Below are positions 1 through 64,000 of a stretch of 64,000 bases of DNA, piece after piece. The notes under the pieces were generated by a model. It did no database searches. It was given only the letters and a program-made list of their open reading frames with translations, and was not told the origin of the DNA. The position numbers and the translations under genes are program-made. Position 1 is the stretch's first letter. Each line of letters opens with the position of its first letter. The stretch comes from Shinella zoogloeoides (GTDB taxonomy: Bacteria > Pseudomonadota > Alphaproteobacteria > Rhizobiales > Rhizobiaceae), in NCBI RefSeq assembly GCF_022682305.1, contig NZ_CP093528.1:571501-635500 (forward strand). Direction: 5' to 3'.

Positions 1-120
1 AATCCCGGCCTCCTGCGCGGAACGCTGTGGTTCCTCGGTGTCGCCGTGCACCAGACGGGCCGCGGACTGCTCTATTTCCTGCGCAGCCTCGGCGGAAACA
101 GGAAGGAGACCGCATCGTGA
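1..120 (+). CDS. bcsA: Cellulose synthase catalytic subunit, C-terminal end (partial)
   Basis: An open frame runs from base 1 to a TGA at 118-120 and ends in Gly-Asn-Arg-Lys-Glu-Thr-Ala-Ser. Only 39 residues are visible. They look like a membrane-proximal tail with Leu/Phe/Trp-rich stretches. The stop overlaps the GTG start of bcsB (GTGA), the tight coupling expected of bcsA-bcsB, in which BcsA is the membrane glucosyltransferase activated by c-di-GMP. The assignment rests mainly on this context, because the catalytic part lies outside the window. Confidence 0.6.
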   Translation, partial: NPGLLRGTLWFLGVAVHQTGRGLLYFLRSLGGNRKETAS

Positions 121-2459
121 GGCTCCTTTCCAAAAAAGCCGCGATCCTCGGCCTCTCTCTTGTCCTGTCCGCATCGAGCGCCCTGGCGCAGGCCGTGCCC
201 TTCGACATGTCCGGCGAGCGCGGCCCGGCCGTCGAGACGAAGCCGGCGGAAGGCGACGGCAAGCCCGCGACGGTCGAGACCCGGCAGCCGGACCGGAAGG
301 CGGCGACGCCCGATCCGGCGGCGCGGCGCTATATCGTCCCGGCGTCCTCCCTCCTGCTCGAGGGCGAGATCGACAGCCGGTCCTTCCCGATCTTCCTCAC
401 CAAGCAGCAGGCGGGCAGCATCGCCTCGATCAGCCTCGGCTATTCCAACGCCGTCGTGGTCGCGCCGGAATCCTCCCGCCTCACCGTCATCGTCAACGAC
501 GTGAAGGTGGGAGACGTACCCGTACAGTCGGCGGAGGGCGTCAAGGACATGCGCTTCGACCTGCCGGCCGGCCTGCTCAGGCCCGGCGGAAACCGCGTGA
601 CCTTCCAGGTCGCCCAGCGCCACCGCACCGATTGCACCATCCGCTCGACCTACGACCTGTGGACCGCCATCGACCCCGCGCGCACCTTTCTGACGATCCC
701 GGCCGAGGCCGATGGGCGGCTTGCGACGGTCGACGACATTCCGGCCATCGGCCTCGGGCCGACCGGCCAGACGACCTTCACCATGGTCGTGCCGGAAATG
801 GGCCAGCCGGCTGCCACCAATGCCCTCATGCGGTTGAGCCAGGGCCTTGCGCTGATGGCGAAGATGCCGAACCAGATATTCGACGTGGTCGATTCCCTGC
901 CAGCGAAGACAGGGCCGGGCGAGCTGGCGGTGCTGGTCGGCACGGCGGGTGACCTCGCGCCGCTGCTGCCGTCCCTGCCGGCGTCGGCGCACAGTTCGGC
1001 GGTGGCCGCCTTCGCCGATGCGCCGGCCGGCGATCACAAGGTCTTCGTGGTCAGCGGGCCGGACTGGCGTTCCGTCGAGGAGGCGGTCGAGGGGCTTGTC
1101 GCGCCGGTCGACCGGCCGCCCGGCATCACCCGCGAGGCGCTCAGCGTGCGCCAGCGCAATGCGGCGGACACGCCGCTGGTGACGGGTGCGACCTCATTGA
1201 CCTTCGCCTCGCTCGGCGTGCGCACCGGCGAGTTCAGCGGCCGGCGCTTCCGCACCGGCTTCGACATCGGCATCCCCTCGGACTTCTATGCCGACGCCTA
1301 TGGCGAGGCGACGCTGCTGCTGGACGCGGCCTATTCGCCCGAGGTGCTGCCGGGTAGCCATATCGATATCTACGTCAACGGAAATATCGCCTCCACCGTG
1401 CCGGTCACCAGCCGGAACGGCGGCATCTTCCGCCATCTGCCGATCCGCGTGACCATGCGGCATTTCCGCCCTGGCCCGAACCGCATCGATATCGAGGCGG
1501 TGCTCCTGACGCAGGCGGACAAGATCTGCGCTCCCGGAGCCAGCGCCTCGCACGAGCCGCGCTTCGCCCTCTTCGATTCTTCCGAGCTACGCGTGCCGCG
1601 CTTTGCCCGCATGGCGCAGCTCCCGAATCTGGATGCCCTGTCCGGCACCGGTTTCCCCTATAACGGCCAGACCGAGCCGGCGGCGCTCTATCTCGACCGG
1701 CTGGATGCCGACACGCTCTCGGCGAGCGCCACCTTCCTCGGCAAGACGGCGGTGGCGAGCGGCCGCGTCCTTCAGCTCCGGCCGGAGGCCTCGGCGCTGG
1801 CGATCGGCGAGCGCAACGCCGTCCTCGTCGGCACGATCTCGCAATTGCCGCCGCTGGTGCTCGAACAGACGCATATCGCCGTCGAAAGTGCCTCTTCCTG
1901 GGGCGCGACGGCCGGTGACGTGCAGGGCGGCGCAACGGAGGAGGCTTTCGGCGAATGGCAGTCGCGCGTCAGGGGCGGCTCCTGGCGTGGGCAGATTTCC
2001 GCCTTCGAGGCATGGCTCCAGCGCACGTTCGACATCTCGCTCTCCTCGCTGCGCCTGCTGCCCGGCGCGGAGCAGGCGGTCACGCCCGGCGACGACGCGC
2101 GCTTCCTCATTGCGCAGGGCGACAGCCCGGAGCGGGCCGGAACCTGGACGGTGCTGTCCGCCCCGACCGGAGCGGACCTGCGGGCCGGCATGAACGCCGT
2201 GGCGCAGGAAGAGCGCTGGCGGCAGGTCGCCGGCTATGCGAGTCTCGAGGGCAAGGGCATGGAGGAACTGGACACGCGGCCGGTGAGCAGCGCCCGTTTC
2301 GTCGCCACGCAGCCCCTCAGCTTCGCCAATCTGCGCCTCGTGGCGGCCAACTGGCTCTCGTCCAACATCCTTGCCTATGCGGTAGTGTTCTGCGTGCTGT
2401 CGATCCTGCTCGGCATAGCGACGTCGGGCCTGCTGCGCCGCTTCGGGCGGGAGAGTTGA
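117..2459 (+). CDS. bcsB: Cellulose synthase regulatory subunit BcsB
   Basis: BcsB is the periplasmic partner of BcsA; it guides the growing glucan across the periplasm and is needed for BcsA activity. The protein (about 780 aa, normal for the family) has a signal peptide ending near Ala-Leu-Ala-Gln-Ala, a long beta-rich periplasmic region with paired carbohydrate-binding and flavodoxin-like folds, and one C-terminal transmembrane helix followed by a short basic tail (Leu-Arg-Arg-Phe-Gly-Arg). The GTG at 117 was chosen because AGGAAGGAG lies at 100-108 and translation then begins directly with the signal peptide. The longer in-frame start at 27 lies within bcsA. The gene is coupled to bcsA and followed by a TPR gene rather than bcsZ. 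Confidence 0.9.
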   Translation: MRLLSKKAAILGLSLVLSASSALAQAVPFDMSGERGPAVETKPAEGDGKPATVETRQPDRKAATPDPAARRYIVPASSLLLEGEIDSRSFPIFLTKQQAGSIASISLGYSNAVVVAPESSRLTVIVNDVKVGDVPVQSAEGVKDMRFDLPAGLLRPGGNRVTFQVAQRHRTDCTIRSTYDLWTAIDPARTFLTIPAEADGRLATVDDIPAIGLGPTGQTTFTMVVPEMGQPAATNALMRLSQGLALMAKMPNQIFDVVDSLPAKTGPGELAVLVGTAGDLAPLLPSLPASAHSSAVAAFADAPAGDHKVFVVSGPDWRSVEEAVEGLVAPVDRPPGITREALSVRQRNAADTPLVTGATSLTFASLGVRTGEFSGRRFRTGFDIGIPSDFYADAYGEATLLLDAAYSPEVLPGSHIDIYVNGNIASTVPVTSRNGGIFRHLPIRVTMRHFRPGPNRIDIEAVLLTQADKICAPGASASHEPRFALFDSSELRVPRFARMAQLPNLDALSGTGFPYNGQTEPAALYLDRLDADTLSASATFLGKTAVASGRVLQLRPEASALAIGERNAVLVGTISQLPPLVLEQTHIAVESASSWGATAGDVQGGATEEAFGEWQSRVRGGSWRGQISAFEAWLQRTFDISLSSLRLLPGAEQAVTPGDDARFLIAQGDSPERAGTWTVLSAPTGADLRAGMNAVAQEERWRQVAGYASLEGKGMEELDTRPVSSARFVATQPLSFANLRLVAANWLSSNILAYAVVFCVLSILLGIATSGLLRRFGRES

Positions 2460-2618
2460 GCGGCCGTTTACCGTCCGTTAACCCTATCGCGCTTTTATCG
2501 GCGCTGGTTGGCTCTTCCTGGGGGACATGGCGACATGTTCCGGCGTTGATGGCGCATGTGGGCGTCGCGGTCCAGGCCGGAGCCGTATGTGATGAACGAG
2601 CACCGAGGGAAGTTCGGG

Positions 2619-4790
2619 ATGAAGTCGATCCTTGTCGCGGTCGTCCTCGCCTCAGCCGGGGCAGCGGGTGTCGCCGGTCTTTCCCTCGGCGTTGCTCGCA
2701 ATCCGATGGCGGGGCTGGTCGACGCCGGATCGGACGAGGCGCAGGACGCGGCGCCGGCGGGCAAGAGCGCCCGCCTCGAATTCGCGCAGCTTCAGGCAGG
2801 TGGAAAGGATGCGGCGTCGGGCCAGGCGGCAGGGGGAACCGTTAAGGACGGTATCGCGCCGGCGGTCGATGAAAGCGCGCTGCGCTATTTCGCGGCCCGC
2901 GGGGATACCGCCCGCCTCAATGCCGAGATCGCCCGCCTGCGCGCGCTGTACCCGACATGGACCCCGCCGGAAAACCCGCTCGCCGTCCCCGTCAATGAGG
3001 ACCGGCAATTGGAGGAGATGTGGGCGCTCTACAGCCAGTCGCGCTACGCCGACGTGCGCGCGGCGATCGCCAGGCGCCAGAAGGACGATCCGCAATGGAC
3101 CCCGCCCGCCGATCTCATCGAGCGGCTCGATGTGGCGGAAAAGCGCGCGGCGCTTGTCGCCGCCTCGAACACCGGTAAGAGCGAGGAGGTCGTGCGCATC
3201 GGCGCGGAAACGCCGAGCCTGCTGACCTGCAGCGATCCGGACGTGCTGTGGCGCGTGGCCGAGGCCTTCGTCAAGACCGAGCGCGTGCAGCGCGCCAAGG
3301 ATGCCTTCGGCTACATGCTGGACAATTGCACCGATGCTCCCGTGCGCGTGGCGACCGTGCAGAAGGCGTCCACCATGCTCGGCTATGCCGACATGCAGGG
3401 GCTTCTCGCCCGCGAGCGCACCGGCGCGGACGGTGTGAAGGAATTCGAGGCGATCCGGGGCGACCTTGCCCGCCGCTTTGTCGGCGAGGGGGATTCCGAT
3501 CCGACGCTCACCGTCGATCCCGCCTATCTGAGGATCGTCGAGAAGCTGGCGACGGACGAGGGGCTGGCCTCCGATGCGCTGCTGCTTGGCTGGTATCACC
3601 TGCGGCGCGACCAGAACGCTGCCGCCGAGCCCTTCTTCCGCAAGGCGCGTGCCATCGAGGATTCGGCTTCCGCCTCGCAGGGCCTCGCCCTCATCCTGCT
3701 CGCCCGCAAGATGCCGGCCGAGGCCGAGGACGTGATGTATGCCTGGCGCACGAGTTCCGATCAGGCGATGGAGACCTATCTGGCGGCGACCGCCAACCTC
3801 CTGGCGCTCGACCCGCTGGTGCGGATCGAGCCGAAGGTGCTGAACCGCATCGCCGCGGTCACGCTGGAGGAGAAGCACCCGGAGACCGGCGAGCAGTTCG
3901 GCTGGTACGCGCTGGCCATGGACCAGCCGCGGACGGCGAGCGAATGGTTCTCGCTGGTGCTGCAATGGAAGGCGGATTACGAGCCTGCCGCCTATGGTCT
4001 CGGCGTCGCGCGGCTGCGGCTGGAGGACCTTGCCGGCCTTGCCGCCGTCAAGCAGGCCTGGGCCGGCCGTTCGGATCGCATCGCGCGGCTCGGCGAGGTG
4101 GATACGAGCGAGGACGCCGCACCGCTGCGCCGCGTGCGCCAGCCGAAGGTCGTCGAGGTAGAGCATGAATTGCCCGTCCGCGAGACTATCGTGTCCAAGC
4201 ACGCATCGGTCGCCGGGGAAGTTGCCGCCAAGCCGCGCAGGGCCGCCCGTGCGGCGCGGCGCGGGCAGGATGCCGTCGTCAACTGCCGCACCACGCAGGA
4301 TCCGTCGGGCCTGTCGCCGGCCGGCGCGCTGTCGCTGGGCTGGTGCCTGATGGAGATCAATCGGCCGATGGAGGCCGCGCGGGCCTTCGAGGCCGCGCTG
4401 GCCGGCAGCGGGCACACCCGTAGCGATGCGGCCTATGGCCAGAGCCTCGCCTATCTGCGTGCCGGGCTGACCGCCGATGCGGCCGTGGCCGCCACGCGGG
4501 CTGAGCTTGACGGAAACCGCACCGCCGAATTGCAGACGGCGATCCTGACTGACCGCGCCGTCGCCAGCTTCCGCGCACGGCGCTACCGCGAGACCATCGG
4601 TTTCCTCGACCAGCGACGCCAGTTCCACGCCGAGCCGGCCGACCTGATGGTTCTGCGCGCCTATTCCTACAAGAATCTCGGCCTGCGCGCCGATGCCCTG
4701 CGCCTTTTCGAGGCGCTCGGCGAGACAGGCCGGCAGGACGCCATCCGGGCGCTTGCCGAAATGCGCACCGAGCAGAAGGCGCGCCGATAA
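2619..4790 (+). CDS. TPR-repeat protein of the cellulose locus (BcsC-like TPR half, no barrel)
   Basis: About 723 aa, starting with a hydrophobic signal/anchor segment and followed by a long alpha-helical protein with degenerate tetratricopeptide repeats. Examples are the Ala-rich helix pairs around the Pro-Met-Glu-Ala-Ala-Arg-Ala-Phe-Glu-Ala segment and the C-terminal Asp-Ala-Leu-Arg-Leu-Phe-Glu-Ala-Leu helix. Its position directly after bcsB is where BcsC or BcsZ normally sits. Unlike BcsC there is no C-terminal outer-membrane beta-barrel: the protein ends in charged helix. The ATG at 2619 was preferred over 2556 and 2592 because GAGGGA precedes it at 2605-2610. A role as periplasmic or inner-membrane scaffold for glucan export is inferred, not shown. 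Confidence 0.7.
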   Translation: MKSILVAVVLASAGAAGVAGLSLGVARNPMAGLVDAGSDEAQDAAPAGKSARLEFAQLQAGGKDAASGQAAGGTVKDGIAPAVDESALRYFAARGDTARLNAEIARLRALYPTWTPPENPLAVPVNEDRQLEEMWALYSQSRYADVRAAIARRQKDDPQWTPPADLIERLDVAEKRAALVAASNTGKSEEVVRIGAETPSLLTCSDPDVLWRVAEAFVKTERVQRAKDAFGYMLDNCTDAPVRVATVQKASTMLGYADMQGLLARERTGADGVKEFEAIRGDLARRFVGEGDSDPTLTVDPAYLRIVEKLATDEGLASDALLLGWYHLRRDQNAAAEPFFRKARAIEDSASASQGLALILLARKMPAEAEDVMYAWRTSSDQAMETYLAATANLLALDPLVRIEPKVLNRIAAVTLEEKHPETGEQFGWYALAMDQPRTASEWFSLVLQWKADYEPAAYGLGVARLRLEDLAGLAAVKQAWAGRSDRIARLGEVDTSEDAAPLRRVRQPKVVEVEHELPVRETIVSKHASVAGEVAAKPRRAARAARRGQDAVVNCRTTQDPSGLSPAGALSLGWCLMEINRPMEAARAFEAALAGSGHTRSDAAYGQSLAYLRAGLTADAAVAATRAELDGNRTAELQTAILTDRAVASFRARRYRETIGFLDQRRQFHAEPADLMVLRAYSYKNLGLRADALRLFEALGETGRQDAIRALAEMRTEQKARR

Positions 4791-4796
4791 AAATCG

Positions 4797-4818
4797 GCCG
4801 GCTGGAACTTCCGCCGGC
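4797..4818 (+). terminator. Hairpin after the TPR gene
   Basis: GCCGGC at 4797-4802 and GCCGGC at 4813-4818 pair around a 10-base loop, seven bases after the TPR stop. A pyrimidine-rich stretch (GGTTTCCCCCTTT) follows but there is no clean T run. It is a plausible weak terminator of the cellulose unit. Confidence 0.4.
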
Positions 4819-4856
4819 TGAACCGGTTTCCCCCTTTGCCTTGAAGGGAGGATGAC

Positions 4857-5066
4857 ATGAACGAGATATCCGACATCCAACTGCATTTCGATGTTCTGAG
4901 TTGCCGCGCGCTGTTGTGCTGCGAGGGCAAGGACTATGTCCTGCCGGATACCTATCCGACCCGCGAGGCCGCGGAGGCGGCTGCCAAGAAATTCGCCTGG
5001 GAGAAGCTCGGCGCGCGGAAGCGGGGCGGGCGCAGGCCTGCGGATATTGCCGTCTGGCTGCGGTAG
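4857..5066 (+). CDS. Small conserved-looking protein, 69 aa, unknown function
   Basis: The ORF starts at an ATG with a strong ribosome binding site (AAGGGAGG at 4844-4851). The product is soluble with two neighbouring cysteines near residue 21 (Cys-Cys-Glu-Gly-Lys), an Ala/Glu-rich helix and a basic Arg-Lys-Arg-Gly-Gly-Arg-Arg patch before the C-terminus. No family is recognised. The strong ribosome binding site and codon use like its neighbours support a real gene. It sits between the cellulose genes and the GreA-like gene. Confidence 0.6.
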   Translation: MNEISDIQLHFDVLSCRALLCCEGKDYVLPDTYPTREAAEAAAKKFAWEKLGARKRGGRRPADIAVWLR

Positions 5067-5123
5067 CAATCGCCTGCGAATTTTCCTAGATATCGACCTC
5101 GGACATGAAAACGGAGTTCGCGT

Positions 5124-5606
5124 GTGAGCGTCGCATTCGTCAAGGAAGAAAGCGCGGAAACGGCAGCGGAAACCCAGCTTCCAGACCGTCCCGTCTCGCC
5201 TCATCCCAACCTGGTGACAGAGGCGGGCCTGAAAGCCCTGGAGCGTCAGCTTCAGGAGGCGCGCGCGGCCTTCGAGGCCGGCAACGGCGTCGAGGACATC
5301 AACGAGCGCCGCCGCCAGACGGCAGGCCCGGCGCGCGATATCCGCTATCTCGTCGAGCGCTTGCGAACCGCCCAGCTCATCGCCCCGCCGGCCTCGAACG
5401 ACGTCGTCGCCTTCGGCAGCACCGTAACGTTCAACCGGGACGACGGGCGCGTACAGACCTACCGTATCGTCGGCGAGGACGAGGCCGACCCGAAGGCAGG
5501 GTCGATCTCCTACGTTTCGCCGGTCGCCCGGCTGCTGATGGGCAAGGGCGTCGGGGATGTGGTGACGGTCGGCGGGCAGGAACTGGAGATCGAGAAGATC
5601 GTTTGA
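5124..5606 (+). CDS. GreA/GreB-family transcript cleavage-like factor
   Basis: 160 aa. The N-terminal half is a helical coiled coil (about residues 30-85, Lys-Ala-Leu-Glu-Arg-Gln-Leu-Gln) and the C-terminal half is an FKBP-like Gre domain ending with the family signature Ser-Pro-Val-Ala-Arg-Leu-Leu-Met-Gly-Lys-Gly-Val-Gly-Asp. Gre factors enter the RNA polymerase secondary channel and stimulate cleavage of backtracked RNA. This is not the housekeeping GreA: the N-terminus has a roughly 25-residue extension and the usual acidic tip of the coiled coil is not obvious. It may instead be a Gre-fold regulator such as Rnk-like proteins. Start: GTG at 5124 with CGGAG upstream. Confidence 0.75.
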   Translation: MSVAFVKEESAETAAETQLPDRPVSPHPNLVTEAGLKALERQLQEARAAFEAGNGVEDINERRRQTAGPARDIRYLVERLRTAQLIAPPASNDVVAFGSTVTFNRDDGRVQTYRIVGEDEADPKAGSISYVSPVARLLMGKGVGDVVTVGGQELEIEKIV

Positions 5607-5638
5607 CAGGGCTAATTGGCCCGGCCGCTCCCCCTGCC

Positions 5639-5722
5639 GTCATCCTCGGGCTTGTCCCGAGGATCTGCCGACATATCGGAAAATGAGACGTTGCAGATGC
5701 TCGGGACAGGCCCGAGCATGAC
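5639..5722. repeat. Palindromic intergenic repeat (rhizobial type)
   Basis: The arms at 5639-5668 and 5693-5722 are inverted copies differing at about three positions, each carrying the core CTCGGG..CCCGAG. They flank a short centre. The element can fold into one long hairpin and lies between convergent genes. Elements containing this GTCATCCTCGGG-type core are common in Rhizobiales intergenic regions (RIME-like). It could also terminate transcription from both sides. Confidence 0.75.
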
Positions 5723-5755
5723 GAAGGAAAGGTTTGCGCCCGTCCTCGGCCATTC

Positions 5756-7012
5756 TTAGGGCGTCGCCTTCTCCACGCTGCCGGAAACGAGGCGGCCCTT
5801 GTGGAAGGTGGCGGTGCGGGCCGGCAGGCGGGCGACGGCTTCGGCGGTACAGCTTGCCGGGGCAAGCGAGAAGCCGGCTTCGTCGCCGTGCTTCGGCCAG
5901 GCGCGGTTGCCCGTGTCATCGAGCGGTAGAACGCCGCCGGTGGCGATGGCCAGCGAACGGGAGAGGCTGTATTCGTCCGAGCCGCGGTAAAGCTGGGCGT
6001 AGAGATTGGCCTTTTCCAGCATGTCGCCGCTGCCGAAGGGCGACCAGTGGTCGATAACGCTGTCCGTGCCGGTCATGACGGCAACGCCCGCCTCGCAAAG
6101 CTGCGCCAGCGGCATGACCAGCCTGCCGATCGGAACGGTCGAGGCGATGGCGACGCCGTTTTCGGCAAGGCGCGCGGCGGTCTGCGCAAGCTGCTCCGGC
6201 CCAAGGTCCGCCAGCGCGAAGGCATGGCTGATCGTCAGCCTGTTCTTCAGGGCGGGCGTCTTTTCCACCGTGTCGAGCATGTAGTCGATGGCGGCGATAC
6301 CCGCCGGATTGCCCTCGTGCAGGTGGATATCGACGCCCTTGCCGGTGTCGAGCGCGATCTGGAACATGGCGTCGAGCGATTTTTCCATCGCGCCATCGAT
6401 ATTGGTCGGGTCGAGACCGCCGACGAAGTCGACGCCCATCGTCATTGCCTCGCGCATCAGCCCGTCGACCCTGGAGTGCAGCAGGCCGTGCTGCGGGAAG
6501 GCGACGATCTCGCAGGTGAAGTCGGCGTCATGCTTTTCCAGCGCGCGCTTCAGGTGTTCCAGGCTTTTCAGGCCGCTGACAGGATCGATGTTGCAATGGC
6601 TGCGCGCGACGGTGCTGCCCTTGGATTGCAGGAGGGCGATCAGGCCCTCGGCGCGCGCGACGGAGGTCGGCAGGAGCTGCGGCAGAAGCTTCTCCTCCAG
6701 CGCGATCATGTCCATGATCGTCTTTCCCTTGCGCGGACGCGGGGCCTGCCAGGGGCCGCCGTAGAAGGTCTTGTCGAGGTGGATGTGCATGTCGCGCATG
6801 GTAGGCAGCGCGAGCTGGCCGTTCGCCCGGTACGTGGGCAGGCCGGTCGGAAGGGCAGCGCTCGCGGCATGCAGCGCGGCGATCCGGCCGTCCCGGATTT
6901 CCAGCGTATGGAGCGCCGTGCGGGTGGCGACGATGACGTCGCCGTCCTTCTCGAAGCCCTCCTCCAGCCTGACGTCGGCGATGAGGTAGTGGCTGTTCTG
7001 GAAAGGCGTCAC
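5756..7012 (-). CDS. Amidohydrolase, cytosine-deaminase-like
   Basis: 418 aa with the metal ligands of the amidohydrolase superfamily in CodA arrangement: His-Ile-His-Leu-Asp-Lys-Thr-Phe near residue 80, His-Leu-His-Glu-Gly-Asn mid-protein, Ser-His-Ala-Phe-Ala, and Thr-Gly-Thr-Asp-Ser near residue 315. The family hydrolyses or deaminates cytosine, creatinine, isoguanine and related cyclic or amide substrates. It is the third gene of a minus-strand unit after carboxynorspermidine decarboxylase and dehydrogenase, 64 bp after the latter. Its substrate cannot be read from the sequence. The polyamine context suggests a nitrogenous compound, but a salvage enzyme is equally possible. Confidence 0.8.
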   Translation of the reverse strand: MTPFQNSHYLIADVRLEEGFEKDGDVIVATRTALHTLEIRDGRIAALHAASAALPTGLPTYRANGQLALPTMRDMHIHLDKTFYGGPWQAPRPRKGKTIMDMIALEEKLLPQLLPTSVARAEGLIALLQSKGSTVARSHCNIDPVSGLKSLEHLKRALEKHDADFTCEIVAFPQHGLLHSRVDGLMREAMTMGVDFVGGLDPTNIDGAMEKSLDAMFQIALDTGKGVDIHLHEGNPAGIAAIDYMLDTVEKTPALKNRLTISHAFALADLGPEQLAQTAARLAENGVAIASTVPIGRLVMPLAQLCEAGVAVMTGTDSVIDHWSPFGSGDMLEKANLYAQLYRGSDEYSLSRSLAIATGGVLPLDDTGNRAWPKHGDEAGFSLAPASCTAEAVARLPARTATFHKGRLVSGSVEKATP

Positions 7013-7040
7013 GGCGATGTCCCTTGCATTCGATTGGCAA

Positions 7041-7065
7041 CCGGCCGCGCGCGGGGCGCGGCCGG
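7041..7065 (-). promoter_or_regulatory. Perfect 10-bp GC hairpin between operon genes
   Basis: CCGGCCGCGC at 7041-7050 and GCGCGGCCGG at 7056-7065 pair perfectly around a 5-base loop. It lies between the carboxynorspermidine dehydrogenase stop and the amidohydrolase start. There is no T tract on the minus side, so it looks like a processing or attenuation hairpin that could lower amidohydrolase expression, rather than a strong terminator. Confidence 0.5.
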
Positions 7066-7076
7066 CGGTTTCGGTA

Positions 7077-8315
7077 TTAGAAGCTGACGGCGCGGTCGCC
7101 GTCCTCGTCCTGGATGCGGGTCGGCAGGCCGATCCGGTTCAGGAGGTTGATGAAGGGCTTCGGCGGCAGTTCTTCCACGTTTGCCATCTTCTTCACATCC
7201 CATTCGCCCGTTGCGACGAGCATCGCGGCGGCGACCGGCGGGACGCCGGCGGTGTAGGAGATGCCCTGCGAGCCGACTTCCTCATAGGCTTCCTTGTGGT
7301 CGGCCACGTTGTAGATGAAGACGGTCTTTTCCTTGCCGTCCTTCAGGCCCTTCACGTAGTCGCCGATGCAGGTCTTGCCCTCGTAGCCGGGGGCGAGCGA
7401 TGCCGGATCCGGCAGCACGGCCTTGACGACCTTGAGCGGCACGACTTCCTGGCCTTCGGCCGTCTTGACCGGCTGCTCGGAGAGCAGGCCGAGGTTCTTC
7501 AGCACGGTGAAGACGTTGATGTAGTGATCGCCGAAGCCCATCCAGAAGCGCACATTCGCGCCGTCCATGTTCTTGGCGAGCGAATGCACCTCGTCATGGC
7601 CGCACAGATAGGCGCGGCGCGTGCCGACGACCGGCAGGTCGTAGTCCTTGCCGATCTCGAACATCTTGTTGGTCTGCCACTGACCGTTCTGCCAGGAATA
7701 GACGACGCCGGTGAATTCGCGGAAGTTGATTTCCGGGTCGAAGTTCGTGGCGAAGTATTTGCCGTGGCTGCCGGCATTGATGTCGACGATGTCGACATCC
7801 GTCACCTTGTCGAGATATTCGTCCTTGGCGAGCTTGGCATAGGCGTTGACGACGCCCGGGTCGAAGCCGGCGCCGAGAATGGCTGTGATGCCCTTCTCCG
7901 CGCATTCGGCGGCGCGCTTCCACTCGTAGTTACCGTACCACGGCGGGGTCTCGCAGATCTTGCCCGGTTCTTCGTGGATCGCCGTGTCGATATAGGCGAC
8001 GCCCGTATCCATGCAGGCGCGCAGCACCGACATGTTGAGGAAGGCGGTGCCGACATTGATGACGATCTCGGATTTCGTCGACGTGATGAGCGCCTTCGTG
8101 GCCTCGATGTCGAGCGCGTCGAGGGCATGGCCTTCGAGTACGCCCGGCTGCTTCATCGCCTTCTTCTCATGAACGGACGCGATGATCTTGTCGCACTTCG
8201 CCTTGGTGCGCGAAGCGATGTGGATGTCGCCGAGCACGTCGTTGTTCTGGGCGCACTTATGCGCAACGACCTGTGCAACGCCGCCGGCGCCGATGATGAG
8301 CACGTTCTTCTTCAT
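7077..8315 (-). CDS. Carboxynorspermidine/carboxyspermidine dehydrogenase (saccharopine dehydrogenase family)
   Basis: 412 aa. The N-terminus Met-Lys-Lys-Asn-Val-Leu-Ile-Ile-Gly-Ala-Gly-Gly-Val is a Rossmann NADPH site and the rest matches the saccharopine dehydrogenase fold. In the alternative polyamine route this enzyme reductively joins aspartate semialdehyde to putrescine (or diaminopropane) to give carboxyspermidine (or carboxynorspermidine). The next step is catalysed by the product of the adjacent upstream gene, which fixes the assignment over lysine metabolism. The start at 8315 was chosen because AAGGAG lies about 12 bases upstream and the Rossmann motif then begins at residue 5. The longer frame from 8423 runs back into the preceding gene. 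Confidence 0.88.
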   Translation of the reverse strand: MKKNVLIIGAGGVAQVVAHKCAQNNDVLGDIHIASRTKAKCDKIIASVHEKKAMKQPGVLEGHALDALDIEATKALITSTKSEIVINVGTAFLNMSVLRACMDTGVAYIDTAIHEEPGKICETPPWYGNYEWKRAAECAEKGITAILGAGFDPGVVNAYAKLAKDEYLDKVTDVDIVDINAGSHGKYFATNFDPEINFREFTGVVYSWQNGQWQTNKMFEIGKDYDLPVVGTRRAYLCGHDEVHSLAKNMDGANVRFWMGFGDHYINVFTVLKNLGLLSEQPVKTAEGQEVVPLKVVKAVLPDPASLAPGYEGKTCIGDYVKGLKDGKEKTVFIYNVADHKEAYEEVGSQGISYTAGVPPVAAAMLVATGEWDVKKMANVEELPPKPFINLLNRIGLPTRIQDEDGDRAVSF

Positions 8316-8352
8316 GTCCCGGAATAGCTCCTTCTGGGGTTGATGAGGGGGA

Positions 8353-9453
8353 TTAGGAAAGGCTTGCTTCGTAGTCCGCGTAGTCGAATTCGCGGACGGT
8401 GCGGATGCTGCCATCGAGTTCACGGATGGCGATCGCCGGCATTTTCACGCCGTTGAACCAGTTCTTCTTGACCATGGTGTAGCCGGCGGCGTCCTGGACC
8501 GAAATGCGGTCGCCGACCTTCAGTTCCTGCTCGAAGTTGAACTCGCCGAAGATGTCACCGGCAAGGCAGGACTTGCCGCACACCATGTAGCGGTGCGGCC
8601 CGGTGTTCGGGGAAAGCTTGGCGCTCTCGCGGTAGATCAGGAGGTCCAGCATGTGCGCCTCGATGGAACTATCCACGATGGCGAGGTCCTTGCCGTTGTT
8701 GAGCGTGTCGAGCACGGTCACTTCCAAGGACGTGGACTTGGTGATCGAGGCTTCGCCCGGCTCCAGATAGATCTGCACGCCGTATTCGCCGGCAAAGCGT
8801 TTCAGCCGCTCGGCGAACTTTTCCAGCGGATAATCCGCGCCGGTGAAGTGGATGCCGCCGCCGAGGCTCACCCATTCCGCCTTCTTCAGGAGCGGCGCGA
8901 ACTTTTCCTCGATGGTGCCGAGCATGCGGTCGAAGAGGTCGAAATCGCCGTTCTCGCAGTTGTTGTGGATCATGAAGCCAGAAACGCGGTCCATGACCGG
9001 CTCGACCTTTTTCACATCCCATTCGCCGAGGCGCGAGAAGGGACGGGCGGGATCGGCGAGGTCGAAGCTCGACGAGGAGATGCCGGGATTGAGACGCAGC
9101 CCCCTGACGATGCCGGCGGCCTTGTCGGAGAAGCGGTCGAGCTGGCTGACAGAATTGAAGATGATCTTGTCGGCGTGGCTGATGACCTCGTCGATCTCGT
9201 AATCGGCATAGGCGACGGAATAGGCGTGCGTCTCCTTGCCGAAGCGCTCGTGGCCGAGGCGTACCTCGTTCAGCGACGAGGAGGTGGTGCCGTCCATGTA
9301 GTCCCGCATGAAATCGAAGACCGACCAGGTGGCGAAGCACTTCAGCGCCAAAAGCGCCTTGGCGCCGGAAATCTCGCGCAGCAGCGCGATCTTCTCCATG
9401 TTGGCGAGAAGCTTCGACTTGTCGATCAGGTAGTAGGGCGTGTTGAGGGACAT
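8353..9453 (-). CDS. nspC: Carboxynorspermidine/carboxyspermidine decarboxylase
   Basis: 366 aa, fold-III (alanine-racemase-like) PLP decarboxylase. Lys38 in Leu-Ala-Leu-Lys-Cys-Phe-Ala is the expected Schiff-base lysine. The Gly-Gly-Gly-Ile-His-Phe loop and Glu-Pro-Gly-Glu phosphate-binding motifs follow, and Cys-Gly-Lys-Ser-Cys-Leu-Ala-Gly-Asp carries the catalytic cysteine/Asp near the C-terminal domain. It decarboxylates carboxyspermidine to spermidine (or carboxynorspermidine to norspermidine). It is the first gene of the minus-strand polyamine unit, 37 bp before the dehydrogenase. Length and motifs agree with NspC/CANSDC enzymes. The SD sequence is weak, consistent with control in the long leader upstream. 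Confidence 0.92.
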   Translation of the reverse strand: MSLNTPYYLIDKSKLLANMEKIALLREISGAKALLALKCFATWSVFDFMRDYMDGTTSSSLNEVRLGHERFGKETHAYSVAYADYEIDEVISHADKIIFNSVSQLDRFSDKAAGIVRGLRLNPGISSSSFDLADPARPFSRLGEWDVKKVEPVMDRVSGFMIHNNCENGDFDLFDRMLGTIEEKFAPLLKKAEWVSLGGGIHFTGADYPLEKFAERLKRFAGEYGVQIYLEPGEASITKSTSLEVTVLDTLNNGKDLAIVDSSIEAHMLDLLIYRESAKLSPNTGPHRYMVCGKSCLAGDIFGEFNFEQELKVGDRISVQDAAGYTMVKKNWFNGVKMPAIAIRELDGSIRTVREFDYADYEASLS

Positions 9454-9522
9454 GGAGGACCTGTCTTCTTGCTGTGGATCGCGAGCCGGCCGGTGCCGGA
9501 ACGCAATGGAACAGCGGTTCGC

Positions 9523-9538
9523 GGAGGCATCGGCCTCC
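9523..9538 (-). promoter_or_regulatory. Leader hairpin ahead of nspC
   Basis: GGAGGC (9523-9528) pairs with GCCTCC (9533-9538) around ATCG, about 70 nt before the nspC start on the minus strand. The stem extends to GCGGAGGC with one mismatch. It is a candidate structural element of the polyamine operon leader. Confidence 0.35.
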
Positions 9539-9572
9539 CGCTCCGCTGGAATTCGAGGGAATGAACCGGCTG

Positions 9573-9809
9573 TTACGGTATTGTCGTGCGGACACGGCGA
9601 TGTGACAGCGCCTTGGCGCTGTTCGCCCGGTCGGCGTATCTGGTGAAATGAAGGACGGGCAAGCGCGGTGTCTTCACCGGCCGCATGGCGGCGGCGGTCG
9701 TAACGTCAAGGCCAGATCGTGCCGCGATGGCACGTATCGTAAAGCGTTCTTCCGTTCGGGGGGCGTCTACCGAGCCCATCCCCGATTGGAAGAGGGCGTC
9801 GCAAGACAT
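9573..9809 (-). CDS. Possible leader ORF of the polyamine operon (78 aa, uncertain)
   Basis: This ORF lies upstream of nspC on the same strand and starts with a strong SD (GGGGAGGA four bases before the ATG). A promoter-like pair lies just above it (9856-9884). The product is short, basic and unlike any family I know. Third codon positions are less GC-rich than in the neighbouring genes, which argues against a conserved protein. It could be a translated leader (uORF) regulating nspC, or chance. It overlaps the hairpin at 9605-9622. Confidence 0.3.
   Translation of the reverse strand: MSCDALFQSGMGSVDAPRTEERFTIRAIAARSGLDVTTAAAMRPVKTPRLPVLHFTRYADRANSAKALSHRRVRTTIP
9605..9622 (-). promoter_or_regulatory. 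Perfect 8-bp hairpin in the nspC leader
   Basis: ACAGCGCC (9605-9612) and GGCGCTGT (9615-9622) form a perfect inverted repeat with a 2-base centre. It sits near the 3' end of the possible leader ORF, 150 nt before nspC. It could be an operator or an attenuator stem. Confidence 0.4.
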
Positions 9810-9855
9810 GGCGTCCTCCCCAACCAGCAGATGAAACCTGCAATAATGCGGCGCT

Positions 9856-9884
9856 CTCTAGCACAGGCCGGCCGCAGAATTCAA
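9856..9884 (-). promoter_or_regulatory. Candidate promoter of the polyamine unit
   Basis: On the minus strand TTGAAT (9879-9884) is followed after exactly 17 bases by CTAGAG (9856-9861). The pair resembles a rhizobial sigma-70 promoter (TTGAC-like and CTATAT-like elements). It would give a leader of about 400 nt before nspC. Confidence 0.35.
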
Positions 9885-9920
9885 TGCGGTACTTTGGCTG
9901 AATTTTTCCGGGATCGGCTC

Positions 9921-9951
9921 TTGCACCTCTAGTGGCTAGAGGTCGTAGAAC
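9921..9951 (+). promoter_or_regulatory. MerR-type promoter and operator of the metal ATPase gene
   Basis: TTGCAC (-35, 9921-9926) and TAGAAC (-10, 9946-9951) are separated by 19 bp, the lengthened spacing typical of MerR-family promoters. The spacer holds a perfect dyad, ACCTCTAG-TGG-CTAGAGGT (9925-9943). MerR proteins untwist such promoters on metal binding. The regulator is probably the MerR gene just beyond the ATPase. Confidence 0.85.
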
Positions 9952-9980
9952 ATCCGCGACAGACTGAAGAGGATGATGCG

Positions 9981-12236
9981 ATGTCCGATGTGAAAGAGAC
10001 GCGGTTCCGGGTGGAGGGCATGGATTGCGCCTCCTGCGCCAGCAAGATCGACACGGCCGTGCGCCGCATGCCCGGGGTTGCGGATGTTTCCGTTTCCGTG
10101 ACGGCCGGCACCATGCGCGTGCAGCACGATACGACGAGCGACCTGGAGGCGATCCGCCGCAAGGTCTCCGGCCTCGGCTATACCGTCACCCCGGGTGCGG
10201 CGCTCGCGGTGGAAAAGCCGGCCACCAGGCACGAGCACGGCCCCGGCTGCCACGGCCATGATCACGATCATCACGATCATCACGATCATGCCGGTCATGA
10301 CCACGGCCACGATCATGCGCCGAAAGCCACCGCCGTCGAAGGGTTGCACGGTCACGACCACGGTCCCTCCGAAGGCCCATGGTGGAAAGGCAAAAAGGGC
10401 CGCCTCACCATTCTAGCCGGTGCGGCGCTGGTTGTCGCCTATGGCGTCGGCCATCTCTTCCCGTCCATCGCCGCCTATGCCTTCGTCGTCGCCATGGCTG
10501 TCGGCCTCGTGCCGATCGCCCGCCGCGCCATCATGGCCGCGCTCGCCGGCACGCCCTTTTCCATCGAGATGCTGATGACCATCGCGGCCGTCGGCGCTGT
10601 CGTCATCAACGCCGCGGAAGAGGCAGCCGCCGTTGTCTTCCTCTTCCTCGTCGGTGAACTGCTGGAGGGCGTCGCGGCCGGCAAGGCGCGCGACAGCATC
10701 CGTTCGCTCTCCGCCCTCGTGCCGAAGACCGCGCTTCTGGAAGACGGGGATGGCCGCATGAAGGAAGTGCCGGCCGAATCGCTTGCCGTCGGCGCCGTCA
10801 TCCTCGTGCGCCCGGGCGACCGCATCTCCGCCGACGGCACGATCGTCGAGGGCGACAGCGCCATCGATGAAGCCCCGGTCACCGGCGAAAGCACGCCGGT
10901 GCGCAAGGAGGCCGGCGACACGGTCTTCGCCGGCACGGTCAACGGCGATGCGGCCCTGCGCATCCGCGTCACCGCCGCCGCCGCCGACAACACCATCGCC
11001 CGCGTCATCAAGCTGGTCGAGGAGGCGCAGGAATCGAAGGCCCCGACCGAGCGCTTCATCGACCGCTTCTCGAAATACTATACGCCCGGCGTGGTCGTCG
11101 TCGCCGCGCTCGTCGCGGTCATTCCGCCGCTGTTCTTCGGCGGCGACTGGAGCGCGTGGATCTACAAGGGCCTCGCCGTGCTCCTGATCGGCTGCCCCTG
11201 CGCCCTCGTCATCTCCACGCCCGCCGCCATCGCCGCCGCGCTGTCGTCCGGCGCGCGCCGCGGCCTGCTCATGAAGGGCGGCGCGGTGCTGGAGGGCGTT
11301 GGCAAGCTCACCGCCATCGCCTTCGACAAGACCGGCACGCTCACCGAGGGCAGGCCGAAGGTCACCGACGTCGTCGCCTTCTCCCAGCCGGCGGCCGAGG
11401 TGCTGCGCCTCGCCGCCGCGCTGGAGGCCGGCTCCAGCCATCCGCTGGCACTCGCCATTCTCGGCAAGGCCGCGGAGGATGGCATCGTTCCCCCGGTTGC
11501 CACCGGCTCCCGGGCGCTGGGCGGCAAGGGTGTCACGGCCACCGTCGAGGGCAGGGACGTCTTCCTCGGTTCGCCGAAGGCCGCCGCCGAGCGGGTCGCG
11601 CTTGCCGATGAGGTGCAGGCCGTCACCACGGCGCTCAACGACGACGGCAAGACCGTCTCCATGCTGATCGTCGACGGCGTTCTCGCCGGGGCCATCGCCA
11701 TGCGCGACGAGCCGCGCGCCGATGCCGCCAGCGGCCTGAAGACCCTGCGTGACGCCGGCATCAAGACGATCATGCTGACCGGCGACAATGCCCGCACGGC
11801 AAAGGCCGTCGGCGCCGAACTCGGCATCGAGGTGCGCGCCGAGCTGATGCCGGAGGACAAGCAGCGCATTGTCGGCGAACTCCAGCGCGAAGGCTTCGTC
11901 GTCGGCAAGATCGGCGACGGCATCAACGATGCCCCGGCGCTCGCCGCCGCCGATATCGGCATCGCCATGGGCGGCGGGACGGACGTGGCGCTGGAAACGG
12001 CCGACGCCGCCATCCTGCATGGCCGCGTCGGCGACGTCGCGCTGATGACGGACCTGTCGAAGCGGACCATGCGCAATATCGTCCAGAACATCGTCATCGC
12101 GCTCGGCCTCAAGGGCGTCTTCCTGGTGACGACCGTCGCCGGCATCACCGGCCTCTGGCCGGCGATCCTCGCCGATACCGGCGCGACCGTGCTCGTCACG
12201 ATGAACGCCCTGCGCCTGCTGCGGCCGATCCGCTAG
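9981..12236 (+). CDS. zntA: Heavy-metal P1B-type ATPase (Zn/Cd/Pb exporter)
   Basis: 751 aa. The N-terminal HMA domain carries Cys-Ala-Ser-Cys at 16-19. A histidine-rich linker (about residues 82-125, repeated His-Asp-His) follows, then transmembrane helices. The membrane metal site is Cys405-Pro-Cys407, the phosphorylation site is Asp449 in Asp-Lys-Thr-Gly-Thr, and Ser-Ser-His-Pro-Leu-Ala and Gly-Asp-Gly-Ile-Asn-Asp-Ala motifs complete the pump. CPC with the adjacent ZntR/CadR-type regulator points to export of zinc, cadmium or lead rather than copper. Expression should be metal-induced from the MerR promoter upstream. The His-rich stretch is probably a metal-buffering or sensing segment. 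Confidence 0.93.
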   Translation: MSDVKETRFRVEGMDCASCASKIDTAVRRMPGVADVSVSVTAGTMRVQHDTTSDLEAIRRKVSGLGYTVTPGAALAVEKPATRHEHGPGCHGHDHDHHDHHDHAGHDHGHDHAPKATAVEGLHGHDHGPSEGPWWKGKKGRLTILAGAALVVAYGVGHLFPSIAAYAFVVAMAVGLVPIARRAIMAALAGTPFSIEMLMTIAAVGAVVINAAEEAAAVVFLFLVGELLEGVAAGKARDSIRSLSALVPKTALLEDGDGRMKEVPAESLAVGAVILVRPGDRISADGTIVEGDSAIDEAPVTGESTPVRKEAGDTVFAGTVNGDAALRIRVTAAAADNTIARVIKLVEEAQESKAPTERFIDRFSKYYTPGVVVVAALVAVIPPLFFGGDWSAWIYKGLAVLLIGCPCALVISTPAAIAAALSSGARRGLLMKGGAVLEGVGKLTAIAFDKTGTLTEGRPKVTDVVAFSQPAAEVLRLAAALEAGSSHPLALAILGKAAEDGIVPPVATGSRALGGKGVTATVEGRDVFLGSPKAAAERVALADEVQAVTTALNDDGKTVSMLIVDGVLAGAIAMRDEPRADAASGLKTLRDAGIKTIMLTGDNARTAKAVGAELGIEVRAELMPEDKQRIVGELQREGFVVGKIGDGINDAPALAAADIGIAMGGGTDVALETADAAILHGRVGDVALMTDLSKRTMRNIVQNIVIALGLKGVFLVTTVAGITGLWPAILADTGATVLVTMNALRLLRPIR

Positions 12237-12246
12237 AGCATTTGCA

Positions 12247-12268
12247 GCCGAAGCGGAATCGCTTCGGC
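12247..12268. terminator. Hairpin after zntA within a dispersed repeat-like sequence
   Basis: GCCGAAGCG (12247-12255) pairs with CGCTTCGGC (12260-12268) around GAAT. It begins 10 bases after the zntA stop and separates the convergent zntA and merR genes. The sequence AGAGCATTTGCAG..GCCGAAGCG resembles short palindromes common in rhizobial intergenic DNA. It probably acts as a bidirectional terminator. Confidence 0.5.
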
Positions 12269-12314
12269 GTTGCGCATTCTGGAGAACCGGAGTCCACCGA
12301 AATGCGCAAGCCGC

Positions 12315-12731
12315 TCAGTCGTGCTCGTCGGCGCAGAGGTCGTGGTTGGCGAGCGCCCGGATGACGTAGCAGTCGCTGATCTGGTCGGAGTGGCAATGGC
12401 TGGTGATGCGCTCCAGCTCGGCTTCCAGCTTGCGAAGCCGGGCGATCTTGCGCCGCACGGTGGCAAGCTGCTCGGCGGCGATGCGGTCGGCGTCGTGGCA
12501 GGGGCGTTCTGGGTGCTGGCTGAGGTCGATCAGTTCGCGGATCGCGTCGATGGTGAGGCCGAGGTCGCGGGCGTGGCGGATGAAGGCGAGGCGATCGCGC
12601 TCCTCGTGGGAGTAGCGCCGCTGGTTGCCTTCCGAGCGCTCGGCATGGGAAAGCAGCCCCATCTGCTCGTAATAGCGTATCGTCGGAACCTTGACGCCCG
12701 TTTCCCTGGAAAGATCGCCGATCGTCAGCAT
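12315..12731 (-). CDS. MerR-family metal-responsive regulator (ZntR/CadR type)
   Basis: 138 aa. The N-terminal winged helix begins Met-Leu-Thr-Ile-Gly-Asp-Leu and contains the MerR signature Thr-Ile-Arg-Tyr-Tyr-Glu. A dimerising helix follows, then a metal loop. Cys78, Cys113 and Cys121 occupy the positions used for Zn/Cd/Pb in ZntR/CadR/PbrR, and His112, His114, Cys133 and His137 surround them. It is convergent with zntA and most likely binds the 19-bp-spacer promoter at 9921-9951. The specific metal cannot be decided by eye. Confidence 0.88.
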   Translation of the reverse strand: MLTIGDLSRETGVKVPTIRYYEQMGLLSHAERSEGNQRRYSHEERDRLAFIRHARDLGLTIDAIRELIDLSQHPERPCHDADRIAAEQLATVRRKIARLRKLEAELERITSHCHSDQISDCYVIRALANHDLCADEHD

Positions 12732-13080
12732 CGCCTCGCCTCATCAATGAACCGGCCCAAGAGATGTGCCGTGCGTCGCCGCAAATCAAGCCTTCTTTCG
12801 GGGTCGGCCCGGCGCAAGCGTCTGACGATATTTTGTCCGGGTCGTGATCGCTGACGAAAGAAAGCCGCAAAGCTGGTCTTGAAGCGCAGGACGCTTGAGG
12901 ATTTAAGCCCGGGCTGGATCGAATGTCCCGGATTCGGGGCGAGAAACGAGGCATGACGCCGCGCCGGGCCGATGAAGGCCACAAGATTAACGAAGTTCTA
13001 AGCAATCGCTTGGACTCTGAAGCTCAGATGCGTCGCGGGGACTGCGGCGCTCCACGGACCCGGAAAAACGAAAACGACCC
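12732..13080. other. Intergenic region with no recognised element
   Basis: About 350 bp between the divergent merR and L,D-transpeptidase genes. It must hold both promoters, but no clear -35/-10 pair, dyad or small gene with a ribosome binding site was found. Open frames in it are short and lack SD sequences. Confidence 0.5.
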
Positions 13081-14124
13081 ATGTTTGCGCTTCGTCATCG
13101 CCTTTCTTCTGAACCCGCCCGCCCGCGTCTTTCGCTTTTCGCGCGCCTTGCCGCCGCGGCGGTCGCGGGAAGCCTGCTTGCCGGCTGCATGGCCATGGAC
13201 GTCGCCTCGCTGGCCGAGACACCGAAGCTTTCCAGCAAGGTGAAGGCCGAGATGTCGAAGAAGAAGATGCGGCCGGAAAGCCCCGTGCTCGTGCGCATCT
13301 TCAAGCAGGAAAGCGAGCTGGAGGTCTGGAAGGTCGATGCGAGCGGCAGATATGCGCTCTTCAAGACCTATCCGATGTGCCGCTGGTCCGGCAAGCTCGG
13401 CCCCAAGACGAAGAGCGGCGACCGTCAGGCGCCGGAGGGCTTCTACCATGTCTCGGCCGGCATGCTGAACCCGAACTCGCAATATTACGTCTCCTTCAAC
13501 CTCGGCTATCCGAACAGGCTGGAATCGGCGCTTGGCTATACGGGCGAGGCGCTGATGGTGCACGGCGCCTGCTCCTCCTCGGGCTGCTACGCCATGACCG
13601 ACCAGGGCGTCGGCGAGATCTACGCCATCGTGCAGAAGGCGCTGGAAGGCGGGCAGGAGCGGTTCCAGGTCCAGGCCTATCCGTTCCGCATGACCACGGA
13701 GAACATGGCCAAGCACAAGGACGACCCGAACATGTCCTTCTGGCGCACCCTGAAGGAGGGTTACGACGCCTTCGCCTTCACCAAGCGCCAGCCGAAGGTT
13801 TCCGTCTGCGGCGGCCGCTACGTCTTCAACAAGGAGTTCATGGATGGCGAGCCGGACGATCCGCTCGCCCAGTGCCCGGCCACCGTCGACGGGACCGATG
13901 CCGAGCTGATGGCGAAGATCGGCGCAGAGCAGAAGAAGCTCGATGCGGCCTTCGCTGGCGCCGCGCCGGTTTCCAGCTTCTCCTATTCGGACGGCGGCAT
14001 GCATCCGAGCTTCCGCTCGCTGCTCAAGCAGGAGGGCGCAAAGGGCATGGCCGCGCGCATCTCGCGCACGAAATACCCCGTCAGCCGGCCCGAGGCGGCG
14101 CTTGCCGACCCCTACGACGATTGA
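13081..14124 (+). CDS. Lipoprotein L,D-transpeptidase family protein (YafK-like)
   Basis: 347 aa. A lipobox Leu-Leu-Ala-Gly-Cys36 follows a basic, hydrophobic signal, so the protein is probably membrane-anchored. The catalytic YkuD-type motif is His161-Gly-Ala-Cys-Ser-Ser-Ser-Gly-Cys169-Tyr. This is the YafK variant of L,D-transpeptidases, whose E. coli member cleaves the link between Braun lipoprotein and peptidoglycan. The C-terminal third is helical and lacks a clear peptidoglycan-binding domain. No good SD precedes the ATG (upstream is A-rich), so the exact start is less certain. Confidence 0.82.
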   Translation: MFALRHRLSSEPARPRLSLFARLAAAAVAGSLLAGCMAMDVASLAETPKLSSKVKAEMSKKKMRPESPVLVRIFKQESELEVWKVDASGRYALFKTYPMCRWSGKLGPKTKSGDRQAPEGFYHVSAGMLNPNSQYYVSFNLGYPNRLESALGYTGEALMVHGACSSSGCYAMTDQGVGEIYAIVQKALEGGQERFQVQAYPFRMTTENMAKHKDDPNMSFWRTLKEGYDAFAFTKRQPKVSVCGGRYVFNKEFMDGEPDDPLAQCPATVDGTDAELMAKIGAEQKKLDAAFAGAAPVSSFSYSDGGMHPSFRSLLKQEGAKGMAARISRTKYPVSRPEAALADPYDD

Positions 14125-14131
14125 CGCCAAA

Positions 14132-14153
14132 AGGCGGCCCATCGCGGCCGCCT
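14132..14153 (+). terminator. Hairpin after the L,D-transpeptidase
   Basis: AGGCGGCC (14132-14139) pairs with GGCCGCCT (14146-14153) around six bases, eight bases after the stop. Only a weak T tail follows (TATTG). It is a likely terminator. Confidence 0.55.
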
Positions 14154-14239
14154 ATTGACTGTATACGATTTTAGCACATTATTGCGCGCAATCTGATCCG
14201 CCCGCAGGTGGATCGATCCATGGGCATATGGAGGCGCGA

Positions 14240-15433
14240 ATGACGGAAACTCTCTTCACCAATGCGAAGCTGGCGGACGGTTCGCTCCGGGATATCGGCG
14301 TGGCCGGCGGCCGCATCGTTTCCATCGCGCCGGCCGGTGCGGCATCGGATGCGGCCTCGAAGATCGACATTGCCGGCGCGCTGCTGGTGCCGGCCTTTAT
14401 CGAGGGGCATATCCATCTCGACACGAGCTTCTACGGTGACACGTGGATCCCGCACAAGCCCTGCACCAACGGCTTCGACGTGCATGAGCGGGTCGCCTTC
14501 CAGGCGGAGAACATGGCCGGGGCCGCGCCGATGGCCGAGCGCGCCCGCAACCAGCTTGAACTGTGCGTCTCCAACGGCTCCCTCCAGATGCGAAGCCATG
14601 TCATGGTCGACGGCTCCGTGGGGCTGAAGTCGCTGGAGACGATCCTGGCCGTCCGCGAGGCGTATCGCGGCATCATCGACATCCAGCTCGTCGCCTTCCC
14701 GCAGAGCGGCATCCTGAAAAGCCCCGGCACGCCCGAACTGCTGGATGAGGCCGTCGCCATGGGCGCGGACCTTGTCGGCGGTCTCGACCCGGCGAGCTTC
14801 GACCGCGATGTGAAGGGCCATCTCGACGTCGTCTTCGGCGTTGCCGGCAGGCGCGGTGTCGGCGTGGATATCCACCTGCACGATTTCGGCACGCTCGGCG
14901 CCTTTACCGTGGAGGAGATCTGCGCGCGCACCGTGGCGCTCGGTATGCAGGGCAAGGTGGCGATCAGCCACGCCTACGGCCTCGGCAATCTCGATCCGGA
15001 CGCCGCCCGCCGCATCGGCGGCAGGATCGCCGCCGCCGGCGTCTCGATCATGACCAACGCCCCCGGCGACCACGCCTTCCCGCCCGTCGCGCTCCTGCGC
15101 GGGGAGGGCGTCAATGTCTTCGCCGGCAGCGACAATATCCGCGATTCCTGGTGGCCCTACGGTGATGGCGACATGCTCGGCCGCGCCATGATGATCGGCT
15201 ACCGTTCCGGCTTCTATACCGACGACGAACTGTCCGCTGCCTTCGACGTCGTCACCGCCGCCGGGGCGAAGGCGCTTGGTCTGGAAGGCTATGGCATCGC
15301 GGTCGGCGCGAAGGCCGATTTCGTGACGCTTGTCGCCGCGCATGTGCCGGAGGCGGTGGTGGCGGTGCCGAAGGGGCGTCGTGTGTTCAAGGCGGGCCGG
15401 CTCGTGGCGGAGAACGGGGCGATGGTCCGCTGA
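14240..15433 (+). CDS. Amidohydrolase, cytosine-deaminase-like (second copy)
   Basis: 397 aa. The CodA-type ligand set is intact: His-Ile-His-Leu-Asp near residue 55, His-Leu-His-Asp-Phe-Gly near 215, Ser-His-Ala-Tyr-Gly near 245 and Gly-Ser-Asp-Asn-Ile near 300. It is clearly related to, but diverged from, the amidohydrolase at 5756-7012. The family deaminates or hydrolyses cyclic ureas, amides and amidines. The start at 14240 was chosen because GGAGG (14230-14234) is 5 bases upstream; the ATG at 14228 overlaps that SD. A GTATAC half-palindrome lies upstream near 14160. The substrate is unknown; convergent neighbours act in demethylation. Confidence 0.82.
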   Translation: MTETLFTNAKLADGSLRDIGVAGGRIVSIAPAGAASDAASKIDIAGALLVPAFIEGHIHLDTSFYGDTWIPHKPCTNGFDVHERVAFQAENMAGAAPMAERARNQLELCVSNGSLQMRSHVMVDGSVGLKSLETILAVREAYRGIIDIQLVAFPQSGILKSPGTPELLDEAVAMGADLVGGLDPASFDRDVKGHLDVVFGVAGRRGVGVDIHLHDFGTLGAFTVEEICARTVALGMQGKVAISHAYGLGNLDPDAARRIGGRIAAAGVSIMTNAPGDHAFPPVALLRGEGVNVFAGSDNIRDSWWPYGDGDMLGRAMMIGYRSGFYTDDELSAAFDVVTAAGAKALGLEGYGIAVGAKADFVTLVAAHVPEAVVAVPKGRRVFKAGRLVAENGAMVR

Positions 15434-15438
15434 AAGGA

Positions 15439-15469
15439 AAAGGGCGTGCCGAATACCGGCACGCCCTTT
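15439..15469. terminator. Bidirectional rho-independent terminator
   Basis: AAAGGGCGTGCC and GGCACGCCCTTT form a perfect 12-bp stem with a 7-base loop. It lies between the convergent amidohydrolase and dehydrogenase genes, with A and T runs on both sides. Confidence 0.92.
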
Positions 15470-15491
15470 CATTTGATTGCTTGAAAGCCGC

Positions 15492-18059
15492 TTACGTGCG
15501 CGGCTTCAGGTTCTCGGGGTCGTACAGTGGCTTGTAGCCGATGCTGACCACCTCGACCGGGTAGCTCTCGTCGAAATATTCGATGTTGAGCTTGCGGCCT
15601 TCCTGGCAATAGGCGTGCGGCAGATAGGCAAGGGCGATGTTCTTGCCGATGGTCGGGCCGAAGGCGATGGAGGTCGTGTAGGAGCGGCGGCCGAGATCGT
15701 CGATCAGGATTTCGCCGGTGGCCGGGTCCACGACCGGCAGGTTGCCGAGCGGGTAGCGCTTGACGCCGTTCCTGTCCGTGTTCTCCGTCATGACGAGCGT
15801 GCAGAGCATGGCGGGCTGGTGGTCGCGCGCCTTGTATTCCAGATGCTTCGCCTTGCCGCGGAAATCGGCTTCCTTCACCTTCGGGCGGGCAAGGTCCGCC
15901 TCGATGAGGTTGTACTGGGTGAGAAGGTCGGCGTTCTGGAGACGCAGGCTCTTTTCCATGCGGCGCGAGTTGGCATAGGTCTCGACGCCGACAGCCATGA
16001 CGCCGGTGGAGCGCAGCGCGTCCCAGACGGCAAGGCCGTCCTCGTATTTCATGTGCAGTTCCCAGCCCTGCTCGCCGACATAGGAGATGCGGAAGGCGGT
16101 CACGTTCTTGCCGGCGATCTCGATTTGCCTGATCGCGGCGAAGGGGAAGTTCTCGATGTCGAGGCCGGCCGGGTCCGCGACCACCTTCTTCAGGTTTTCG
16201 CGGGCGTTCGGACCCCAGATGCCGATGGTGATGAACTTCTCCGACGTGTCGGTGATGGTAACGTCGAGGCCGCGATCCTCGGCGACGCGCTTCATGTAGT
16301 GGAAGTCGCGCGGGCCGGCGTCGGCGCCGTTCACAAGGCGGCAGCGGTCGGCCATGCGGAAGACGGTGAAGTCGGCGCGCACCATGCCCTCGTCGTCGAG
16401 GAAGTGGGTATAGATGCCCTTGCCGATATTGCCGTCGCCGCCGATTTTTGCCGCGCAGAGCCATTCCAAGAGTTCGACATGGTCGGGACCCTCGATGTCG
16501 ACCATGTGGAAGTGCGAGAGGTTGATGATGCCGCAATCCTCGCTCAGCGCCAGATGCTCGGCATTGGAGACGCGCCAGAAGTGGCGGCTGTCCCATTCGT
16601 TCTCGCGTACCGGAACGCGGTCGCCGTACTTTTCCAGCAGGTGCTCGTTGGCCTTGTAGCCATGCGCGCGCTCCCAGCCGCCCAGTTCCATGAAGTAGCC
16701 GCCGAGTTCCTTCTCGCGCTCATGGAAGGGCGAGCGCTTGGCGCCGCGGCCCGAGGCATAGGGTTCGCGGTTGTGCACGGCCGGGAAGTAGATTTTCTGG
16801 GCGGCCTCGTAGCAGCGGCCCTCGATGAACTTTTCTTCGAGCTGGTGCGGATAGAAGCGGGAATAGTCGATGGAGTTGTGGTCGATCTCGGTGCGGCCGT
16901 CCGTCATCCAGTCGGCGATGAGCTTGCCGTAGCCGGGGCCATCCTTGACCCAGATGGCGACGCAGTACCACAGTCCGCGGACCTTCTGGCTCTCGCCGCA
17001 GGAAGGGCCGCCGGCTGCGGAAACCTGCAGGAGGCCGTTGAAGGAATGGCCCTCGTTATAGCCGAGTTCGCCGAGGATCGGCGTCAGTTCCATGGCCTTT
17101 TCGAGCGGCTCGAGGATCTGCTCCATGTCGAGGTCGCGCTGCGAGGGCGAAAGGCGCGCCTCGTGCTTTTCGAGGATATCGCGCGGGTGGCAGAGACGCG
17201 GATTGGTCTGCTCGTAATAGCCCCACTCGATCTGGCCGCCCTCGGTGGTCTTCGGGTCGCCTGTGTCACGCATATAGGCGGAGTTGCCCTGGTCGCGCAG
17301 CAGCGGGAAGCCGATCTCCTTGCCGGTGCCTTCGAATTCGTTGTACGGGCCGAAGAAGGTGAGCGGATGGTCGACCGGCATGACGGGCAGGTCCTCGCCG
17401 ACCATCTCGGCGATCAGGCGGCCCCAGATGCCGGCGCAGACGATGACATGGTCGGCCATGATCGTGCCGCGATGGGTGACGACACCCTTGATGCGGCCCT
17501 TCTCGACGATGAGCGCGGTCGCCGGCGTATTGCCATAGACCTGCAGCTTGCCGGATTTCTCGGCCGCGTCGACCAGCTTGCCCGCGACGGTCTGCGAGCG
17601 CGGCACGACGAGGCCGGCGTCCGGATCGAACAGGCCGCCCATGACCTGGTCTTCCTCGATCAGCGGGAACATCTGCTTGATTTCGGACGGTGAGACATAG
17701 TGTGCGCGGGTGCCGAAGGCGCGGGCGGAGGAAAGCTTGCGCTTGATCTCTTCCATCCAGCTATCGTCGCCGGTACGGGCGACTTCGAGGCCGCCGATGC
17801 GGGCGTAGTGGCCCATCTTCTCGTAGAAATCGATGGAATACTGGGTCGTCCAGACCGAGAGATAGTCGTGGCTGGTCGTGTAGCAGAAGTCCGAGGCATG
17901 CGCCGTCGAACCGATATCGGTCGGGATGCCCGACTTGTCGATGCCCACGATATCGTCCCAGCCGCGCTCGATGAGATGGTGGGCGATGGACGCGCCCACA
18001 ATGCCACCCAAACCGATGATGACGACCTTCGCCTTTTGCGGAAACTCTGCCATGCTCAT
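15492..18059 (-). CDS. DAO-GcvT flavoprotein (sarcosine/dimethylglycine dehydrogenase-like)
   Basis: 855 aa. The N-terminal half is a D-amino-acid-oxidase-like FAD domain (Gly-Leu-Gly-Gly-Ile-Val-Gly near residue 16; Ser-Thr-Ala-His-Ala carrying the histidine that binds FAD covalently in dimethylglycine dehydrogenases). The C-terminal half is a GcvT-type tetrahydrofolate domain (Gly-Ile-Trp-Gly-Pro-Asn-Ala-Arg, Gly-Glu-Gln-Gly-Trp-Glu-Leu). Such fusions oxidatively N-demethylate sarcosine, dimethylglycine or related betaines and pass the one-carbon unit to folate. The exact substrate is not readable. It is preceded by an XRE-cupin regulator on the same strand, 178 bp upstream. Confidence 0.85.
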   Translation of the reverse strand: MSMAEFPQKAKVVIIGLGGIVGASIAHHLIERGWDDIVGIDKSGIPTDIGSTAHASDFCYTTSHDYLSVWTTQYSIDFYEKMGHYARIGGLEVARTGDDSWMEEIKRKLSSARAFGTRAHYVSPSEIKQMFPLIEEDQVMGGLFDPDAGLVVPRSQTVAGKLVDAAEKSGKLQVYGNTPATALIVEKGRIKGVVTHRGTIMADHVIVCAGIWGRLIAEMVGEDLPVMPVDHPLTFFGPYNEFEGTGKEIGFPLLRDQGNSAYMRDTGDPKTTEGGQIEWGYYEQTNPRLCHPRDILEKHEARLSPSQRDLDMEQILEPLEKAMELTPILGELGYNEGHSFNGLLQVSAAGGPSCGESQKVRGLWYCVAIWVKDGPGYGKLIADWMTDGRTEIDHNSIDYSRFYPHQLEEKFIEGRCYEAAQKIYFPAVHNREPYASGRGAKRSPFHEREKELGGYFMELGGWERAHGYKANEHLLEKYGDRVPVRENEWDSRHFWRVSNAEHLALSEDCGIINLSHFHMVDIEGPDHVELLEWLCAAKIGGDGNIGKGIYTHFLDDEGMVRADFTVFRMADRCRLVNGADAGPRDFHYMKRVAEDRGLDVTITDTSEKFITIGIWGPNARENLKKVVADPAGLDIENFPFAAIRQIEIAGKNVTAFRISYVGEQGWELHMKYEDGLAVWDALRSTGVMAVGVETYANSRRMEKSLRLQNADLLTQYNLIEADLARPKVKEADFRGKAKHLEYKARDHQPAMLCTLVMTENTDRNGVKRYPLGNLPVVDPATGEILIDDLGRRSYTTSIAFGPTIGKNIALAYLPHAYCQEGRKLNIEYFDESYPVEVVSIGYKPLYDPENLKPRT

Positions 18060-18237
18060 AGACCCCGATGAGAAATTACGCCCGATTTTAGGGCCTCGGC
18101 CGGTGTCAGTGCAGCCTGTCTGCGACTCGTCCGCGACCAGTTCCGACAGTCCCCGGAAGCGGCGCCCTCAGCCGGTGGCGCGACCCTAGCGGATCGCGCG
18201 GCGCGCGCAACGCCTTTCGCGGCGACAGGCGGCCGGT

Positions 18238-18807
18238 TCAGGCGATCACGTTGCGCACGAAGCGAACCGTTGCCTCACCGGGATTGGCATAGGCATAGGC
18301 CCGATCGGTGGCGTAGACGGCAAAGTCGCCGGCCGGATAATCCTTCGCGATGCCGGAAAGCTCCAGCCGCAGCGTGCCCTCGGTCACGAAGACCATCTCG
18401 TGCCAGCCGGCGGGATCCGGCTCGGCCTCGTAGCGTTCGCCGGGGCCGAGCGACCAGAGCCACATCTGCGCCTCCGTCGCCGCCGGGGCCGAGCCGAGCA
18501 GAACGGCGGCGCTCTCGGGGCCTGCTCCGCGCCACGTCACCTCGTTGATCTCCGCCGAAGGCGTGCGGGCCGGGTCGCGCACCAGATCGACGAAGCCGAC
18601 GCCCATGGCGGCCGCCAGCTTGTCGAGGCTCGACAGGCTGATATTCGCATCGCCTCCTTCCAGCGCCACGATCATGCGCCGGCTGATTCCGGAAGCCTCC
18701 GCCAGTGCCACTTGGCTGAGGCCGGCGGCCAGCCGGAAGCGCCGCAGGTTGCCGGAGACATGGGCGAGCACGTCGCCGCGTTCTTGACTGTGCAATATAT
18801 TGCTCAT
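18238..18807 (-). CDS. XRE-family regulator with C-terminal cupin
   Basis: 189 aa. A helix-turn-helix domain lies at about residues 16-72 (Leu-Ser-Gln-Val-Ala-Leu-Ala-Glu-Ala-Ser-Gly-Ile) and a cupin sensor at about 110-185 (His-Glu-Met-Val-Phe-Val-Thr-Glu-Gly). The Glu/His set of the cupin is only partly metal-like. These regulators usually control adjacent amino-acid or amine catabolic genes. It is divergent from the aminotransferase at 18871 and upstream of the DAO-GcvT gene, so it probably controls one or both. A perfect 12-bp palindrome covers its codons 2-5. Confidence 0.85.
   Translation of the reverse strand: MSNILHSQERGDVLAHVSGNLRRFRLAAGLSQVALAEASGISRRMIVALEGGDANISLSSLDKLAAAMGVGFVDLVRDPARTPSAEINEVTWRGAGPESAAVLLGSAPAATEAQMWLWSLGPGERYEAEPDPAGWHEMVFVTEGTLRLELSGIAKDYPAGDFAVYATDRAYAYANPGEATVRFVRNVIA
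18792..18803. promoter_or_regulatory. Palindrome at the start of the XRE-cupin gene
   Basis: GCAATATATTGC is a perfect 12-bp palindrome within the first codons of the XRE-cupin gene, facing the 63-bp gap to the divergent aminotransferase. It is AT-rich in a GC-rich region. It is a candidate operator for autoregulation and control of the divergent gene. Confidence 0.4.
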
Positions 18808-18870
18808 ACCGTTTTGTTATCGCGATGCGGCCACGCCGCATCCCGTCTTCTAGCGCGAAAGGAGCCAGTC

Positions 18871-20007
18871 ATGAAGATACGCGATTTCGGCGTCGAGATA
18901 TGGATGAACCGCTACGAGAACGAGTGCGAGCTGAACCTTGCGGAAACCTGCGTGGAATCGCTGACGGTCGCCGAGCTTCTCGACATGGCCGGCAAGCGCG
19001 AGGATATCCTCGCCGAACTGCTGCCGATGAAGCTTACCTATGGCGCCATCGAGGGCAGCGACCGGCTGCGCGGCCTGATCGCCGGCCTTTACGAACGGCA
19101 GGCGGCGGAGAATGTCGTCGTCACCCACGGCGCGATCGGCGCCAATGCGCTGGTGCACGAGACGCTGGTGGAGCCGGGCGACAGGGTTATCTCGGTCCTT
19201 CCCACCTACCAGCAGCACTATTCCATACCGGAAAGTTTTGGTGCGGATGTTCGCATATTGAAACTGACGGAGGAGCACGGCTTCCTGCCGGACCTCGAGG
19301 AGCTGCGCCGTCTCGCGACGCCGGGCACCAGACTCATCTGCCTCAATAATCCAAACAACCCGACCGGCTCGCTGATGGACCGGGACTTCCTCTCGAAGGT
19401 CGTGGAGATCGCAAGGGGCTGCGGCGCGTGGGTCCTCTGCGATGAGGTCTATCGCGGCACGGACCAGCAGGGCGACGGCATGACGGCCTCCATTGCCGAC
19501 CTCTATGAAAAGGGCATCAGCACCGGCAGCATGTCCAAGACCTGGTCGCTTGCCGGCCTGCGCCTCGGCTGGATCGCCGGGCCGAAGGCGCTGCTGCGCG
19601 CCGTCTCCATCCACCGCGATTACAACACGATCAGCGTCGGCATGCTGGACGACCACTTTGCCGCCATCGCGCTGGAGAACCGCGACAGGATCCTCGCGCG
19701 CAGCCACGCGATCACCCGCCGCAACCTTGCCGTCCTCGCCGAATGGGTGGAGGGCGAGCCGCTGGTCTCCTGGGTGCAGCCCAGGTCCGGCACGACCGCG
19801 CTGCTGAAGTACGACCTGCCGCTCACCTCCGAAGCCTTCTGTACGCGGCTGCTGGAGCGCACCGGCGTCATGCTGACGCCGGGCAGCGCCATGGACATGG
19901 AAGGCTATCTGCGCATCGGCTATGCGAATGGCGAGGCGATCCTGCGCGAGGGACTGAAACGCCTCTCCGTCTTCCTGCGGGAGGAGCAGGCGGTGCGGGC
20001 TGCCTGA
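18871..20007 (+). CDS. Class I/II PLP aminotransferase
   Basis: 378 aa fold-I aminotransferase. The Asn-Asn-Pro-Asn-Asn-Pro-Thr-Gly motif, Asp-Glu-Val-Tyr-Arg, and Ser-Met-Ser-Lys-Thr-Trp with the PLP lysine are all present, and an Arg near the C-terminus (Leu-Arg-Ile-Gly-Tyr) can bind substrate carboxylate. The substrate is not evident; some close-looking family members are annotated as capreomycidine-synthase-like. The ATG at 18871 has GAAAGGAG upstream. The frame extends much further upstream without initiation signals. The gene is divergent from the XRE-cupin regulator and probably belongs to the same catabolic module as the DAO-GcvT dehydrogenase. Confidence 0.85.
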   Translation: MKIRDFGVEIWMNRYENECELNLAETCVESLTVAELLDMAGKREDILAELLPMKLTYGAIEGSDRLRGLIAGLYERQAAENVVVTHGAIGANALVHETLVEPGDRVISVLPTYQQHYSIPESFGADVRILKLTEEHGFLPDLEELRRLATPGTRLICLNNPNNPTGSLMDRDFLSKVVEIARGCGAWVLCDEVYRGTDQQGDGMTASIADLYEKGISTGSMSKTWSLAGLRLGWIAGPKALLRAVSIHRDYNTISVGMLDDHFAAIALENRDRILARSHAITRRNLAVLAEWVEGEPLVSWVQPRSGTTALLKYDLPLTSEAFCTRLLERTGVMLTPGSAMDMEGYLRIGYANGEAILREGLKRLSVFLREEQAVRAA

Positions 20008-20170
20008 GGCGTTTGTTAACGGGAGCTTACCGGACCCATGCGCCAATCGCATGGGTGGCGTGCTCGCTTGGCGCTGTACTGCATTGCAGCATAAGCCTAT
20101 AAGGAAGCCATCGAAAGACGCGGCGCCACGGACCGGTGCCGAACAGAGAGCCCTAGGAAAGGGGATCATC

Positions 20171-20317
20171 ATGAACATGGCACGTTCCTTCAACAATTGG
20201 CGCAAGTACCGTCAGACCGTCAACGAACTCGACCGCATGAGCGCGCGTGAACTGCGCGACCTCGGTATCGAGCGCTCGGAAATCAAGTCCGTCGCCCGCG
20301 CCGCCGTCGGCTTCTGA
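20171..20317 (+). CDS. Small arginine-rich DUF1127 protein, 48 aa
   Basis: The product is a short DUF1127 protein: Asn-Asn-Trp-Arg-Lys-Tyr-Arg at the N-terminus, then Glu-Leu-Asp-Arg-Met-Ser, and Glu-Leu-Arg-Asp-Leu-Gly-Ile-Glu-Arg-Ser-Glu-Ile. Start ATG 20171 follows a strong AGGAAAGGGGA. DUF1127 proteins in alphaproteobacteria bind RNA and affect sRNA maturation and turnover; in Rhodobacter one is encoded directly before the CCUCCUCCC-loop CcsR sRNAs. The same order is seen here, with a CCUCCUCCC RNA starting about 190 nt downstream on the same strand. A terminator lies between them. Confidence 0.92.
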   Translation: MNMARSFNNWRKYRQTVNELDRMSARELRDLGIERSEIKSVARAAVGF

Positions 20318-20347
20318 CCGACGCGCCGGAAACGGCAGAATTCGAAG

Positions 20348-20373
20348 ACGCCCGCCCTCCGGCGGGCGTTTTT
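20348..20373 (+). terminator. Rho-independent terminator of the DUF1127 gene
   Basis: ACGCCCGCC (20348-20356) and GGCGGGCGT (20361-20369) pair around CTCC, followed by a run of five T. This is a strong intrinsic terminator 30 bases after the stop. Confidence 0.95.
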
Positions 20374-20405
20374 GCATGTGCGAACGAATCGTCCGTATCT
20401 GCCTT

Positions 20406-20419
20406 AATTCAACGGAATT
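20406..20419. promoter_or_regulatory. Dyad upstream of the CCUCCUCCC RNA
   Basis: AATTC (20406-20410) and GAATT (20415-20419) flank AACG, about 85 bp before the first RNA hairpin. It may be an activator site, for example for a LysR-type protein, but no binding consensus can be proven here. Confidence 0.3.
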
Positions 20420-20502
20420 GAGATATACGCCACGCGCATAACGCATAGCTGCCTTGCAAAACGATGCCTATCGAATAATCAGGAATCGGATATAGTCATA
20501 TT

Positions 20503-20660
20503 TATCGAAGCAACGTACCTCCTCCCACGAAGCTTCGATGGATGCAGAAGGCCCACTCCTCCTCCCAGGGCCGACTGCTGGAATGGCGGCACTCCTCCTC
20601 CCAGTCGCCATTCGGTTCTATCGGAAAGCCTGCCGCACCTCCTCCCGCGGCAGGCTTTTC
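20503..20660 (+). ncRNA. Cuckoo/alpha-r14-like small RNA with four CCUCCUCCC hairpin loops
   Basis: Four hairpins follow one another, each with CCTCCTCCC in the loop. Hairpin 1: ATCGAAGC 20504-20511 with GCTTCGAT 20532-20539, motif 20518-20526. Hairpin 2: GCAG..GGCCC 20544-20554 with GGGCC..CTGC 20568-20578, motif 20558-20566. Hairpin 3: GAATGGCG 20581-20588 with CGCCATTC 20606-20613, motif 20594-20602. Hairpin 4: AAAGCCTGCCG 20625-20635 with CGGCAGGCTTT 20648-20658, motif 20638-20646, ending in a T tract so it is also the terminator. The motif is an anti-Shine-Dalgarno sequence as in the alpha-r14 (NfeR1) and cuckoo/CcsR sRNAs, which base-pair with ribosome binding sites. A TATAGT at 20491-20496 could be the -10 element. 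The 5' end is approximate. Confidence 0.88.
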
Positions 20661-20765
20661 CATTTCTGGACCTCTCTTCCCGCTCGACGATACCAAAACC
20701 GGCCGATCCGCTTAGGCAGTTTCATTGTGTTTTTGAAAATATAGCGCTGGCAAAGGCGTATGCGC

Positions 20766-20789
20766 CGCTATATTCAAATGGATATCACG
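20766..20789. promoter_or_regulatory. ModE-type molybdate operator (Mo-box)
   Basis: CGCTATAT (20766-20773) and ATATCACG (20782-20789) face each other across 8 bp, 33 bp before modA. This matches the half-sites and spacing of the ModE box (CGCTATAT, 8 bp, ATATAACG) with one or two mismatches. ModE with bound molybdate would repress modABC here. An extra inverted ATATAGCG lies at about 20741-20748. Confidence 0.75.
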
Positions 20790-20821
20790 CTGCCGGCAAG
20801 GCAGGAAAAGGGAGAAACGCC

Positions 20822-21595
20822 ATGAACCGTCGCCTGCTTCTGAAACTCGTCGTCGCCGCGTTCGCGGCCCTGCCGCTCGCCCTGCCGGTCGCAGCCGCGG
20901 AGAAGGTCACCGTCTTTGCCGCCGCCAGCCTCAAGAACGCGCTCGATGCAGCGAATGCCGCCTGGCAGAAGGAAACCGGCAACGAGACGGCGGTCTCCTA
21001 TGCCGCAAGCTCGGCGCTCGCCAAGCAGATCGAGGCGGCCGCACCCGCCGATCTCTTCATCTCGGCCGACCTTGCCTGGATGGATTACGTCGCCGAGAAG
21101 AAGCTGATCAAGGACGACACCCGCTCGAACCTCCTCGGCAACCGCATCGTTCTCGTCGCGCCGAAGGACAAGGCTTCGACGGTCGAGATCAAGGAAGGCT
21201 TCGATCTCGCCGGTCTCGTCGGTGACGGCAAGCTCGCCATGGGCGCAGTGGATAGCGTGCCGGCCGGCAAATACGGCAAGGCCGCGCTCGAAAAGCTCGG
21301 CGTCTGGTCCTCCGTGGAAGGCAAGGTCGCCGGTGCGGAAAGCGTGCGCGCGGCGCTCGCTCTCGTTTCGCGCGGAGAAGCGCCCTACGGCATTGTCTAC
21401 CAGACGGACGCCGCCGCCGATCCGGGTGTCGCCGTCGTCGGAACCTTCCCGGAAGACAGCCACCCGCCGATCATCTATCCGGTCGCGATCCTGTCGGAAT
21501 CCAAGAGCGCAGTTTCTGCCGCCTATCTCGACTTCCTGAAGTCCGACAAGGCCGCGCCTTTCTTCACCGAACAGGGCTTCACCATCCTGAAGTAA
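20822..21595 (+). CDS. modA: Molybdate ABC transporter substrate-binding protein
   Basis: 257 aa periplasmic protein. The signal peptide ends near Pro-Val-Ala-Ala-Ala. The mature start Val-Thr-Val-Phe-Ala-Ala-Ala-Ser-Leu-Lys and the Ala-Ser-Ser-Ala-Leu-Ala-Lys-Gln motif supply the oxyanion-binding serines typical of ModA. It captures molybdate (or tungstate) and delivers it to ModBC. It is preceded by a ModE box. The usual tight spacing to modB is broken by a 252-bp gap holding a repeat element. Confidence 0.95.
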   Translation: MNRRLLLKLVVAAFAALPLALPVAAAEKVTVFAAASLKNALDAANAAWQKETGNETAVSYAASSALAKQIEAAAPADLFISADLAWMDYVAEKKLIKDDTRSNLLGNRIVLVAPKDKASTVEIKEGFDLAGLVGDGKLAMGAVDSVPAGKYGKAALEKLGVWSSVEGKVAGAESVRAALALVSRGEAPYGIVYQTDAAADPGVAVVGTFPEDSHPPIIYPVAILSESKSAVSAAYLDFLKSDKAAPFFTEQGFTILK

Positions 21596-21672
21596 GGGAA
21601 GAGCCTCGCGACAGGCTGGGATGATATTGCCGGCCTATCGTTTCTGGTGGTCGGAAATGCCCCCTGCGAGGT

Positions 21673-21813
21673 TGCCCCTCACCCTAGCCCTCTCCCCGCA
21701 AGCGGGGAGAGGGGACTTGCCCGACACAAGGGTGGACGTTTGGGAAACCAGTGCGGCATATCCCTTCGCCCCGCTTGCGGGGAGAAGGTGGCCGGCAGGC
21801 CGGATGAGGGGCG
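21673..21813. repeat. Rhizobial palindromic repeat between modA and modB
   Basis: The outer arms TGCCCCTCACCC and GATGAGGGGCG are inverted. Inner hairpins CTCTCCCCGCAAGCGGGGAG and the degenerate partner CGCCCCGCTTGCGGGGAGAAGG form two stem-loops. The same architecture and near-identical core occur at 48284-48405. It is a RIME-type repeat in the style of Rhizobiales genomes. Confidence 0.85.
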
Positions 21814-21847
21814 TCCCACCCGGATAGCGGCAAAATAAGGAGACGGC

Positions 21848-22549
21848 GTGGACTGGCTTGCCTTGAGCGATGAGGAATGGACGGCGATCCGGCTCAGCCT
21901 TCGGGTGGCCTCCGTTGCCGTCCTCTTCAGCCTGCCGCTCGGCATCCTCGTGGCGCTGGCGCTGGCGCGCGGCCGCTTCTGGGGCAAGTCGCTGCTGAAC
22001 GGCCTCGTCCATCTGCCGCTCATCCTCCCGCCGGTCGTCACCGGTTTCCTGCTGCTCATCCTTTTCGGCCGGCGCGGTCCCGTCGGCGCGCTGCTCGACG
22101 AATGGTTCGGCATCGTGCTTTCCTTCCGCTGGACCGGCGCGGCGCTCGCCTGCGGCGTCATGGGTTTTCCGCTGATGGTGCGCTCCATTCGCCTGTCCAT
22201 CGAGGCGGTGGACCGCAAGCTGGAGGAGGCCGCCGGCACGCTCGGCGCAAGCCCGCTCTGGGTCTTCCTCACCGTCACCCTGCCGCTCATCGTTCCCGGC
22301 GTTCTCGCCGGCATGATCCTCGCCTTCGCAAAGGCCATGGGCGAATTCGGCGCGACGATCACCTTCGTCTCCAATATTCCCGGCGAAACGCAGACGCTGT
22401 CCGCCGCCATCTATACCTTCACCCAGGTGCCGGGTGGCGATGCCGGGGCCATGCGCCTCACCCTCGTCGCCATCGTCATCTCCATGGCGGCGCTGATCGC
22501 CTCGGAAATCCTCGCCCAGCGTCTCGGCCGCAAGGTGCATCTCGAATGA
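21848..22549 (+). CDS. modB: Molybdate ABC transporter permease
   Basis: 233 aa with about five transmembrane helices and the binding-protein-dependent permease EAA loop ([10 protein letters not shown]) that contacts the ATPase. It starts with GTG at 21848 after AAGGAGA. It forms the channel of the ModABC importer in the cytoplasmic membrane. It overlaps modC by ATGA, indicating translational coupling. Confidence 0.95.
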
Positions 22550-23619
22550 GCCTCGTCGTCGAAGCAAAACACCGGCTCGGCAATTTCTCGCTGGAAGCCG
22601 CCTTCACCTCCGAGGGAGGGGTGACGGCGCTGTTCGGCCGCTCCGGCTCGGGCAAGACCTCGCTCATCCGCATCATCGCCGGCCTGACGCGCCCGACGGA
22701 GGGCCGCGTCGTGCTGGATGGTGACGTGCTGGCCGATACGGCCCGCCGCGTCTTCCTGCCGCCCCACCGCCGCCGCTTCGGCTATGTCTTCCAGGAAGCC
22801 AGGCTCTTCCCGCACCTGACGGTCCGCCAGAACCTCAATTACGGCCGCTGGTTCTCCCCGAAGGGCGCACGCGCGGAAAATCCCGACCGGATCATCGACC
22901 TCCTCGGCATCTCCGACCTGCTCGACCGCCAGCCGGCCAATCTTTCCGGGGGGGAGAAGCAGCGTGTCGCCATTGGGCGCGCGCTGCTCGCTTCCCCGCG
23001 CCTGCTGCTGATGGACGAACCGCTCGCCGCGCTCGACGAGGAGCGCAAGGCGGAAATCCTGCCCTATCTGGAGCGCCTGCGCGACGAGGTCGGCATTCCC
23101 ATCGTCTATGTCAGCCATTCCGTCGCCGAGGTGGCGCGCCTTGCCGACAAGGTGGTGCTGATGGCCGATGGCCGTATTGCCGCCGCCGGCCCCGCGTCGG
23201 ACGTGCTTGGCGGGGCTCGCCTCTCTTCCGCCATCGACCGCCGCGAGGCGGGCAGCGTGCTCTCGGGTCGGGTGGAAGCGCGTGACGCCGCCCATGGCCT
23301 TGCCACCATTCGCCTGGATGGCGGCACGGCCGTCCTCGTGCCGGGCGCTGCCGTCTCGCCGGGGGAGGCGGTGCGCCTGCGCATTCCCGCCCGCGACGTG
23401 CTGGTGGCGACGGTGCGCCCCGAAGGCATCAGCGCGCTCAACATTCTCGAAGGCTTGGTGGAGGCGGTGGAGCCGGACGGGGAGGGCATGGCGAACCTGC
23501 GCATCGCCTGCGGCGGCGACCATGTCCACGCCCGCATCACGGCTCTATCGGTCGAACGCCTCGGCCTTGCGCCGGGCCTGCCGGTTCATGCGGTCATCAA
23601 GACGGTGGCGCTGGAATAG
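22546..23619 (+). CDS. modC: Molybdate ABC transporter ATP-binding protein
   Basis: 357 aa. Walker A Gly-Arg-Ser-Gly-Ser-Gly-Lys-Thr begins near residue 31, ABC signature Leu-Ser-Gly-Gly-Glu-Lys-Gln lies near 133, Walker B Leu-Leu-Leu-Met-Asp-Glu-Pro follows, and the H-loop is Tyr-Val-Ser-His-Ser. A C-terminal TOBE/Mop domain (from about 290) is the molybdate-sensing regulatory part of ModC proteins. The ATG at 22546 overlaps the modB stop. The gene converges with modE with two bases between them. Confidence 0.95.
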
Positions 23620-23621
23620 AG

Positions 23622-23981
23622 TCAGTCCGCCAGATTCGCGACGATCCAGCCGATATCGTTGGAGAGCGCCGCGCGGGCCTTGTCTTCCATTGCCTGGTAA
23701 TGCGCGATCAGGGCTTCGCCGAATGGCGTTACGACGGCCCCACCGCCCTGCTTGCCGCCGCGCTGTGATTCCACGACGGGCTGCTTGAACAGCCGGTTCA
23801 TCTCGTCGACCAGCAGCCAGGCCCGCCGATAGGACATGTCCATCGCCCGGCCGCCCGCCGAGATCGAGCCGGTTTCCTTGATATGCGAGAGAAGCTGGAT
23901 CTTCCCCCGCCCGATCCGGTTGTCCTGGTCGAACTGGAGGCGGAAGATGAGCTTCGGCGCGGTCTTGCTGGATGCTGACAT
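23622..23981 (-). CDS. modE: ModE-type winged-helix regulator lacking the Mop domains
   Basis: 119 aa. It matches the N-terminal DNA-binding domain of ModE (Gly-Lys-Ile-Gln-Leu-Leu, Gly-Ser-Ile-Ser-Ala-Gly-Gly-Arg-Ala-Met, Met-Ser-Tyr-Arg-Arg-Ala-Trp-Leu-Leu, and Gly-Gly-Lys-Gln-Gly-Gly-Gly). The C-terminal di-Mop domain that binds molybdate in E. coli ModE is absent. Such one-domain ModE proteins are frequent in alphaproteobacteria; how they sense molybdate is not settled. It is convergent with modC and probably binds the box upstream of modA. No SD precedes the chosen ATG; a hairpin sits directly upstream. Confidence 0.88.
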   Translation of the reverse strand: MSASSKTAPKLIFRLQFDQDNRIGRGKIQLLSHIKETGSISAGGRAMDMSYRRAWLLVDEMNRLFKQPVVESQRGGKQGGGAVVTPFGEALIAHYQAMEDKARAALSNDIGWIVANLAD

Positions 23982-23982
23982 G

Positions 23983-24009
23983 AAAATGGGCCCGTAGTGA
24001 TACGGGCCC
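23983..24009 (-). terminator. Rho-independent terminator of the class III aminotransferase
   Basis: GGGCCCGTA (23988-23996) and TACGGGCCC (24001-24009) form a perfect 9-bp stem with GTGA loop, followed on the minus strand by TTTT (23983-23986). It ends only one base before the modE start codon, leaving no room for a modE SD. Confidence 0.8.
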
Positions 24010-24040
24010 AGATATAACAGCGTTTCCCGCGGAGGGAAGA

Positions 24041-25378
24041 TTAGGCGGCGCGCTTCAGCGCATCGCCGAGGATCGAGACGATATCCTCGAAGTGCTTCTT
24101 CTCGGCGATCAGCGGCGGCGAGAAGGCGATGATGTCGCCGGTAACGCGGATGAGCAGGCCCTTCTCGAAGCAATCGACGAAGACGTCATAGGCGCGTGCG
24201 CCCGGCGCGCCGTCGCGCGATGACAGCTCGATGCCGGCGATGAGGCCGATGGTGCGGATGTCGATGACATGCGGCAGGCCCTTCAGCGAGTGCATCGCGT
24301 CGTACCAGTCGTCCTGCAGTTCGGCGGCGCGGGTCAGCAGGCCTTCTTCCTTGTAGATGTCGAGCGTCGCGATACCGGCGGCGCAGGCCACCGGATGGCC
24401 GGAATAGGTGTAGCCGTGGAAAAGCTCGATGGCGTTTTCCGGCCCGTGCATCAGCGCATCGTGCACCTTGCGGCTGGAGAACACCGCGCCCATCGGGATC
24501 GCGCCGTTGGTCAGGCCCTTGGCCGTCGTCACGAGATCCGGCGTCACGCCGAAATAGTCGGTGGCGAAGGCGGCGCCGAGGCGGCCGAAGCCGGTGATGA
24601 CTTCGTCGAAGATCAGCAGGATGCCGTGCTTGTCGCAGATCGCGCGCAGCTTTTCGAGATAGCCCTTCGGCGGAATGAGCACGCCGGTGGAGCCGGCGAC
24701 CGGTTCCACGATGCAGGCCGCGATGGTTTCCGCGCCATGCAGGGCGACCAGGCGTTCCAGGTCATCAGCAAGGTCCGCGCCATGCTCCGGCTGGCCCTTC
24801 ACATAGGCGTTCTTCGCAAGGTCATGCGTGTGGCGCAGGTGGTCCGAGCCGTTGAGCTGCGGGAAGACGCGGCGGTTGTTGAGGATGCCGCCGACCGAGA
24901 TGCCGCCGAAGCCGACGCCATGATAGCCGCGCTCGCGGCCGATGAGGCGCGTGCGCGTGCCCTGGCCGATGGCGCGCTGGTAGGCGATGGCGATCTTCAG
25001 TGCGGTATCGACCGATTCGGAGCCGGAGCCGGTGTAGAATACGCGGTCAAGCTTGGCGCCCTCGGGACCGGGGGCGATTTCGGCAAGGCGCTCGGCAAAG
25101 TCGAAGGCGATCGGGTGGCCCATCTGGAAGGAGGGGGCGAAATCCATCTGCGTGAGCTGGCGCTCGACGGCGGAAGCGATCTGGCGGCGGCCGTGGCCGG
25201 CATTCACGCACCACAGGCCCGCGGTGCCGTCGAGAACCGTGCGGCCGTCGGTGCTGGTGTAATACATGCCCTCGGCGCTCGCGAGCAGGCGCGGCGCGGC
25301 CTTGAACTGGCGGTTGGCGGTGAAGGGCATCCAGTAGCTGTCGAGCACCGGTGCGTTGGGTTTGTTATGGGCGTTCAT
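24041..25378 (-). CDS. Class III aminotransferase (omega-amino acid:pyruvate type)
   Basis: 445 aa fold-I PLP enzyme. Typical segments are Tyr-Trp-Met-Pro-Phe-Thr-Ala-Asn-Arg near the N-terminus, Gly-Ser-Gly-Ser-Glu-Ser-Val-Asp, Gly-Arg-Glu-Arg-Gly-Tyr-His-Gly-Val-Gly, Phe-Asp-Glu-Val-Ile-Thr-Gly-Phe-Gly-Arg, and Thr-Ala-Lys-Gly-Leu-Thr-Asn-Gly-Ala with the PLP lysine. The pattern fits beta-alanine/omega-amino-acid:pyruvate aminotransferases; polyamine or taurine substrates are alternatives. The ATG at 25378 follows AGAGGAGA. The gene is divergent from a PuuR-like regulator, which suggests amine-controlled expression. Confidence 0.88.
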   Translation of the reverse strand: MNAHNKPNAPVLDSYWMPFTANRQFKAAPRLLASAEGMYYTSTDGRTVLDGTAGLWCVNAGHGRRQIASAVERQLTQMDFAPSFQMGHPIAFDFAERLAEIAPGPEGAKLDRVFYTGSGSESVDTALKIAIAYQRAIGQGTRTRLIGRERGYHGVGFGGISVGGILNNRRVFPQLNGSDHLRHTHDLAKNAYVKGQPEHGADLADDLERLVALHGAETIAACIVEPVAGSTGVLIPPKGYLEKLRAICDKHGILLIFDEVITGFGRLGAAFATDYFGVTPDLVTTAKGLTNGAIPMGAVFSSRKVHDALMHGPENAIELFHGYTYSGHPVACAAGIATLDIYKEEGLLTRAAELQDDWYDAMHSLKGLPHVIDIRTIGLIAGIELSSRDGAPGARAYDVFVDCFEKGLLIRVTGDIIAFSPPLIAEKKHFEDIVSILGDALKRAA

Positions 25379-25523
25379 GGCAGATATCTCCTCTGTTGAG
25401 GGGATAGACGTCATGATTTGCCGGACTGAACAAGTCCTTTTCTGGTTGACGTCAAGCAATTGAAAATAAAAGATGTAGGAAGGGCGGTTTTCGCTATTTC
25501 GAACATGTGAAACAGGAAATGCC

Positions 25524-26072
25524 ATGTCGGTCGATATCGGAGGCAGGCTGCGCCATCTGCGCATGGCCCATAATCTCTCCCAGCGGGAACTGGCCAAGCG
25601 CGCCGGCGTCACCAATTCGACGATCTCGCTGATCGAATCGAACGCCTCCAACCCTTCGGTCGGCGCGCTGAAGCGCATCCTCGACGGCATCCCCATCGGC
25701 CTTGCCGAATTCTTCGCCTACGAGCCGGACCGGCCGAAAAAGGCGTTCTACCGGGCGGACGAACTGGTGGAGATCGGCAAGGGTCCCATCTCCTTCCGCC
25801 AGATCGGCGACAACACGTTTGGCCGCAGTCTGCAAATCCTCAAGGAATGCTACCAGCCCGGCGCCGACACGGGCAAGGTGCCGTTGGTCCACGATGGCGA
25901 GGAGGGGGGCATCGTCCTCTCGGGCCGCCTCGAAGTGACGGTCGACGACGAGCGCCGCATCCTTGGCCCCGGCGACGCCTACTATTTCGAAAGCCGCCGC
26001 CCGCATCGCTTCCGCTGCGTCGGCCCGGTGCCCTGCGAGGTGATCAGCGCCTGCACCCCGCCGACCTTCTGA
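25524..26072 (+). CDS. XRE-cupin regulator (PuuR-like)
   Basis: 182 aa. The helix-turn-helix (Leu-Ser-Gln-Arg-Glu-Leu-Ala-Lys-Arg-Ala-Gly-Val-Thr) spans about residues 7-62 and a cupin domain spans about 110-178, including Gly-Pro-Gly-Asp-Ala-Tyr-Tyr-Phe. The layout and sequence resemble PuuR, the putrescine-responsive repressor. It is divergent from the omega-aminotransferase (145 bp gap), its most likely target. The effector is not established. Confidence 0.88.
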   Translation: MSVDIGGRLRHLRMAHNLSQRELAKRAGVTNSTISLIESNASNPSVGALKRILDGIPIGLAEFFAYEPDRPKKAFYRADELVEIGKGPISFRQIGDNTFGRSLQILKECYQPGADTGKVPLVHDGEEGGIVLSGRLEVTVDDERRILGPGDAYYFESRRPHRFRCVGPVPCEVISACTPPTF

Positions 26073-26081
26073 AACAGAAAA

Positions 26082-26103
26082 GCCCGCCGAGGGGCGGGCT
26101 TTC
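26082..26103 (+). terminator. Rho-independent terminator of the PuuR-like gene
   Basis: GCCCGCC (26082-26088) and GGCGGGC (26093-26099) pair around GAGG, with AAA before and TTT after. It is placed 10 bases after the stop and can also serve the convergent small gene. Confidence 0.88.
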
Positions 26104-26118
26104 GGGAAATGCGGCGGA

Positions 26119-26301
26119 TCAGGCCTGCGTATTGTCCTCGACAGGCGCGTCGGGGCCGTTCTTCTTGATGGAGTCGATGGCGTTCTGCGCGCTGGCCTTG
26201 CTGGTATAGCCTTCCGTGGAGAACATGATCTCGCTGTTGTACTTGAAGCGAACACGGAATTCGCCAGCCTTGTCCTTGTAGATCTCGAACTTGTGCGCCA
26301 T
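26119..26301 (-). CDS. DUF1508 (YegP-like) protein, 60 aa
   Basis: Met-Ala-His-Lys-Phe-Glu-Ile-Tyr-Lys-Asp-Lys-Ala-Gly-Glu-Phe-Arg-Val-Arg-Phe is the DUF1508 repeat, present once. The Ser-Glu-Gly-Tyr-Thr-Ser-Lys-Ala-Ser segment follows. The start at 26301 is fixed by GGAGG seven bases upstream. YegP-type proteins are small beta-rich proteins; no molecular function is known. It is a single gene between a terminator and the tRNA-Gln. Confidence 0.85.
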   Translation of the reverse strand: MAHKFEIYKDKAGEFRVRFKYNSEIMFSTEGYTSKASAQNAIDSIKKNGPDAPVEDNTQA

Positions 26302-26398
26302 GGGCTTTCCTCCACGAGGGTGTGAATCAGACAGGCGCAACGTGCCAGCAGCGTAAATCTCTGGCAAGGCGCAAATATCTGTTTTCAAGGAGAAAGTT

Positions 26399-26472
26399 TG
26401 GCTGGGGAACCTGGATTCGAACCAAGATTAACGGAGTCAGAGTCCGTCGTTCTACCGTTGAACTATTCCCCA
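26399..26472 (-). tRNA. tRNA-Gln, anticodon CTG
   Basis: On the minus strand the acceptor TGGGGAA pairs with TTCCCCA, G is the discriminator and CCA is encoded (26399-26401). The anticodon stem ACGGA/TCCGT holds the loop CTCTGAC with anticodon CTG, and the T arm has GGTTCGAATCC. The 74-nt length is normal for Gln tRNA. No integrase or direct repeat flanks it. Confidence 0.96.
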
Positions 26473-26709
26473 GCATGGCTGGTTCCGGCGTGGCCGGGGC
26501 CTGTGAGGCGGGCTTATAAACAAAAGGCGGCGCGTTGCAAATGGTTTTTTTGGAAAAAATCACGCCGGCCTGTTTGCGGGCGCGCCGTCGTGGCTCCGTC
26601 ACAAAAAGAATTTGGCGAACGGGCCGGGCGCTGGTAATGTCGCGCCAACGAAGATCGAGAGAGCGCCTGCTTGCAGCTTCAGGCTTTGCGCGGCGCCATA
26701 GGCAGTAAC

Positions 26710-28251
26710 GTGAACGACCCCGACAGCGGCGAAAAGCCGTCCGTTTCCGGGGCGCGAGATGCGGGCAATACGGGGCGGCCGAAGCGGTCGCGCCGTCGCA
26801 AGGGAAAGCAGAAGGGCGCGACCAGTCCCTCTGCCGTTTCCGTGCCCGCAGGCCAGGCGGCCGGTTCGTCCGAGCCCGCCGAGCGCCCCCAGGCCGCAAA
26901 CAGCGGCATCAATGCGCGCCGGAACAAGCGACGCAGGCACGGCAAGAGTCCGGGCGGCGAGAACGTGCGCCCGCTCGCGCCCGTCGGCCAGCGCGAGGCC
27001 CCCCACGAGCAGCGTCAGGCGGATGGCCACAAGGCCCGCCGCAAGCATCGCGGCAAGAAGTCGGCGGCACGCGCCGTGCCGACCGTGGCGGAGGCTGCCG
27101 GCCTTCTGCCGACGATCGACCTGATTGCGGAACAGCGACCCGCGCCGGCGGCCGAGCCGCGGCGCGAATTCGCGCCTGCCCAGCGCATGGCCGATCGCGA
27201 GCATTACGAAGCGCCGCTTTATGCCGCGCTCGACCTCGGCACCAACAATTGCCGCCTGCTCATCGCCCAGCCGACCCGGCCGGGCCAGTTCCGCGTCGTC
27301 GATGCCTTCTCGCGCATCGTGCGCCTCGGCGAGGGGCTTGCGGCGCGCGGCCGGCTTTCCGACGAGGCGATGGACCGCTCCGTCGAGGCGCTGAAAATCT
27401 GCGCCGCCAAGCTGAAGAACCGCAACATCCGCCGCAGCCGCCTCATCGCGACGGAAGCCTGCCGCGCGGCGGACAACGGCGAGGTCTTTCTTGAGCGCGT
27501 GCGCGAAGAGACCGGGCTGGAACTCGAAATCATCAATCGCGAAACCGAGGCGCGGCTTGCGGTCTCCGGCTGCTCGTCGCTGGTCGGCCGCGAGGCGAAA
27601 TCCGTCGTGCTCTTCGATATCGGCGGCGGCTCCTCGGAAATCGCGGTCATCCGCATCGGCGACAACCGCTCCAGCCGCCTTGCCAACCACATCACGCACT
27701 GGACCTCGCTGCCGGTGGGCGTCGTCACGCTCTCCGAACGCCATGGCGGGCGCGACGTGACGCCGGAAAGCTTTGCCGGCATGGTCTCCGAAGTCGAGGG
27801 CATGCTCGCGAATTTCGACTGCCCGGGCGAAAGCGCCCATGCGCCGGAGGATTTCCACCTCATCGGCACGTCCGGCACGGTGACGACGCTGGCGGGCGTG
27901 CATCTCGACCTGCCGCGTTACGACCGCCGCCGCGTCGACGGCGTATGGCTCTCGGACGACGAGGTCACGGCCATGCAGGCTCGGCTGCTCTCCTGGGATT
28001 TCTCCGCCCGCGCGGCCAATCCCTGCATCGGACCGGACCGGGCGGACCTCGTTCTCGCCGGCTGCGCCATCCTCGAGGCGATCCGCAAGCGCTGGCCCTC
28101 GCGCCGCATGCGCGTCGCCGACCGCGGCTTGCGCGAGGGCCTGCTCACCGACATGATGGCCGATGACGGCGTCTGGCGCCGTGGCCGCCATCGCCGCAAC
28201 CATCGCGGCGGCCATCGCAATCCGGCAAAGCCCGAAGGACAGGCGTCATGA
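26710..28251 (+). CDS. Ppx/GppA phosphatase with long basic N-terminal extension
   Basis: About 513 aa. Ppx/GppA enzymes hydrolyse polyphosphate or pppGpp. The actin-like fold motifs are present: [12 protein letters not shown] near residue 180, Asp-Ile-Gly-Gly-Gly-Ser-Ser-Glu near 302, and Gly-Thr-Ser-Gly-Thr-Val-Thr-Thr-Leu near 380. The first 170 residues are low-complexity, rich in Arg, Lys, Gly and Ala. Start is uncertain: GTG 26710 is used, and a TTG at 26671 is also in frame. It overlaps rlmE by ATGA. Confidence 0.85.
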
Positions 28252-28964
28252 CCAAGACCCCCATCGGCCGCAAGCTCGGCCAGAAGGTCAAGAAGGGCAA
28301 GCTCAAGGCCTCTTCCCGCCGCTGGCTGGAGCGCCATATCAACGATCCCTATGTGCAGCGCGCCAAGCTGGAGGGCTATCGCGCCCGCGCGGCCTTCAAG
28401 CTGCTGGAGATCGACGAGAAGCATAACATCCTCGGCGGCGCCCGGCGCATCATCGACCTTGGCGCGGCGCCCGGGAGCTGGTCGCAGATCGCCGCCAAGG
28501 TGACGGGCTCGACGGATACGGACCCGCGCGTCGCCGCCATCGACTTCCTGGAGATGGATCCGCTGCCGGGCGTGCACATCCTCCAGATGGACTTCCTCGA
28601 TCCCGATGCGCCGCAAAAGCTCATCGAGGCCGTCGGCGGCACGCCGAACCTCGTGATCTCCGACATGGCCGCGCCCACCACCGGCCACCGCCAGACGGAC
28701 CACCTGCGCACCATGCACCTGTGCGAGGTCGCCGCGCATTTCGCCGTCGAGGTTCTGGCCGAGGGCGGGCATTTCCTCGCAAAAACCTTCCAGGGCGGCA
28801 CGGAACGCGACCTGCTGAACATGCTCAAGCAGAATTTCAAGCAGGTCATCCATGTGAAGCCCGGTGCCTCGCGCGCCGAATCGGTGGAAATGTTCCTGCT
28901 CGCCAAGGGCTTCAAGGGCCGCAAGGCGAAAGACGACGCGGCGGAAGAAACCGAGGAAGCCTGA
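28248..28964 (+). CDS. rlmE: 23S rRNA (uridine 2'-O)-methyltransferase RlmE
   Basis: 238 aa FtsJ-family methyltransferase that methylates the 2'-OH of U2552 in 23S rRNA. The SAM motif is [10 protein letters not shown], followed by Asp-Met-Ala-Ala-Pro and Lys-Thr-Phe-Gln-Gly, giving the K-D-K-E catalytic set. The basic N-terminus contacts the ribosome. The start overlaps the Ppx/GppA stop by ATGA, so the two are probably one operon. Pairing of ppx/gppA with rlmE is common in this group. Confidence 0.95.
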
Positions 28965-29347
28965 TGCTTCTCTATACGACCGTCGGCACCAATGACCTTC
29001 CCCGCGCCGGCCGCTTCTACGACGCGGCCCTGTCGCCCCTCGGCTATATCCGGCAGAGGCAAGCCCCGGGCGAGATCGGCTATGCGGCGGACGGGGACGT
29101 GCGCTGTCGCTTCTGGGTGGTCGAGCCGTTCAATCGCGAACCGGCTACCTTCGGCAATGGCGTCACCATCGCGCTCGTCGCGCCGAACCGCGCGGCCGTA
29201 GACGCCTTCCACGCCGCGGCGCTTGCCGCCGGCGGCACGGACGAGGGCGCACCGGGCCTGCGCCCGTTCCATGCCAGCTTCTACGCCGCCTTCGTCCGCG
29301 ACCATGACGGCAACAAGATCGCCGCCGTCTGCGAAAAGCCTGAATAG
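28964..29347 (+). CDS. VOC/glyoxalase-superfamily protein
   Basis: 127 aa. The beta-alpha-beta-beta-beta fold is recognisable: N-terminal Asp-Leu-Pro-Arg-Ala-Gly-Arg-Phe-Tyr-Asp-Ala-Ala-Leu and C-terminal Ala-Ala-Phe-Val-Arg-Asp-His-Asp-Gly-Asn-Lys-Ile. The ATG overlaps the rlmE stop by one base, indicating the third gene of the operon. Its substrate is unknown; members include small-molecule isomerases, dioxygenases and resistance proteins. Confidence 0.82.
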   Translation: MLLYTTVGTNDLPRAGRFYDAALSPLGYIRQRQAPGEIGYAADGDVRCRFWVVEPFNREPATFGNGVTIALVAPNRAAVDAFHAAALAAGGTDEGAPGLRPFHASFYAAFVRDHDGNKIAAVCEKPE

Positions 29348-29352
29348 CCTTT

Positions 29353-30762
29353 CTACTTCACCGCCGTCGTTTCCGCTTCCGGTGCCGCCATGCGGTGGCC
29401 GGAAACCGTTGCGCCCGTGTTCTTCGCCATGGCGAGGAAGGGGATGGCGGCGGTCAGCGTGAGGGCGGAGATGATCATGAACGCGGTCTGGAAATCCCGC
29501 AGTTCCAGATGCGTGCCGCTCAATAATGTCTCGATTTCGAGGATGGCGCCGGCCACTGCCACGCCCATGGCAAGGCTCATCTGCTGAAGCACGGCGCTCA
29601 TCGACGTCGCCTTGCTGGCGTCCGCGTCCGCGATGTCGGCGAAGGAGAGGGCGTTCACGCTGGTGAAGAAGAAGGACCGCACGAAGCCGGCGACCAGCAG
29701 CACGCCGGCCATGAACCAGAAGGGTGTGGCTGGTGTGAAGAGGCCGTTCACGAAGGTCAGCGCCGCGCCGAAGATGCTGGCGGCGATCAGCGTGCTGCGG
29801 AAGCCGGCGAAGGTCAGCACGCGCTTGGCGATGACCTTGGTGGTGATCGCGCCGATGGCGCCCGTGAAGGTGACGAGGCCGGACTGGAACGGCGACAGGC
29901 CGAAGCCGACCTGCAGCATCAGCGGCATCAGGAAGGGCACCGCCCCGACGGAGATGCGGAACAGCGTGCCGCCGATGGCGGCGGCGCGGAAGGCGCTGTC
30001 GTGGAAGAGCTTCAGATCGAGCAGCGGGGCCGGATGGCGCCGGGCGTGGCGGACATAGAGCACGGCGCAAATGAGGCCGACGACGGTCGCGGCGATGCCG
30101 ATGATCGGCGGCAGCGCGGGCAGGCTGACGACGGACAGGCCGAACATCGTGCCGGAGGCGGCGACGGCGCTGAGGAGGAAACCCTTGCCGTCGAGCGGCG
30201 GTGGCGCGGCGGCCTGGATCTCCGGCAGGTAGATGCCGGAAAGCACATAGCCGAGGATGCCGACCGGCACGTTGATCAGGAAGATCCAGTGCCAGGAGAA
30301 ATAGGTGGTGATGAAGCCGCCGAGCGGCGGGCCGGCGAGCGGGCCGACGAGCGCGGGGATGGTCAGCAGCGCCATGGCCGAGACGAGTTCGGAACGCGAG
30401 GTGCTGCGCACCAGCACGAGGCGTGCGACGGGTGTCATCATCGCCCCGCCCATGCCTTGCAGGAAGCGCGAGACGACGAAGGCGAGAAGGCTGCCGGAGA
30501 TGGCGCAGAGGATGGAGCCGGCGACGAAGACGAGGATGGCGAGGCGGAAGATGCGCTTGGCCCCGAAGCGGTCCGCCATCCAGCCGCTCAGCGGAATGAA
30601 GGTGGCGAGCGACACCATGTAGGCGGTCAGCGCCAGCTTCAGCGTGATTGGCCCGACCCCGAGATCGGCCGCGATGGCCGGCAGCGAGGTGGAGATGACG
30701 GTGGAATCCATCTGCTCCATGAAGAGCGCGACGGCGAGGATGAGGGGGACGATACGGTTCAT
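29353..30762 (-). CDS. MFS multidrug exporter (DHA2, EmrB/QacA type)
   Basis: 469 aa with about 14 hydrophobic helices. The DHA2 motifs appear in the first half: Gly-Trp-Met-Ala-Asp-Arg-Phe-Gly-Ala-Lys-Arg (motif A), Arg-Phe-Leu-Gln-Gly-Met-Gly-Gly (motif B) and the Gly-Pro-Leu-Ala-Gly-Pro-Pro-Leu-Gly-Gly motif C of antiporters. The Asp in Met-Asp-Ser-Thr-Val of helix 1 is typical of drug:H+ antiporters. The start at 30762 begins the first helix; the extended frame to 30957 is basic and unlike MFS. No regulator is adjacent, so the substrate remains unknown. Confidence 0.88.
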   Translation of the reverse strand: MNRIVPLILAVALFMEQMDSTVISTSLPAIAADLGVGPITLKLALTAYMVSLATFIPLSGWMADRFGAKRIFRLAILVFVAGSILCAISGSLLAFVVSRFLQGMGGAMMTPVARLVLVRSTSRSELVSAMALLTIPALVGPLAGPPLGGFITTYFSWHWIFLINVPVGILGYVLSGIYLPEIQAAAPPPLDGKGFLLSAVAASGTMFGLSVVSLPALPPIIGIAATVVGLICAVLYVRHARRHPAPLLDLKLFHDSAFRAAAIGGTLFRISVGAVPFLMPLMLQVGFGLSPFQSGLVTFTGAIGAITTKVIAKRVLTFAGFRSTLIAASIFGAALTFVNGLFTPATPFWFMAGVLLVAGFVRSFFFTSVNALSFADIADADASKATSMSAVLQQMSLAMGVAVAGAILEIETLLSGTHLELRDFQTAFMIISALTLTAAIPFLAMAKNTGATVSGHRMAAPEAETTAVK

Positions 30763-30997
30763 CGGCACATCGGTGTAGCAATTCCGGGGGGCGAGCGACG
30801 CGGGATTGCGGAAAACGGAAACGCTCCTGCGCGGGGCCGGCCGTTTTCTGCGCCCCTCTCTGGCATCTGTCAAATCGGCAGGGGGCGCTTTGAAGATCAC
30901 AAGCCCGTGATGCGGCGGGACGAGATCGTGACAGCGTCCCGGATCGGGCCGTGTCATCCTGTTGCCGATGCAGTCATTCGAGAAAGAGGATCAGCCC

Positions 30998-31993
30998 ATG
31001 GGAGACCATTCCACAATCTCGCGCCGCTCCTTGTTCCTGGCCGCGGGCGTCGCCACTATGGCCGCGCCGCTGGTGCTGAACCGCGCGGCCGCCCTAGCGC
31101 AAACGGAAAGCGACGCCACGGACATGCGCGTAAGACCGCTGGAGACCCGCAGCCTCAAGCTCGGCAGCTTCCGCATCCTGACGGTGCGCGACGGCATGCG
31201 CCCTTCCGGCGCGCCGAACGAGACCTTCGGCACCGACCAGTCCGCCGATGCGGTCGGCGCGCTGCTCAAGGAGAATTTCCTGCCGGCCGATTCCTTCGTC
31301 AACAGCTTCACCCCGGCGCTGGTGGATACCGGGTCCGAGGTCGTGCTGTTCGATACGGGGATGGGCGAGGGTGGGCGCGACGCCGGCATGGGCCGGCTCG
31401 TCGAGGGCCTGAAATATGCCGGCTACACGCCGGACCAGATCTCCGTCGTCGTCATCACCCACATGCACGGCGACCATATCGGCGGGCTGATGGAAGGCGG
31501 CAAGCCGACCTTCCCGAACGCACGCTATGTCACCGGCCGCACGGAATACGATTTCTGGGTCAATCCCGCGCGTATGGGAACGCCGGCCGAGCAGGGGCAT
31601 CAGGGCGTGCTCGCCAAGGTGCAGCCGCTCGCCGAAAAGCTCACCTTCATCGAGAACGATGGCGAGGTCGTGCCCGGCATCACCGGTCTCGATGCTTTCG
31701 GTCATTCGCCCGGCCACATGATCTTCCGTATCGAATCGGAGGGCAAAGCGATGATGCTGACGGCCGATACCGCCAACCATTTCGTCCTCTCGCTCCAGCA
31801 GCCCGACTGGGAGGTGCGCTTCGATATGGACAAGGCGCAGGCGGCCGCGACGCGCAGGAAGGTGTTCGACATGATCGCCACCGACAGGCTCGCCTTCATC
31901 GGTTACCACATGCCGTTCCCCGCCGTGGGCTTCGTGGAAAAGGCCGGGCCGGGCTATCGCTTCGTTCCCGTGAGCTATCAGTTCGATTTGTGA
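30998..31993 (+). CDS. Tat-exported MBL-fold metallo-hydrolase
   Basis: 331 aa. A twin-arginine signal (Ile-Ser-Arg-Arg-Ser-Leu-Phe-Leu-Ala-Ala-Gly) is followed by a metallo-beta-lactamase fold with His155-Met-His157-Gly-Asp159-His160, the downstream ligand His in Phe-Gly-His-Ser-Pro-Gly-His-Met, and Asp in Ala-Asp-Thr-Ala-Asn-His. Folding with metal before export through Tat is consistent. The family includes quorum-quenching lactonases, arylsulfatases and organophosphorus hydrolases; the natural substrate is not determined. Start 30998 is supported by AGAGGA eight bases upstream. Confidence 0.85.
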   Translation: MGDHSTISRRSLFLAAGVATMAAPLVLNRAAALAQTESDATDMRVRPLETRSLKLGSFRILTVRDGMRPSGAPNETFGTDQSADAVGALLKENFLPADSFVNSFTPALVDTGSEVVLFDTGMGEGGRDAGMGRLVEGLKYAGYTPDQISVVVITHMHGDHIGGLMEGGKPTFPNARYVTGRTEYDFWVNPARMGTPAEQGHQGVLAKVQPLAEKLTFIENDGEVVPGITGLDAFGHSPGHMIFRIESEGKAMMLTADTANHFVLSLQQPDWEVRFDMDKAQAAATRRKVFDMIATDRLAFIGYHMPFPAVGFVEKAGPGYRFVPVSYQFDL

Positions 31994-32064
31994 GAGGCTG
32001 GCAGCGGTCGGAGGCGGTGGCCCCTCATCCCGCTGCCGCTTCCTCTTGCGCTGTCGACAAGTGC

Positions 32065-32090
32065 GGCCGGCAAGCGATTGCGGCCTTTTT
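32065..32090 (+). terminator. Rho-independent terminator after the MBL hydrolase
   Basis: GGCCG (32065-32069) pairs with CGGCC (32081-32085), extended inward by CAA/TTG, followed by TTTTT (32086-32090). It lies 72 bases after the stop and before the guaB leader. Confidence 0.75.
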
Positions 32091-32221
32091 GCTATTCCCA
32101 ACCCGTCATGAACGTGTTACCAGCCCTCGCCAACTTCCAAGAATTTCTTGCAAGCGACCGCGGCGGACAGCTCCCAAAGTCCCCCTTGGTGCGTGAGCTT
32201 TACCCTAGAGGAACTTGGCCC

Positions 32222-33718
32222 ATGGCGCGCATCATTGAAACTCCGACAGGTCTCGAAGCCCTGACCTTCGACGACGTTCTTCTCCAGCCCGGCCACTCCG
32301 AGGTCATGCCGGGCCAGACGAATATCGCGACCCGCATCGCCCACGATTTCGAACTCAACCTGCCGATCCTCTCCTCCGCGATGGACACCGTCACGGAAAG
32401 CCGCCTCGCCATCGCCATGGCGCAGGCCGGCGGCCTCGGCGTCATCCACCGCAACCTGACGCCCGCCGAGCAGGCTGAGGAAGTCCGCCAGGTCAAGAAA
32501 TTCGAAAGCGGCATGGTCGTCAATCCGGTGACCATCGGCCCGGACGCCACGCTCGCCGACGCGCTGTCGCTGATGAAGTCGCACGGCATTTCCGGCATCC
32601 CGGTCGTCGAGAACGGCGGCAACGCCAAGGCCGGCCGCCTCGTCGGCATCCTGACGAACCGCGACGTGCGCTTCGCCTCCGATCCGGCCCAGAAGATCTA
32701 CGAGCTGATGACCCGTGAGAACCTCATCACGGTGAAGGAGACCGTCGACCAGCAGGAAGCCAAGCGCCTCCTGCACCGCCACCGCATCGAGAAGCTGCTG
32801 GTGGTCGATGGCGACGGTCGCTGCGTCGGCCTCATTACGGTCAAGGATATCGAGAAGTCGCAGCTCAACCCGAACGCCTCGAAGGACGCGCAGGGCCGTC
32901 TTCGCGCCGCCGCCGCCATCTCCGTCGGCGACGACGGCTTCGAGCGCGCCGAACGCCTCATCGACGCCGGCGTCGACCTCATCGTCGTCGACACCGCGCA
33001 CGGCCATTCGCAGCGCGTTCTCGATGCCGTCGCCCGCGTGAAGAAGCTGTCGAACTCGGTCCGCATCATGGCCGGCAACGTCGCGACGACCGACGGCACC
33101 AAGGCGCTGATCGATGTCGGCGCGGATGCCGTCAAGGTCGGCATCGGCCCCGGCTCGATCTGCACGACCCGCATCGTCGCCGGCGTCGGCGTGCCGCAGC
33201 TCGCGGCCGTCATGGCCTCGGTGGAGGCCGCTCAGGCCGCGGATATCCCGGTCATCGCCGATGGCGGCATCAAGTTCTCGGGCGACCTTGCCAAGGCGAT
33301 CGCCGCCGGCGCGTCGGCCGTCATGGTCGGCTCGCTGCTTGCCGGCACGGATGAAAGCCCGGGCGAGGTCTTCCTCTACCAGGGCCGTTCCTTCAAGGCC
33401 TATCGCGGCATGGGGTCCGTCGGGGCCATGGCGCGCGGCTCGGCCGACCGCTACTTCCAGGCGGAAGTGCGCGACACGCTGAAGCTGGTGCCGGAAGGCA
33501 TCGAGGGCCAGGTGCCGTACAAGGGACCGGTCTCGGGCGTGCTGCACCAGCTCGCCGGCGGTCTTCGGGCCTCGATGGGCTATGTCGGCGGCAAGGACAT
33601 CAGGGATTATCAGGAGAAGGCGACCTTCGTGCGCATCTCCGGCGCGGGCCTGCGCGAAAGCCACGCCCATGACGTGACGATCACCCGCGAAAGCCCGAAC
33701 TATCCGGGCGCCATCTGA
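32222..33718 (+). CDS. guaB: IMP dehydrogenase
   Basis: 498 aa. It oxidises IMP to XMP, the committed step of GMP synthesis. The (beta/alpha)8 barrel is split by a CBS pair (about residues 95-210, Gly-Ile-Ser-Gly-Ile-Pro-Val-Val and Glu-Lys-Leu-Leu-Val-Val-Asp-Gly-Asp). The catalytic Cys314 is in Gly-Pro-Gly-Ser-Ile-Cys-Thr-Thr-Arg. The mobile flap and Gly-Ala-Met-Ala-Arg-Gly-Ser motif follow. The start follows AGAGGAA at 32208-32214. A single gene with its own terminator. The 130-bp stretch between the previous terminator and the start must contain its promoter, but none is obvious. Confidence 0.97.
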
Positions 33719-33737
33719 TCGCCTGCACCGCTTCGAG

Positions 33738-33762
33738 ATGCCCGGCTCCGCCGGGCATTTTC
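33738..33762 (+). terminator. Rho-independent terminator of guaB
   Basis: ATGCCCGG (33738-33745) and CCGGGCAT (33751-33758) pair around CTCCG, followed by TTTTCGTTTT. Confidence 0.92.
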
Positions 33763-33856
33763 GTTTTCAAAGGCCGGTGATTCCCGTTCCGTTTTCCCGC
33801 TCCTGTGCATAGGATGTGCGGGACCGGCAATCTCGCCGGTTCATCCGGGGGATATC

Positions 33857-34216
33857 ATGAGGAAGATACTGGCTGGCGCCCTGCTGGGCCTGGGACTGAT
33901 CGCGCCTGCGCAGGCGCAAACCGTCAATGCCGGAACCTATACCGTGGAGGGCACGAATCTCGACGGCTCGTCCTACAACGGCACGGCGACGATCGAGCTG
34001 ACCAGCGAGACGACCTGCGCCATCGAGTGGAATACCGGCGGAACCACGTCCAACGGCATCTGCATGCTCTACGACAACGCCTTTGCGGCCGCCTATGTGC
34101 TGGGCGATGCGGTCGGCCTCATCGTCTACGAAGTGCAGAGCGACGGTTCGCTGCACGGGGCCTGGACGATCAGCGGCAAGGACGGCTCCGGCACGGAAGT
34201 GTTGACGCCGCAATGA
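33857..34216 (+). CDS. Small secreted protein, unknown function
   Basis: 119 aa. A signal peptide (Met-Arg-Lys-Ile-Leu...Ala-Gln-Ala-Gln) precedes a beta-rich domain with repeated Gly/Thr/Ser residues: Gly-Thr-Tyr-Thr-Val-Glu-Gly, Ser-Tyr-Asn-Gly-Thr-Ala, and C-terminal Gly-Ser-Leu-His-Gly-Ala-Trp-Thr-Ile. Two cysteines (Thr-Thr-Cys-Ala-Ile and Gly-Ile-Cys-Met) could form a disulfide. The SD is GGGGGATATC. No known function. It is probably periplasmic and monocistronic. Confidence 0.75.
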   Translation: MRKILAGALLGLGLIAPAQAQTVNAGTYTVEGTNLDGSSYNGTATIELTSETTCAIEWNTGGTTSNGICMLYDNAFAAAYVLGDAVGLIVYEVQSDGSLHGAWTISGKDGSGTEVLTPQ

Positions 34217-34311
34217 GATAGAGCCTTCGGCTTGCCGGGCGGCGGTTTCCGGTTGAGGCTTCCGCCGTAAACACCTATTCAAAAGGCTGAGCCGCAAGCC
34301 GAAGGATTACC

Positions 34312-34731
34312 ATGTCTCCCCCGGAAGCCACGATCTGGCCGATGATCGCGCATGTCGCACTCGTCTTCTGCCTCTACCTGTTGCTCTCCTCGCGCCGCAT
34401 GGGCGCGGTCAGGGAAGGGCGGGCGCAGCCCGACCAGTTCCGCGAGAACCGCGAGGAGCCGGCCGAAAGCCTCGTCGTCAAGAATGCCATCGCCAACCAG
34501 TTCGAGTTGCCGGTGCTCTTCTATGCGGTGAGCATCCTTCTCTATCTCGTGGATGCCGACAACACGGTCACGGTGGCCGGCGGCTGGCTGTTCGTGGCGC
34601 TGCGCTATGTCCATGCCTATGTGCATGTCACCAGCAATCGCCTGCGCTATCGCCGCCCGCTCTTCATCGCCGGCCTTCTGGTCGTCATGCTGCTGTGGAT
34701 ATGGCTCGGCGTCTGGCTTGCCATGACCTGA
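34312..34731 (+). CDS. MAPEG-family membrane protein
   Basis: 139 aa with four hydrophobic helices. The motif Phe-Arg-Glu-Asn-Arg-Glu-Glu-Pro followed by Asn-Gln-Phe-Glu-Leu-Pro-Val-Leu-Phe-Tyr matches the MAPEG (FLAP/mGST) signature, and Arg-Tyr-Val-His-Ala-Tyr-Val-His is the conserved helix-3 element. MAPEG proteins handle glutathione or lipid substrates, but bacterial members are mostly uncharacterised. It is convergent with the GNAT gene. Confidence 0.8.
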   Translation: MSPPEATIWPMIAHVALVFCLYLLLSSRRMGAVREGRAQPDQFRENREEPAESLVVKNAIANQFELPVLFYAVSILLYLVDADNTVTVAGGWLFVALRYVHAYVHVTSNRLRYRRPLFIAGLLVVMLLWIWLGVWLAMT

Positions 34732-34744
34732 CGGCCGGCGGCAC

Positions 34745-35320
34745 TCACGCCGCCGGCAGCGTGAGCCGCATGGCGCAGCGCGTGTCGCGCGGCAAGCCAT
34801 GTTCGGCTTCCATGTCGAGCACGCCGGCAAGGCGCGGGGAAAGCCCGGCCTCGTCGAGCAGGCTGAAGCCGAGCCGTTCGTAGAACGGGCAGTTCCACGG
34901 AATGGTGCGGAAGGTGGTGAGCGTGACGGCTGCTAGGCCGCGCGCCGCCGCCGCCTCGACCGCATGGCGGATCAGCTTCCGGCCGATACCGAACCCCTGG
35001 TGGAGATGATCCACCGAAATCTCCCAGATGTGCAGCTCCGGTCCGGCGATCTCGGCGCTGAGGAAGCCGACAGGGCTGTCGCCGTCGGCGGTCGCCACCC
35101 AGTTCGTGCCCTTGGCGATGAGGTCCAGATGCCGCCCGGCGTCCTGCACGTCGCCGGTGGCGATCCAGGAAAGCGCCTCGATCAGACGGAAGGCCTGCGC
35201 GGCGGATCGTTCGATCCGCTGCAACGGCTCGACTTCGTCCTTGCGGGCGGGCCTGATCGCCACCGTGGATGGGCCGGGCCTGCCGAGGGGCGCGCCATCC
35301 ACGGGAATGAGGGTCACCAT
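34745..35320 (-). CDS. GNAT-family N-acetyltransferase
   Basis: 191 aa. The acetyl-CoA site is recognised at Val-Asp-His-Leu-His-Gln-Gly-Phe-Gly-Ile-Gly-Arg-Lys-Leu (motif A, Gln-x-x-Gly-x-Gly) and motif B at Thr-Phe-Arg-Thr-Ile-Pro-Trp-Asn-Cys-Pro-Phe-Tyr-Glu-Arg-Leu-Gly-Phe. The N-terminal 20 residues are an extension. It overlaps the 3' end of the LysR gene by 7 bases on the same strand, so the two are probably cotranscribed. The acceptor substrate is unknown. Confidence 0.85.
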   Translation of the reverse strand: MVTLIPVDGAPLGRPGPSTVAIRPARKDEVEPLQRIERSAAQAFRLIEALSWIATGDVQDAGRHLDLIAKGTNWVATADGDSPVGFLSAEIAGPELHIWEISVDHLHQGFGIGRKLIRHAVEAAAARGLAAVTLTTFRTIPWNCPFYERLGFSLLDEAGLSPRLAGVLDMEAEHGLPRDTRCAMRLTLPAA

Positions 35321-36279
35321 CCGGGGAGGATCTGCCCGGGCCTCAGCCGCGGCATGCGCGGGAAGACCTTCACCTCTGCCTCGGGCAGGTCATCGGCCGC
35401 CGTCAGCGGCGTGATGTTGTCGAGGCAGGCGGTGATGTGGCTGGTGATGGCGTTGGACAGCGAGGGCGAAAGGCCCGGCCGGCGCATGATACCGATCTGC
35501 ACGGGAGCGAGCGGCGGGAAGCCGTCCGCCTGCGTCAGCACCTTCATGCCCGGCCGAAGCGCCGATTCCGGCAGCACCGACACGGCCATGCCCGCCATGA
35601 CGGCGGCGGCGACGACGGTGGAGGACCAGCTCGTGAACAGGACCTGATAGTCACGCCCGACCGAATCGAGCGCCGCGCAGGCGATCTGCCGCCACTGACA
35701 GTCCCGCCGGCCGACGGCGAGCGGCACCGGCGCGTTTTCCGGCAGCGGATGGTTGGCGGACATGACCCAGCACAGCGGTTCGGTCCGTACCACGTCCGAC
35801 TGGCGCTGGCGCGGATTGTGCGTGACGAGCGCGATGTCCAGCTCGCCCTTCGCCATCTTCTCGGCGAGGTCCACGGAGGGTTCGCACACGATATACAGCT
35901 CGACATTCGGATGCGTCTTGGCAAAGCGCATGATGATCTCGGGCATGTAGCGGTCGGCATAGTCGTCCGGCGTGCCGATGCGCAGCATGCCTTCGAGGCG
36001 GTTGTCGTCGAAGGCGGCGATGGCCTCGTTGGTGAGGCGCAGCATGCGGCGGGCGTAGTTGAGCAGGCGCTCGCCCTCCGCCGTCAGCCGGTTGCCGCGG
36101 CCGTCCTTCATGAAGAGCTGCTTGCCGATGCGTTCCTCAAGGCGCCGCATCTGCATGGAAACGGCCGACTGGGTCTTGAACACCCGCTCCGCCGCCCGCG
36201 TGAAGCTCCCGGTATCGGCGATCGCGACGAAGGTCTGAAGCTGATCTATGTCTAACGGAGCGGACATAACGATACCCAT
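35314..36279 (-). CDS. LysR-type regulator (LsrB-like)
   Basis: About 321 aa (317 if the second Met at 36267 is used). The N-terminal helix-turn-helix is Asp-Ile-Asp-Gln-Leu-Gln-Thr-Phe-Val-Ala-Ile-Ala-Asp-Thr-Gly-Ser-Phe and the C-terminal domain is the periplasmic-binding-like sensor. The N-terminus and the Gly-Thr-Pro-Asp-Asp-Tyr-Ala-Asp-Arg segment look like LsrB-group regulators of rhizobia, which act in oxidative stress and symbiosis. This is a resemblance by eye. It faces a divergent DUF1127 gene across a 260-bp gap and is followed by a coupled GNAT gene. Confidence 0.85.
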   Translation of the reverse strand: MGIVMSAPLDIDQLQTFVAIADTGSFTRAAERVFKTQSAVSMQMRRLEERIGKQLFMKDGRGNRLTAEGERLLNYARRMLRLTNEAIAAFDDNRLEGMLRIGTPDDYADRYMPEIIMRFAKTHPNVELYIVCEPSVDLAEKMAKGELDIALVTHNPRQRQSDVVRTEPLCWVMSANHPLPENAPVPLAVGRRDCQWRQIACAALDSVGRDYQVLFTSWSSTVVAAAVMAGMAVSVLPESALRPGMKVLTQADGFPPLAPVQIGIMRRPGLSPSLSNAITSHITACLDNITPLTAADDLPEAEVKVFPRMPRLRPGQILPGW

Positions 36280-36539
36280 AAGATTGTTTGATTGATACTA
36301 TTAGAAACATTCGTTGGACTGATCAATGAGATTCTGCGAAAAAGCAATTGTTGAACGATGACCTGTCCAACGGTCAACGTTCTTCGGAGAATGCCGCTTC
36401 GCCGCAGGCCTCCCGGTGAGTGGCCCCCACTTGAAATCAGCTCTGAACCGCCGCCCGTTTGCGTGGGCGGCAACGATCACAGGTATCGCGTGAACCCCAT
36501 CGGGACGATGGTGCGCGGGACCGGAAAGGAGAAAATGCC

Positions 36540-36836
36540 ATGCGCATGATCGACCGTAAGATGGAAATCGATATTCTCGCGACGCGCCGGCCGACGCCGG
36601 GCCTCTTTGCCCGCGCCCGCAGCGCCGCTTCCAGATTTATCCGTGCATGGCAGAATCGCCGGCTGATCGAACGGCTGAGCGAGCTGGAGGATTACCAGCT
36701 CTTCGACATGGGGCTGTGCCGCAACGATGTGAAGGATGTGCGCGCCGCATCCTACTTCTCCGATGCGGGCCTGCATCTGACGATCGCGGCGCGCGAGCGC
36801 GCCCGTCGCCATCTGCGCAGCGGCCGAACGGATTGA
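36540..36836 (+). CDS. DUF1127 protein with N-terminal extension, 98 aa
   Basis: The DUF1127 core is at about residues 38-65 (Arg-Arg-Leu-Ile-Glu-Arg-Leu-Ser-Glu-Leu-Glu-Asp-Tyr-Gln-Leu-Phe-Asp-Met-Gly-Leu-Cys-Arg-Asn). The N-terminal arm is Arg/Pro-rich and the C-terminus has a further Arg-rich helix. Start at 36540 follows GGAAAGGAG. It is longer than the 48-aa copy at 20171. It is divergent from the LsrB-like LysR gene, so the two may be coregulated. Its 3' region forms three hairpins. Confidence 0.87.
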   Translation: MRMIDRKMEIDILATRRPTPGLFARARSAASRFIRAWQNRRLIERLSELEDYQLFDMGLCRNDVKDVRAASYFSDAGLHLTIAARERARRHLRSGRTD

Positions 36837-36840
36837 TTGT

Positions 36841-36945
36841 GTCGTCCCGGCGGACGGGACGACAGGAGACTTCCCCGCAGGGTGAGAGCCAATAACCCTG
36901 CCGCTTGCCCGGCGTGCGATCCCCAAGGTCCGCGCCGGGCTTTTT
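36841..36945 (+). terminator. Three-hairpin 3' region ending in a terminator
   Basis: Hairpin A: GTCGTCCCG 36841-36849 with CGGGACGAC 36855-36863. Hairpin B: GCAGGGT 36877-36883 with ACCCTGC 36895-36901. Hairpin C: GCCCGGCG 36907-36914 with CGCCGGGC 36933-36940 then TTTTT. C is an intrinsic terminator. A and B are additional stems after the DUF1127 stop, and may form a stable 3'UTR or small RNA. Confidence 0.75.
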
Positions 36946-36985
36946 CTTGGCGGTGCGGGCGTCTTCCAGCAGGCTGCCCGATTGC

Positions 36986-37834
36986 TCAGGCCTTCTTGCC
37001 GCCGCCGGCCTCCATGCCGTTGCGCATGGTCTCGAAGATCGACTCGATGTTGCGCTGGTAATCCTTCTGCATTTCCAGGCCCGTATCGAACATCGTGTTG
37101 ACGAGGCTCTTCAGCGAGTCCGCCGCAGACCCTTCTTCCGGCGCGCTCGGTTTCCCGCTCGCCGGCTGGCCGCCCATGCCGGCCATCATGTCCTGGAAGG
37201 CCTTGGCGAAGGGATTGTCGGTAAAGGGATTGGACGGCGCGTCCTTCTTCGTGCCGAAGAATTCCTGCGCGGCCTGCGTGAAGGGATTGTCGGTGAAGGG
37301 GTTGGCCGGTTCCGGCTTCTTGGCGAAACCGGTCGCCTCGGCCCATTGCTGCATCATGTCGGCGAGGGGATTGGCCTGCGCCGTGCCGCCCGTGCCTGCG
37401 CCGGGGAAGAACGGCGCGAGGGACTGCTTGAAGATTCCGCCCATCAGCGCGCTCGCCATGGCCGGCAGCATCTGCTTGTAGATTTCCTGGCCGATGCCGG
37501 TCATCTGCGCCGCTTGCGCGGCGATGGCGCGCGAGACGTCCTTGTTGCCGAAGAGATGGCCGAGGATGCCGTTGCCTTCCGCCATTCCCTGCGGCGTGAA
37601 GGCCTTGCCCATGTCCTCGAAATATTTCGCATGGTCGCCGGTGGTCAGCGCCTTCATGAAGGCGGCCATGTCGTAGGGATTGGCGGCATTGCGCTTGAAG
37701 CCCTCGGAAAAGGCTGGCATCAGCGCCGCGACGGCCTTGGTCGCCTGTTCCTGCGCCAGGCCGAACTGCCGCGCCATCACCTCGACGGCATTGCCGTTCT
37801 GTGCCTGCATCATCATGTCGTAAAGCGAAACCAT
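36986..37834 (-). CDS. DUF937-like protein with Asn-Pro-Phe repeats
   Basis: 282 aa. The N-terminal 160 residues (Ser-Leu-Tyr-Asp-Met-Met-Met-Gln-Ala-Gln-Asn-Gly, Gly-His-Leu-Phe-Gly-Asn) look like a DUF937 domain. The segment Asn-Pro-Phe-Thr-Asp-Asn-Pro-Phe occurs twice (about residues 175-215) before a helical C-terminus. The start at 37834 has AAGGGG upstream. No known function; Asn-Pro-Phe motifs are protein-docking elements in eukaryotes but that link is speculative here. It is a monocistronic gene. Confidence 0.72.
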   Translation of the reverse strand: MVSLYDMMMQAQNGNAVEVMARQFGLAQEQATKAVAALMPAFSEGFKRNAANPYDMAAFMKALTTGDHAKYFEDMGKAFTPQGMAEGNGILGHLFGNKDVSRAIAAQAAQMTGIGQEIYKQMLPAMASALMGGIFKQSLAPFFPGAGTGGTAQANPLADMMQQWAEATGFAKKPEPANPFTDNPFTQAAQEFFGTKKDAPSNPFTDNPFAKAFQDMMAGMGGQPASGKPSAPEEGSAADSLKSLVNTMFDTGLEMQKDYQRNIESIFETMRNGMEAGGGKKA

Positions 37835-37920
37835 CGCAAACCCCTTCCCTGGCAGGCACATGCATGTGCCTGCACTATAACGGGAATCTCAGCCGCGCAA
37901 ACCGCTTTCTTGGGGCAGGC

Positions 37921-39294
37921 TCAGTACTGGTACTCGGCGAAGACCGGCTCGACAGAGCCGTTCCAGCGGCCGTTGTAGAGCGCCAGCATGTCCTCGGCCA
38001 GCGTCGCCTTCTTGGCCAGCACCTCGTCGAGCGGGGCAAGGAAGACCGTTTCGTCGACACCGTCGCCATTGACGCGCGCCCGGGCGGCAAGGCCCTGGCG
38101 GGAGATCGAGACGACTTCGCGGGCGACGTCGAGCAGCGGCTTGCCGCGGAAATCGGCCTTGAGGCCCTCGGCCGGCACGGCGTTGCGCAGCGCGGTGACT
38201 TCCTCGACCGTCCAGTCGCGCGTCAGCGCCTCGGCGGCGTCGAGCGCGCCGTCGTCATAGAGCAGCCCCACCCAGAAAGCGGGCAGCGCGCAGATGCGCC
38301 GCCACGGGCCGCCGTCGGCGCCGCGCATCTCGAGGAAGCGCTTCAGGCGCACATCGGGGAAGAGGGTGGAGAGGTGGTTCGTCCAGTCGCCGAGATTCGG
38401 TTCGTAATCGGCGACCTCGCCCTTCAGCGCGCCGGCCATGAACTGGCGGAACGTGACATGCGTGCAGTCATGGTACTTGCCGTCGCGCACGATGAAGTAC
38501 ATCGGCACGTCGAGCGCCCATTCGACATAGTTCTCGAAGCCGAAATCCGGCTTGAAGGCGAAGGGGATGAGGCCGGCGCGATTGTTGTCCGTGTCGCGCC
38601 AGATGTCGCCGCGCCAGGAGAGAAGGCCGTTCGGCTTGCCCTCGGTGAAGGGCGAGGAGGCGAAGAGCGCGGTCGCCATGGATTGCAGCTTCAGCGACAC
38701 CTGCATCTTGCGGCGCATGTCGGCTTCGCTGGAGAAGTCGAGGTTCACCTGGATCGTGCAGGTGCGGTACATCATGTCGAGGCCCTGGCTGCCGACCTTC
38801 GGCATGTAGCGGGTCATGATGTCGTAGCGACTCTTCGGCATGCGCGGGGTTTCGGCGAAGGACCATTTCGGGCTGCCGCCCATGCCGAGGAAGCGGATGC
38901 CGAGCGGTTCGGCGATCTCGCGGAGCGTGGCGAGATGCTGGTTGGATTCCTTGCAGGTCTGGTGCAGGTTTTCCAGCGGTGCGCCGGAAAGCTCGAACTG
39001 GCCGCCCGGTTCCAGCGAGATGGCGCCCATGCCGGTCGGCTCGGCAAGGCCGATGATGTTGCCGGCATCCATGATCGGCTCCCAGCCGGTCTTCGCCTGC
39101 ATGCCGTTCAGTAGCGCGGAGATGCTGGCTTCCCCGAAATAGGGGACGGGGCTGTTGTCCGCCGTAAAGAAGACGAATTTCTCGTGCTCGGTGCCGATGC
39201 GGAACTTCTCCTTCGGCTTGTTGCCGTCGGCGAGGTATTCCGCCATGTCCGCGACGGAGCGGATGGGCGTCTGGTCGGTGGTGTCACGGGCCAT
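37921..39294 (-). CDS. gshA: Glutamate-cysteine ligase
   Basis: 457 aa. It catalyses ATP-dependent formation of gamma-glutamylcysteine, the first step of glutathione synthesis. The family signature Gly-Thr-Glu-His-Glu-Lys-Phe-Val near residue 35, Glu-Pro-Gly-Gly-Gln-Phe-Glu-Leu-Ser-Gly and Met-Tyr-Arg-Thr-Cys-Thr-Ile-Gln-Val-Asn-Leu-Asp are present. This is the proteobacterial/plant-type GCL of alphaproteobacteria rather than enteric GshA. The start at 39294 gives Met-Ala-Arg-Asp-Thr. It follows rsmE on the same strand with a 134-bp gap, so cotranscription is possible. Confidence 0.95.
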   Translation of the reverse strand: MARDTTDQTPIRSVADMAEYLADGNKPKEKFRIGTEHEKFVFFTADNSPVPYFGEASISALLNGMQAKTGWEPIMDAGNIIGLAEPTGMGAISLEPGGQFELSGAPLENLHQTCKESNQHLATLREIAEPLGIRFLGMGGSPKWSFAETPRMPKSRYDIMTRYMPKVGSQGLDMMYRTCTIQVNLDFSSEADMRRKMQVSLKLQSMATALFASSPFTEGKPNGLLSWRGDIWRDTDNNRAGLIPFAFKPDFGFENYVEWALDVPMYFIVRDGKYHDCTHVTFRQFMAGALKGEVADYEPNLGDWTNHLSTLFPDVRLKRFLEMRGADGGPWRRICALPAFWVGLLYDDGALDAAEALTRDWTVEEVTALRNAVPAEGLKADFRGKPLLDVAREVVSISRQGLAARARVNGDGVDETVFLAPLDEVLAKKATLAEDMLALYNGRWNGSVEPVFAEYQY

Positions 39295-39428
39295 GGGCGT
39301 CTTCTTCTGAACGGATGGCGCCCGGCGAGCGCCGGGCATGGGAGGGTGCTTGAACCGGAATTAGATGCGGTGCAAGCGAATTCCTTTCAAGGCAGATTCA
39401 AAAAAATCCAACCGAGCTTTGCGCGTTG

Positions 39429-40166
39429 TCAGGTCCAGTCGCCTATGGCCGCCTGGATGACCGCCATTGCCGCCACCGCCGCCGTGTCGGCGCGCAGGAT
39501 GCGCGGGCCGAGCGGAATGGGCGTCACGAAGTCGAGACCGCGCAGCAGCGCCCGCTCCTCGTCGGAAAAGCCGCCTTCCGGGCCGACCAGCAAGGCCAGC
39601 TTGCGTTCCGTTATCCCTTGCAGCGCCGGAAGTGGATTCTGGCTGCCATGGCCCTCGTCGCAGAAGACGATGCGGCGCTCGCGCGGCCAGTCTGCAAGCA
39701 GGTCCTCCAGCTTGCGCGGCGAGGCGACGCGCGGAATGGCGAGGATGCCGCACTGCTCCGCGGCCTCGACGGCATTGGCCTCCAGCCGCTCGAGGCTGGT
39801 GATCTTGCCCTGCACATGCTGCGTCATGACCGGCTGGAGGATGCCGGCCCCCATCTCCACGGCCTTCTGCACGAGATAGTCGAGCCGGCCGACCTTCAGC
39901 GGTGCGAAGAGATAATGTAGGTCGGAGGGTTCCGGTTGCGGCCGGGTCTGTTCCACGGGCGTCAGCAGCAGGCGCTTGCGCGTCGGGAAGGAAAGCTCGG
40001 CCCGCCATTCTCCATCACGCCCGTTGAACAGCAGCACCGCGTCGCCTTCCGCCATGCGCAGCACGTTCGTCAGGTAATGGAAATGCTCCTTGGCGGCCTC
40101 GAAGGCCACGCCCGCCGCGAGGGCGTCCGCCACGAAGAGGCGCTGCATCCGGTAATTGGCGCGCAT
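39429..40166 (-). CDS. rsmE: 16S rRNA m3U1498 methyltransferase RsmE
   Basis: 245 aa. The N-terminal PUA-like domain (His-Tyr-Leu-Thr-Asn-Val-Leu-Arg) precedes the SPOUT methyltransferase knot with [10 protein letters not shown] and [11 protein letters not shown]. It methylates N3 of U1498 in 16S rRNA. It starts 10 bases after the Pit transporter stop on the same strand, which implies an operon. Confidence 0.94.
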
Positions 40167-40176
40167 GGTCTGCCTC

Positions 40177-41679
40177 TCAGGTGAAGAGTGCGTTGAGGGC
40201 GAGGAAGACGAGGGCCGCAAGGGCTGCCGAGACGGGCAGCGTCACGATCCAGGCCGAGACGATCGTCATGAAATGCGAGCGGCGCACGAGATAACGCCGG
40301 CGGGTCTCGTCCGGGTTCGCCGCCGGCTCTTCCGATGCGACGCGGTTGCCGCGGCTGCGGATATAGTCGATGCGGCGGCGGGAATTGCGGGTGTACCACT
40401 CGCGGAACAGGCCGACGCCGAACACAGCGCCGACCGCGATATGCGTGGAGGAGACGGGAATGGCGAGCGCCGAGGCCGTCAGCACGGCGACGGCGGAGGA
40501 GAGCGCCACGCAGAAGGCGCGCATCGGGTTGAGCTTGGTGATCTCGTTGCCGACGATGCGGATGAGGCGCGGGCCGAAGAGCAGAAGGCCGAGCGAGATG
40601 CCGAAGGCGCCGATGACCATCACCCAGAGCGGGATCGCCGTTCCGCCGCCGGCTGCGCCCGTCCTCAGCGCCGAGACCACGCCGTAGAGCGGCCCGACGG
40701 CGTTCGACACGTCGTTCGCGCCATGGGCGAAGGAGAGCAGCGCCGCCGAACAGATCAGCGGCAGGCGGAAGAGCGTACGCAGCGACTGGTTGCGGTTGTC
40801 GAGGCCTTCCGCGTGGCGGCGGATGATCGGCCGCGTGATGACATAGGTCGCAATGCCGAAGCCGAGGCCCACCAGCAGCGCCTTGCCGAGGGAAAGGTCA
40901 TAGAAACCGTTCGTGCCGCCATTGGCGAGGAAGGCCGCGAAGGAGCCGGCCATGAGCGCGACAAGGACCGGCACCCAGGTCTTGGCCGCGTCGATCTTGT
41001 CCTCGCGGTAGATGATGAATTCCTTGATGAAATAGAGGAACCCCGCCGCGATCACGCCGCCGAGGATCGGCGAGGCGGTCCAGCTCACCACGATGACGGC
41101 GATCGAATCCCATTGCACGCTCTTGAAGCCGCTCGCCGCCGCGCCCGCCCCGATGACGCCGCCGATGATGGCGTGGGTGGTGGAGATGGGCGCATTGGCG
41201 AGCGTTGCGATGTTGATCCAGATCGCGGCCGAGACGAGGGCCGCCATCATCGCCCAGGCATAGGCGTCGGGGCTTGGGAAGATCGCCCGGTCGACGATGC
41301 CGGAGGCGACCGTCTGGGCAACGCCCTGGCCGGCGAGCAAGGCCCCGGCGATCTCGAAGATCGCCGCGATGATGAGGGCGACGCCCATGCTCATGGCGCG
41401 CGCGCCGACGGCCGCGCCCACATTGTTCGTCACGTCGTTCGCGCCGATGTTCATGGCCATGTAGGCGGCGAGCGCCGCCGTGACGGCGATGACGAGCACG
41501 CCCGGCGCGCCGGTTGCGAAGGATCCGGCGACGGCCATGGTGATGAGCAGGAAGACGAGCGATATCCCGACACCCGTCCACGACCGCAGCACGAAATGCG
41601 TGGCCTGTTCGGTGAAGGTCAGTTTTTCCAGATCCTTGTCCAGCGTCGGCTTGCCGAGCCGGACCTGAGAATTCGCCAT
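40177..41679 (-). CDS. pit: PiT-family inorganic phosphate transporter
   Basis: 500 aa. The duplicated signature [16 protein letters not shown] is present once in each half, with about 10 transmembrane helices and a central hydrophilic loop. PiT proteins import metal-phosphate complexes with protons at low affinity. The start at 41679 precedes Met-Ala-Asn-Ser-Gln. It is upstream of rsmE with a 10-base gap. Confidence 0.94.
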
Positions 41680-41748
41680 TCCTGCTGCTCCGTTTCGCCG
41701 CAAGGCACTATCGCCTCATGGCACAGGCGGCAATATGAGAAAGGCCCG

Positions 41749-42273
41749 TCAGGCGCCGGCCGCGCCGTTTTTGGCGCCGGGAACGGCCTCGCCGAGGATT
41801 TTCCGCTCGAAGGCGATGAGGAGCGTCTTCAGGCCCGGCTCCTGCACGCGGCTGGCGGCCTCGGCGCAGTCGACCCATTCGGCGCGGCGCTCGCCCTTTT
41901 CTGGAAAGTTCTTGCAGACGTCGTCGACGGCGAGCGGGAAGACGCGCACCCGGCAGTCGACCTTGAGGCCGTGCGGCAGGCCCTTCATGTAGTGGTAGCT
42001 GCCGACAGGCTCCGCGCCGACCGTGCCCTTCACGCCGGCCTCTTCCCAGGCTTCGCGCGCGGCGGCGGCCGATGCGCTCTTGCCGTCCATCGGCCAGCCC
42101 TTGGGAATGACCCAGCGGCCGGTGTCGCGGCTGGTGATGATGAGGACCTCGACCGCCGCGTGCTTCTTCTTCACCCGATAGCACAGCGCGCCGTACTGTT
42201 CGCGCACGGGCCGGCGGAACATGAGATGGACGTCGCTGACGATACGGTTGAGAATGTTCAAGGTCTTTTTCAT
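41749..42273 (-). CDS. Nudix hydrolase
   Basis: 174 aa. The Nudix box runs Gly-Trp-Pro-Met-Asp-Gly-Lys...Ala-Arg-Glu-Ala-Trp-Glu-Glu-Ala-Gly-Val, so the REUXEEXGU core is intact while the first glutamate of the canonical GX5E is lysine, as in the diphosphoinositol-polyphosphate/ApnA-like subgroup. Substrates may be dinucleoside polyphosphates or inositol pyrophosphates; the exact one is unknown. It is followed at 41679 by the Pit gene on the same strand. Confidence 0.86.
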   Translation of the reverse strand: MKKTLNILNRIVSDVHLMFRRPVREQYGALCYRVKKKHAAVEVLIITSRDTGRWVIPKGWPMDGKSASAAAAREAWEEAGVKGTVGAEPVGSYHYMKGLPHGLKVDCRVRVFPLAVDDVCKNFPEKGERRAEWVDCAEAASRVQEPGLKTLLIAFERKILGEAVPGAKNGAAGA

Positions 42274-42342
42274 TCCTCTTGTCGGGAAGTGCTCGTTGAG
42301 TCGTTATCGGACATCTTGCTTGCGCGAGATTTGCGGCGCAAG

Positions 42343-43137
42343 TCAGGCTTGTGGGGGCAGGCGGCGCTTTTGCAGGCGCAACTGGGAAATTCTCTGCCAT
42401 TCCCCGCTGCGTGCCGCCTCGCGGATCGCGACGGCGATATAATCCATATGCGCCTGCGCGGCGTTCCGCGCCGCATTGCCGTCGCCCACCATGATGGCGG
42501 CATGGATGGCCTCGTGCTGGGCGAGGAGGTCCGCGCGCGCCGCCGGCGAGGAAAAGACGAGGTGGCGATGGAAGAAGATGCCCTGCGTGAGCAGCCGGTA
42601 GCAGGCGCGCAGCGTGTGCAGCAGCACGATGTTGTGCGCCGCCTCGCCGATGGCGTTGTGCAGGTCGACGTCGGCCTGCAGTTCGGCGTCGAAGGAGCCT
42701 TCGGCATGGGCCGTGCGCATCGCCTGCATGATGCGCGTCAGCGCCTGCCGGTCGTAGTCCGTTGCGCGGCGGGCGGCGAGGTCCGCCGTGATGCCCTCCA
42801 GTTCGCGGCGGTATTCGATATAGTCCTCCGTCGCGCGCTGGTGGCGGGCGATGAGATCGACCACGGGGCGGGAAAAGACCTGGCCAATGATATCGGCGAC
42901 ATAGGTGCCGTCGCCGTGCTGGCTGATGAGCAGCCCCCGGCTCTCCAGTTCCTTCAGCGCCTCGCGCAGGATGGGGCGGGAAACGTCGAGGCGCCTGGAA
43001 AGCTCGCGCTCGCCCGGCAGCTTGTCGCCGTCGCGCAGCACCCCTTCAAGCAGCAAAAGCTCGATCTGCCGCACGACCTCGTCCGAGGTCCGGCTATGGC
43101 TGATGCGGGAGAAAAGGTCGAAGTCGGTGTCGCTCAC
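42343..43137 (-). CDS. FadR-type GntR regulator
   Basis: 264 aa. The N-terminal winged helix has the GntR motif Asp-Lys-Leu-Pro-Gly-Glu-Arg-Glu-Leu-Ser-Arg-Arg-Leu and Val-Ser-Arg-Pro-Ile-Leu-Arg-Glu-Ala. The C-terminal helical FCD domain has the metal-ligand pattern Asp/His (Ala-Asp-Val-Asp-Leu-His-Asn, His-Glu-Ala-Ile-His). FCD regulators sense small organic acids, and PdhR/LldR/GlcC relatives are common. The glcDEF operon lies 2.5 kb away, but a link to it is only inference. Start is GTG 43137, with a TTG at 43155 also in frame. Confidence 0.86.
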   Translation of the reverse strand: MSDTDFDLFSRISHSRTSDEVVRQIELLLLEGVLRDGDKLPGERELSRRLDVSRPILREALKELESRGLLISQHGDGTYVADIIGQVFSRPVVDLIARHQRATEDYIEYRRELEGITADLAARRATDYDRQALTRIMQAMRTAHAEGSFDAELQADVDLHNAIGEAAHNIVLLHTLRACYRLLTQGIFFHRHLVFSSPAARADLLAQHEAIHAAIMVGDGNAARNAAQAHMDYIAVAIREAARSGEWQRISQLRLQKRRLPPQA

Positions 43138-43281
43138 ACCGCCGATACTACCCAAGCGGGCGGAAACTGGTCAACAATCTTGTCCAGTCCTCGCCTTTCG
43201 GCCTGCGTCAATGCGCCCTATCGGCGCATGCCTGACATTTGTTAAGACTATGCCGTTGCGCATGAGGGGGAACGTGCAGAC

Positions 43282-44559
43282 ATGGCAAAGGGCAGCTTCG
43301 CCTTTCCGCAGGCGACCGCGCGTGCGCAGGCGCTCGGGGAAATTCATGCAAGACCGTATGCGCTGGTGCCGTCGCCGCGCGTCATCTTCCAGCTCGCCTT
43401 CCTGACGGAGGGCGGCTCGGCCGTCGATCATGCCGTGATGGCGGAACTGTCGCGCTCGCGCGGCATCTCGCCGCCCGGCCGCGATTCCAGCCACCACGCG
43501 CTGAGCTGGGGGCAGGGCACGCTGCGCTGGGAGCGGCACACCGAATTCTCGACCTATTTCTGGGATGCGCCGGTGCCGGAGAAATTCGGCGGCGAGGTCG
43601 CGGTCCATCCGTTCGGCGACAGCTTCTCGCCGCCCGGCACGCTGATCTCGGGCATCCGTCTGGAAATCCGCCCCGATTCGCCGGAAACGCGCGAGGCGAT
43701 CGCTACCTTCGATCCGACGAGCCTCTGTTACAGCGAGATCAAGAACGGCCAGGGCGTCGTCCTCACCGACTTCCGACAGAACGGCGACGGGCTGACGCAG
43801 ATCCTCGTCATTGATCGCGGCATGACCGAGGCGGGGAGGGGTGCGCTCGTCCAGCGCCTGCTCGACATCGAGACCTACCGCACGCTCGCCATGATGGGGC
43901 TGCCGCTCGCCCAGTCGCTGTCGCCGGAAATCCGCCGCATCGAGGATGGGCTGACCGGCATCACCAACGCCATGAAGCAGCATGCCCGCGACAGGGCCGA
44001 CGCGCTTCTGACGGAGATCACCCGCCTTGCCGCCGAGCTGGAGGCCAATGCCGCGCTCAGCCTCTATCGCTTCGGCGCGAGCCGCGCCTATTACGGCATC
44101 GTGCAGGAGCGCATCCGAACGCTGGCCGAGACCGCGGTGCCGGGCTACGAGACGCTGGGCTTCTTCCTGGAACGCCGGCTGGCGCCCGCCATGCGCACCT
44201 GCCAGTCCGTCGAGGAGCGGCAGGCGAACCTGTCGCGCAAGCTCGCCCGCGCCACGGCGTTGCTGAGAAGCTGGATCGACGTGGAACTGGAGCAGCTCAA
44301 TTCGACGCTGCTCAATTCCATGGACCGGCGCGCGAAATTGCAGCTCCGCCTGCAGCAGACCGTCGAAGGCCTGTCGGTGGCGGCGATTTCCTACTATGTC
44401 GTCGGCCTCTTCGGCTATGTGGCCAAGGCCGCACACGGCCTCGGTCTGCCGATCAAGCCGGAAACGCTGACCGGCGTCGCCGTGCCCTTCGTCATCCTCG
44501 GCATGTGGCTGCTCGTCCGCGCGATCCGTCACCGGCACGCGGAAGAGGACCGGCACTGA
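43282..44559 (+). CDS. DUF3422 membrane-anchored protein
   Basis: 425 aa. The long cytoplasmic helical domain (Glu-Ile-His-Ala-Arg-Pro-Tyr near residue 20; Ser-Gly-Ile-Arg) ends in two transmembrane helices (about residues 365-385 and 395-415). This is the DUF3422 architecture of alpha- and betaproteobacteria. No molecular function is established. The ATG follows GAGGGGGAA. It is convergent with the LysR gene at 44573. Confidence 0.82.
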   Translation: MAKGSFAFPQATARAQALGEIHARPYALVPSPRVIFQLAFLTEGGSAVDHAVMAELSRSRGISPPGRDSSHHALSWGQGTLRWERHTEFSTYFWDAPVPEKFGGEVAVHPFGDSFSPPGTLISGIRLEIRPDSPETREAIATFDPTSLCYSEIKNGQGVVLTDFRQNGDGLTQILVIDRGMTEAGRGALVQRLLDIETYRTLAMMGLPLAQSLSPEIRRIEDGLTGITNAMKQHARDRADALLTEITRLAAELEANAALSLYRFGASRAYYGIVQERIRTLAETAVPGYETLGFFLERRLAPAMRTCQSVEERQANLSRKLARATALLRSWIDVELEQLNSTLLNSMDRRAKLQLRLQQTVEGLSVAAISYYVVGLFGYVAKAAHGLGLPIKPETLTGVAVPFVILGMWLLVRAIRHRHAEEDRH

Positions 44560-44572
44560 CCGGCTGAAGGCC

Positions 44573-45469
44573 TCAGCGCTCCCAGTAGGGCAGGGGGCCG
44601 AACAGTTCGGCGAGATAATCGATGAACAGCCGCACCTTGACGGGCAGGAACTGCCGGCTGGGATAGACCGCCGACAGCACCACGTTGCGCGAGCTTTCGT
44701 AGTCGGGCAGCACCTGCACCAGCTCGCCGTTCTTCAGCGCCGGGCCGATATCCCAGGTCGAGCGCAGCGCGATGCCCATGCCGGAGGTCACCGCCTCGCT
44801 CACCACTTCCGAGGAATTGGTGTAGAGCGGTCCTTGCGGGCGATAGGTGACGCTGCCCTCCGGCCCTTCCAGCCGCCAGACGTCCTGCGTGTGCGGCGGC
44901 AAGCAGACATGCTGGGCAAGGTCCTCGAGCGTGGCCGGCACGCCGCGGCGGGCGAGATAGCCGGGTGAGGCGCAGAGCACGCGGCGCACCGGGGCGAGCC
45001 TGCGGGCGACGAGGGACGAGTCGGACAGTTCGCCGATTCGGATGGCAAGATCGAAGCCGCCGCCGACGATATCGGAGAAGTCGTCGGTCAGGATGAGGTT
45101 GACGACCAGCTCGGGATACTGGTCCATGAAGCCCTTGAGATGGGGCGCGATATGCATGCGGCCGAAGGAGGTGGGCGCGGAAATCCTGAGCGAGCCGCGC
45201 ACCGCGCCGGACCGGCCGGACACGAAGGCTTCCGCCTCCTCGATGCCGGCGAGGATGCCGACGATGCGCTCGTAGAAGCCCTGTCCGGCCTCGGTCAGCG
45301 AGATTTGCCGCGTCGTGCGCTGGAAGAGGCGGGTGCCGAGGCGTTCCTCAAGTCTTTTCACGCGCTTGGAGACGACGGCCGGGGAAAGTCCGAGCGCGCG
45401 GCCTGCGGCGGACATGCTGCCCATGGCGATGACGCGGGAGAAGATTTCGAGGTCGCCGAGATTTGTCAT
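44573..45469 (-). CDS. LysR-type regulator divergent from glcD
   Basis: 298 aa. The helix-turn-helix is Leu-Gly-Asp-Leu-Glu-Ile-Phe-Ser-Arg-Val-Ile-Ala-Met-Gly-Ser-Met-Ser. The C-terminal substrate domain is intact. It resembles the DsdC/LeuO-like group without a clear effector. It is divergent from glcD with a 160-bp gap, so it is a candidate regulator of glycolate oxidation. The start at 45469 was chosen over the extended frame to 45625, which is not protein-like. Confidence 0.87.
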   Translation of the reverse strand: MTNLGDLEIFSRVIAMGSMSAAGRALGLSPAVVSKRVKRLEERLGTRLFQRTTRQISLTEAGQGFYERIVGILAGIEEAEAFVSGRSGAVRGSLRISAPTSFGRMHIAPHLKGFMDQYPELVVNLILTDDFSDIVGGGFDLAIRIGELSDSSLVARRLAPVRRVLCASPGYLARRGVPATLEDLAQHVCLPPHTQDVWRLEGPEGSVTYRPQGPLYTNSSEVVSEAVTSGMGIALRSTWDIGPALKNGELVQVLPDYESSRNVVLSAVYPSRQFLPVKVRLFIDYLAELFGPLPYWER

Positions 45470-45629
45470 GCAGTCGCGTCCATTGTTTCCGAAGCGGACA
45501 AAATGCTTAGCATTTGCGGGCGGTAATAGGAAGTGGTAAGAAAAATGGACCACTTTGCATGTGCCCGAAAAAGGGCATAGTGCTTTTGCATCCGGTGTTG
45601 TGCGTGGAAAAGGCGGGGGAGGCAAGGAT

Positions 45630-47066
45630 ATGGATCAGATCGGGTTCCTGGAGCCGCGCGCCGCGGTGCTTGCCCGCCGCCGGGAAATCGTCGTCGATCT
45701 CCTCGACCTTCTGCCGGAAGGTTGCCTCGTCCACGAGCCGCGCGAGCTGGTGCCCTTCGAGACCGACGCCTTCGTCTCCTATCGCCGCCTGCCGCTCGCC
45801 GTCGCCCTGCCGGAGACGACGGAACAGGTCGCGGCGGTGCTGAAATACTGTCATCGCTATGGCGTGCCCGTCGTGCCGCGCGGGGCGGGCACCTCGCTTT
45901 CCGGCGGCACGATCCCGCAGGAGGACGCGGTCGTCGTCGGCCTTTCCAAGATGTCGCGCATCCTGGAGGTCGATTATGCCAACCGCTCGGCGACCGTCCA
46001 GGCCGGCGTCACCAATCTTGCGATTTCCGATGCCGTGTCCGCCGACGGCTATTTCTACGCGCCGGACCCGAGTTCCCAACTCGCCTGCACCATCGGCGGC
46101 AATATCGGTATGAATTCCGGCGGCGCGCACTGCCTGAAATACGGCGTGACGACCAACAACCTGCTCGGCGTCAAGCTGGTGCTCATCGACGGCACGATCA
46201 TCGAGCTTGGCGGCAAGGCGCTCGATGCCGGGGGGCTGGACCTGCTCGGCGTGGTTTGCGGCGGCGAGGGCCAGCTCGGCATCGTCACGGAGGCGACGGT
46301 GCGCCTCATCGCCAAACCCGAGGGCGCGCGCCCGGTGCTTTTCGGCTTCGACAGTTCGGAAGAGGCGGGGGCCTGCGTCGCCGATGTCATCGGCGCGGGC
46401 ATCATTCCCGTCGCCATCGAGTTCATGGACAAGCCCGCCATCGAAATCTGCGAGGCCTTCGCGCAGGCCGGCTATCCGATGGATGTCGAGGCGCTGCTGA
46501 TCGTCGAAGTCGAGGGTTCGGAAGCCGAGATGGAGGCGATGCTGGCCAGCATCATCGAGATCGCCGGAGGCCATGGCGTGAAGGTCGTGAAGGAAAGCCA
46601 GTCCGCGACGGAAGCGGCGCTGATCTGGAAGGGCCGTAAATCCGCCTTCGGCGCGACCGGCCGCATCGCCGACTATATCTGCATGGACGGAACGGTGCCG
46701 CTCGGCCAGCTTTCGCACGTGCTGCGCGGCACGGCGGAGATCGTCGCGAAATACGGCCTGCGCGTCGCCAACGTCTTCCATGCCGGCGACGGCAACATGC
46801 ATCCGCTCATCCTCTTCAACGCCAACGACCCGGAAGAGGCGGCCAAGGCGGAGGCGGCCGGCAACGACATCCTGAAACTCTGCGTCGATGCCGGCGGATG
46901 CCTCACCGGCGAGCACGGCGTCGGCATCGAGAAGCGCGACCTGATGCGCCACCAGTATTCGGATGTGGATCTTGCACAGCAAATGGCGGTGCGCGCCGCA
47001 TTCGATCCGCAATGGCTGCTTAATCCCTCCAAGGTCTTCCCGCTCGAAGGGCGCCCCGCCGCATGA
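45630..47066 (+). CDS. glcD: Glycolate oxidase subunit GlcD
   Basis: 478 aa FAD-linked oxidase. The PP-loop FAD domain has Val-Pro-Arg-Gly-Ala-Gly-Thr-Ser-Leu-Ser-Gly-Gly near residue 85 and Gly-Gly-Asn-Ile-Gly-Met-Asn-Ser-Gly-Gly-Ala-His-Cys-Leu-Lys near 155. The C-terminal Phe-His-Ala-Gly-Asp-Gly-Asn-Met-His-Pro and Thr-Gly-Glu-His-Gly-Val-Gly motifs bind the substrate. With GlcE and GlcF it oxidises glycolate (and D-lactate) to glyoxylate (pyruvate), feeding the quinone pool. The ATG follows GGGGGAGG at 45615-45622. It overlaps glcE by ATGA. Confidence 0.95.
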   Translation: MDQIGFLEPRAAVLARRREIVVDLLDLLPEGCLVHEPRELVPFETDAFVSYRRLPLAVALPETTEQVAAVLKYCHRYGVPVVPRGAGTSLSGGTIPQEDAVVVGLSKMSRILEVDYANRSATVQAGVTNLAISDAVSADGYFYAPDPSSQLACTIGGNIGMNSGGAHCLKYGVTTNNLLGVKLVLIDGTIIELGGKALDAGGLDLLGVVCGGEGQLGIVTEATVRLIAKPEGARPVLFGFDSSEEAGACVADVIGAGIIPVAIEFMDKPAIEICEAFAQAGYPMDVEALLIVEVEGSEAEMEAMLASIIEIAGGHGVKVVKESQSATEAALIWKGRKSAFGATGRIADYICMDGTVPLGQLSHVLRGTAEIVAKYGLRVANVFHAGDGNMHPLILFNANDPEEAAKAEAAGNDILKLCVDAGGCLTGEHGVGIEKRDLMRHQYSDVDLAQQMAVRAAFDPQWLLNPSKVFPLEGRPAA

Positions 47067-48271
47067 CGCCGATCCATCAACCGCTTTCCGAAGAGGCCGC
47101 CGCCCGGCTCGTCCAGGCCGCCGCGCTGTCGAAAACGCCCCTCGCCATCCGGGGTGGCGGCACGCGTAGCCTGCATGCCGCGCCGGAAGGCGCAGAGCAG
47201 CTCTCCTCGCGCGGCCTGTCCGGCATCCTCGCCTACAATCCGGCTGAAATGACCATGACAGCCCGCGCCGGCACGCCGCTGGAGGCGGTGGAGGCCGCGC
47301 TTGCCGAAAAGCGCCAGATGCTCGCCTTCGAGCCGAACGACCTGCGCGGCGTGCTCGGCACCTCGGGCATCCCCACCATCGGCGGCGTCTTCGCCACCAA
47401 TGCCTCCGGCCCGCGCCGCTTCACGGCAGGCGCGGCGCGCGACAGCCTGCTCGGCGTGCGCTTCGTCAACGGCAGGGGCGAGGTGGTGAAGGCCGGCGGG
47501 CGCGTGATGAAGAACGTCACCGGTCTCGATCTGGTCAAGCTTCTCGCCGGCTCGCACGGCTCGCTGGCGCTGCTGACCGAAGCCACCTTCCGTCTGCTGC
47601 CGATGCCCGAAACCGCCGTGACCATCGTCGTCTCCGGTCTCAACGACGCGGAGGCCGCTGCCGCCATGGCGACGGCCATGTCGATGTCCGTGGAGGTCTC
47701 CGGTGCGGCGCATCTTCCCGAAAGCGTGCGCGGCCGTTTCGCCGGCGGCGCGCTGCCCGATGGCGCGGCAACGGTGCTGCGCCTCGAAGGGCTTGCCGCC
47801 TCCGTCGCCGTCCGTGCGGAAAAGCTGGTTGCCGCCATGGCCCGCTTCGGCGCCGTCTCCCGCTTCGACGCGGAAACGACGCTCCGCCTCTGGCGCGAGA
47901 TCCGCGACGGCGCGCCCTATGCGGATGGCACGCCCCGCCCGCTCTGGCGTGTCTCCGTGGCCCCGACCGCCGGCCAGCAGCTCGTCGCGGCGCTCCGCCT
48001 CGAAGCCGGCGTCGACGCCTTTTACGACTGGCAGGGCGGCCTCGTCTGGCTGCGCATGGAGGCCGATCCCGAGGCCGCGCTGCTGCGCCGCTACGTCAAG
48101 GCCGTCGGCGGCGGGCATGCGACCCTGCTGCGCGCGCGGCCGGAGGTGCTGGCCGCGGCGCAAACGCACCAGCCGCAGCCGGAGGCCGTGGCGCTGCTGC
48201 AGGCGCGGGTGAAGGCGAGTTTCGATCCGGATGGGTTGTTCCGGTCGCGGATGGTGGGTGGCCAACAATGA
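47063..48271 (+). CDS. glcE: Glycolate oxidase FAD-binding subunit GlcE
   Basis: 402 aa. It is a shorter FAD-PP-loop protein: Leu-Ala-Ile-Arg-Gly-Gly-Gly-Thr-Arg-Ser near residue 30, Gly-Thr-Ser-Gly-Ile-Pro-Thr-Ile-Gly-Gly and Val-Thr-Gly-Leu-Asp-Leu-Val-Lys-Leu. GlcE is the second flavin subunit of the glycolate oxidase complex. It is coupled to glcD. A repeat element separates it from glcF. Confidence 0.94.
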   Translation: MTPIHQPLSEEAAARLVQAAALSKTPLAIRGGGTRSLHAAPEGAEQLSSRGLSGILAYNPAEMTMTARAGTPLEAVEAALAEKRQMLAFEPNDLRGVLGTSGIPTIGGVFATNASGPRRFTAGAARDSLLGVRFVNGRGEVVKAGGRVMKNVTGLDLVKLLAGSHGSLALLTEATFRLLPMPETAVTIVVSGLNDAEAAAAMATAMSMSVEVSGAAHLPESVRGRFAGGALPDGAATVLRLEGLAASVAVRAEKLVAAMARFGAVSRFDAETTLRLWREIRDGAPYADGTPRPLWRVSVAPTAGQQLVAALRLEAGVDAFYDWQGGLVWLRMEADPEAALLRRYVKAVGGGHATLLRARPEVLAAAQTHQPQPEAVALLQARVKASFDPDGLFRSRMVGGQQ

Positions 48272-48283
48272 TCGCTTGCGTGA

Positions 48284-48405
48284 CTGCCCCTCATCCCCCT
48301 GCCGGGACCTTCTCCCCGCAAGCGGGGAGAAGGAGGAAAACGGCGCGCCCAGCGCTCCTCGCCCCGTTTACGGGGAGAGGATGCCGGCAGGCAGGTGAGG
48401 GGCAG
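48284..48405. repeat. Rhizobial palindromic repeat between glcE and glcF
   Basis: The outer arms CTGCCCCTCATCCCCCTGCCGG and CCGGCAGGCAGGTGAGGGGCAG are inverted, and the inner stems TTCTCCCCGCAAGCGGGGAGAA and CCCCGTTTACGGGG are hairpins. It has the same architecture as the modA-modB repeat at 21673-21813. Confidence 0.88.
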
Positions 48406-48440
48406 CGGCGCCAAGGCCGGCATGAAAAGGACGCCCGCTG

Positions 48441-49739
<1,299 letters not shown>

Positions 49740-49768
49740 TTTCGCGGCGCGCCGCCGGCTGAAACGAA

Positions 49769-49791
49769 GATGCCGGCGCAAGGCCGGCATC
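49769..49791. terminator. Hairpin terminator between glcF and the L,D-transpeptidase
   Basis: GATGCCGGC (49769-49777) and GCCGGCATC (49783-49791) form a perfect 9-bp stem with GCAAG loop. It lies between convergent genes and probably terminates both. Confidence 0.7.
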
Positions 49792-49817
49792 TGGAAGCGG
49801 ATGGAAGTGATCCTGGC

Positions 49818-50528
49818 TCAGCCGCCGAAGCCGAAGAGCGTGCCGAGGAAATCCACGCCCCGGTCGTTGTAGCTGATCGCACCCTGCTTGTTGCCGGGGC
49901 CGACCACGATGACCTTGGTGCCGACATCGGCGCGGGCGTAGAGATGCTCCACGTCCTTGTTCATCATGCGGATACAGCCGGACGACATGTTCTGGCCGAT
50001 CGTCCAGGGCTGGTTCGTGCCGTGGATGCGGAAGATTGTGTCCTGGCCGCCCTTGTAGAGGTAGAGCGCGCGCGCGCCGAGCGGATTGTCCTCGCCGCCT
50101 TCCTGGACGACCGGCAGGATGCGGCCCTTCTTGGCCTCGCGGCGGCGCATCTCGGCCGGTGGGGTCCAGCTCGGCCATTCCGCCTTGCGGCCGACCTTCA
50201 CCACGCCCGACCAGCCGAAGCCGTCGCGGCCGACGCCGATGCCGTAGCGCGTCGCCCGGTTGTTGCCCTCGACATAGTAGAGATACTTGTTGTTCGTATC
50301 GACGATCACGGTGCCCGGCGCCTGGTCGGTCACGAAGCGCACCTTGCTGCGCTTGTATTTCTGGGCGACCTGTTTCTTGCTCTGCGGCTGGGCGACGAGC
50401 GTGACATTCGACGTGGTCTCGACCTGGCTGCCCTTCGGGGCGCCGGGGAAGGCGTTCGCCGATGTGACCGGCATGATCGCCGTGACGGCGAAGGTGGCCG
50501 CCAGCAGGAGCGATGCGTGTTTGCGCAT
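49818..50528 (-). CDS. L,D-transpeptidase (YkuD), first of tandem pair
   Basis: 236 aa. A signal peptide precedes the YkuD domain with Arg-Ile-His-Gly-Thr-Asn and Ser-Ser-Gly-Cys185-Ile-Arg-Met (catalytic Cys). It crosslinks peptidoglycan or attaches outer-membrane proteins or glycan in the periplasm. Rhizobiales with polar growth use many such enzymes. The start at 50528 follows GAGAGGGAA. A paralog lies just upstream at 50702-51442. Confidence 0.92.
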   Translation of the reverse strand: MRKHASLLLAATFAVTAIMPVTSANAFPGAPKGSQVETTSNVTLVAQPQSKKQVAQKYKRSKVRFVTDQAPGTVIVDTNNKYLYYVEGNNRATRYGIGVGRDGFGWSGVVKVGRKAEWPSWTPPAEMRRREAKKGRILPVVQEGGEDNPLGARALYLYKGGQDTIFRIHGTNQPWTIGQNMSSGCIRMMNKDVEHLYARADVGTKVIVVGPGNKQGAISYNDRGVDFLGTLFGFGG

Positions 50529-50701
50529 GGTTATTTCCCTCTCAATCCTCAATTCCGCGAGGCTAGCCGAGTCTCGACCGATTTCAAGCCTTGCCAGCGA
50601 CAAGACGGGCGGGAGGGCGGATTTCTTCGCGGGATGGTGCCGGAAAACGCGCATTTCCGGCCCATCGGACCGGAAATGTCACAGATTCGGGATCGGCTGC
50701 G

Positions 50702-51442
50702 TCAGATCACGATGACCCTGGTGCCGACCTTCACGCGGTCGTAGAGATCGACCACGTCCTCGTTGCGCATGCGGATGCAGCCGGAGGAGACCGCATAGCC
50801 GATCGTCCAGGGCGCGTTGGTGCCGTGGATGCGGTAGAGGGTCGAGCCGAGATACATGGCGCGCGAGCCGAGCGGATTGCCTGGGCCGCCTTCCATATAG
50901 GCCGGCAGGTAATGGCCCTTGGCCGCCTCGCGGCTGATCATCTCCTGCGGCGGCGTCCAGCCCGGCCATTCCGCCTTGCGGGTGATCTTGTGCGCGCCGG
51001 CCCATTCGAAGCCCGGCTTGCCGACGCCGACGCCGTAGCGCCGCGCCTTGCCGTCGCCGAGCACGAGGTAGAGGAAGCGGTTGTTGGTGTCGATGACGAT
51101 CGTGCCGGCCTTGTGCTGCGTTTCGTAGGAGACGAGCTGCGGCAGATACATCGGGTTGAACTGGGTGCGGACCGGCTTCTGCGCCCGGCCGGTTGCCGAG
51201 ACCTGCTCCACGCGTGCGACGCCGTCCTGGCGGATGACGCGGCGCTGCTCGACGCGCTGGCGCTGGACGATGCGGCGCGTGTTGACGGCGGGCTGCACGC
51301 CCTCGCCGGTGAGCTGCATCAGCCACGGCGCGGTGAGGTCGGGACTGACGATGACGGGCGGCCGGCTCTGATAGCGCTCGCCCGCATGGGCGGCGGTGGT
51401 GGTGGCCAGAAGGGTTGCTGCTAGAAGGGTGCGTATCAACAT
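50702..51442 (-). CDS. L,D-transpeptidase (YkuD), second of tandem pair
   Basis: 246 aa. A signal peptide is followed by a Val/Arg/Gln-rich linker (about residues 50-90) and the YkuD domain: His-Gly-Thr-Asn-Ala-Pro-Trp-Thr-Ile-Gly and Ser-Ser-Gly-Cys222-Ile-Arg-Met. The domain is closely similar to the neighbour at 49818 (Glu-Trp-Pro-x-Trp-Thr-Pro-Pro is shared), so this is a tandem duplication with a diverged linker. Confidence 0.92.
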   Translation of the reverse strand: MLIRTLLAATLLATTTAAHAGERYQSRPPVIVSPDLTAPWLMQLTGEGVQPAVNTRRIVQRQRVEQRRVIRQDGVARVEQVSATGRAQKPVRTQFNPMYLPQLVSYETQHKAGTIVIDTNNRFLYLVLGDGKARRYGVGVGKPGFEWAGAHKITRKAEWPGWTPPQEMISREAAKGHYLPAYMEGGPGNPLGSRAMYLGSTLYRIHGTNAPWTIGYAVSSGCIRMRNEDVVDLYDRVKVGTRVIVI

Positions 51443-51662
51443 CGGACGTACTCGCTACTGATCGTCGCCGGGATGCGCCGCCGGATTCGGGAGATGCGGC
51501 GCCGGTTCGGGTGAGATGCTTGCACCCTTCGATGAAGCGAAAGGTAAACGCGCGTTCATTCGATATGCACGATGACGGGAAAGCTTTGAGTAGGGTTATT
51601 GCCGGCTTTCCAAAAGTGGTTGATGAGTGGTAAATCGGAACAAAAGGAAAACGGAGACGGCG

Positions 51663-52292
51663 ATGACGGAACTGGGACTTGTGGTGGGCGAGGACGGGCG
51701 CACGCGTTGCGCATGGCATGGGGGCCTCGACGACTATCGGCGCTACCACGACGAGGAATGGGGCCATCCCGTCACCGGCGATCACCGCCTGTTCGAGAAG
51801 ATCTGCCTCGAAGGGTTCCAGTCGGGCCTGTCCTGGCTCACCATCCTGCGCAAGCGCGAGGGGTTCCGCGCGGCCTTCGCCGGCTTCGACTTCGACAAGG
51901 TCGCCGACTTCGGTGACGCCGATATCGCGCGCTGCCTTGCCGATGCCGGCATCGTGCGTCATCGCGGCAAGATCGTCTCGACCATCAACAATGCCCGCAG
52001 GGCGCAGATATTGCGCGACGAGTTCGGCACGCTGGCGCGCTACTTCTGGAGCTTCGAGCCGAAGCCGGACGAACGGCCGGCGCGGGTGGACTGGGAGACG
52101 ATCCGCGCCAACCCGACGACGCCCACCTCCGTGCGCCTGTCGAAGGACCTGAAGAAGCGTGGCTGGACTTTCGTCGGCCCCACCACGGTCTATGCCTTCA
52201 TGCAGGCCATGGGCCTCGTCAACGACCATGTGGAAGGTTGTTTCTGCCGCGCGGAAGTCGAAACGAAGAGAAATCTGCTCCAGCGGCCATGA
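51663..52292 (+). CDS. tag: DNA-3-methyladenine glycosylase I
   Basis: 209 aa. It removes 3-methyladenine from alkylated DNA. Signature elements are Arg-Cys-Ala-Trp-His-Gly near residue 14, Asp-Glu-Glu-Trp-Gly near 32, Ser-Trp-Leu-Thr-Ile-Leu-Arg-Lys-Arg near 58, and the C-terminal zinc ligands in His-x-x-x-Cys-x-Cys (Asp-His-Val-Glu-Gly-Cys-Phe-Cys). The ATG at 51663 follows GGAGA. It is a single gene. Confidence 0.95.
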   Translation: MTELGLVVGEDGRTRCAWHGGLDDYRRYHDEEWGHPVTGDHRLFEKICLEGFQSGLSWLTILRKREGFRAAFAGFDFDKVADFGDADIARCLADAGIVRHRGKIVSTINNARRAQILRDEFGTLARYFWSFEPKPDERPARVDWETIRANPTTPTSVRLSKDLKKRGWTFVGPTTVYAFMQAMGLVNDHVEGCFCRAEVETKRNLLQRP

Positions 52293-52321
52293 TTTGTCTC
52301 TCGCTGCGACAAATAGTTGTT

Positions 52322-52339
52322 TGATTCTACAACGAATCA
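52322..52339. promoter_or_regulatory. Perfect dyad upstream of the small gene at 52453
   Basis: TGATTC (52322-52327) and GAATCA (52334-52339) flank TACAAC. The dyad is AT-rich in a GC-rich region and lies about 115 bp before the small ORF. It could be an operator; no regulator is assigned. Confidence 0.35.
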
Positions 52340-52452
52340 TGTAGCTTAAGGTTGAGCGGCAAATTCATACATCGGTATAGTTCTGGGGTCGACGCGCGCA
52401 GGCGCAGTCACGATGTGCCGCTTTGTGCTGAATGATTTGGCATGAGGGGAAC

Positions 52453-52668
52453 ATGACGCCAAATACATCTACCATCGAAGAAACCCGTCTCAAGTCCTGG
52501 GCCTGTGACAAGGCGCAGGAGATCATGCTGCGGGAAGGCTTCCGTCTGATCCGGTCCGCCCGTACCGGCAGCAATATCGAAATCCGTGAGACGAGCCTGA
52601 TCATGGCCCGCGTCATCGCGGCCTCGCTTGTCGAGGCCTCGTCCGCGGGACGACCGGCGGGGGAATAG
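52453..52668 (+). CDS. Small protein of unknown function, 71 aa
   Basis: The ORF starts at an ATG four bases after AGGGG. The product is helical, with Leu-Lys-Ser-Trp-Ala-Cys-Asp-Lys-Ala-Gln-Glu-Ile-Met-Leu in the middle and a Met-Ala-Arg-Val-Ile-Ala-Ala segment near the C-terminus. An in-frame ATG at 52432 lacks an SD. No family is recognised. Confidence 0.55.
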   Translation: MTPNTSTIEETRLKSWACDKAQEIMLREGFRLIRSARTGSNIEIRETSLIMARVIAASLVEASSAGRPAGE

Positions 52669-52681
52669 GCCGGGACCAAGA

Positions 52682-52701
52682 CCCGCCGGGAGACCGGCGG
52701 G
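52682..52701. terminator. Hairpin between the small gene and the DUF305 gene
   Basis: CCCGCCGG (52682-52689) and CCGGCGGG (52694-52701) pair around GAGA. It lies between convergent genes and has a weak T tail on the minus side. Confidence 0.65.
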
Positions 52702-52716
52702 CCTCGTCATGCGGGC

Positions 52717-53097
52717 TTACTTGGCGTTCTTCGACAGCCAGTCTTCCATCATCCTGATCTCGCCCTCCTGGGCGCTGATGACGTCTTCGGCGAGCTTGCG
52801 CAGCGCCGGGTCCTTGCCGTGTTCCAGCTCGACCCTTGCCATGTCGATGGCGCCCTGGTGGTGGGCGATCATGCCGCGCACGAAGTCGACATCGGCATCG
52901 CCGGTGAAGTCGAGCGCCATTCCGGCATGCATCTTGTCATTGGCGGCGATGAAGGCCTTGGTGGAGGCGCTCTCATCGGCAGCCGGCTCGCTGGCGGTCA
53001 TGCCCTGATGGGCGGAATGATCGGCCTCCTGGGCGAAGGCCGGCAGGGCGAGGGCGAGCGAAAGGGCTGCGCCGAGAAGCATGGTCTTTGCGTTCAT
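52717..53097 (-). CDS. Secreted DUF305 protein
   Basis: 126 aa. A signal peptide (ending Ala-Phe-Ala-Gln) is followed by the four-helix DUF305 domain with Met-Ile-Ala-His-His-Gln-Gly-Ala-Ile-Asp-Met-Ala. The paired histidines and Met/His-rich segments (Asp-His-Ser-Ala-His-Gln-Gly-Met, Met-His-Ala-Gly-Met) are typical of copper-linked DUF305 proteins. It sits next to a His/Met/Cys-rich protein at 53166-53492, suggesting a periplasmic metal-handling pair. Confidence 0.85.
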   Translation of the reverse strand: MNAKTMLLGAALSLALALPAFAQEADHSAHQGMTASEPAADESASTKAFIAANDKMHAGMALDFTGDADVDFVRGMIAHHQGAIDMARVELEHGKDPALRKLAEDVISAQEGEIRMMEDWLSKNAK

Positions 53098-53165
53098 TGT
53101 CTTTTCCAGTTCTGAAACGTGTTCGAGAGCCGGGGCAAATGCCCCGGGGCGTTCGTTCGACGCGT

Positions 53166-53492
53166 TCAGAACCGGGGAGGGGGATTGAGCGGGCGCAGCG
53201 CAAGGCCGGCAAGCTGCGGCGTGACGGCCGGCAGCCGGCTTGAAAGGCTGGAGAGGCGGCCCGGCGCTTCCAGCCGCTCGGCCTCGATCGCGAAACAGGC
53301 GGCACAGGCCACGGGATGTGCCATGGGTTTGGCTGTGCCCTTGCCCTCCGCCTCGTCGCCGGTTTCCCCGGCCATTGCGTGCATGGCATGCATGCTAGCC
53401 GGCTGGGCGACCGTCATCGTCGCCGCCATCGCCGGAATCCATCCGGCAAGCACGGCGCCCAGAAGGGCGAGGACGAAGAGAATCTGTCTCAT
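53166..53492 (-). CDS. His/Met-rich membrane/secreted protein (DUF2946-like)
   Basis: 108 aa. A hydrophobic N-terminus (signal or anchor) is followed by Met-His-Ala-Met-His-Ala-Met and His-Pro-Val-Ala-Cys-Ala-Ala-Cys. These are possible metal ligands, and the layout resembles DUF2946-type proteins. It is directly upstream of the DUF305 gene on the same strand, gap 68 bp. Metal handling is inferred, not demonstrated. Confidence 0.6.
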   Translation of the reverse strand: MRQILFVLALLGAVLAGWIPAMAATMTVAQPASMHAMHAMAGETGDEAEGKGTAKPMAHPVACAACFAIEAERLEAPGRLSSLSSRLPAVTPQLAGLALRPLNPPPRF

Positions 53493-53621
53493 GGCGGAAG
53501 AGATAGGTGCACGCCGCGCGAAAGAAAAGGGGCTGTCTGCGAAGATGCCTGCGCCCTTGCCGCTGCCCGTTCAATCCGCTAGGGAAACCACAACGGAAAT
53601 ACAGGAATTTCGGGTATCCCG

Positions 53622-55136
53622 ATGAGCGAAAAGCAGAAAAAACCGCAGAAGCTGAAAGCCCGCCTGCCGCGCGGCTTTGTCGACCGTGACGCCGCGGACA
53701 TCCGCGCGGTCAATGAGATGACGGCGCGCATCCGCGAGGTCTACGAGCGCTACGGCTTCGACCCGGTCGAAACCCCGCTGATGGAATATACCGATGCGCT
53801 CGGCAAGTTCCTGCCGGACAGCGACCGCCCGAACGAGGGCGTGTTCTCGCTGCAGGACGACGACGACCAGTGGATGAGCCTGCGCTACGACCTGACGGCG
53901 CCGCTCGCCCGTCATGTCGCCGAGAATTTCAACGAGATCCAGCTTCCCTACCGCACCTATCGCGCCGGCTACGTCTTCCGCAACGAGAAGCCCGGCCCGG
54001 GCCGCTTCCGCCAGTTCATGCAGTTCGATGCCGACACGGTCGGCGCGGCCGGCGTGCAGGCGGATGCCGAAATGTGCATGATGTTCGCCGACACGATGGA
54101 AGCGCTCGGCATCAAGCGTGGCGACTACGTGATCCGCGTCAACAACCGCAAGGTTCTCGATGGCGTGCTGGAGGCCATCGGCCTCGGCGGTGAAGATAAT
54201 GCCGGCGCGCGCCTCACCGTGCTGCGCGCCATCGACAAGCTCGACAAGTTCGGTCCCGAGGGTGTCCGGCTGCTGCTCGGCGAAGGCCGCAAGGATGAAT
54301 CCGGCGACTTCACCAAGGGCGCACGCCTTGCCGCCGACCAGATCGAGAAGGTGCTCTTCTTCGTCGGTATCAAGGACTATGCGGAAAGCGCCGCCGACCT
54401 CGCCAAGCTCGTCGAGGGCAGCGCGCGCGGCAGCGAGGGCGTCGAGGAACTGAACCAGATCGGCCATCTCGTCACGTCCGCCGGCTACCAGCCGGACCGC
54501 ATCAAGATCGACCCCTCCGTCGTGCGCGGCCTTGAATATTACACCGGTCCCGTCTTCGAGGCCGAGCTGCAATTCGCCGTCACCAACGAGAAGGGCGAAA
54601 AGGTCGTCTTCGGCTCGGTCGGCGGCGGCGGGCGCTATGACGGCCTCGTCTCGCGCTTCATGGGCCAGCCGGTGCCGGCCACGGGCTTCTCCATCGGCGT
54701 CTCGCGCCTGATGACGGCGCTGAAGAACCTCGGCAAGCTCGGCCAGTCCGAGGTGGTCGCGCCCGTTCTCGTCACCGTCATGGACGGCGACATCGAGAGC
54801 ATGGGCCGCTACCAGCACTTCACGCAGGAACTGCGCGCTGCCGGCATCCGCGCGGAGATGTACCAGGGCAACTGGAAGAAGTTCGGCAACCAGCTCAAAT
54901 ATGCCGACCGCCGCAACGCCCCCATCGCCATCATCCAGGGCGGCGACGAGCGGGCCGAGGGCGTGGTGCAGATCAAGGACCTGATCGAGGGCAAGCGCCT
55001 TTCCGGCGAGATCGAGGACAACACGTCCTGGCGCGAGGCGCGCGTGGCGCAGGTTTCCGTGCCGGAAGCCGAACTCGTCACCAGGGTCCGCGAAATCCTA
55101 GAGGCGCAGGCCGAAGACCGGGCGCGGGCCGTCTGA
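53622..55136 (+). CDS. hisS: Histidyl-tRNA synthetase
   Basis: 504 aa class II synthetase. Motif 2 region [12 protein letters not shown], the HisRS signature Val-Arg-Gly-Leu-Glu-Tyr-Tyr-Thr-Gly and motif 3 Gly-Gly-Gly-Arg-Tyr-Asp are present, then the anticodon-binding domain. It charges tRNA-His. It is followed at 5 bases by hisZ, forming hisS-hisZ-hisG. Confidence 0.97.
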
Positions 55137-55140
55137 CGCC

Positions 55141-56274
55141 ATGCCGCTCGCAAACCTCCCCGCCTTCGCCTCCGACCTGATCGCCGCGCTGGAAGCGCTC
55201 GGCACGGAGCGCGTCGACACGCCGGTGATCCAGCCGGCCGAACCCTTCCTCGACATGGCGGGCGAGGACCTGCGCCGGCGCATCTTCATGACGGAGAGCG
55301 AGACCGGCAAGAGCCTGTGCCTCCGGCCCGAATTCACCATCCCCGTCTGCCTGCGCCATATCGAGACGGCAACCGGCACGCCGAAGCGCTACGCCTATCT
55401 CGGCGAGGTCTTCCGCCAGCGCCGCGAGGGGCCGAACGAATTCTACCAGGCCGGCATCGAGGATCTCGGCGAGCCGGATGTCGCCCGTGCCGACGCGCGC
55501 GCCGTCCGCGATGCACGCACCGTCCTTGCGAACGGCCTGCCGGGCGTCGATCTTTCGATCGTGCTCGGCGACCAGTCGGTCTTCGAAGCGGTGGTCGCGG
55601 CCTGCGGCCTGCCGGCCGGCTGGCAGAAGCGGCTGGTCCACGCCTTCGGCAACCAGGAGCGCCTGCAAAAGCTGATGGCCGATCTTTCCGATCCCGCGCC
55701 CTCGGGCGTCTTCGGCCCGGAGGTCGATCGTCTCGCCATCCTCGGCACGCTCGAGGACGAGGCGAAGCTGGTCGCCCATATCGACGCGACCATGGAGGCG
55801 ACCGGCTATTCCACCAATGCCAGCCGCAGCCCCGCCGATATCGCACGCCGCCTGCGCGAGAAGATGGAGCTTGCCAATACCCGTCTCGACAGCCGCACGC
55901 TCGCCCTGCTCAAGGAATTCCTGGCGCTGGAACTGAGCCTTGCCGAGGCACCCATGGCGCTCGCCGCCTTCGCGGACAAGGCCGGCCTTTCGCTCGGCGC
56001 GGCGCTGGCGCGGTTCGAAAGCCGCGTTTCGGCGCTGCGTGAGATCGGTGTCGATCCGGCGGGCGTCACCTACCGCGCCGCCTTCGGCCGCCCGCTCGAT
56101 TATTATACCGGCCTCGTCTTTGAGATCGCGCCGGCGGGCGGCGACCTCGTGCTGGCCGGCGGCGGCCGCTTCGACCGGCTGCTGACGCTGCTCGGCGCGA
56201 AGGAACGCATCCCCGCCGTCGGCTTCTCGCTCTGGCTCGACCGTATCGAAAGCGTGAAGGGAGCCGCGGCATGA
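55141..56274 (+). CDS. hisZ: ATP phosphoribosyltransferase regulatory subunit HisZ
   Basis: 377 aa HisRS-like paralog lacking the anticodon domain. Leu-Arg-Pro-Glu-Phe-Thr-Ile-Pro-Val and [10 protein letters not shown] mark the synthetase fold. It is the regulatory partner that activates the short HisG for histidine synthesis. It is coupled to hisS (4-bp gap) and overlaps hisG by ATGA. Confidence 0.95.
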
Positions 56275-56966
56275 CCATCACCATCGGCCTTCCCTCCAAG
56301 GGGCGCATGAAGGAGGATAGCTCCGCCATCCTCGCCCGCGCCGGCTTCCCCGTCACCGCCGTCGGCAACGACCGCTCCTACCGCGGCCGTGTCGAGGGGC
56401 GCGACGATATCGAGATCGCCTTCCTCTCGGCGTCCGAAATCTCCCGCGAGATCGCCAACGGCACCGTCGATTTCGGCGTGACCGGCGAGGACCTCGTGCG
56501 CGAAGGGCTGGCGGAAGCCGACGCCCGCGTCGAGTTCTGCGCCCGCCTCGGCTTCGGCCATGCGGATGTCGTCGTCGCCGTGCCGGAAATCTGGCTCGAC
56601 GTCGACACCATGGCCGACCTTGGCGACGTCGCCGCGGACTTCCGCGCCCGCCATGGCCGACGCCTCACCATCGCGACCAAATACTGGCGGCTGACGCAGC
56701 AGTTCTTCTCCGGCAACCACGGCATCCAGCTCTACCGCATCGTCGAAAGCCTTGGCGCGACCGAAGGCGCGCCGGCCTCCGGCTCGGCCGATATCATCGT
56801 GGACATCACCTCGACCGGCTCGACCCTCGTAGCCAACCACCTGAAGATCCTCTCCGATGGCGTGATCCTGAAGTCGGAAGCCTGCCTCGTGCGCGCCCGC
56901 AAGCCGGAGCATGCGGGCAATGCCGTGGTGGCGGAGATCGCCGAGGCCGTGCGCGCCGCGCTTTGA
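56271..56966 (+). CDS. hisG: ATP phosphoribosyltransferase catalytic subunit (short form)
   Basis: 231 aa. It condenses ATP with PRPP, the first step of histidine biosynthesis. Leu-Pro-Ser-Lys-Gly-Arg-Met near the N-terminus and Asp-Ile-Thr-Ser-Thr-Gly-Ser-Thr-Leu near residue 180 (PRPP loop) are present, and the C-terminal ACT-like domain of long HisG is absent, which fits dependence on HisZ. Confidence 0.95.
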
Positions 56967-57064
56967 GGGACGCAAACGAAGGCCCCGGCGGCGCGGCCAT
57001 GCGTTGACGCCGTGCGCCGGAGCGCGCTACCTCTTTTACGAAACAGAGACGGGACGGAGCTATC

Positions 57065-58282
57065 GTGACGGGAAGACTGGTTGTTGTGGGCGGCGGTCAG
57101 GCCGCATTCGCCCTCGTTGCCAAATTGCGCGCGCTGAAGGACGAACGGCCGATCACCATCGTCGCGGCCGAGGCGAGCCACCCCTACCAGCGCCCGCCGC
57201 TCTCCAAGAAATACCTGCTCGGCGAGGCCGACCTTTCCCGCCTGATGTTCCGGCCGGAGAACTGGTATCCGGAGAATGCCGTCGATATCCGTCTGTCGAC
57301 CCAGGTCATCGCCATCGACCGGGCCGCAAAGACGGTCACGCTCAGTGACGGTTCCACGCTGCATTACGGTGTCCTCGCTTTTGCTACCGGCTCGACGCCG
57401 CGCCGCCTGCCGGCCGAGATCGGCGGCGACCTCGACGGCGTCTTCACGGTGCGCGACTATCGCGATGCCGACCGCCTCGGCCTCGAAATGCAGGAAGGCC
57501 GCCGGGCGCTGGTCGTCGGCGGCGGTTATATCGGCCTCGAAGCGGCGGCCGTCGCGCGAGGCAGGGGCCTCGACGTGACGGTCATCGAGATGGCCGACCG
57601 CATCCTCGCCCGCGTCGCTTCGCCTGCGACCGCGACGATCCTGAAGGCGATCCACAATGCGCGCGGCGTCGATGTGCGTGAGAAGACCGGCCTCGTGCGT
57701 CTTCTCGGCGAAAACGGCCGCGTGACGGGCGCGGAGCTTTCGGACGGCTTCGTGCTGCCGGTCGATCTGGTGATCGCCGGCATCGGCGTGACGGCCAACG
57801 ACCAGCTTGCCCGCGAGGCTGGGCTGGAGGTCGCGAACGGCATCGTGGTCGATGCGCATGCCCGCACCTCCGATCCATCGATCTTCGCCATGGGCGACTG
57901 CGCGGTGCTGCCCTTCGAGGGCAATCGCGTGCGACTCGAATCCGTGCAGAACGCGGTCGACCAGGCCGAAGCGGCGGCGGCCGTCATCGCCGGCGGCGAC
58001 GCGCCCTACGAGCCGAAGCCGTGGTTCTGGTCCGACCAGTACGACGTCAAGCTCCAGATCGCCGGCTTTTGCATGGGCTTCGACGATACCTTCGTGCGCC
58101 CCGGCCAGCGCGAGGGCGCGGTCTCCGTCTGGTATTTCCGTGAGGGCAGGCTGATCGCCGTGGACGCCGTCAACGACGCCAAGGCCTACGTGGTCGGCAA
58201 GAAGCTCATCGAGATGGGCCGCACGCCCGACCGGGCGAGCCTCGAAGACCCGGCGGCGGACCTCAAGGCGCTGACGCTCTGA
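57065..58282 (+). CDS. FAD-dependent ferredoxin-reductase-like oxidoreductase
   Basis: 405 aa. The FAD motif Val-Val-Val-Gly-Gly-Gly-Gln-Ala-Ala is at the N-terminus, the NAD(P)H motif Val-Val-Gly-Gly-Gly-Tyr-Ile-Gly-Leu-Glu near residue 148, and Ala-Met-Gly-Asp-Cys near 278. The pattern matches putidaredoxin-reductase-type enzymes that pass electrons to a 2Fe-2S ferredoxin for Rieske dioxygenases or P450s. No such partner is in this window. Start is GTG 57065 with a nearby GGACGGAGC. Confidence 0.9.
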   Translation: MTGRLVVVGGGQAAFALVAKLRALKDERPITIVAAEASHPYQRPPLSKKYLLGEADLSRLMFRPENWYPENAVDIRLSTQVIAIDRAAKTVTLSDGSTLHYGVLAFATGSTPRRLPAEIGGDLDGVFTVRDYRDADRLGLEMQEGRRALVVGGGYIGLEAAAVARGRGLDVTVIEMADRILARVASPATATILKAIHNARGVDVREKTGLVRLLGENGRVTGAELSDGFVLPVDLVIAGIGVTANDQLAREAGLEVANGIVVDAHARTSDPSIFAMGDCAVLPFEGNRVRLESVQNAVDQAEAAAAVIAGGDAPYEPKPWFWSDQYDVKLQIAGFCMGFDDTFVRPGQREGAVSVWYFREGRLIAVDAVNDAKAYVVGKKLIEMGRTPDRASLEDPAADLKALTL

Positions 58283-58464
58283 GGCCACGGCCATGCGCCG
58301 GCCGCAGAAAGGCTGTCCTGGCCGGCACGGCTGTATATTTGGCATTTGTTAAATGTAATCGAATGCAACGAACCGGTGCGTCCGCTTCCGGCAGGCCGGT
58401 TCACCGATTTTTTAACGTTCGCCGGTTGTTTGGGGCCTTCCTGCCTCCCATCCGGTGATCCTTC

Positions 58465-61263
58465 ATGCTCCGTGTCCTTACCTGCATCGTCGTCGAGCAC
58501 GATCTTCGTCTCGTCCTGCTTGCGGCGCTCATCTGCTTCCTGTCCTGCTACGTCGCGGTGACGCTGGCGCAGAGGGCGCGGGTGGCGGAGGGAATGGCGC
58601 GCGCCCTGTGGCTCGGTGCGGCCGGCGCGTCGAGTGGTTTCGGCATCTGGGCGACGCACTTCATCGCCATGCTCGCCTACGATCCCGGCGTGGTCGTGGG
58701 CTACGACATGAAGCTGACGCTGGTCTCGCTCGCCGTCGCCATCGTGATGACGACGGGCGGCCTTGCCCTTGCCACCTATGTCGCCGGCCGTGGCGCCGTG
58801 GTCGCGGGCGGCCTGCTGCTCGGCGCCGGCATCGCCTCCATGCACTATATCGGCATGTCGGCGGTGGAATTGCCCGGCACCATCCACTGGGACGCCGCCT
58901 ATGTCGTGGGCTCGATCGTCTGCGCCGGTCTTTTCGGCGCGCTGGCGCTCGTCGTCTGCATGCGTCCACAGCACGGCATGCGCGAAAGGGCGCTCGCCAC
59001 CGCGCTGATGGCGCTCGGCGTCGTGTCGCTGCATTTCACGGCGATGGCCGCGGTGGCGGTCGAGGCCGGTCCGCTGTCGGTGGACAATGATGCGCTGATC
59101 CCCACGGCCCTGATGGTGCCGCTGATCACGGCTGTCGCCTTCTCGCTGCTCTTCACCGGCCTTGCCGCCGCGATCTTCGCGCGCCAGGCCGAGCTTGCCG
59201 CAAGCGAGAGCACGCGCCAGTTCGCAATGCTCGTTCAGGGCGTCAAGGACTATGCCATTTGCATGCTCGACCCGGACGGCTATGTGACCAACTGGAACGA
59301 GGGCGCCGAGCGCCACAAGGGCTACAAGGCGCACGAGATCGTCGGCCGGCACTTTTCCGAGTTCTACAGCGCCGAGAGCCGGGCGGCCGGCCTGCCCGAG
59401 GCGGCGCTCGCGACCGCCCGGGAATCTGGAAACTACGAGGGGGAGGGCTGGCGCTACCGCAAGGATGGCTCGCGCTTCTGGGCCAATGTGGTGCTCGATC
59501 CCATCCACGACACGAGCGGCGTGCTGGTCGGCTATGCCAAGATCACCAAGGACATCACCGCGGAAAAGGCCAATGCCGACCGGTTGGCGGAAGTGACGAA
59601 GAACCTTGATCTCGCGCTGGAGAACATGTCGCAGGGCCTGTGCCTGTTCGACAAGGACGAGCGCCTGCTGCTCGCCAACAAGCGCTACAGCGAGGTGTTC
59701 CGCATCCCGGACGATCGCGTCCGCCCCGGCGTGACCTTCCGCTCTATCATCGAGCGCGGCCTTGCCGATGTCTATGGCGACCCGAAGATATGGCGGCCGA
59801 AGGCGCGGGACATCTATACGCGCCATCGCGCCGTGATCCATACCGATGGGGGAGGCTGCCTCGTCGAGAAGCTGTCGACCGGCGCGTCCGTGCAAATCCG
59901 CTACCGTACGCTGCCGGACGGCGGCTGGGTCGTGACCTACGAAGACATTTCGGATCGCCTCCGCTCGGAGGAGCAGATCTCCTTCCTGGCCCGCCACGAC
60001 GCCCTGACGGGCCTGCCGAACCGCGCCAGCTTCAACAACAGGCTCGAGGCCGATCTGGGATCGGCGCTACGCTCCGGCGGCAAGGTGGCGGCCATCGGCA
60101 TCGACCTGGACAAGTTCAAGGAAATCAACGACACGCGCGGCCATGCGGCCGGAGACGAAGTGCTTGTCACGCTTTCGCGCCGCATGGAAGCCTGTCTGCA
60201 GGCTGATGAAACGGTCGCCCGCTTCGGCGGCGACGAGTTCGCGGCCGCCAAGCGTTTCGAGGACATGTCGGATCTCACCGACTTCATCCAGCGTCTCGAA
60301 GCCTGCCTCAACGAGGAGATCCGTATCGACGGCTACGACATCAAGCCCGGCGCCAGCCTCGGCGTCGCGATCTATCCGCAGGACGCCGACACTGTCGAGG
60401 CGCTGCTCAACAATGCCGACCTTGCCATGTACCGCGCCAAGGATGCGCTGACGGAGACGGTCTGCTTCTACGAAGTCTCCATGGACGAGGCCGCGCGCGG
60501 CCGCCGTCTCATCGCCAGCGACCTCTGGCAGGTCGTGAGCCGCGAGGAATTGCAGCTCCACTATCAGGTCCAGAAGTCGGTCAGCTCCGGCGAGACGACC
60601 GGTTACGAAGTGCTGCTGCGCTGGCACCATCCCGTCCGTGGCACGATCCCGCCCGGCGAGTTCATCCCGATCGCGGAGGAATGCGGCGCCATCCTGCCGA
60701 TCGGCGAATGGGTGCTGCGCGAGGCCTGCCGCGAGGCGGCGGCCTGGGACAACGACCACAAGATCGCCGTCAACCTTTCGCCGGTCCAGCTCGGCAACGC
60801 CGACGTCGCCGATCTCGTGCACCGGGTTCTCCTCGAAACCGGCCTCAATCCGCGCCGCCTCGAACTGGAGATCACCGAATCGACCATCATCGGTGACAAG
60901 GAGCGCGCCCTCAACACGCTCCGCCGCATCAAGGCCCTCGGCGTGACCATCGCCATCGATGATTTCGGCACGGGTTACTCGTCGCTCGAAACGCTCCGCG
61001 CCTTCCCCTTCGACAAGATCAAGCTGGATCGCAGCTTCATGAACGAGGTCGAGGCAAGCCCGGAGGCGAAGGCCATCATCCGCGCCATCCTGGCGCTCGG
61101 CCAGACGCTGCGCGTGCCTGTGCTGGCCGAAGGCGTGGAGACCAGCAGCCAGCTTGCCATATTGCTGGAAGAAGGGTGCGACGAGGCGCAGGGCTATTTC
61201 CTCGGACGCCCGGCGCCGATCGAGCGCATTCGCATCGAGCCGGACATGGGCCGGGCCGCCTGA
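58465..61263 (+). CDS. MHYT-PAS-GGDEF-EAL c-di-GMP signalling protein
   Basis: 932 aa. N-terminal MHYT repeats (Thr-His-Phe-Ile-Ala-Met, Met-His-Tyr-Ile-Gly-Met, Leu-His-Phe-Thr-Ala-Met) sit in about seven membrane helices (1-240). PAS domains follow (about 250-490), then GGDEF (Gly-Gly-Asp-Glu-Phe at 588-592, intact) and EAL (Glu-Val-Leu at 715-717, then Val-Asn-Leu-Ser-Pro, Asp-Asp-Phe-Gly-Thr-Gly, Lys-Leu-Asp-Arg-Ser). The diguanylate cyclase has no RxxD inhibitory site upstream. Both catalytic halves look usable, so it may synthesise or degrade c-di-GMP. MHYT domains may bind copper and sense gases. Confidence 0.93.
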   Translation: MLRVLTCIVVEHDLRLVLLAALICFLSCYVAVTLAQRARVAEGMARALWLGAAGASSGFGIWATHFIAMLAYDPGVVVGYDMKLTLVSLAVAIVMTTGGLALATYVAGRGAVVAGGLLLGAGIASMHYIGMSAVELPGTIHWDAAYVVGSIVCAGLFGALALVVCMRPQHGMRERALATALMALGVVSLHFTAMAAVAVEAGPLSVDNDALIPTALMVPLITAVAFSLLFTGLAAAIFARQAELAASESTRQFAMLVQGVKDYAICMLDPDGYVTNWNEGAERHKGYKAHEIVGRHFSEFYSAESRAAGLPEAALATARESGNYEGEGWRYRKDGSRFWANVVLDPIHDTSGVLVGYAKITKDITAEKANADRLAEVTKNLDLALENMSQGLCLFDKDERLLLANKRYSEVFRIPDDRVRPGVTFRSIIERGLADVYGDPKIWRPKARDIYTRHRAVIHTDGGGCLVEKLSTGASVQIRYRTLPDGGWVVTYEDISDRLRSEEQISFLARHDALTGLPNRASFNNRLEADLGSALRSGGKVAAIGIDLDKFKEINDTRGHAAGDEVLVTLSRRMEACLQADETVARFGGDEFAAAKRFEDMSDLTDFIQRLEACLNEEIRIDGYDIKPGASLGVAIYPQDADTVEALLNNADLAMYRAKDALTETVCFYEVSMDEAARGRRLIASDLWQVVSREELQLHYQVQKSVSSGETTGYEVLLRWHHPVRGTIPPGEFIPIAEECGAILPIGEWVLREACREAAAWDNDHKIAVNLSPVQLGNADVADLVHRVLLETGLNPRRLELEITESTIIGDKERALNTLRRIKALGVTIAIDDFGTGYSSLETLRAFPFDKIKLDRSFMNEVEASPEAKAIIRAILALGQTLRVPVLAEGVETSSQLAILLEEGCDEAQGYFLGRPAPIERIRIEPDMGRAA

Positions 61264-61270
61264 GGGCGGC

Positions 61271-61717
61271 CTACTGCCGCTTGAAGCGGCGGCCCGTGAG
61301 GTCGATCTGGAAGCGCGGGAAGATGAAGACGCCGATGATCGTGCCGGAGAACCGTTCCTCCAGCCCGGTCGATTCGCCGACGCAGAACACCGGCTGGCGC
61401 GGCGCGCCGTCGAGGTGGATCGTCGTGGAGAAGCAGAAGGACGAGGAGGAGGCCGCGGCCTGCTCGAAGAGTTCCAGCACGCGGGTGCGGTCGAGCGGCT
61501 CATAGCAGCGGATGAGATTGAGCAGGCCGCAATTGCGCTGCGCCAGGCCGTGCGCCTGCGCCGCCTTCTCACCGAGCGTGAAGAGGCCGCTGGAAAGATC
61601 GCCGGTCCAGCGCTCGGTCACGCAATATTGCGTCAGCAGTTCGTTGTCCGTCTCGTCGAAATTCGTCGAGCCGGGCAGGAAAGGCGACGAGAGATCCGTC
61701 TTGATTATCTTGAACAC
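61271..61717 (-). CDS. PAS-domain-like protein, unknown function
   Basis: 148 aa. It looks like a single PAS-type sensor domain: Thr-Glu-Arg-Trp-Thr-Gly-Asp-Leu-Ser-Ser-Gly near residue 35 and strands ending in Gly-Val-Phe-Ile-Phe-Pro-Arg-Phe. Ser-rich and Cys residues (Ser-Ser-Ser-Ser-Phe-Cys) could bind a ligand, but none is apparent. It is convergent with the MHYT-GGDEF-EAL gene, 7 bp apart. Confidence 0.7.
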   Translation of the reverse strand: MFKIIKTDLSSPFLPGSTNFDETDNELLTQYCVTERWTGDLSSGLFTLGEKAAQAHGLAQRNCGLLNLIRCYEPLDRTRVLELFEQAAASSSSFCFSTTIHLDGAPRQPVFCVGESTGLEERFSGTIIGVFIFPRFQIDLTGRRFKRQ

Positions 61718-62110
61718 CTACGACCCCAGGGCAGTTGCTCGAATTTGCTCGGCACGTCGCGCCCTTGCGGGCCGTGACATGCAAAAAAACGGAACTGGCT
61801 GACATCCCTCGAAGCCCGCCGAACCGCTTTCCGTTGTACTGAACTGCGTCCGGCGCCTACGATAACGTAGTGGATCGGACGTACGCGCTGAAACCCTCGG
61901 ATTGGCCGCCGGTCTCATGAACTCGGAAATTCCGGCGGCACAGCCGAGTGCTGCGCCAAGAACCGGCCCGTGAACTCCTGAAGAAACATAAAGTTCCCTT
62001 GCGGCGCTTTATAATTGGTTTTTTTAGGCCATCAACGGCTTTTTGATAATTATTGTACAATTGGAAAAATTCTTTTCACGGCAACGATGCAGGTCACCGT
62101 CCTCGCGCAA
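61718..62110. other. AT-richer intergenic region
   Basis: About 390 bp between the start of the PAS-like gene and the groEL terminator. It contains poly-T and poly-A tracts near 62020-62090 and no recognisable gene. An open frame on the minus strand (61857-62060) lacks an SD and looks like chance. It must hold the PAS-like gene promoter. Confidence 0.5.
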
Positions 62111-62112
62111 AG

Positions 62113-62140
62113 AAAAAGGGCGGTCCGAAGACCGCCCTTT
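62113..62140 (-). terminator. Rho-independent terminator of groEL
   Basis: AAAGGGCGGTC (62115-62125) and GACCGCCCTTT (62130-62140) pair around CGAA. On the minus strand a T run follows (62113-62117). It lies 40 bases after the groEL stop. Confidence 0.93.
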
Positions 62141-62182
62141 CATGACTGAACCGGATGGCTCAGATGTGAAGGCTTTCGCCTA

Positions 62183-63862
<1,680 letters not shown>

Positions 63863-63873
63863 TTACCGGCAGA

Positions 63874-64000
63874 TCAGCCGATGATGCCCATGATGTCGGC
63901 TTCCTTCATGATCAGAAGGTCTTCGCCGTCGAGCTTGACTTCGGTGCCCGACCACTTGCCGAACAGAACGCGGTCGCCAGCCTTGACGTCGAGCGCGATG
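63874..64000 (-). CDS. groS: Co-chaperonin GroES, C-terminal part (partial)
   Basis: The frame runs off the window end; the last 42 residues are visible. They contain [11 protein letters not shown] and end Ala-Asp-Ile-Met-Gly-Ile-Ile-Gly, the conserved GroES C-terminus. It caps the GroEL cage. The groES-groEL order is standard. Confidence 0.95.

Follow-up and report, generated by a model that had tools for sequence, protein, structure and literature searches.

The DNA examined here, from Shinella zoogloeoides, raises the question of whether a small DUF1127 gene and the row of hairpins downstream of it belong to one transcript or whether the hairpins form a small RNA (sRNA) in its own right. 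The window, by which we mean the whole stretch of 64,000 nucleotides that was analysed, belongs to a genome of 5.14 Mb assembled in 7 contigs. A first-pass annotation had described four stem-loops, each with an anti-Shine-Dalgarno (aSD) motif in its loop. This description holds: four exact copies of CCTCCTCCC lie where it had placed them and in the range it had given, there are no others on either strand of the 64-kb window, and each motif occupies its own hairpin loop in the predicted fold of 20500-20665 (Table 1). A count of four was reached by none of 100 dinucleotide shuffles of the window (mean 0.73, largest 3), which rules out a chance origin of the motifs, and the region folds at -75.1 kcal/mol compared with -46.7 kcal/mol (SD 3.44) in 200 shuffles (z = -8.26). 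The array starts with the stem of hairpin 1 at about 20504. Hairpin 4 is probably the terminator because of its stem and the CTTTTCCATTT that follows it; it is absent from the output of our terminator scan, in which the loop limit was 8. Beyond the array, at 20822, lies a gene for a solute-binding protein (Pfam SBP_bac_11), probably modA as judged from its neighbours.

Table 1. Features of the DUF1127 gene and the hairpin array, in window coordinates
Feature	Position	Strand	Basis
Inverted repeat CCCATGCG-N5-CGCATGGG, conserved, 5' of the DUF1127 gene	20035..20055	+	Sequence; conserved columns
Best VtlR/LsrB-like match upstream of the DUF1127 gene, 11/15 letters	20080..20094	+	Motif scan
DUF1127 gene, small protein of 48 aa	20171..20317	+	PF06568, 60.7 bits (cut-off 23.3)
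Terminator-like hairpin 3' of the DUF1127 gene	20353..20373	+	Scan; hairpin 20353-20368 plus five T
VtlR/LsrB-like box upstream of the array, 12/15 letters, read on the minus strand	20442..20456	+	Motif scan; conserved columns
Putative -10 hexamer TATAGT (probable start at about 20503)	20491..20496	+	Read in the sequence; largely conserved
Four-hairpin ar14/cuckoo sRNA (SmelA099 type)	20504..20660	+	ar14 match, fold, covariation
Hairpin 1, motif 20518-20526	20504..20539	+	Folded pairs; essentially outside the Rfam ar14 match
Hairpin 2, motif 20558-20566	20544..20578	+	Folded pairs
Hairpin 3, motif 20594-20602	20581..20613	+	Folded pairs
Hairpin 4, motif 20638-20646, probable terminator	20623..20660	+	Folded pairs; stem nearly invariant

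The first-pass annotation had assigned the RNA to the alpha-r14/cuckoo type and had called for a covariance search. The ar14 model (RF02344) matches 20538-20662 over its full length (model positions 1-123) with 103 bits, compared with a gathering cut-off of 58.8, which bears out the assignment; the Rhodobacter model CcsR1 (RF02791) reached 30.5 bits in a search at permissive thresholds, under its gathering cut-off of 65.3. With the ar7 model likewise under its cut-off in that search (26.6 bits), membership of CcsR1 or ar7 is ruled out. The ar14 match begins at the end of hairpin 1 and comprises hairpins 2-4, which correspond to the three hairpins with one aSD motif per loop that characterize ar14, and the model has no place for hairpin 1. 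NfeR1, the described ar14 RNA, has three hairpins, whereas the Shinella RNA has one more at its 5' end, and loop counts taken from the ar14 model alone would be too low because the match omits hairpin 1. Five ar14 loci over the cut-off are present in the genome. The second chromosomal one (G000:C1:1578007-1579233; L001, L005) consists of a tandem pair of arrays followed by two DUF1127 genes on the same strand, so that both chromosomal ar14 loci adjoin DUF1127 genes, in opposite order.

The compact four-loop form that the first-pass annotation had put forward was already published as SmelA099 (smrA6; RFMSmelA099 of Reinkensmeier et al. 2011). Section 2.7 of PMC3927594 gives SmelA075 and SmelA099 three and four CCUCCUCCC hairpins, respectively; passages of the same paper give RS0680a two loops and cite a proposal of a single family in which the number of modules varies. 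In a table of PMC2873474, the transcript of SmelA099 has a length of 160 nt and is placed on the minus strand of pSymA, at 1328175-1328334; a table of PMC7143759 repeats this entry. On pSymA of S. meliloti strain 2011 we found the homologue of the Shinella array at 1326516-1326678, minus strand, with four motifs and 77.2% identity over 98% of the query. Its offset of about 1.66 kb from the SmelA099 listing fits the different length of the plasmid in strain 1021. Both RNAs thus have four consecutive CCUCCUCCC hairpins, a common first stem (ATCGAAGC...GCTTCGAT) and homology across all four hairpins; together with the ar14 match, this homology rules out a new RNA class. They differ in that the Shinella array is chromosomal, whereas SmelA099 lies on a megaplasmid, with no DUF1127 gene found by a script search within 2.5 kb on either side of the strain 2011 homologue, where the record is unannotated. 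Moreover, a single transcript of about 160 nt is reported for SmelA099, whereas the length of the Shinella RNA is deduced from stem 1, the putative -10 and hairpin 4.

Relatives also occur on plasmids: 555 of 72,556 plasmid records match, mostly from Rhizobium (328) and Sinorhizobium (158), and in 440 records a single site spans 80% or more of the query. Coverage does not equal loop count, as the R. etli p42d copy has three exact motifs and a changed first one. When five plasmid homologues were opened, a DUF1127 gene was found beside one, that of R. johnstonii pRL11 (L246), and not beside the other four, S. meliloti SmelA099 included.

We asked whether the hairpins themselves are maintained by aligning 46 of 50 distinct four-motif arrays and projecting the structure of the window onto them. 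Across the 46 arrays, 93.8% of the cells were paired and 27 of 44 pairs had changes on both sides. None of 500 shuffles, which ignore relatedness, reached any of five pairing measures. Structures with slid partners, a control that keeps relatedness, were 34-51% paired, although taking the structure from one of the aligned sequences favours that structure. Hairpins 1, 2 and 3 covary around fixed loops, while hairpin 4 is almost invariant (9 of 14 pairs never vary), a pattern that agrees with the variable stems round an ultraconserved motif known for ar14. Hairpin 2, poorly aligned by MAFFT, was not retained by RNAalifold; counted on the projected structure, it is 85.0% paired. As judged from these alignments, the hairpin structure is under selection. 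Compensatory changes in the stems, on whose presence the first-pass annotation had staked its RNA, therefore occur in stems 1-3, and the last stem, which unlike stems 1-3 hardly changes from genus to genus, may be constrained by more than termination.

The association with DUF1127 noticed in the first-pass annotation extends well beyond the window. An ar14 match is present in all 21 Shinella genomes, and each of them has one locus where a DUF1127 gene precedes an array of four exact motifs (a script identified 21 such loci in 20 genomes, and genome G002 was added from its translation; the loci were those of the ar14 search plus 20 more fetched places, a subset of the ar14 rows). From the DUF1127 stop codon to the first motif, these loci measure 197-213 nt, in line with the roughly 200 nt that separate stop codon and array in the window. 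Throughout the genus, the four-loop form is thus a stable architecture that includes a conserved block upstream, and no chance duplication. Two loci (L029 and L031) hold further four-motif arrays with different stems, and the script found no DUF1127 gene there.

In the family, 109 of 151 genomes carry one or more arrays of three exact motifs; with the pattern reversed, the count was zero for each genome listed. Among the best 80 named DUF1127 loci, an array of at least three motifs lies within 1 kb downstream in 33 and two motifs in 3, an array of at least two motifs lies upstream instead in 22, and neither side has one in 22, of which one (L096) is cut by a contig end. As a control, the outer kilobases of 30 loci contained no array, a weak comparison given that all 30 come from one genome. 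An alignment model of the four hairpins, applied with stricter filters, had matches in 30 of a sample of 199 genomes of the order (E <= 1e-6), and scores above 160 bits came only from three genomes of one family (G000, G049 and G147). The four-hairpin form with DUF1127 upstream is found in other Rhizobiaceae genera as well. Loop and module number appear to drift among copies: loop 2 of one Shinella copy (L053:1508-1681) is longer by a triplet, the array of Rhizobium sp. Root1334 (L121:2348-2530) has five motifs, and another locus (L094) has four 7-letter partial motifs downstream and no full motif.

Does the array have a promoter of its own? The conserved block that precedes it ends in TATAGT, 7 nt 5' of hairpin 1. 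Despite this plausible -10, we found no convincing -35 in the block, and a consensus sigma-70 scan called no promoter at the array and did not list TATAGT. An LsrB-activated promoter is a reported feature of NfeR1. The -35/-10 signature of NfeR1, CTTAGAC-N17-CTATAT, was not seen by eye upstream of the window's array. The block does contain a VtlR-like box, scored against the 15-letter VtlR motif as quoted in PMC12595884. Of the 34 named regions upstream of an array, 28 agree with it in at least 11 of 15 letters, 30 have their best match between -75 and -77 relative to the first motif, and 26 do both; at the genus loci, at least 11 letters are found at -76 or -77 in 22 of 22. All these counts come from related loci and are not independent of each other. 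As background, 11 letters were reached by 6.8% of 1020 dinucleotide shuffles, by 1.3% of 680 letter shuffles and by one control stretch in 34; the box is therefore less striking against dinucleotide than against letter shuffles, while the constancy of its position (30 of 34) is unaffected. An exact LsrB form, TGCA-N6-GCAT, occurs in just 7 of the 34 named upstream regions (compared with 1.0% of shuffles), and the window does not have it in exact form.

On the side of the gene, the terminator scan found one terminator where shuffles gave 1.0, so the argument for a DUF1127 terminator is its conservation, a crude scan having placed one between gene and array in 31 of 34 named loci. Because this terminator and the upstream block are conserved and a VtlR/LsrB-like box lies in front of the array, the sequences suggest that the array is transcribed apart from DUF1127; the proposal of the first-pass annotation that the RNA can be transcribed alone thereby gains in likelihood from terminator and block. 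Upstream of the DUF1127 gene, at least 11 VtlR letters occur in 23 of 34 regions (7.8% of dinucleotide shuffles), and in 25 of 34 the best match lies between -123 and -128 relative to the start. This is the site of the conserved inverted repeat, the right half of which is the place of the best VtlR-like match in many relatives, and because most matches fall on the repeat they may not be VtlR boxes. Within the genus, the leader of the gene (20095-20170) shows strong conservation; it contains a GGCGCC...GGTGCC inverted repeat and may have a regulatory role. A further, more distant DUF1127 domain is encoded in the window at 36627-36731, without a CCTCCTCCC array.

LsrB and VtlR are counterparts. 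NfeR1 is described in PMC10746234 as LsrB-activated, and Brucella DUF1127 genes are reported to be VtlR-activated (PMC12595884). We infer that DUF1127 gene and RNA lie side by side and are transcribed separately, possibly under a common regulator.

Taken together, the locus very probably encodes a chromosomal four-hairpin sRNA of the ar14/cuckoo type, homologous to SmelA099, that would be transcribed from its own promoter and block the start of translation, with DUF1127 as a separate unit. The odds of this reading are unaffected by the higher box background because it does not rest on the box. The RNA would be about 155-160 nt long and end at hairpin 4. Each loop displays CCUCCUCCC, which would pair with GGGAGGAGG-like Shine-Dalgarno sequences. 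Such pairing would block the translation start of many mRNAs, as reported for NfeR1 in S. meliloti, and the extra loop would most likely add dose and redundancy. The first-pass annotation had proposed that the RNA might engage several ribosome-binding sites at once; for NfeR1, the three motifs are described as redundant. The DUF1127 gene could be under a common regulator of the LsrB/VtlR type, as the boxes suggest, and protein and RNA would therefore be made under related conditions. A scan of the Shinella genome for GGAGGAGG-N3-11-ATG gave 68 matches compared with 8 for the reversed pattern. Of the 30 that were inspected, few look like true starts; five candidate targets have plausible starts and encode, according to Pfam, an acyl-CoA dehydrogenase and CoA-binding, LuxR-type response regulator, DUF2147 and SH3 proteins.

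The first-pass annotation had proposed the DUF1127 protein as maturation or turnover factor of the RNA. The corresponding rival reading is an operon like that of CcaF1 and CcsR, in which DUF1127 and array form one transcript that RNase E cuts with the aid of the DUF1127 protein, the protein then serving in maturation and turnover. The link to DUF1127 is already published: a short DUF1127 gene with a CcsR-like sRNA beside it, which is what the Shinella locus consists of, has been named the CIN1 locus (as cited in passages of PMC10253847). In Rhodobacter sphaeroides, for which the same passages report this mode of processing, CCUCCUCCC loops likewise lie downstream of a DUF1127 gene, and a single cotranscript with ccaF1 is cut into the four RNAs CcsR1-4 (PMC10253847). 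The identical gene order, the linkage in 21 of 21 genus genomes and the arrays of at least three motifs downstream in 33 of the best 80 named DUF1127 loci speak for such an operon. We nevertheless consider it quite unlikely, since the Shinella array appears as one four-loop RNA with an upstream block of its own, its CcsR1 score stays under the cut-off, the array lies upstream of DUF1127 instead in 22 of those 80 loci, and DUF1127 was not found beside four of the five plasmid homologues opened; in addition, with a terminator in 31 of 34 named loci, an obligate cotranscript becomes less likely. The proposed role of DUF1127 as a maturation factor of the Shinella RNA is accordingly somewhat weakened, given that gene and RNA look like separate units and that the gene was found beside one of the five plasmid homologues opened. 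It is weakened further by the report, in parts of PMC12501420, that small Agrobacterium DUF1127 proteins act through PhoR, although R. sphaeroides CcaF1 is there reported to bind RNA and can replace small DUF1127 proteins. Attenuation of an S. meliloti DUF1127 gene is the subject of PMC12218461, whose main text does not contain 'CcsR' or 'NfeR1'; in PMC11975290, DUF1127 appears in the reference list only.

Four full aSD motifs in one array and five ar14 loci over the cut-off in one genome could also point to a general Shine-Dalgarno sponge, whose hairpins mainly lower translation broadly and do not act as a target-selective sRNA. This is highly improbable in view of NfeR1, which has defined targets and whose silencing depends on its motifs: passages of PMC10746234 describe three redundant aSD motifs and silencing of ntrB through them. 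We give somewhat more room, still as a doubtful proposal, to a two-gene module controlled by LsrB/VtlR, in which the arginine-rich DUF1127 protein, made from a transcript of its own, serves the RNA as dedicated partner and both jointly reset translation. The partner would be a binder, protector or turnover factor, and the translation reset would be that of transporter and nitrogen genes.

Under the preferred reading of a separately transcribed sRNA, the RNA type and its pairing with DUF1127 are both known from related bacteria; what is added here is the genus-wide four-loop architecture, the covariation and the view of gene and RNA as co-regulated neighbours. The VtlR/LsrB-like boxes offer a testable reason, co-regulation, for the DUF1127-RNA neighbourhood in many genomes, which bears on whether DUF1127 proteins act on RNA, as CcaF1, or on proteins, as with PhoR.

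The terminator of the DUF1127 gene itself carries related loops in some Rhizobium loci (L077, L086, L098, L099 and L100), where its loop reads TTCCTCCC, CTTCTCCC or the full CCTCCTCCC. This group comprises records of R. freirei, R. lusitanum, R. miluonense, R. phaseoli and Rhizobium sp. ASV20, and the full motif is that of R. miluonense (L100:2192). In these loci, the DUF1127 mRNA ends in an additional aSD-like hairpin; if the two-gene module were real, such terminators, with full or partial motif, would be further members of the RNA pool.
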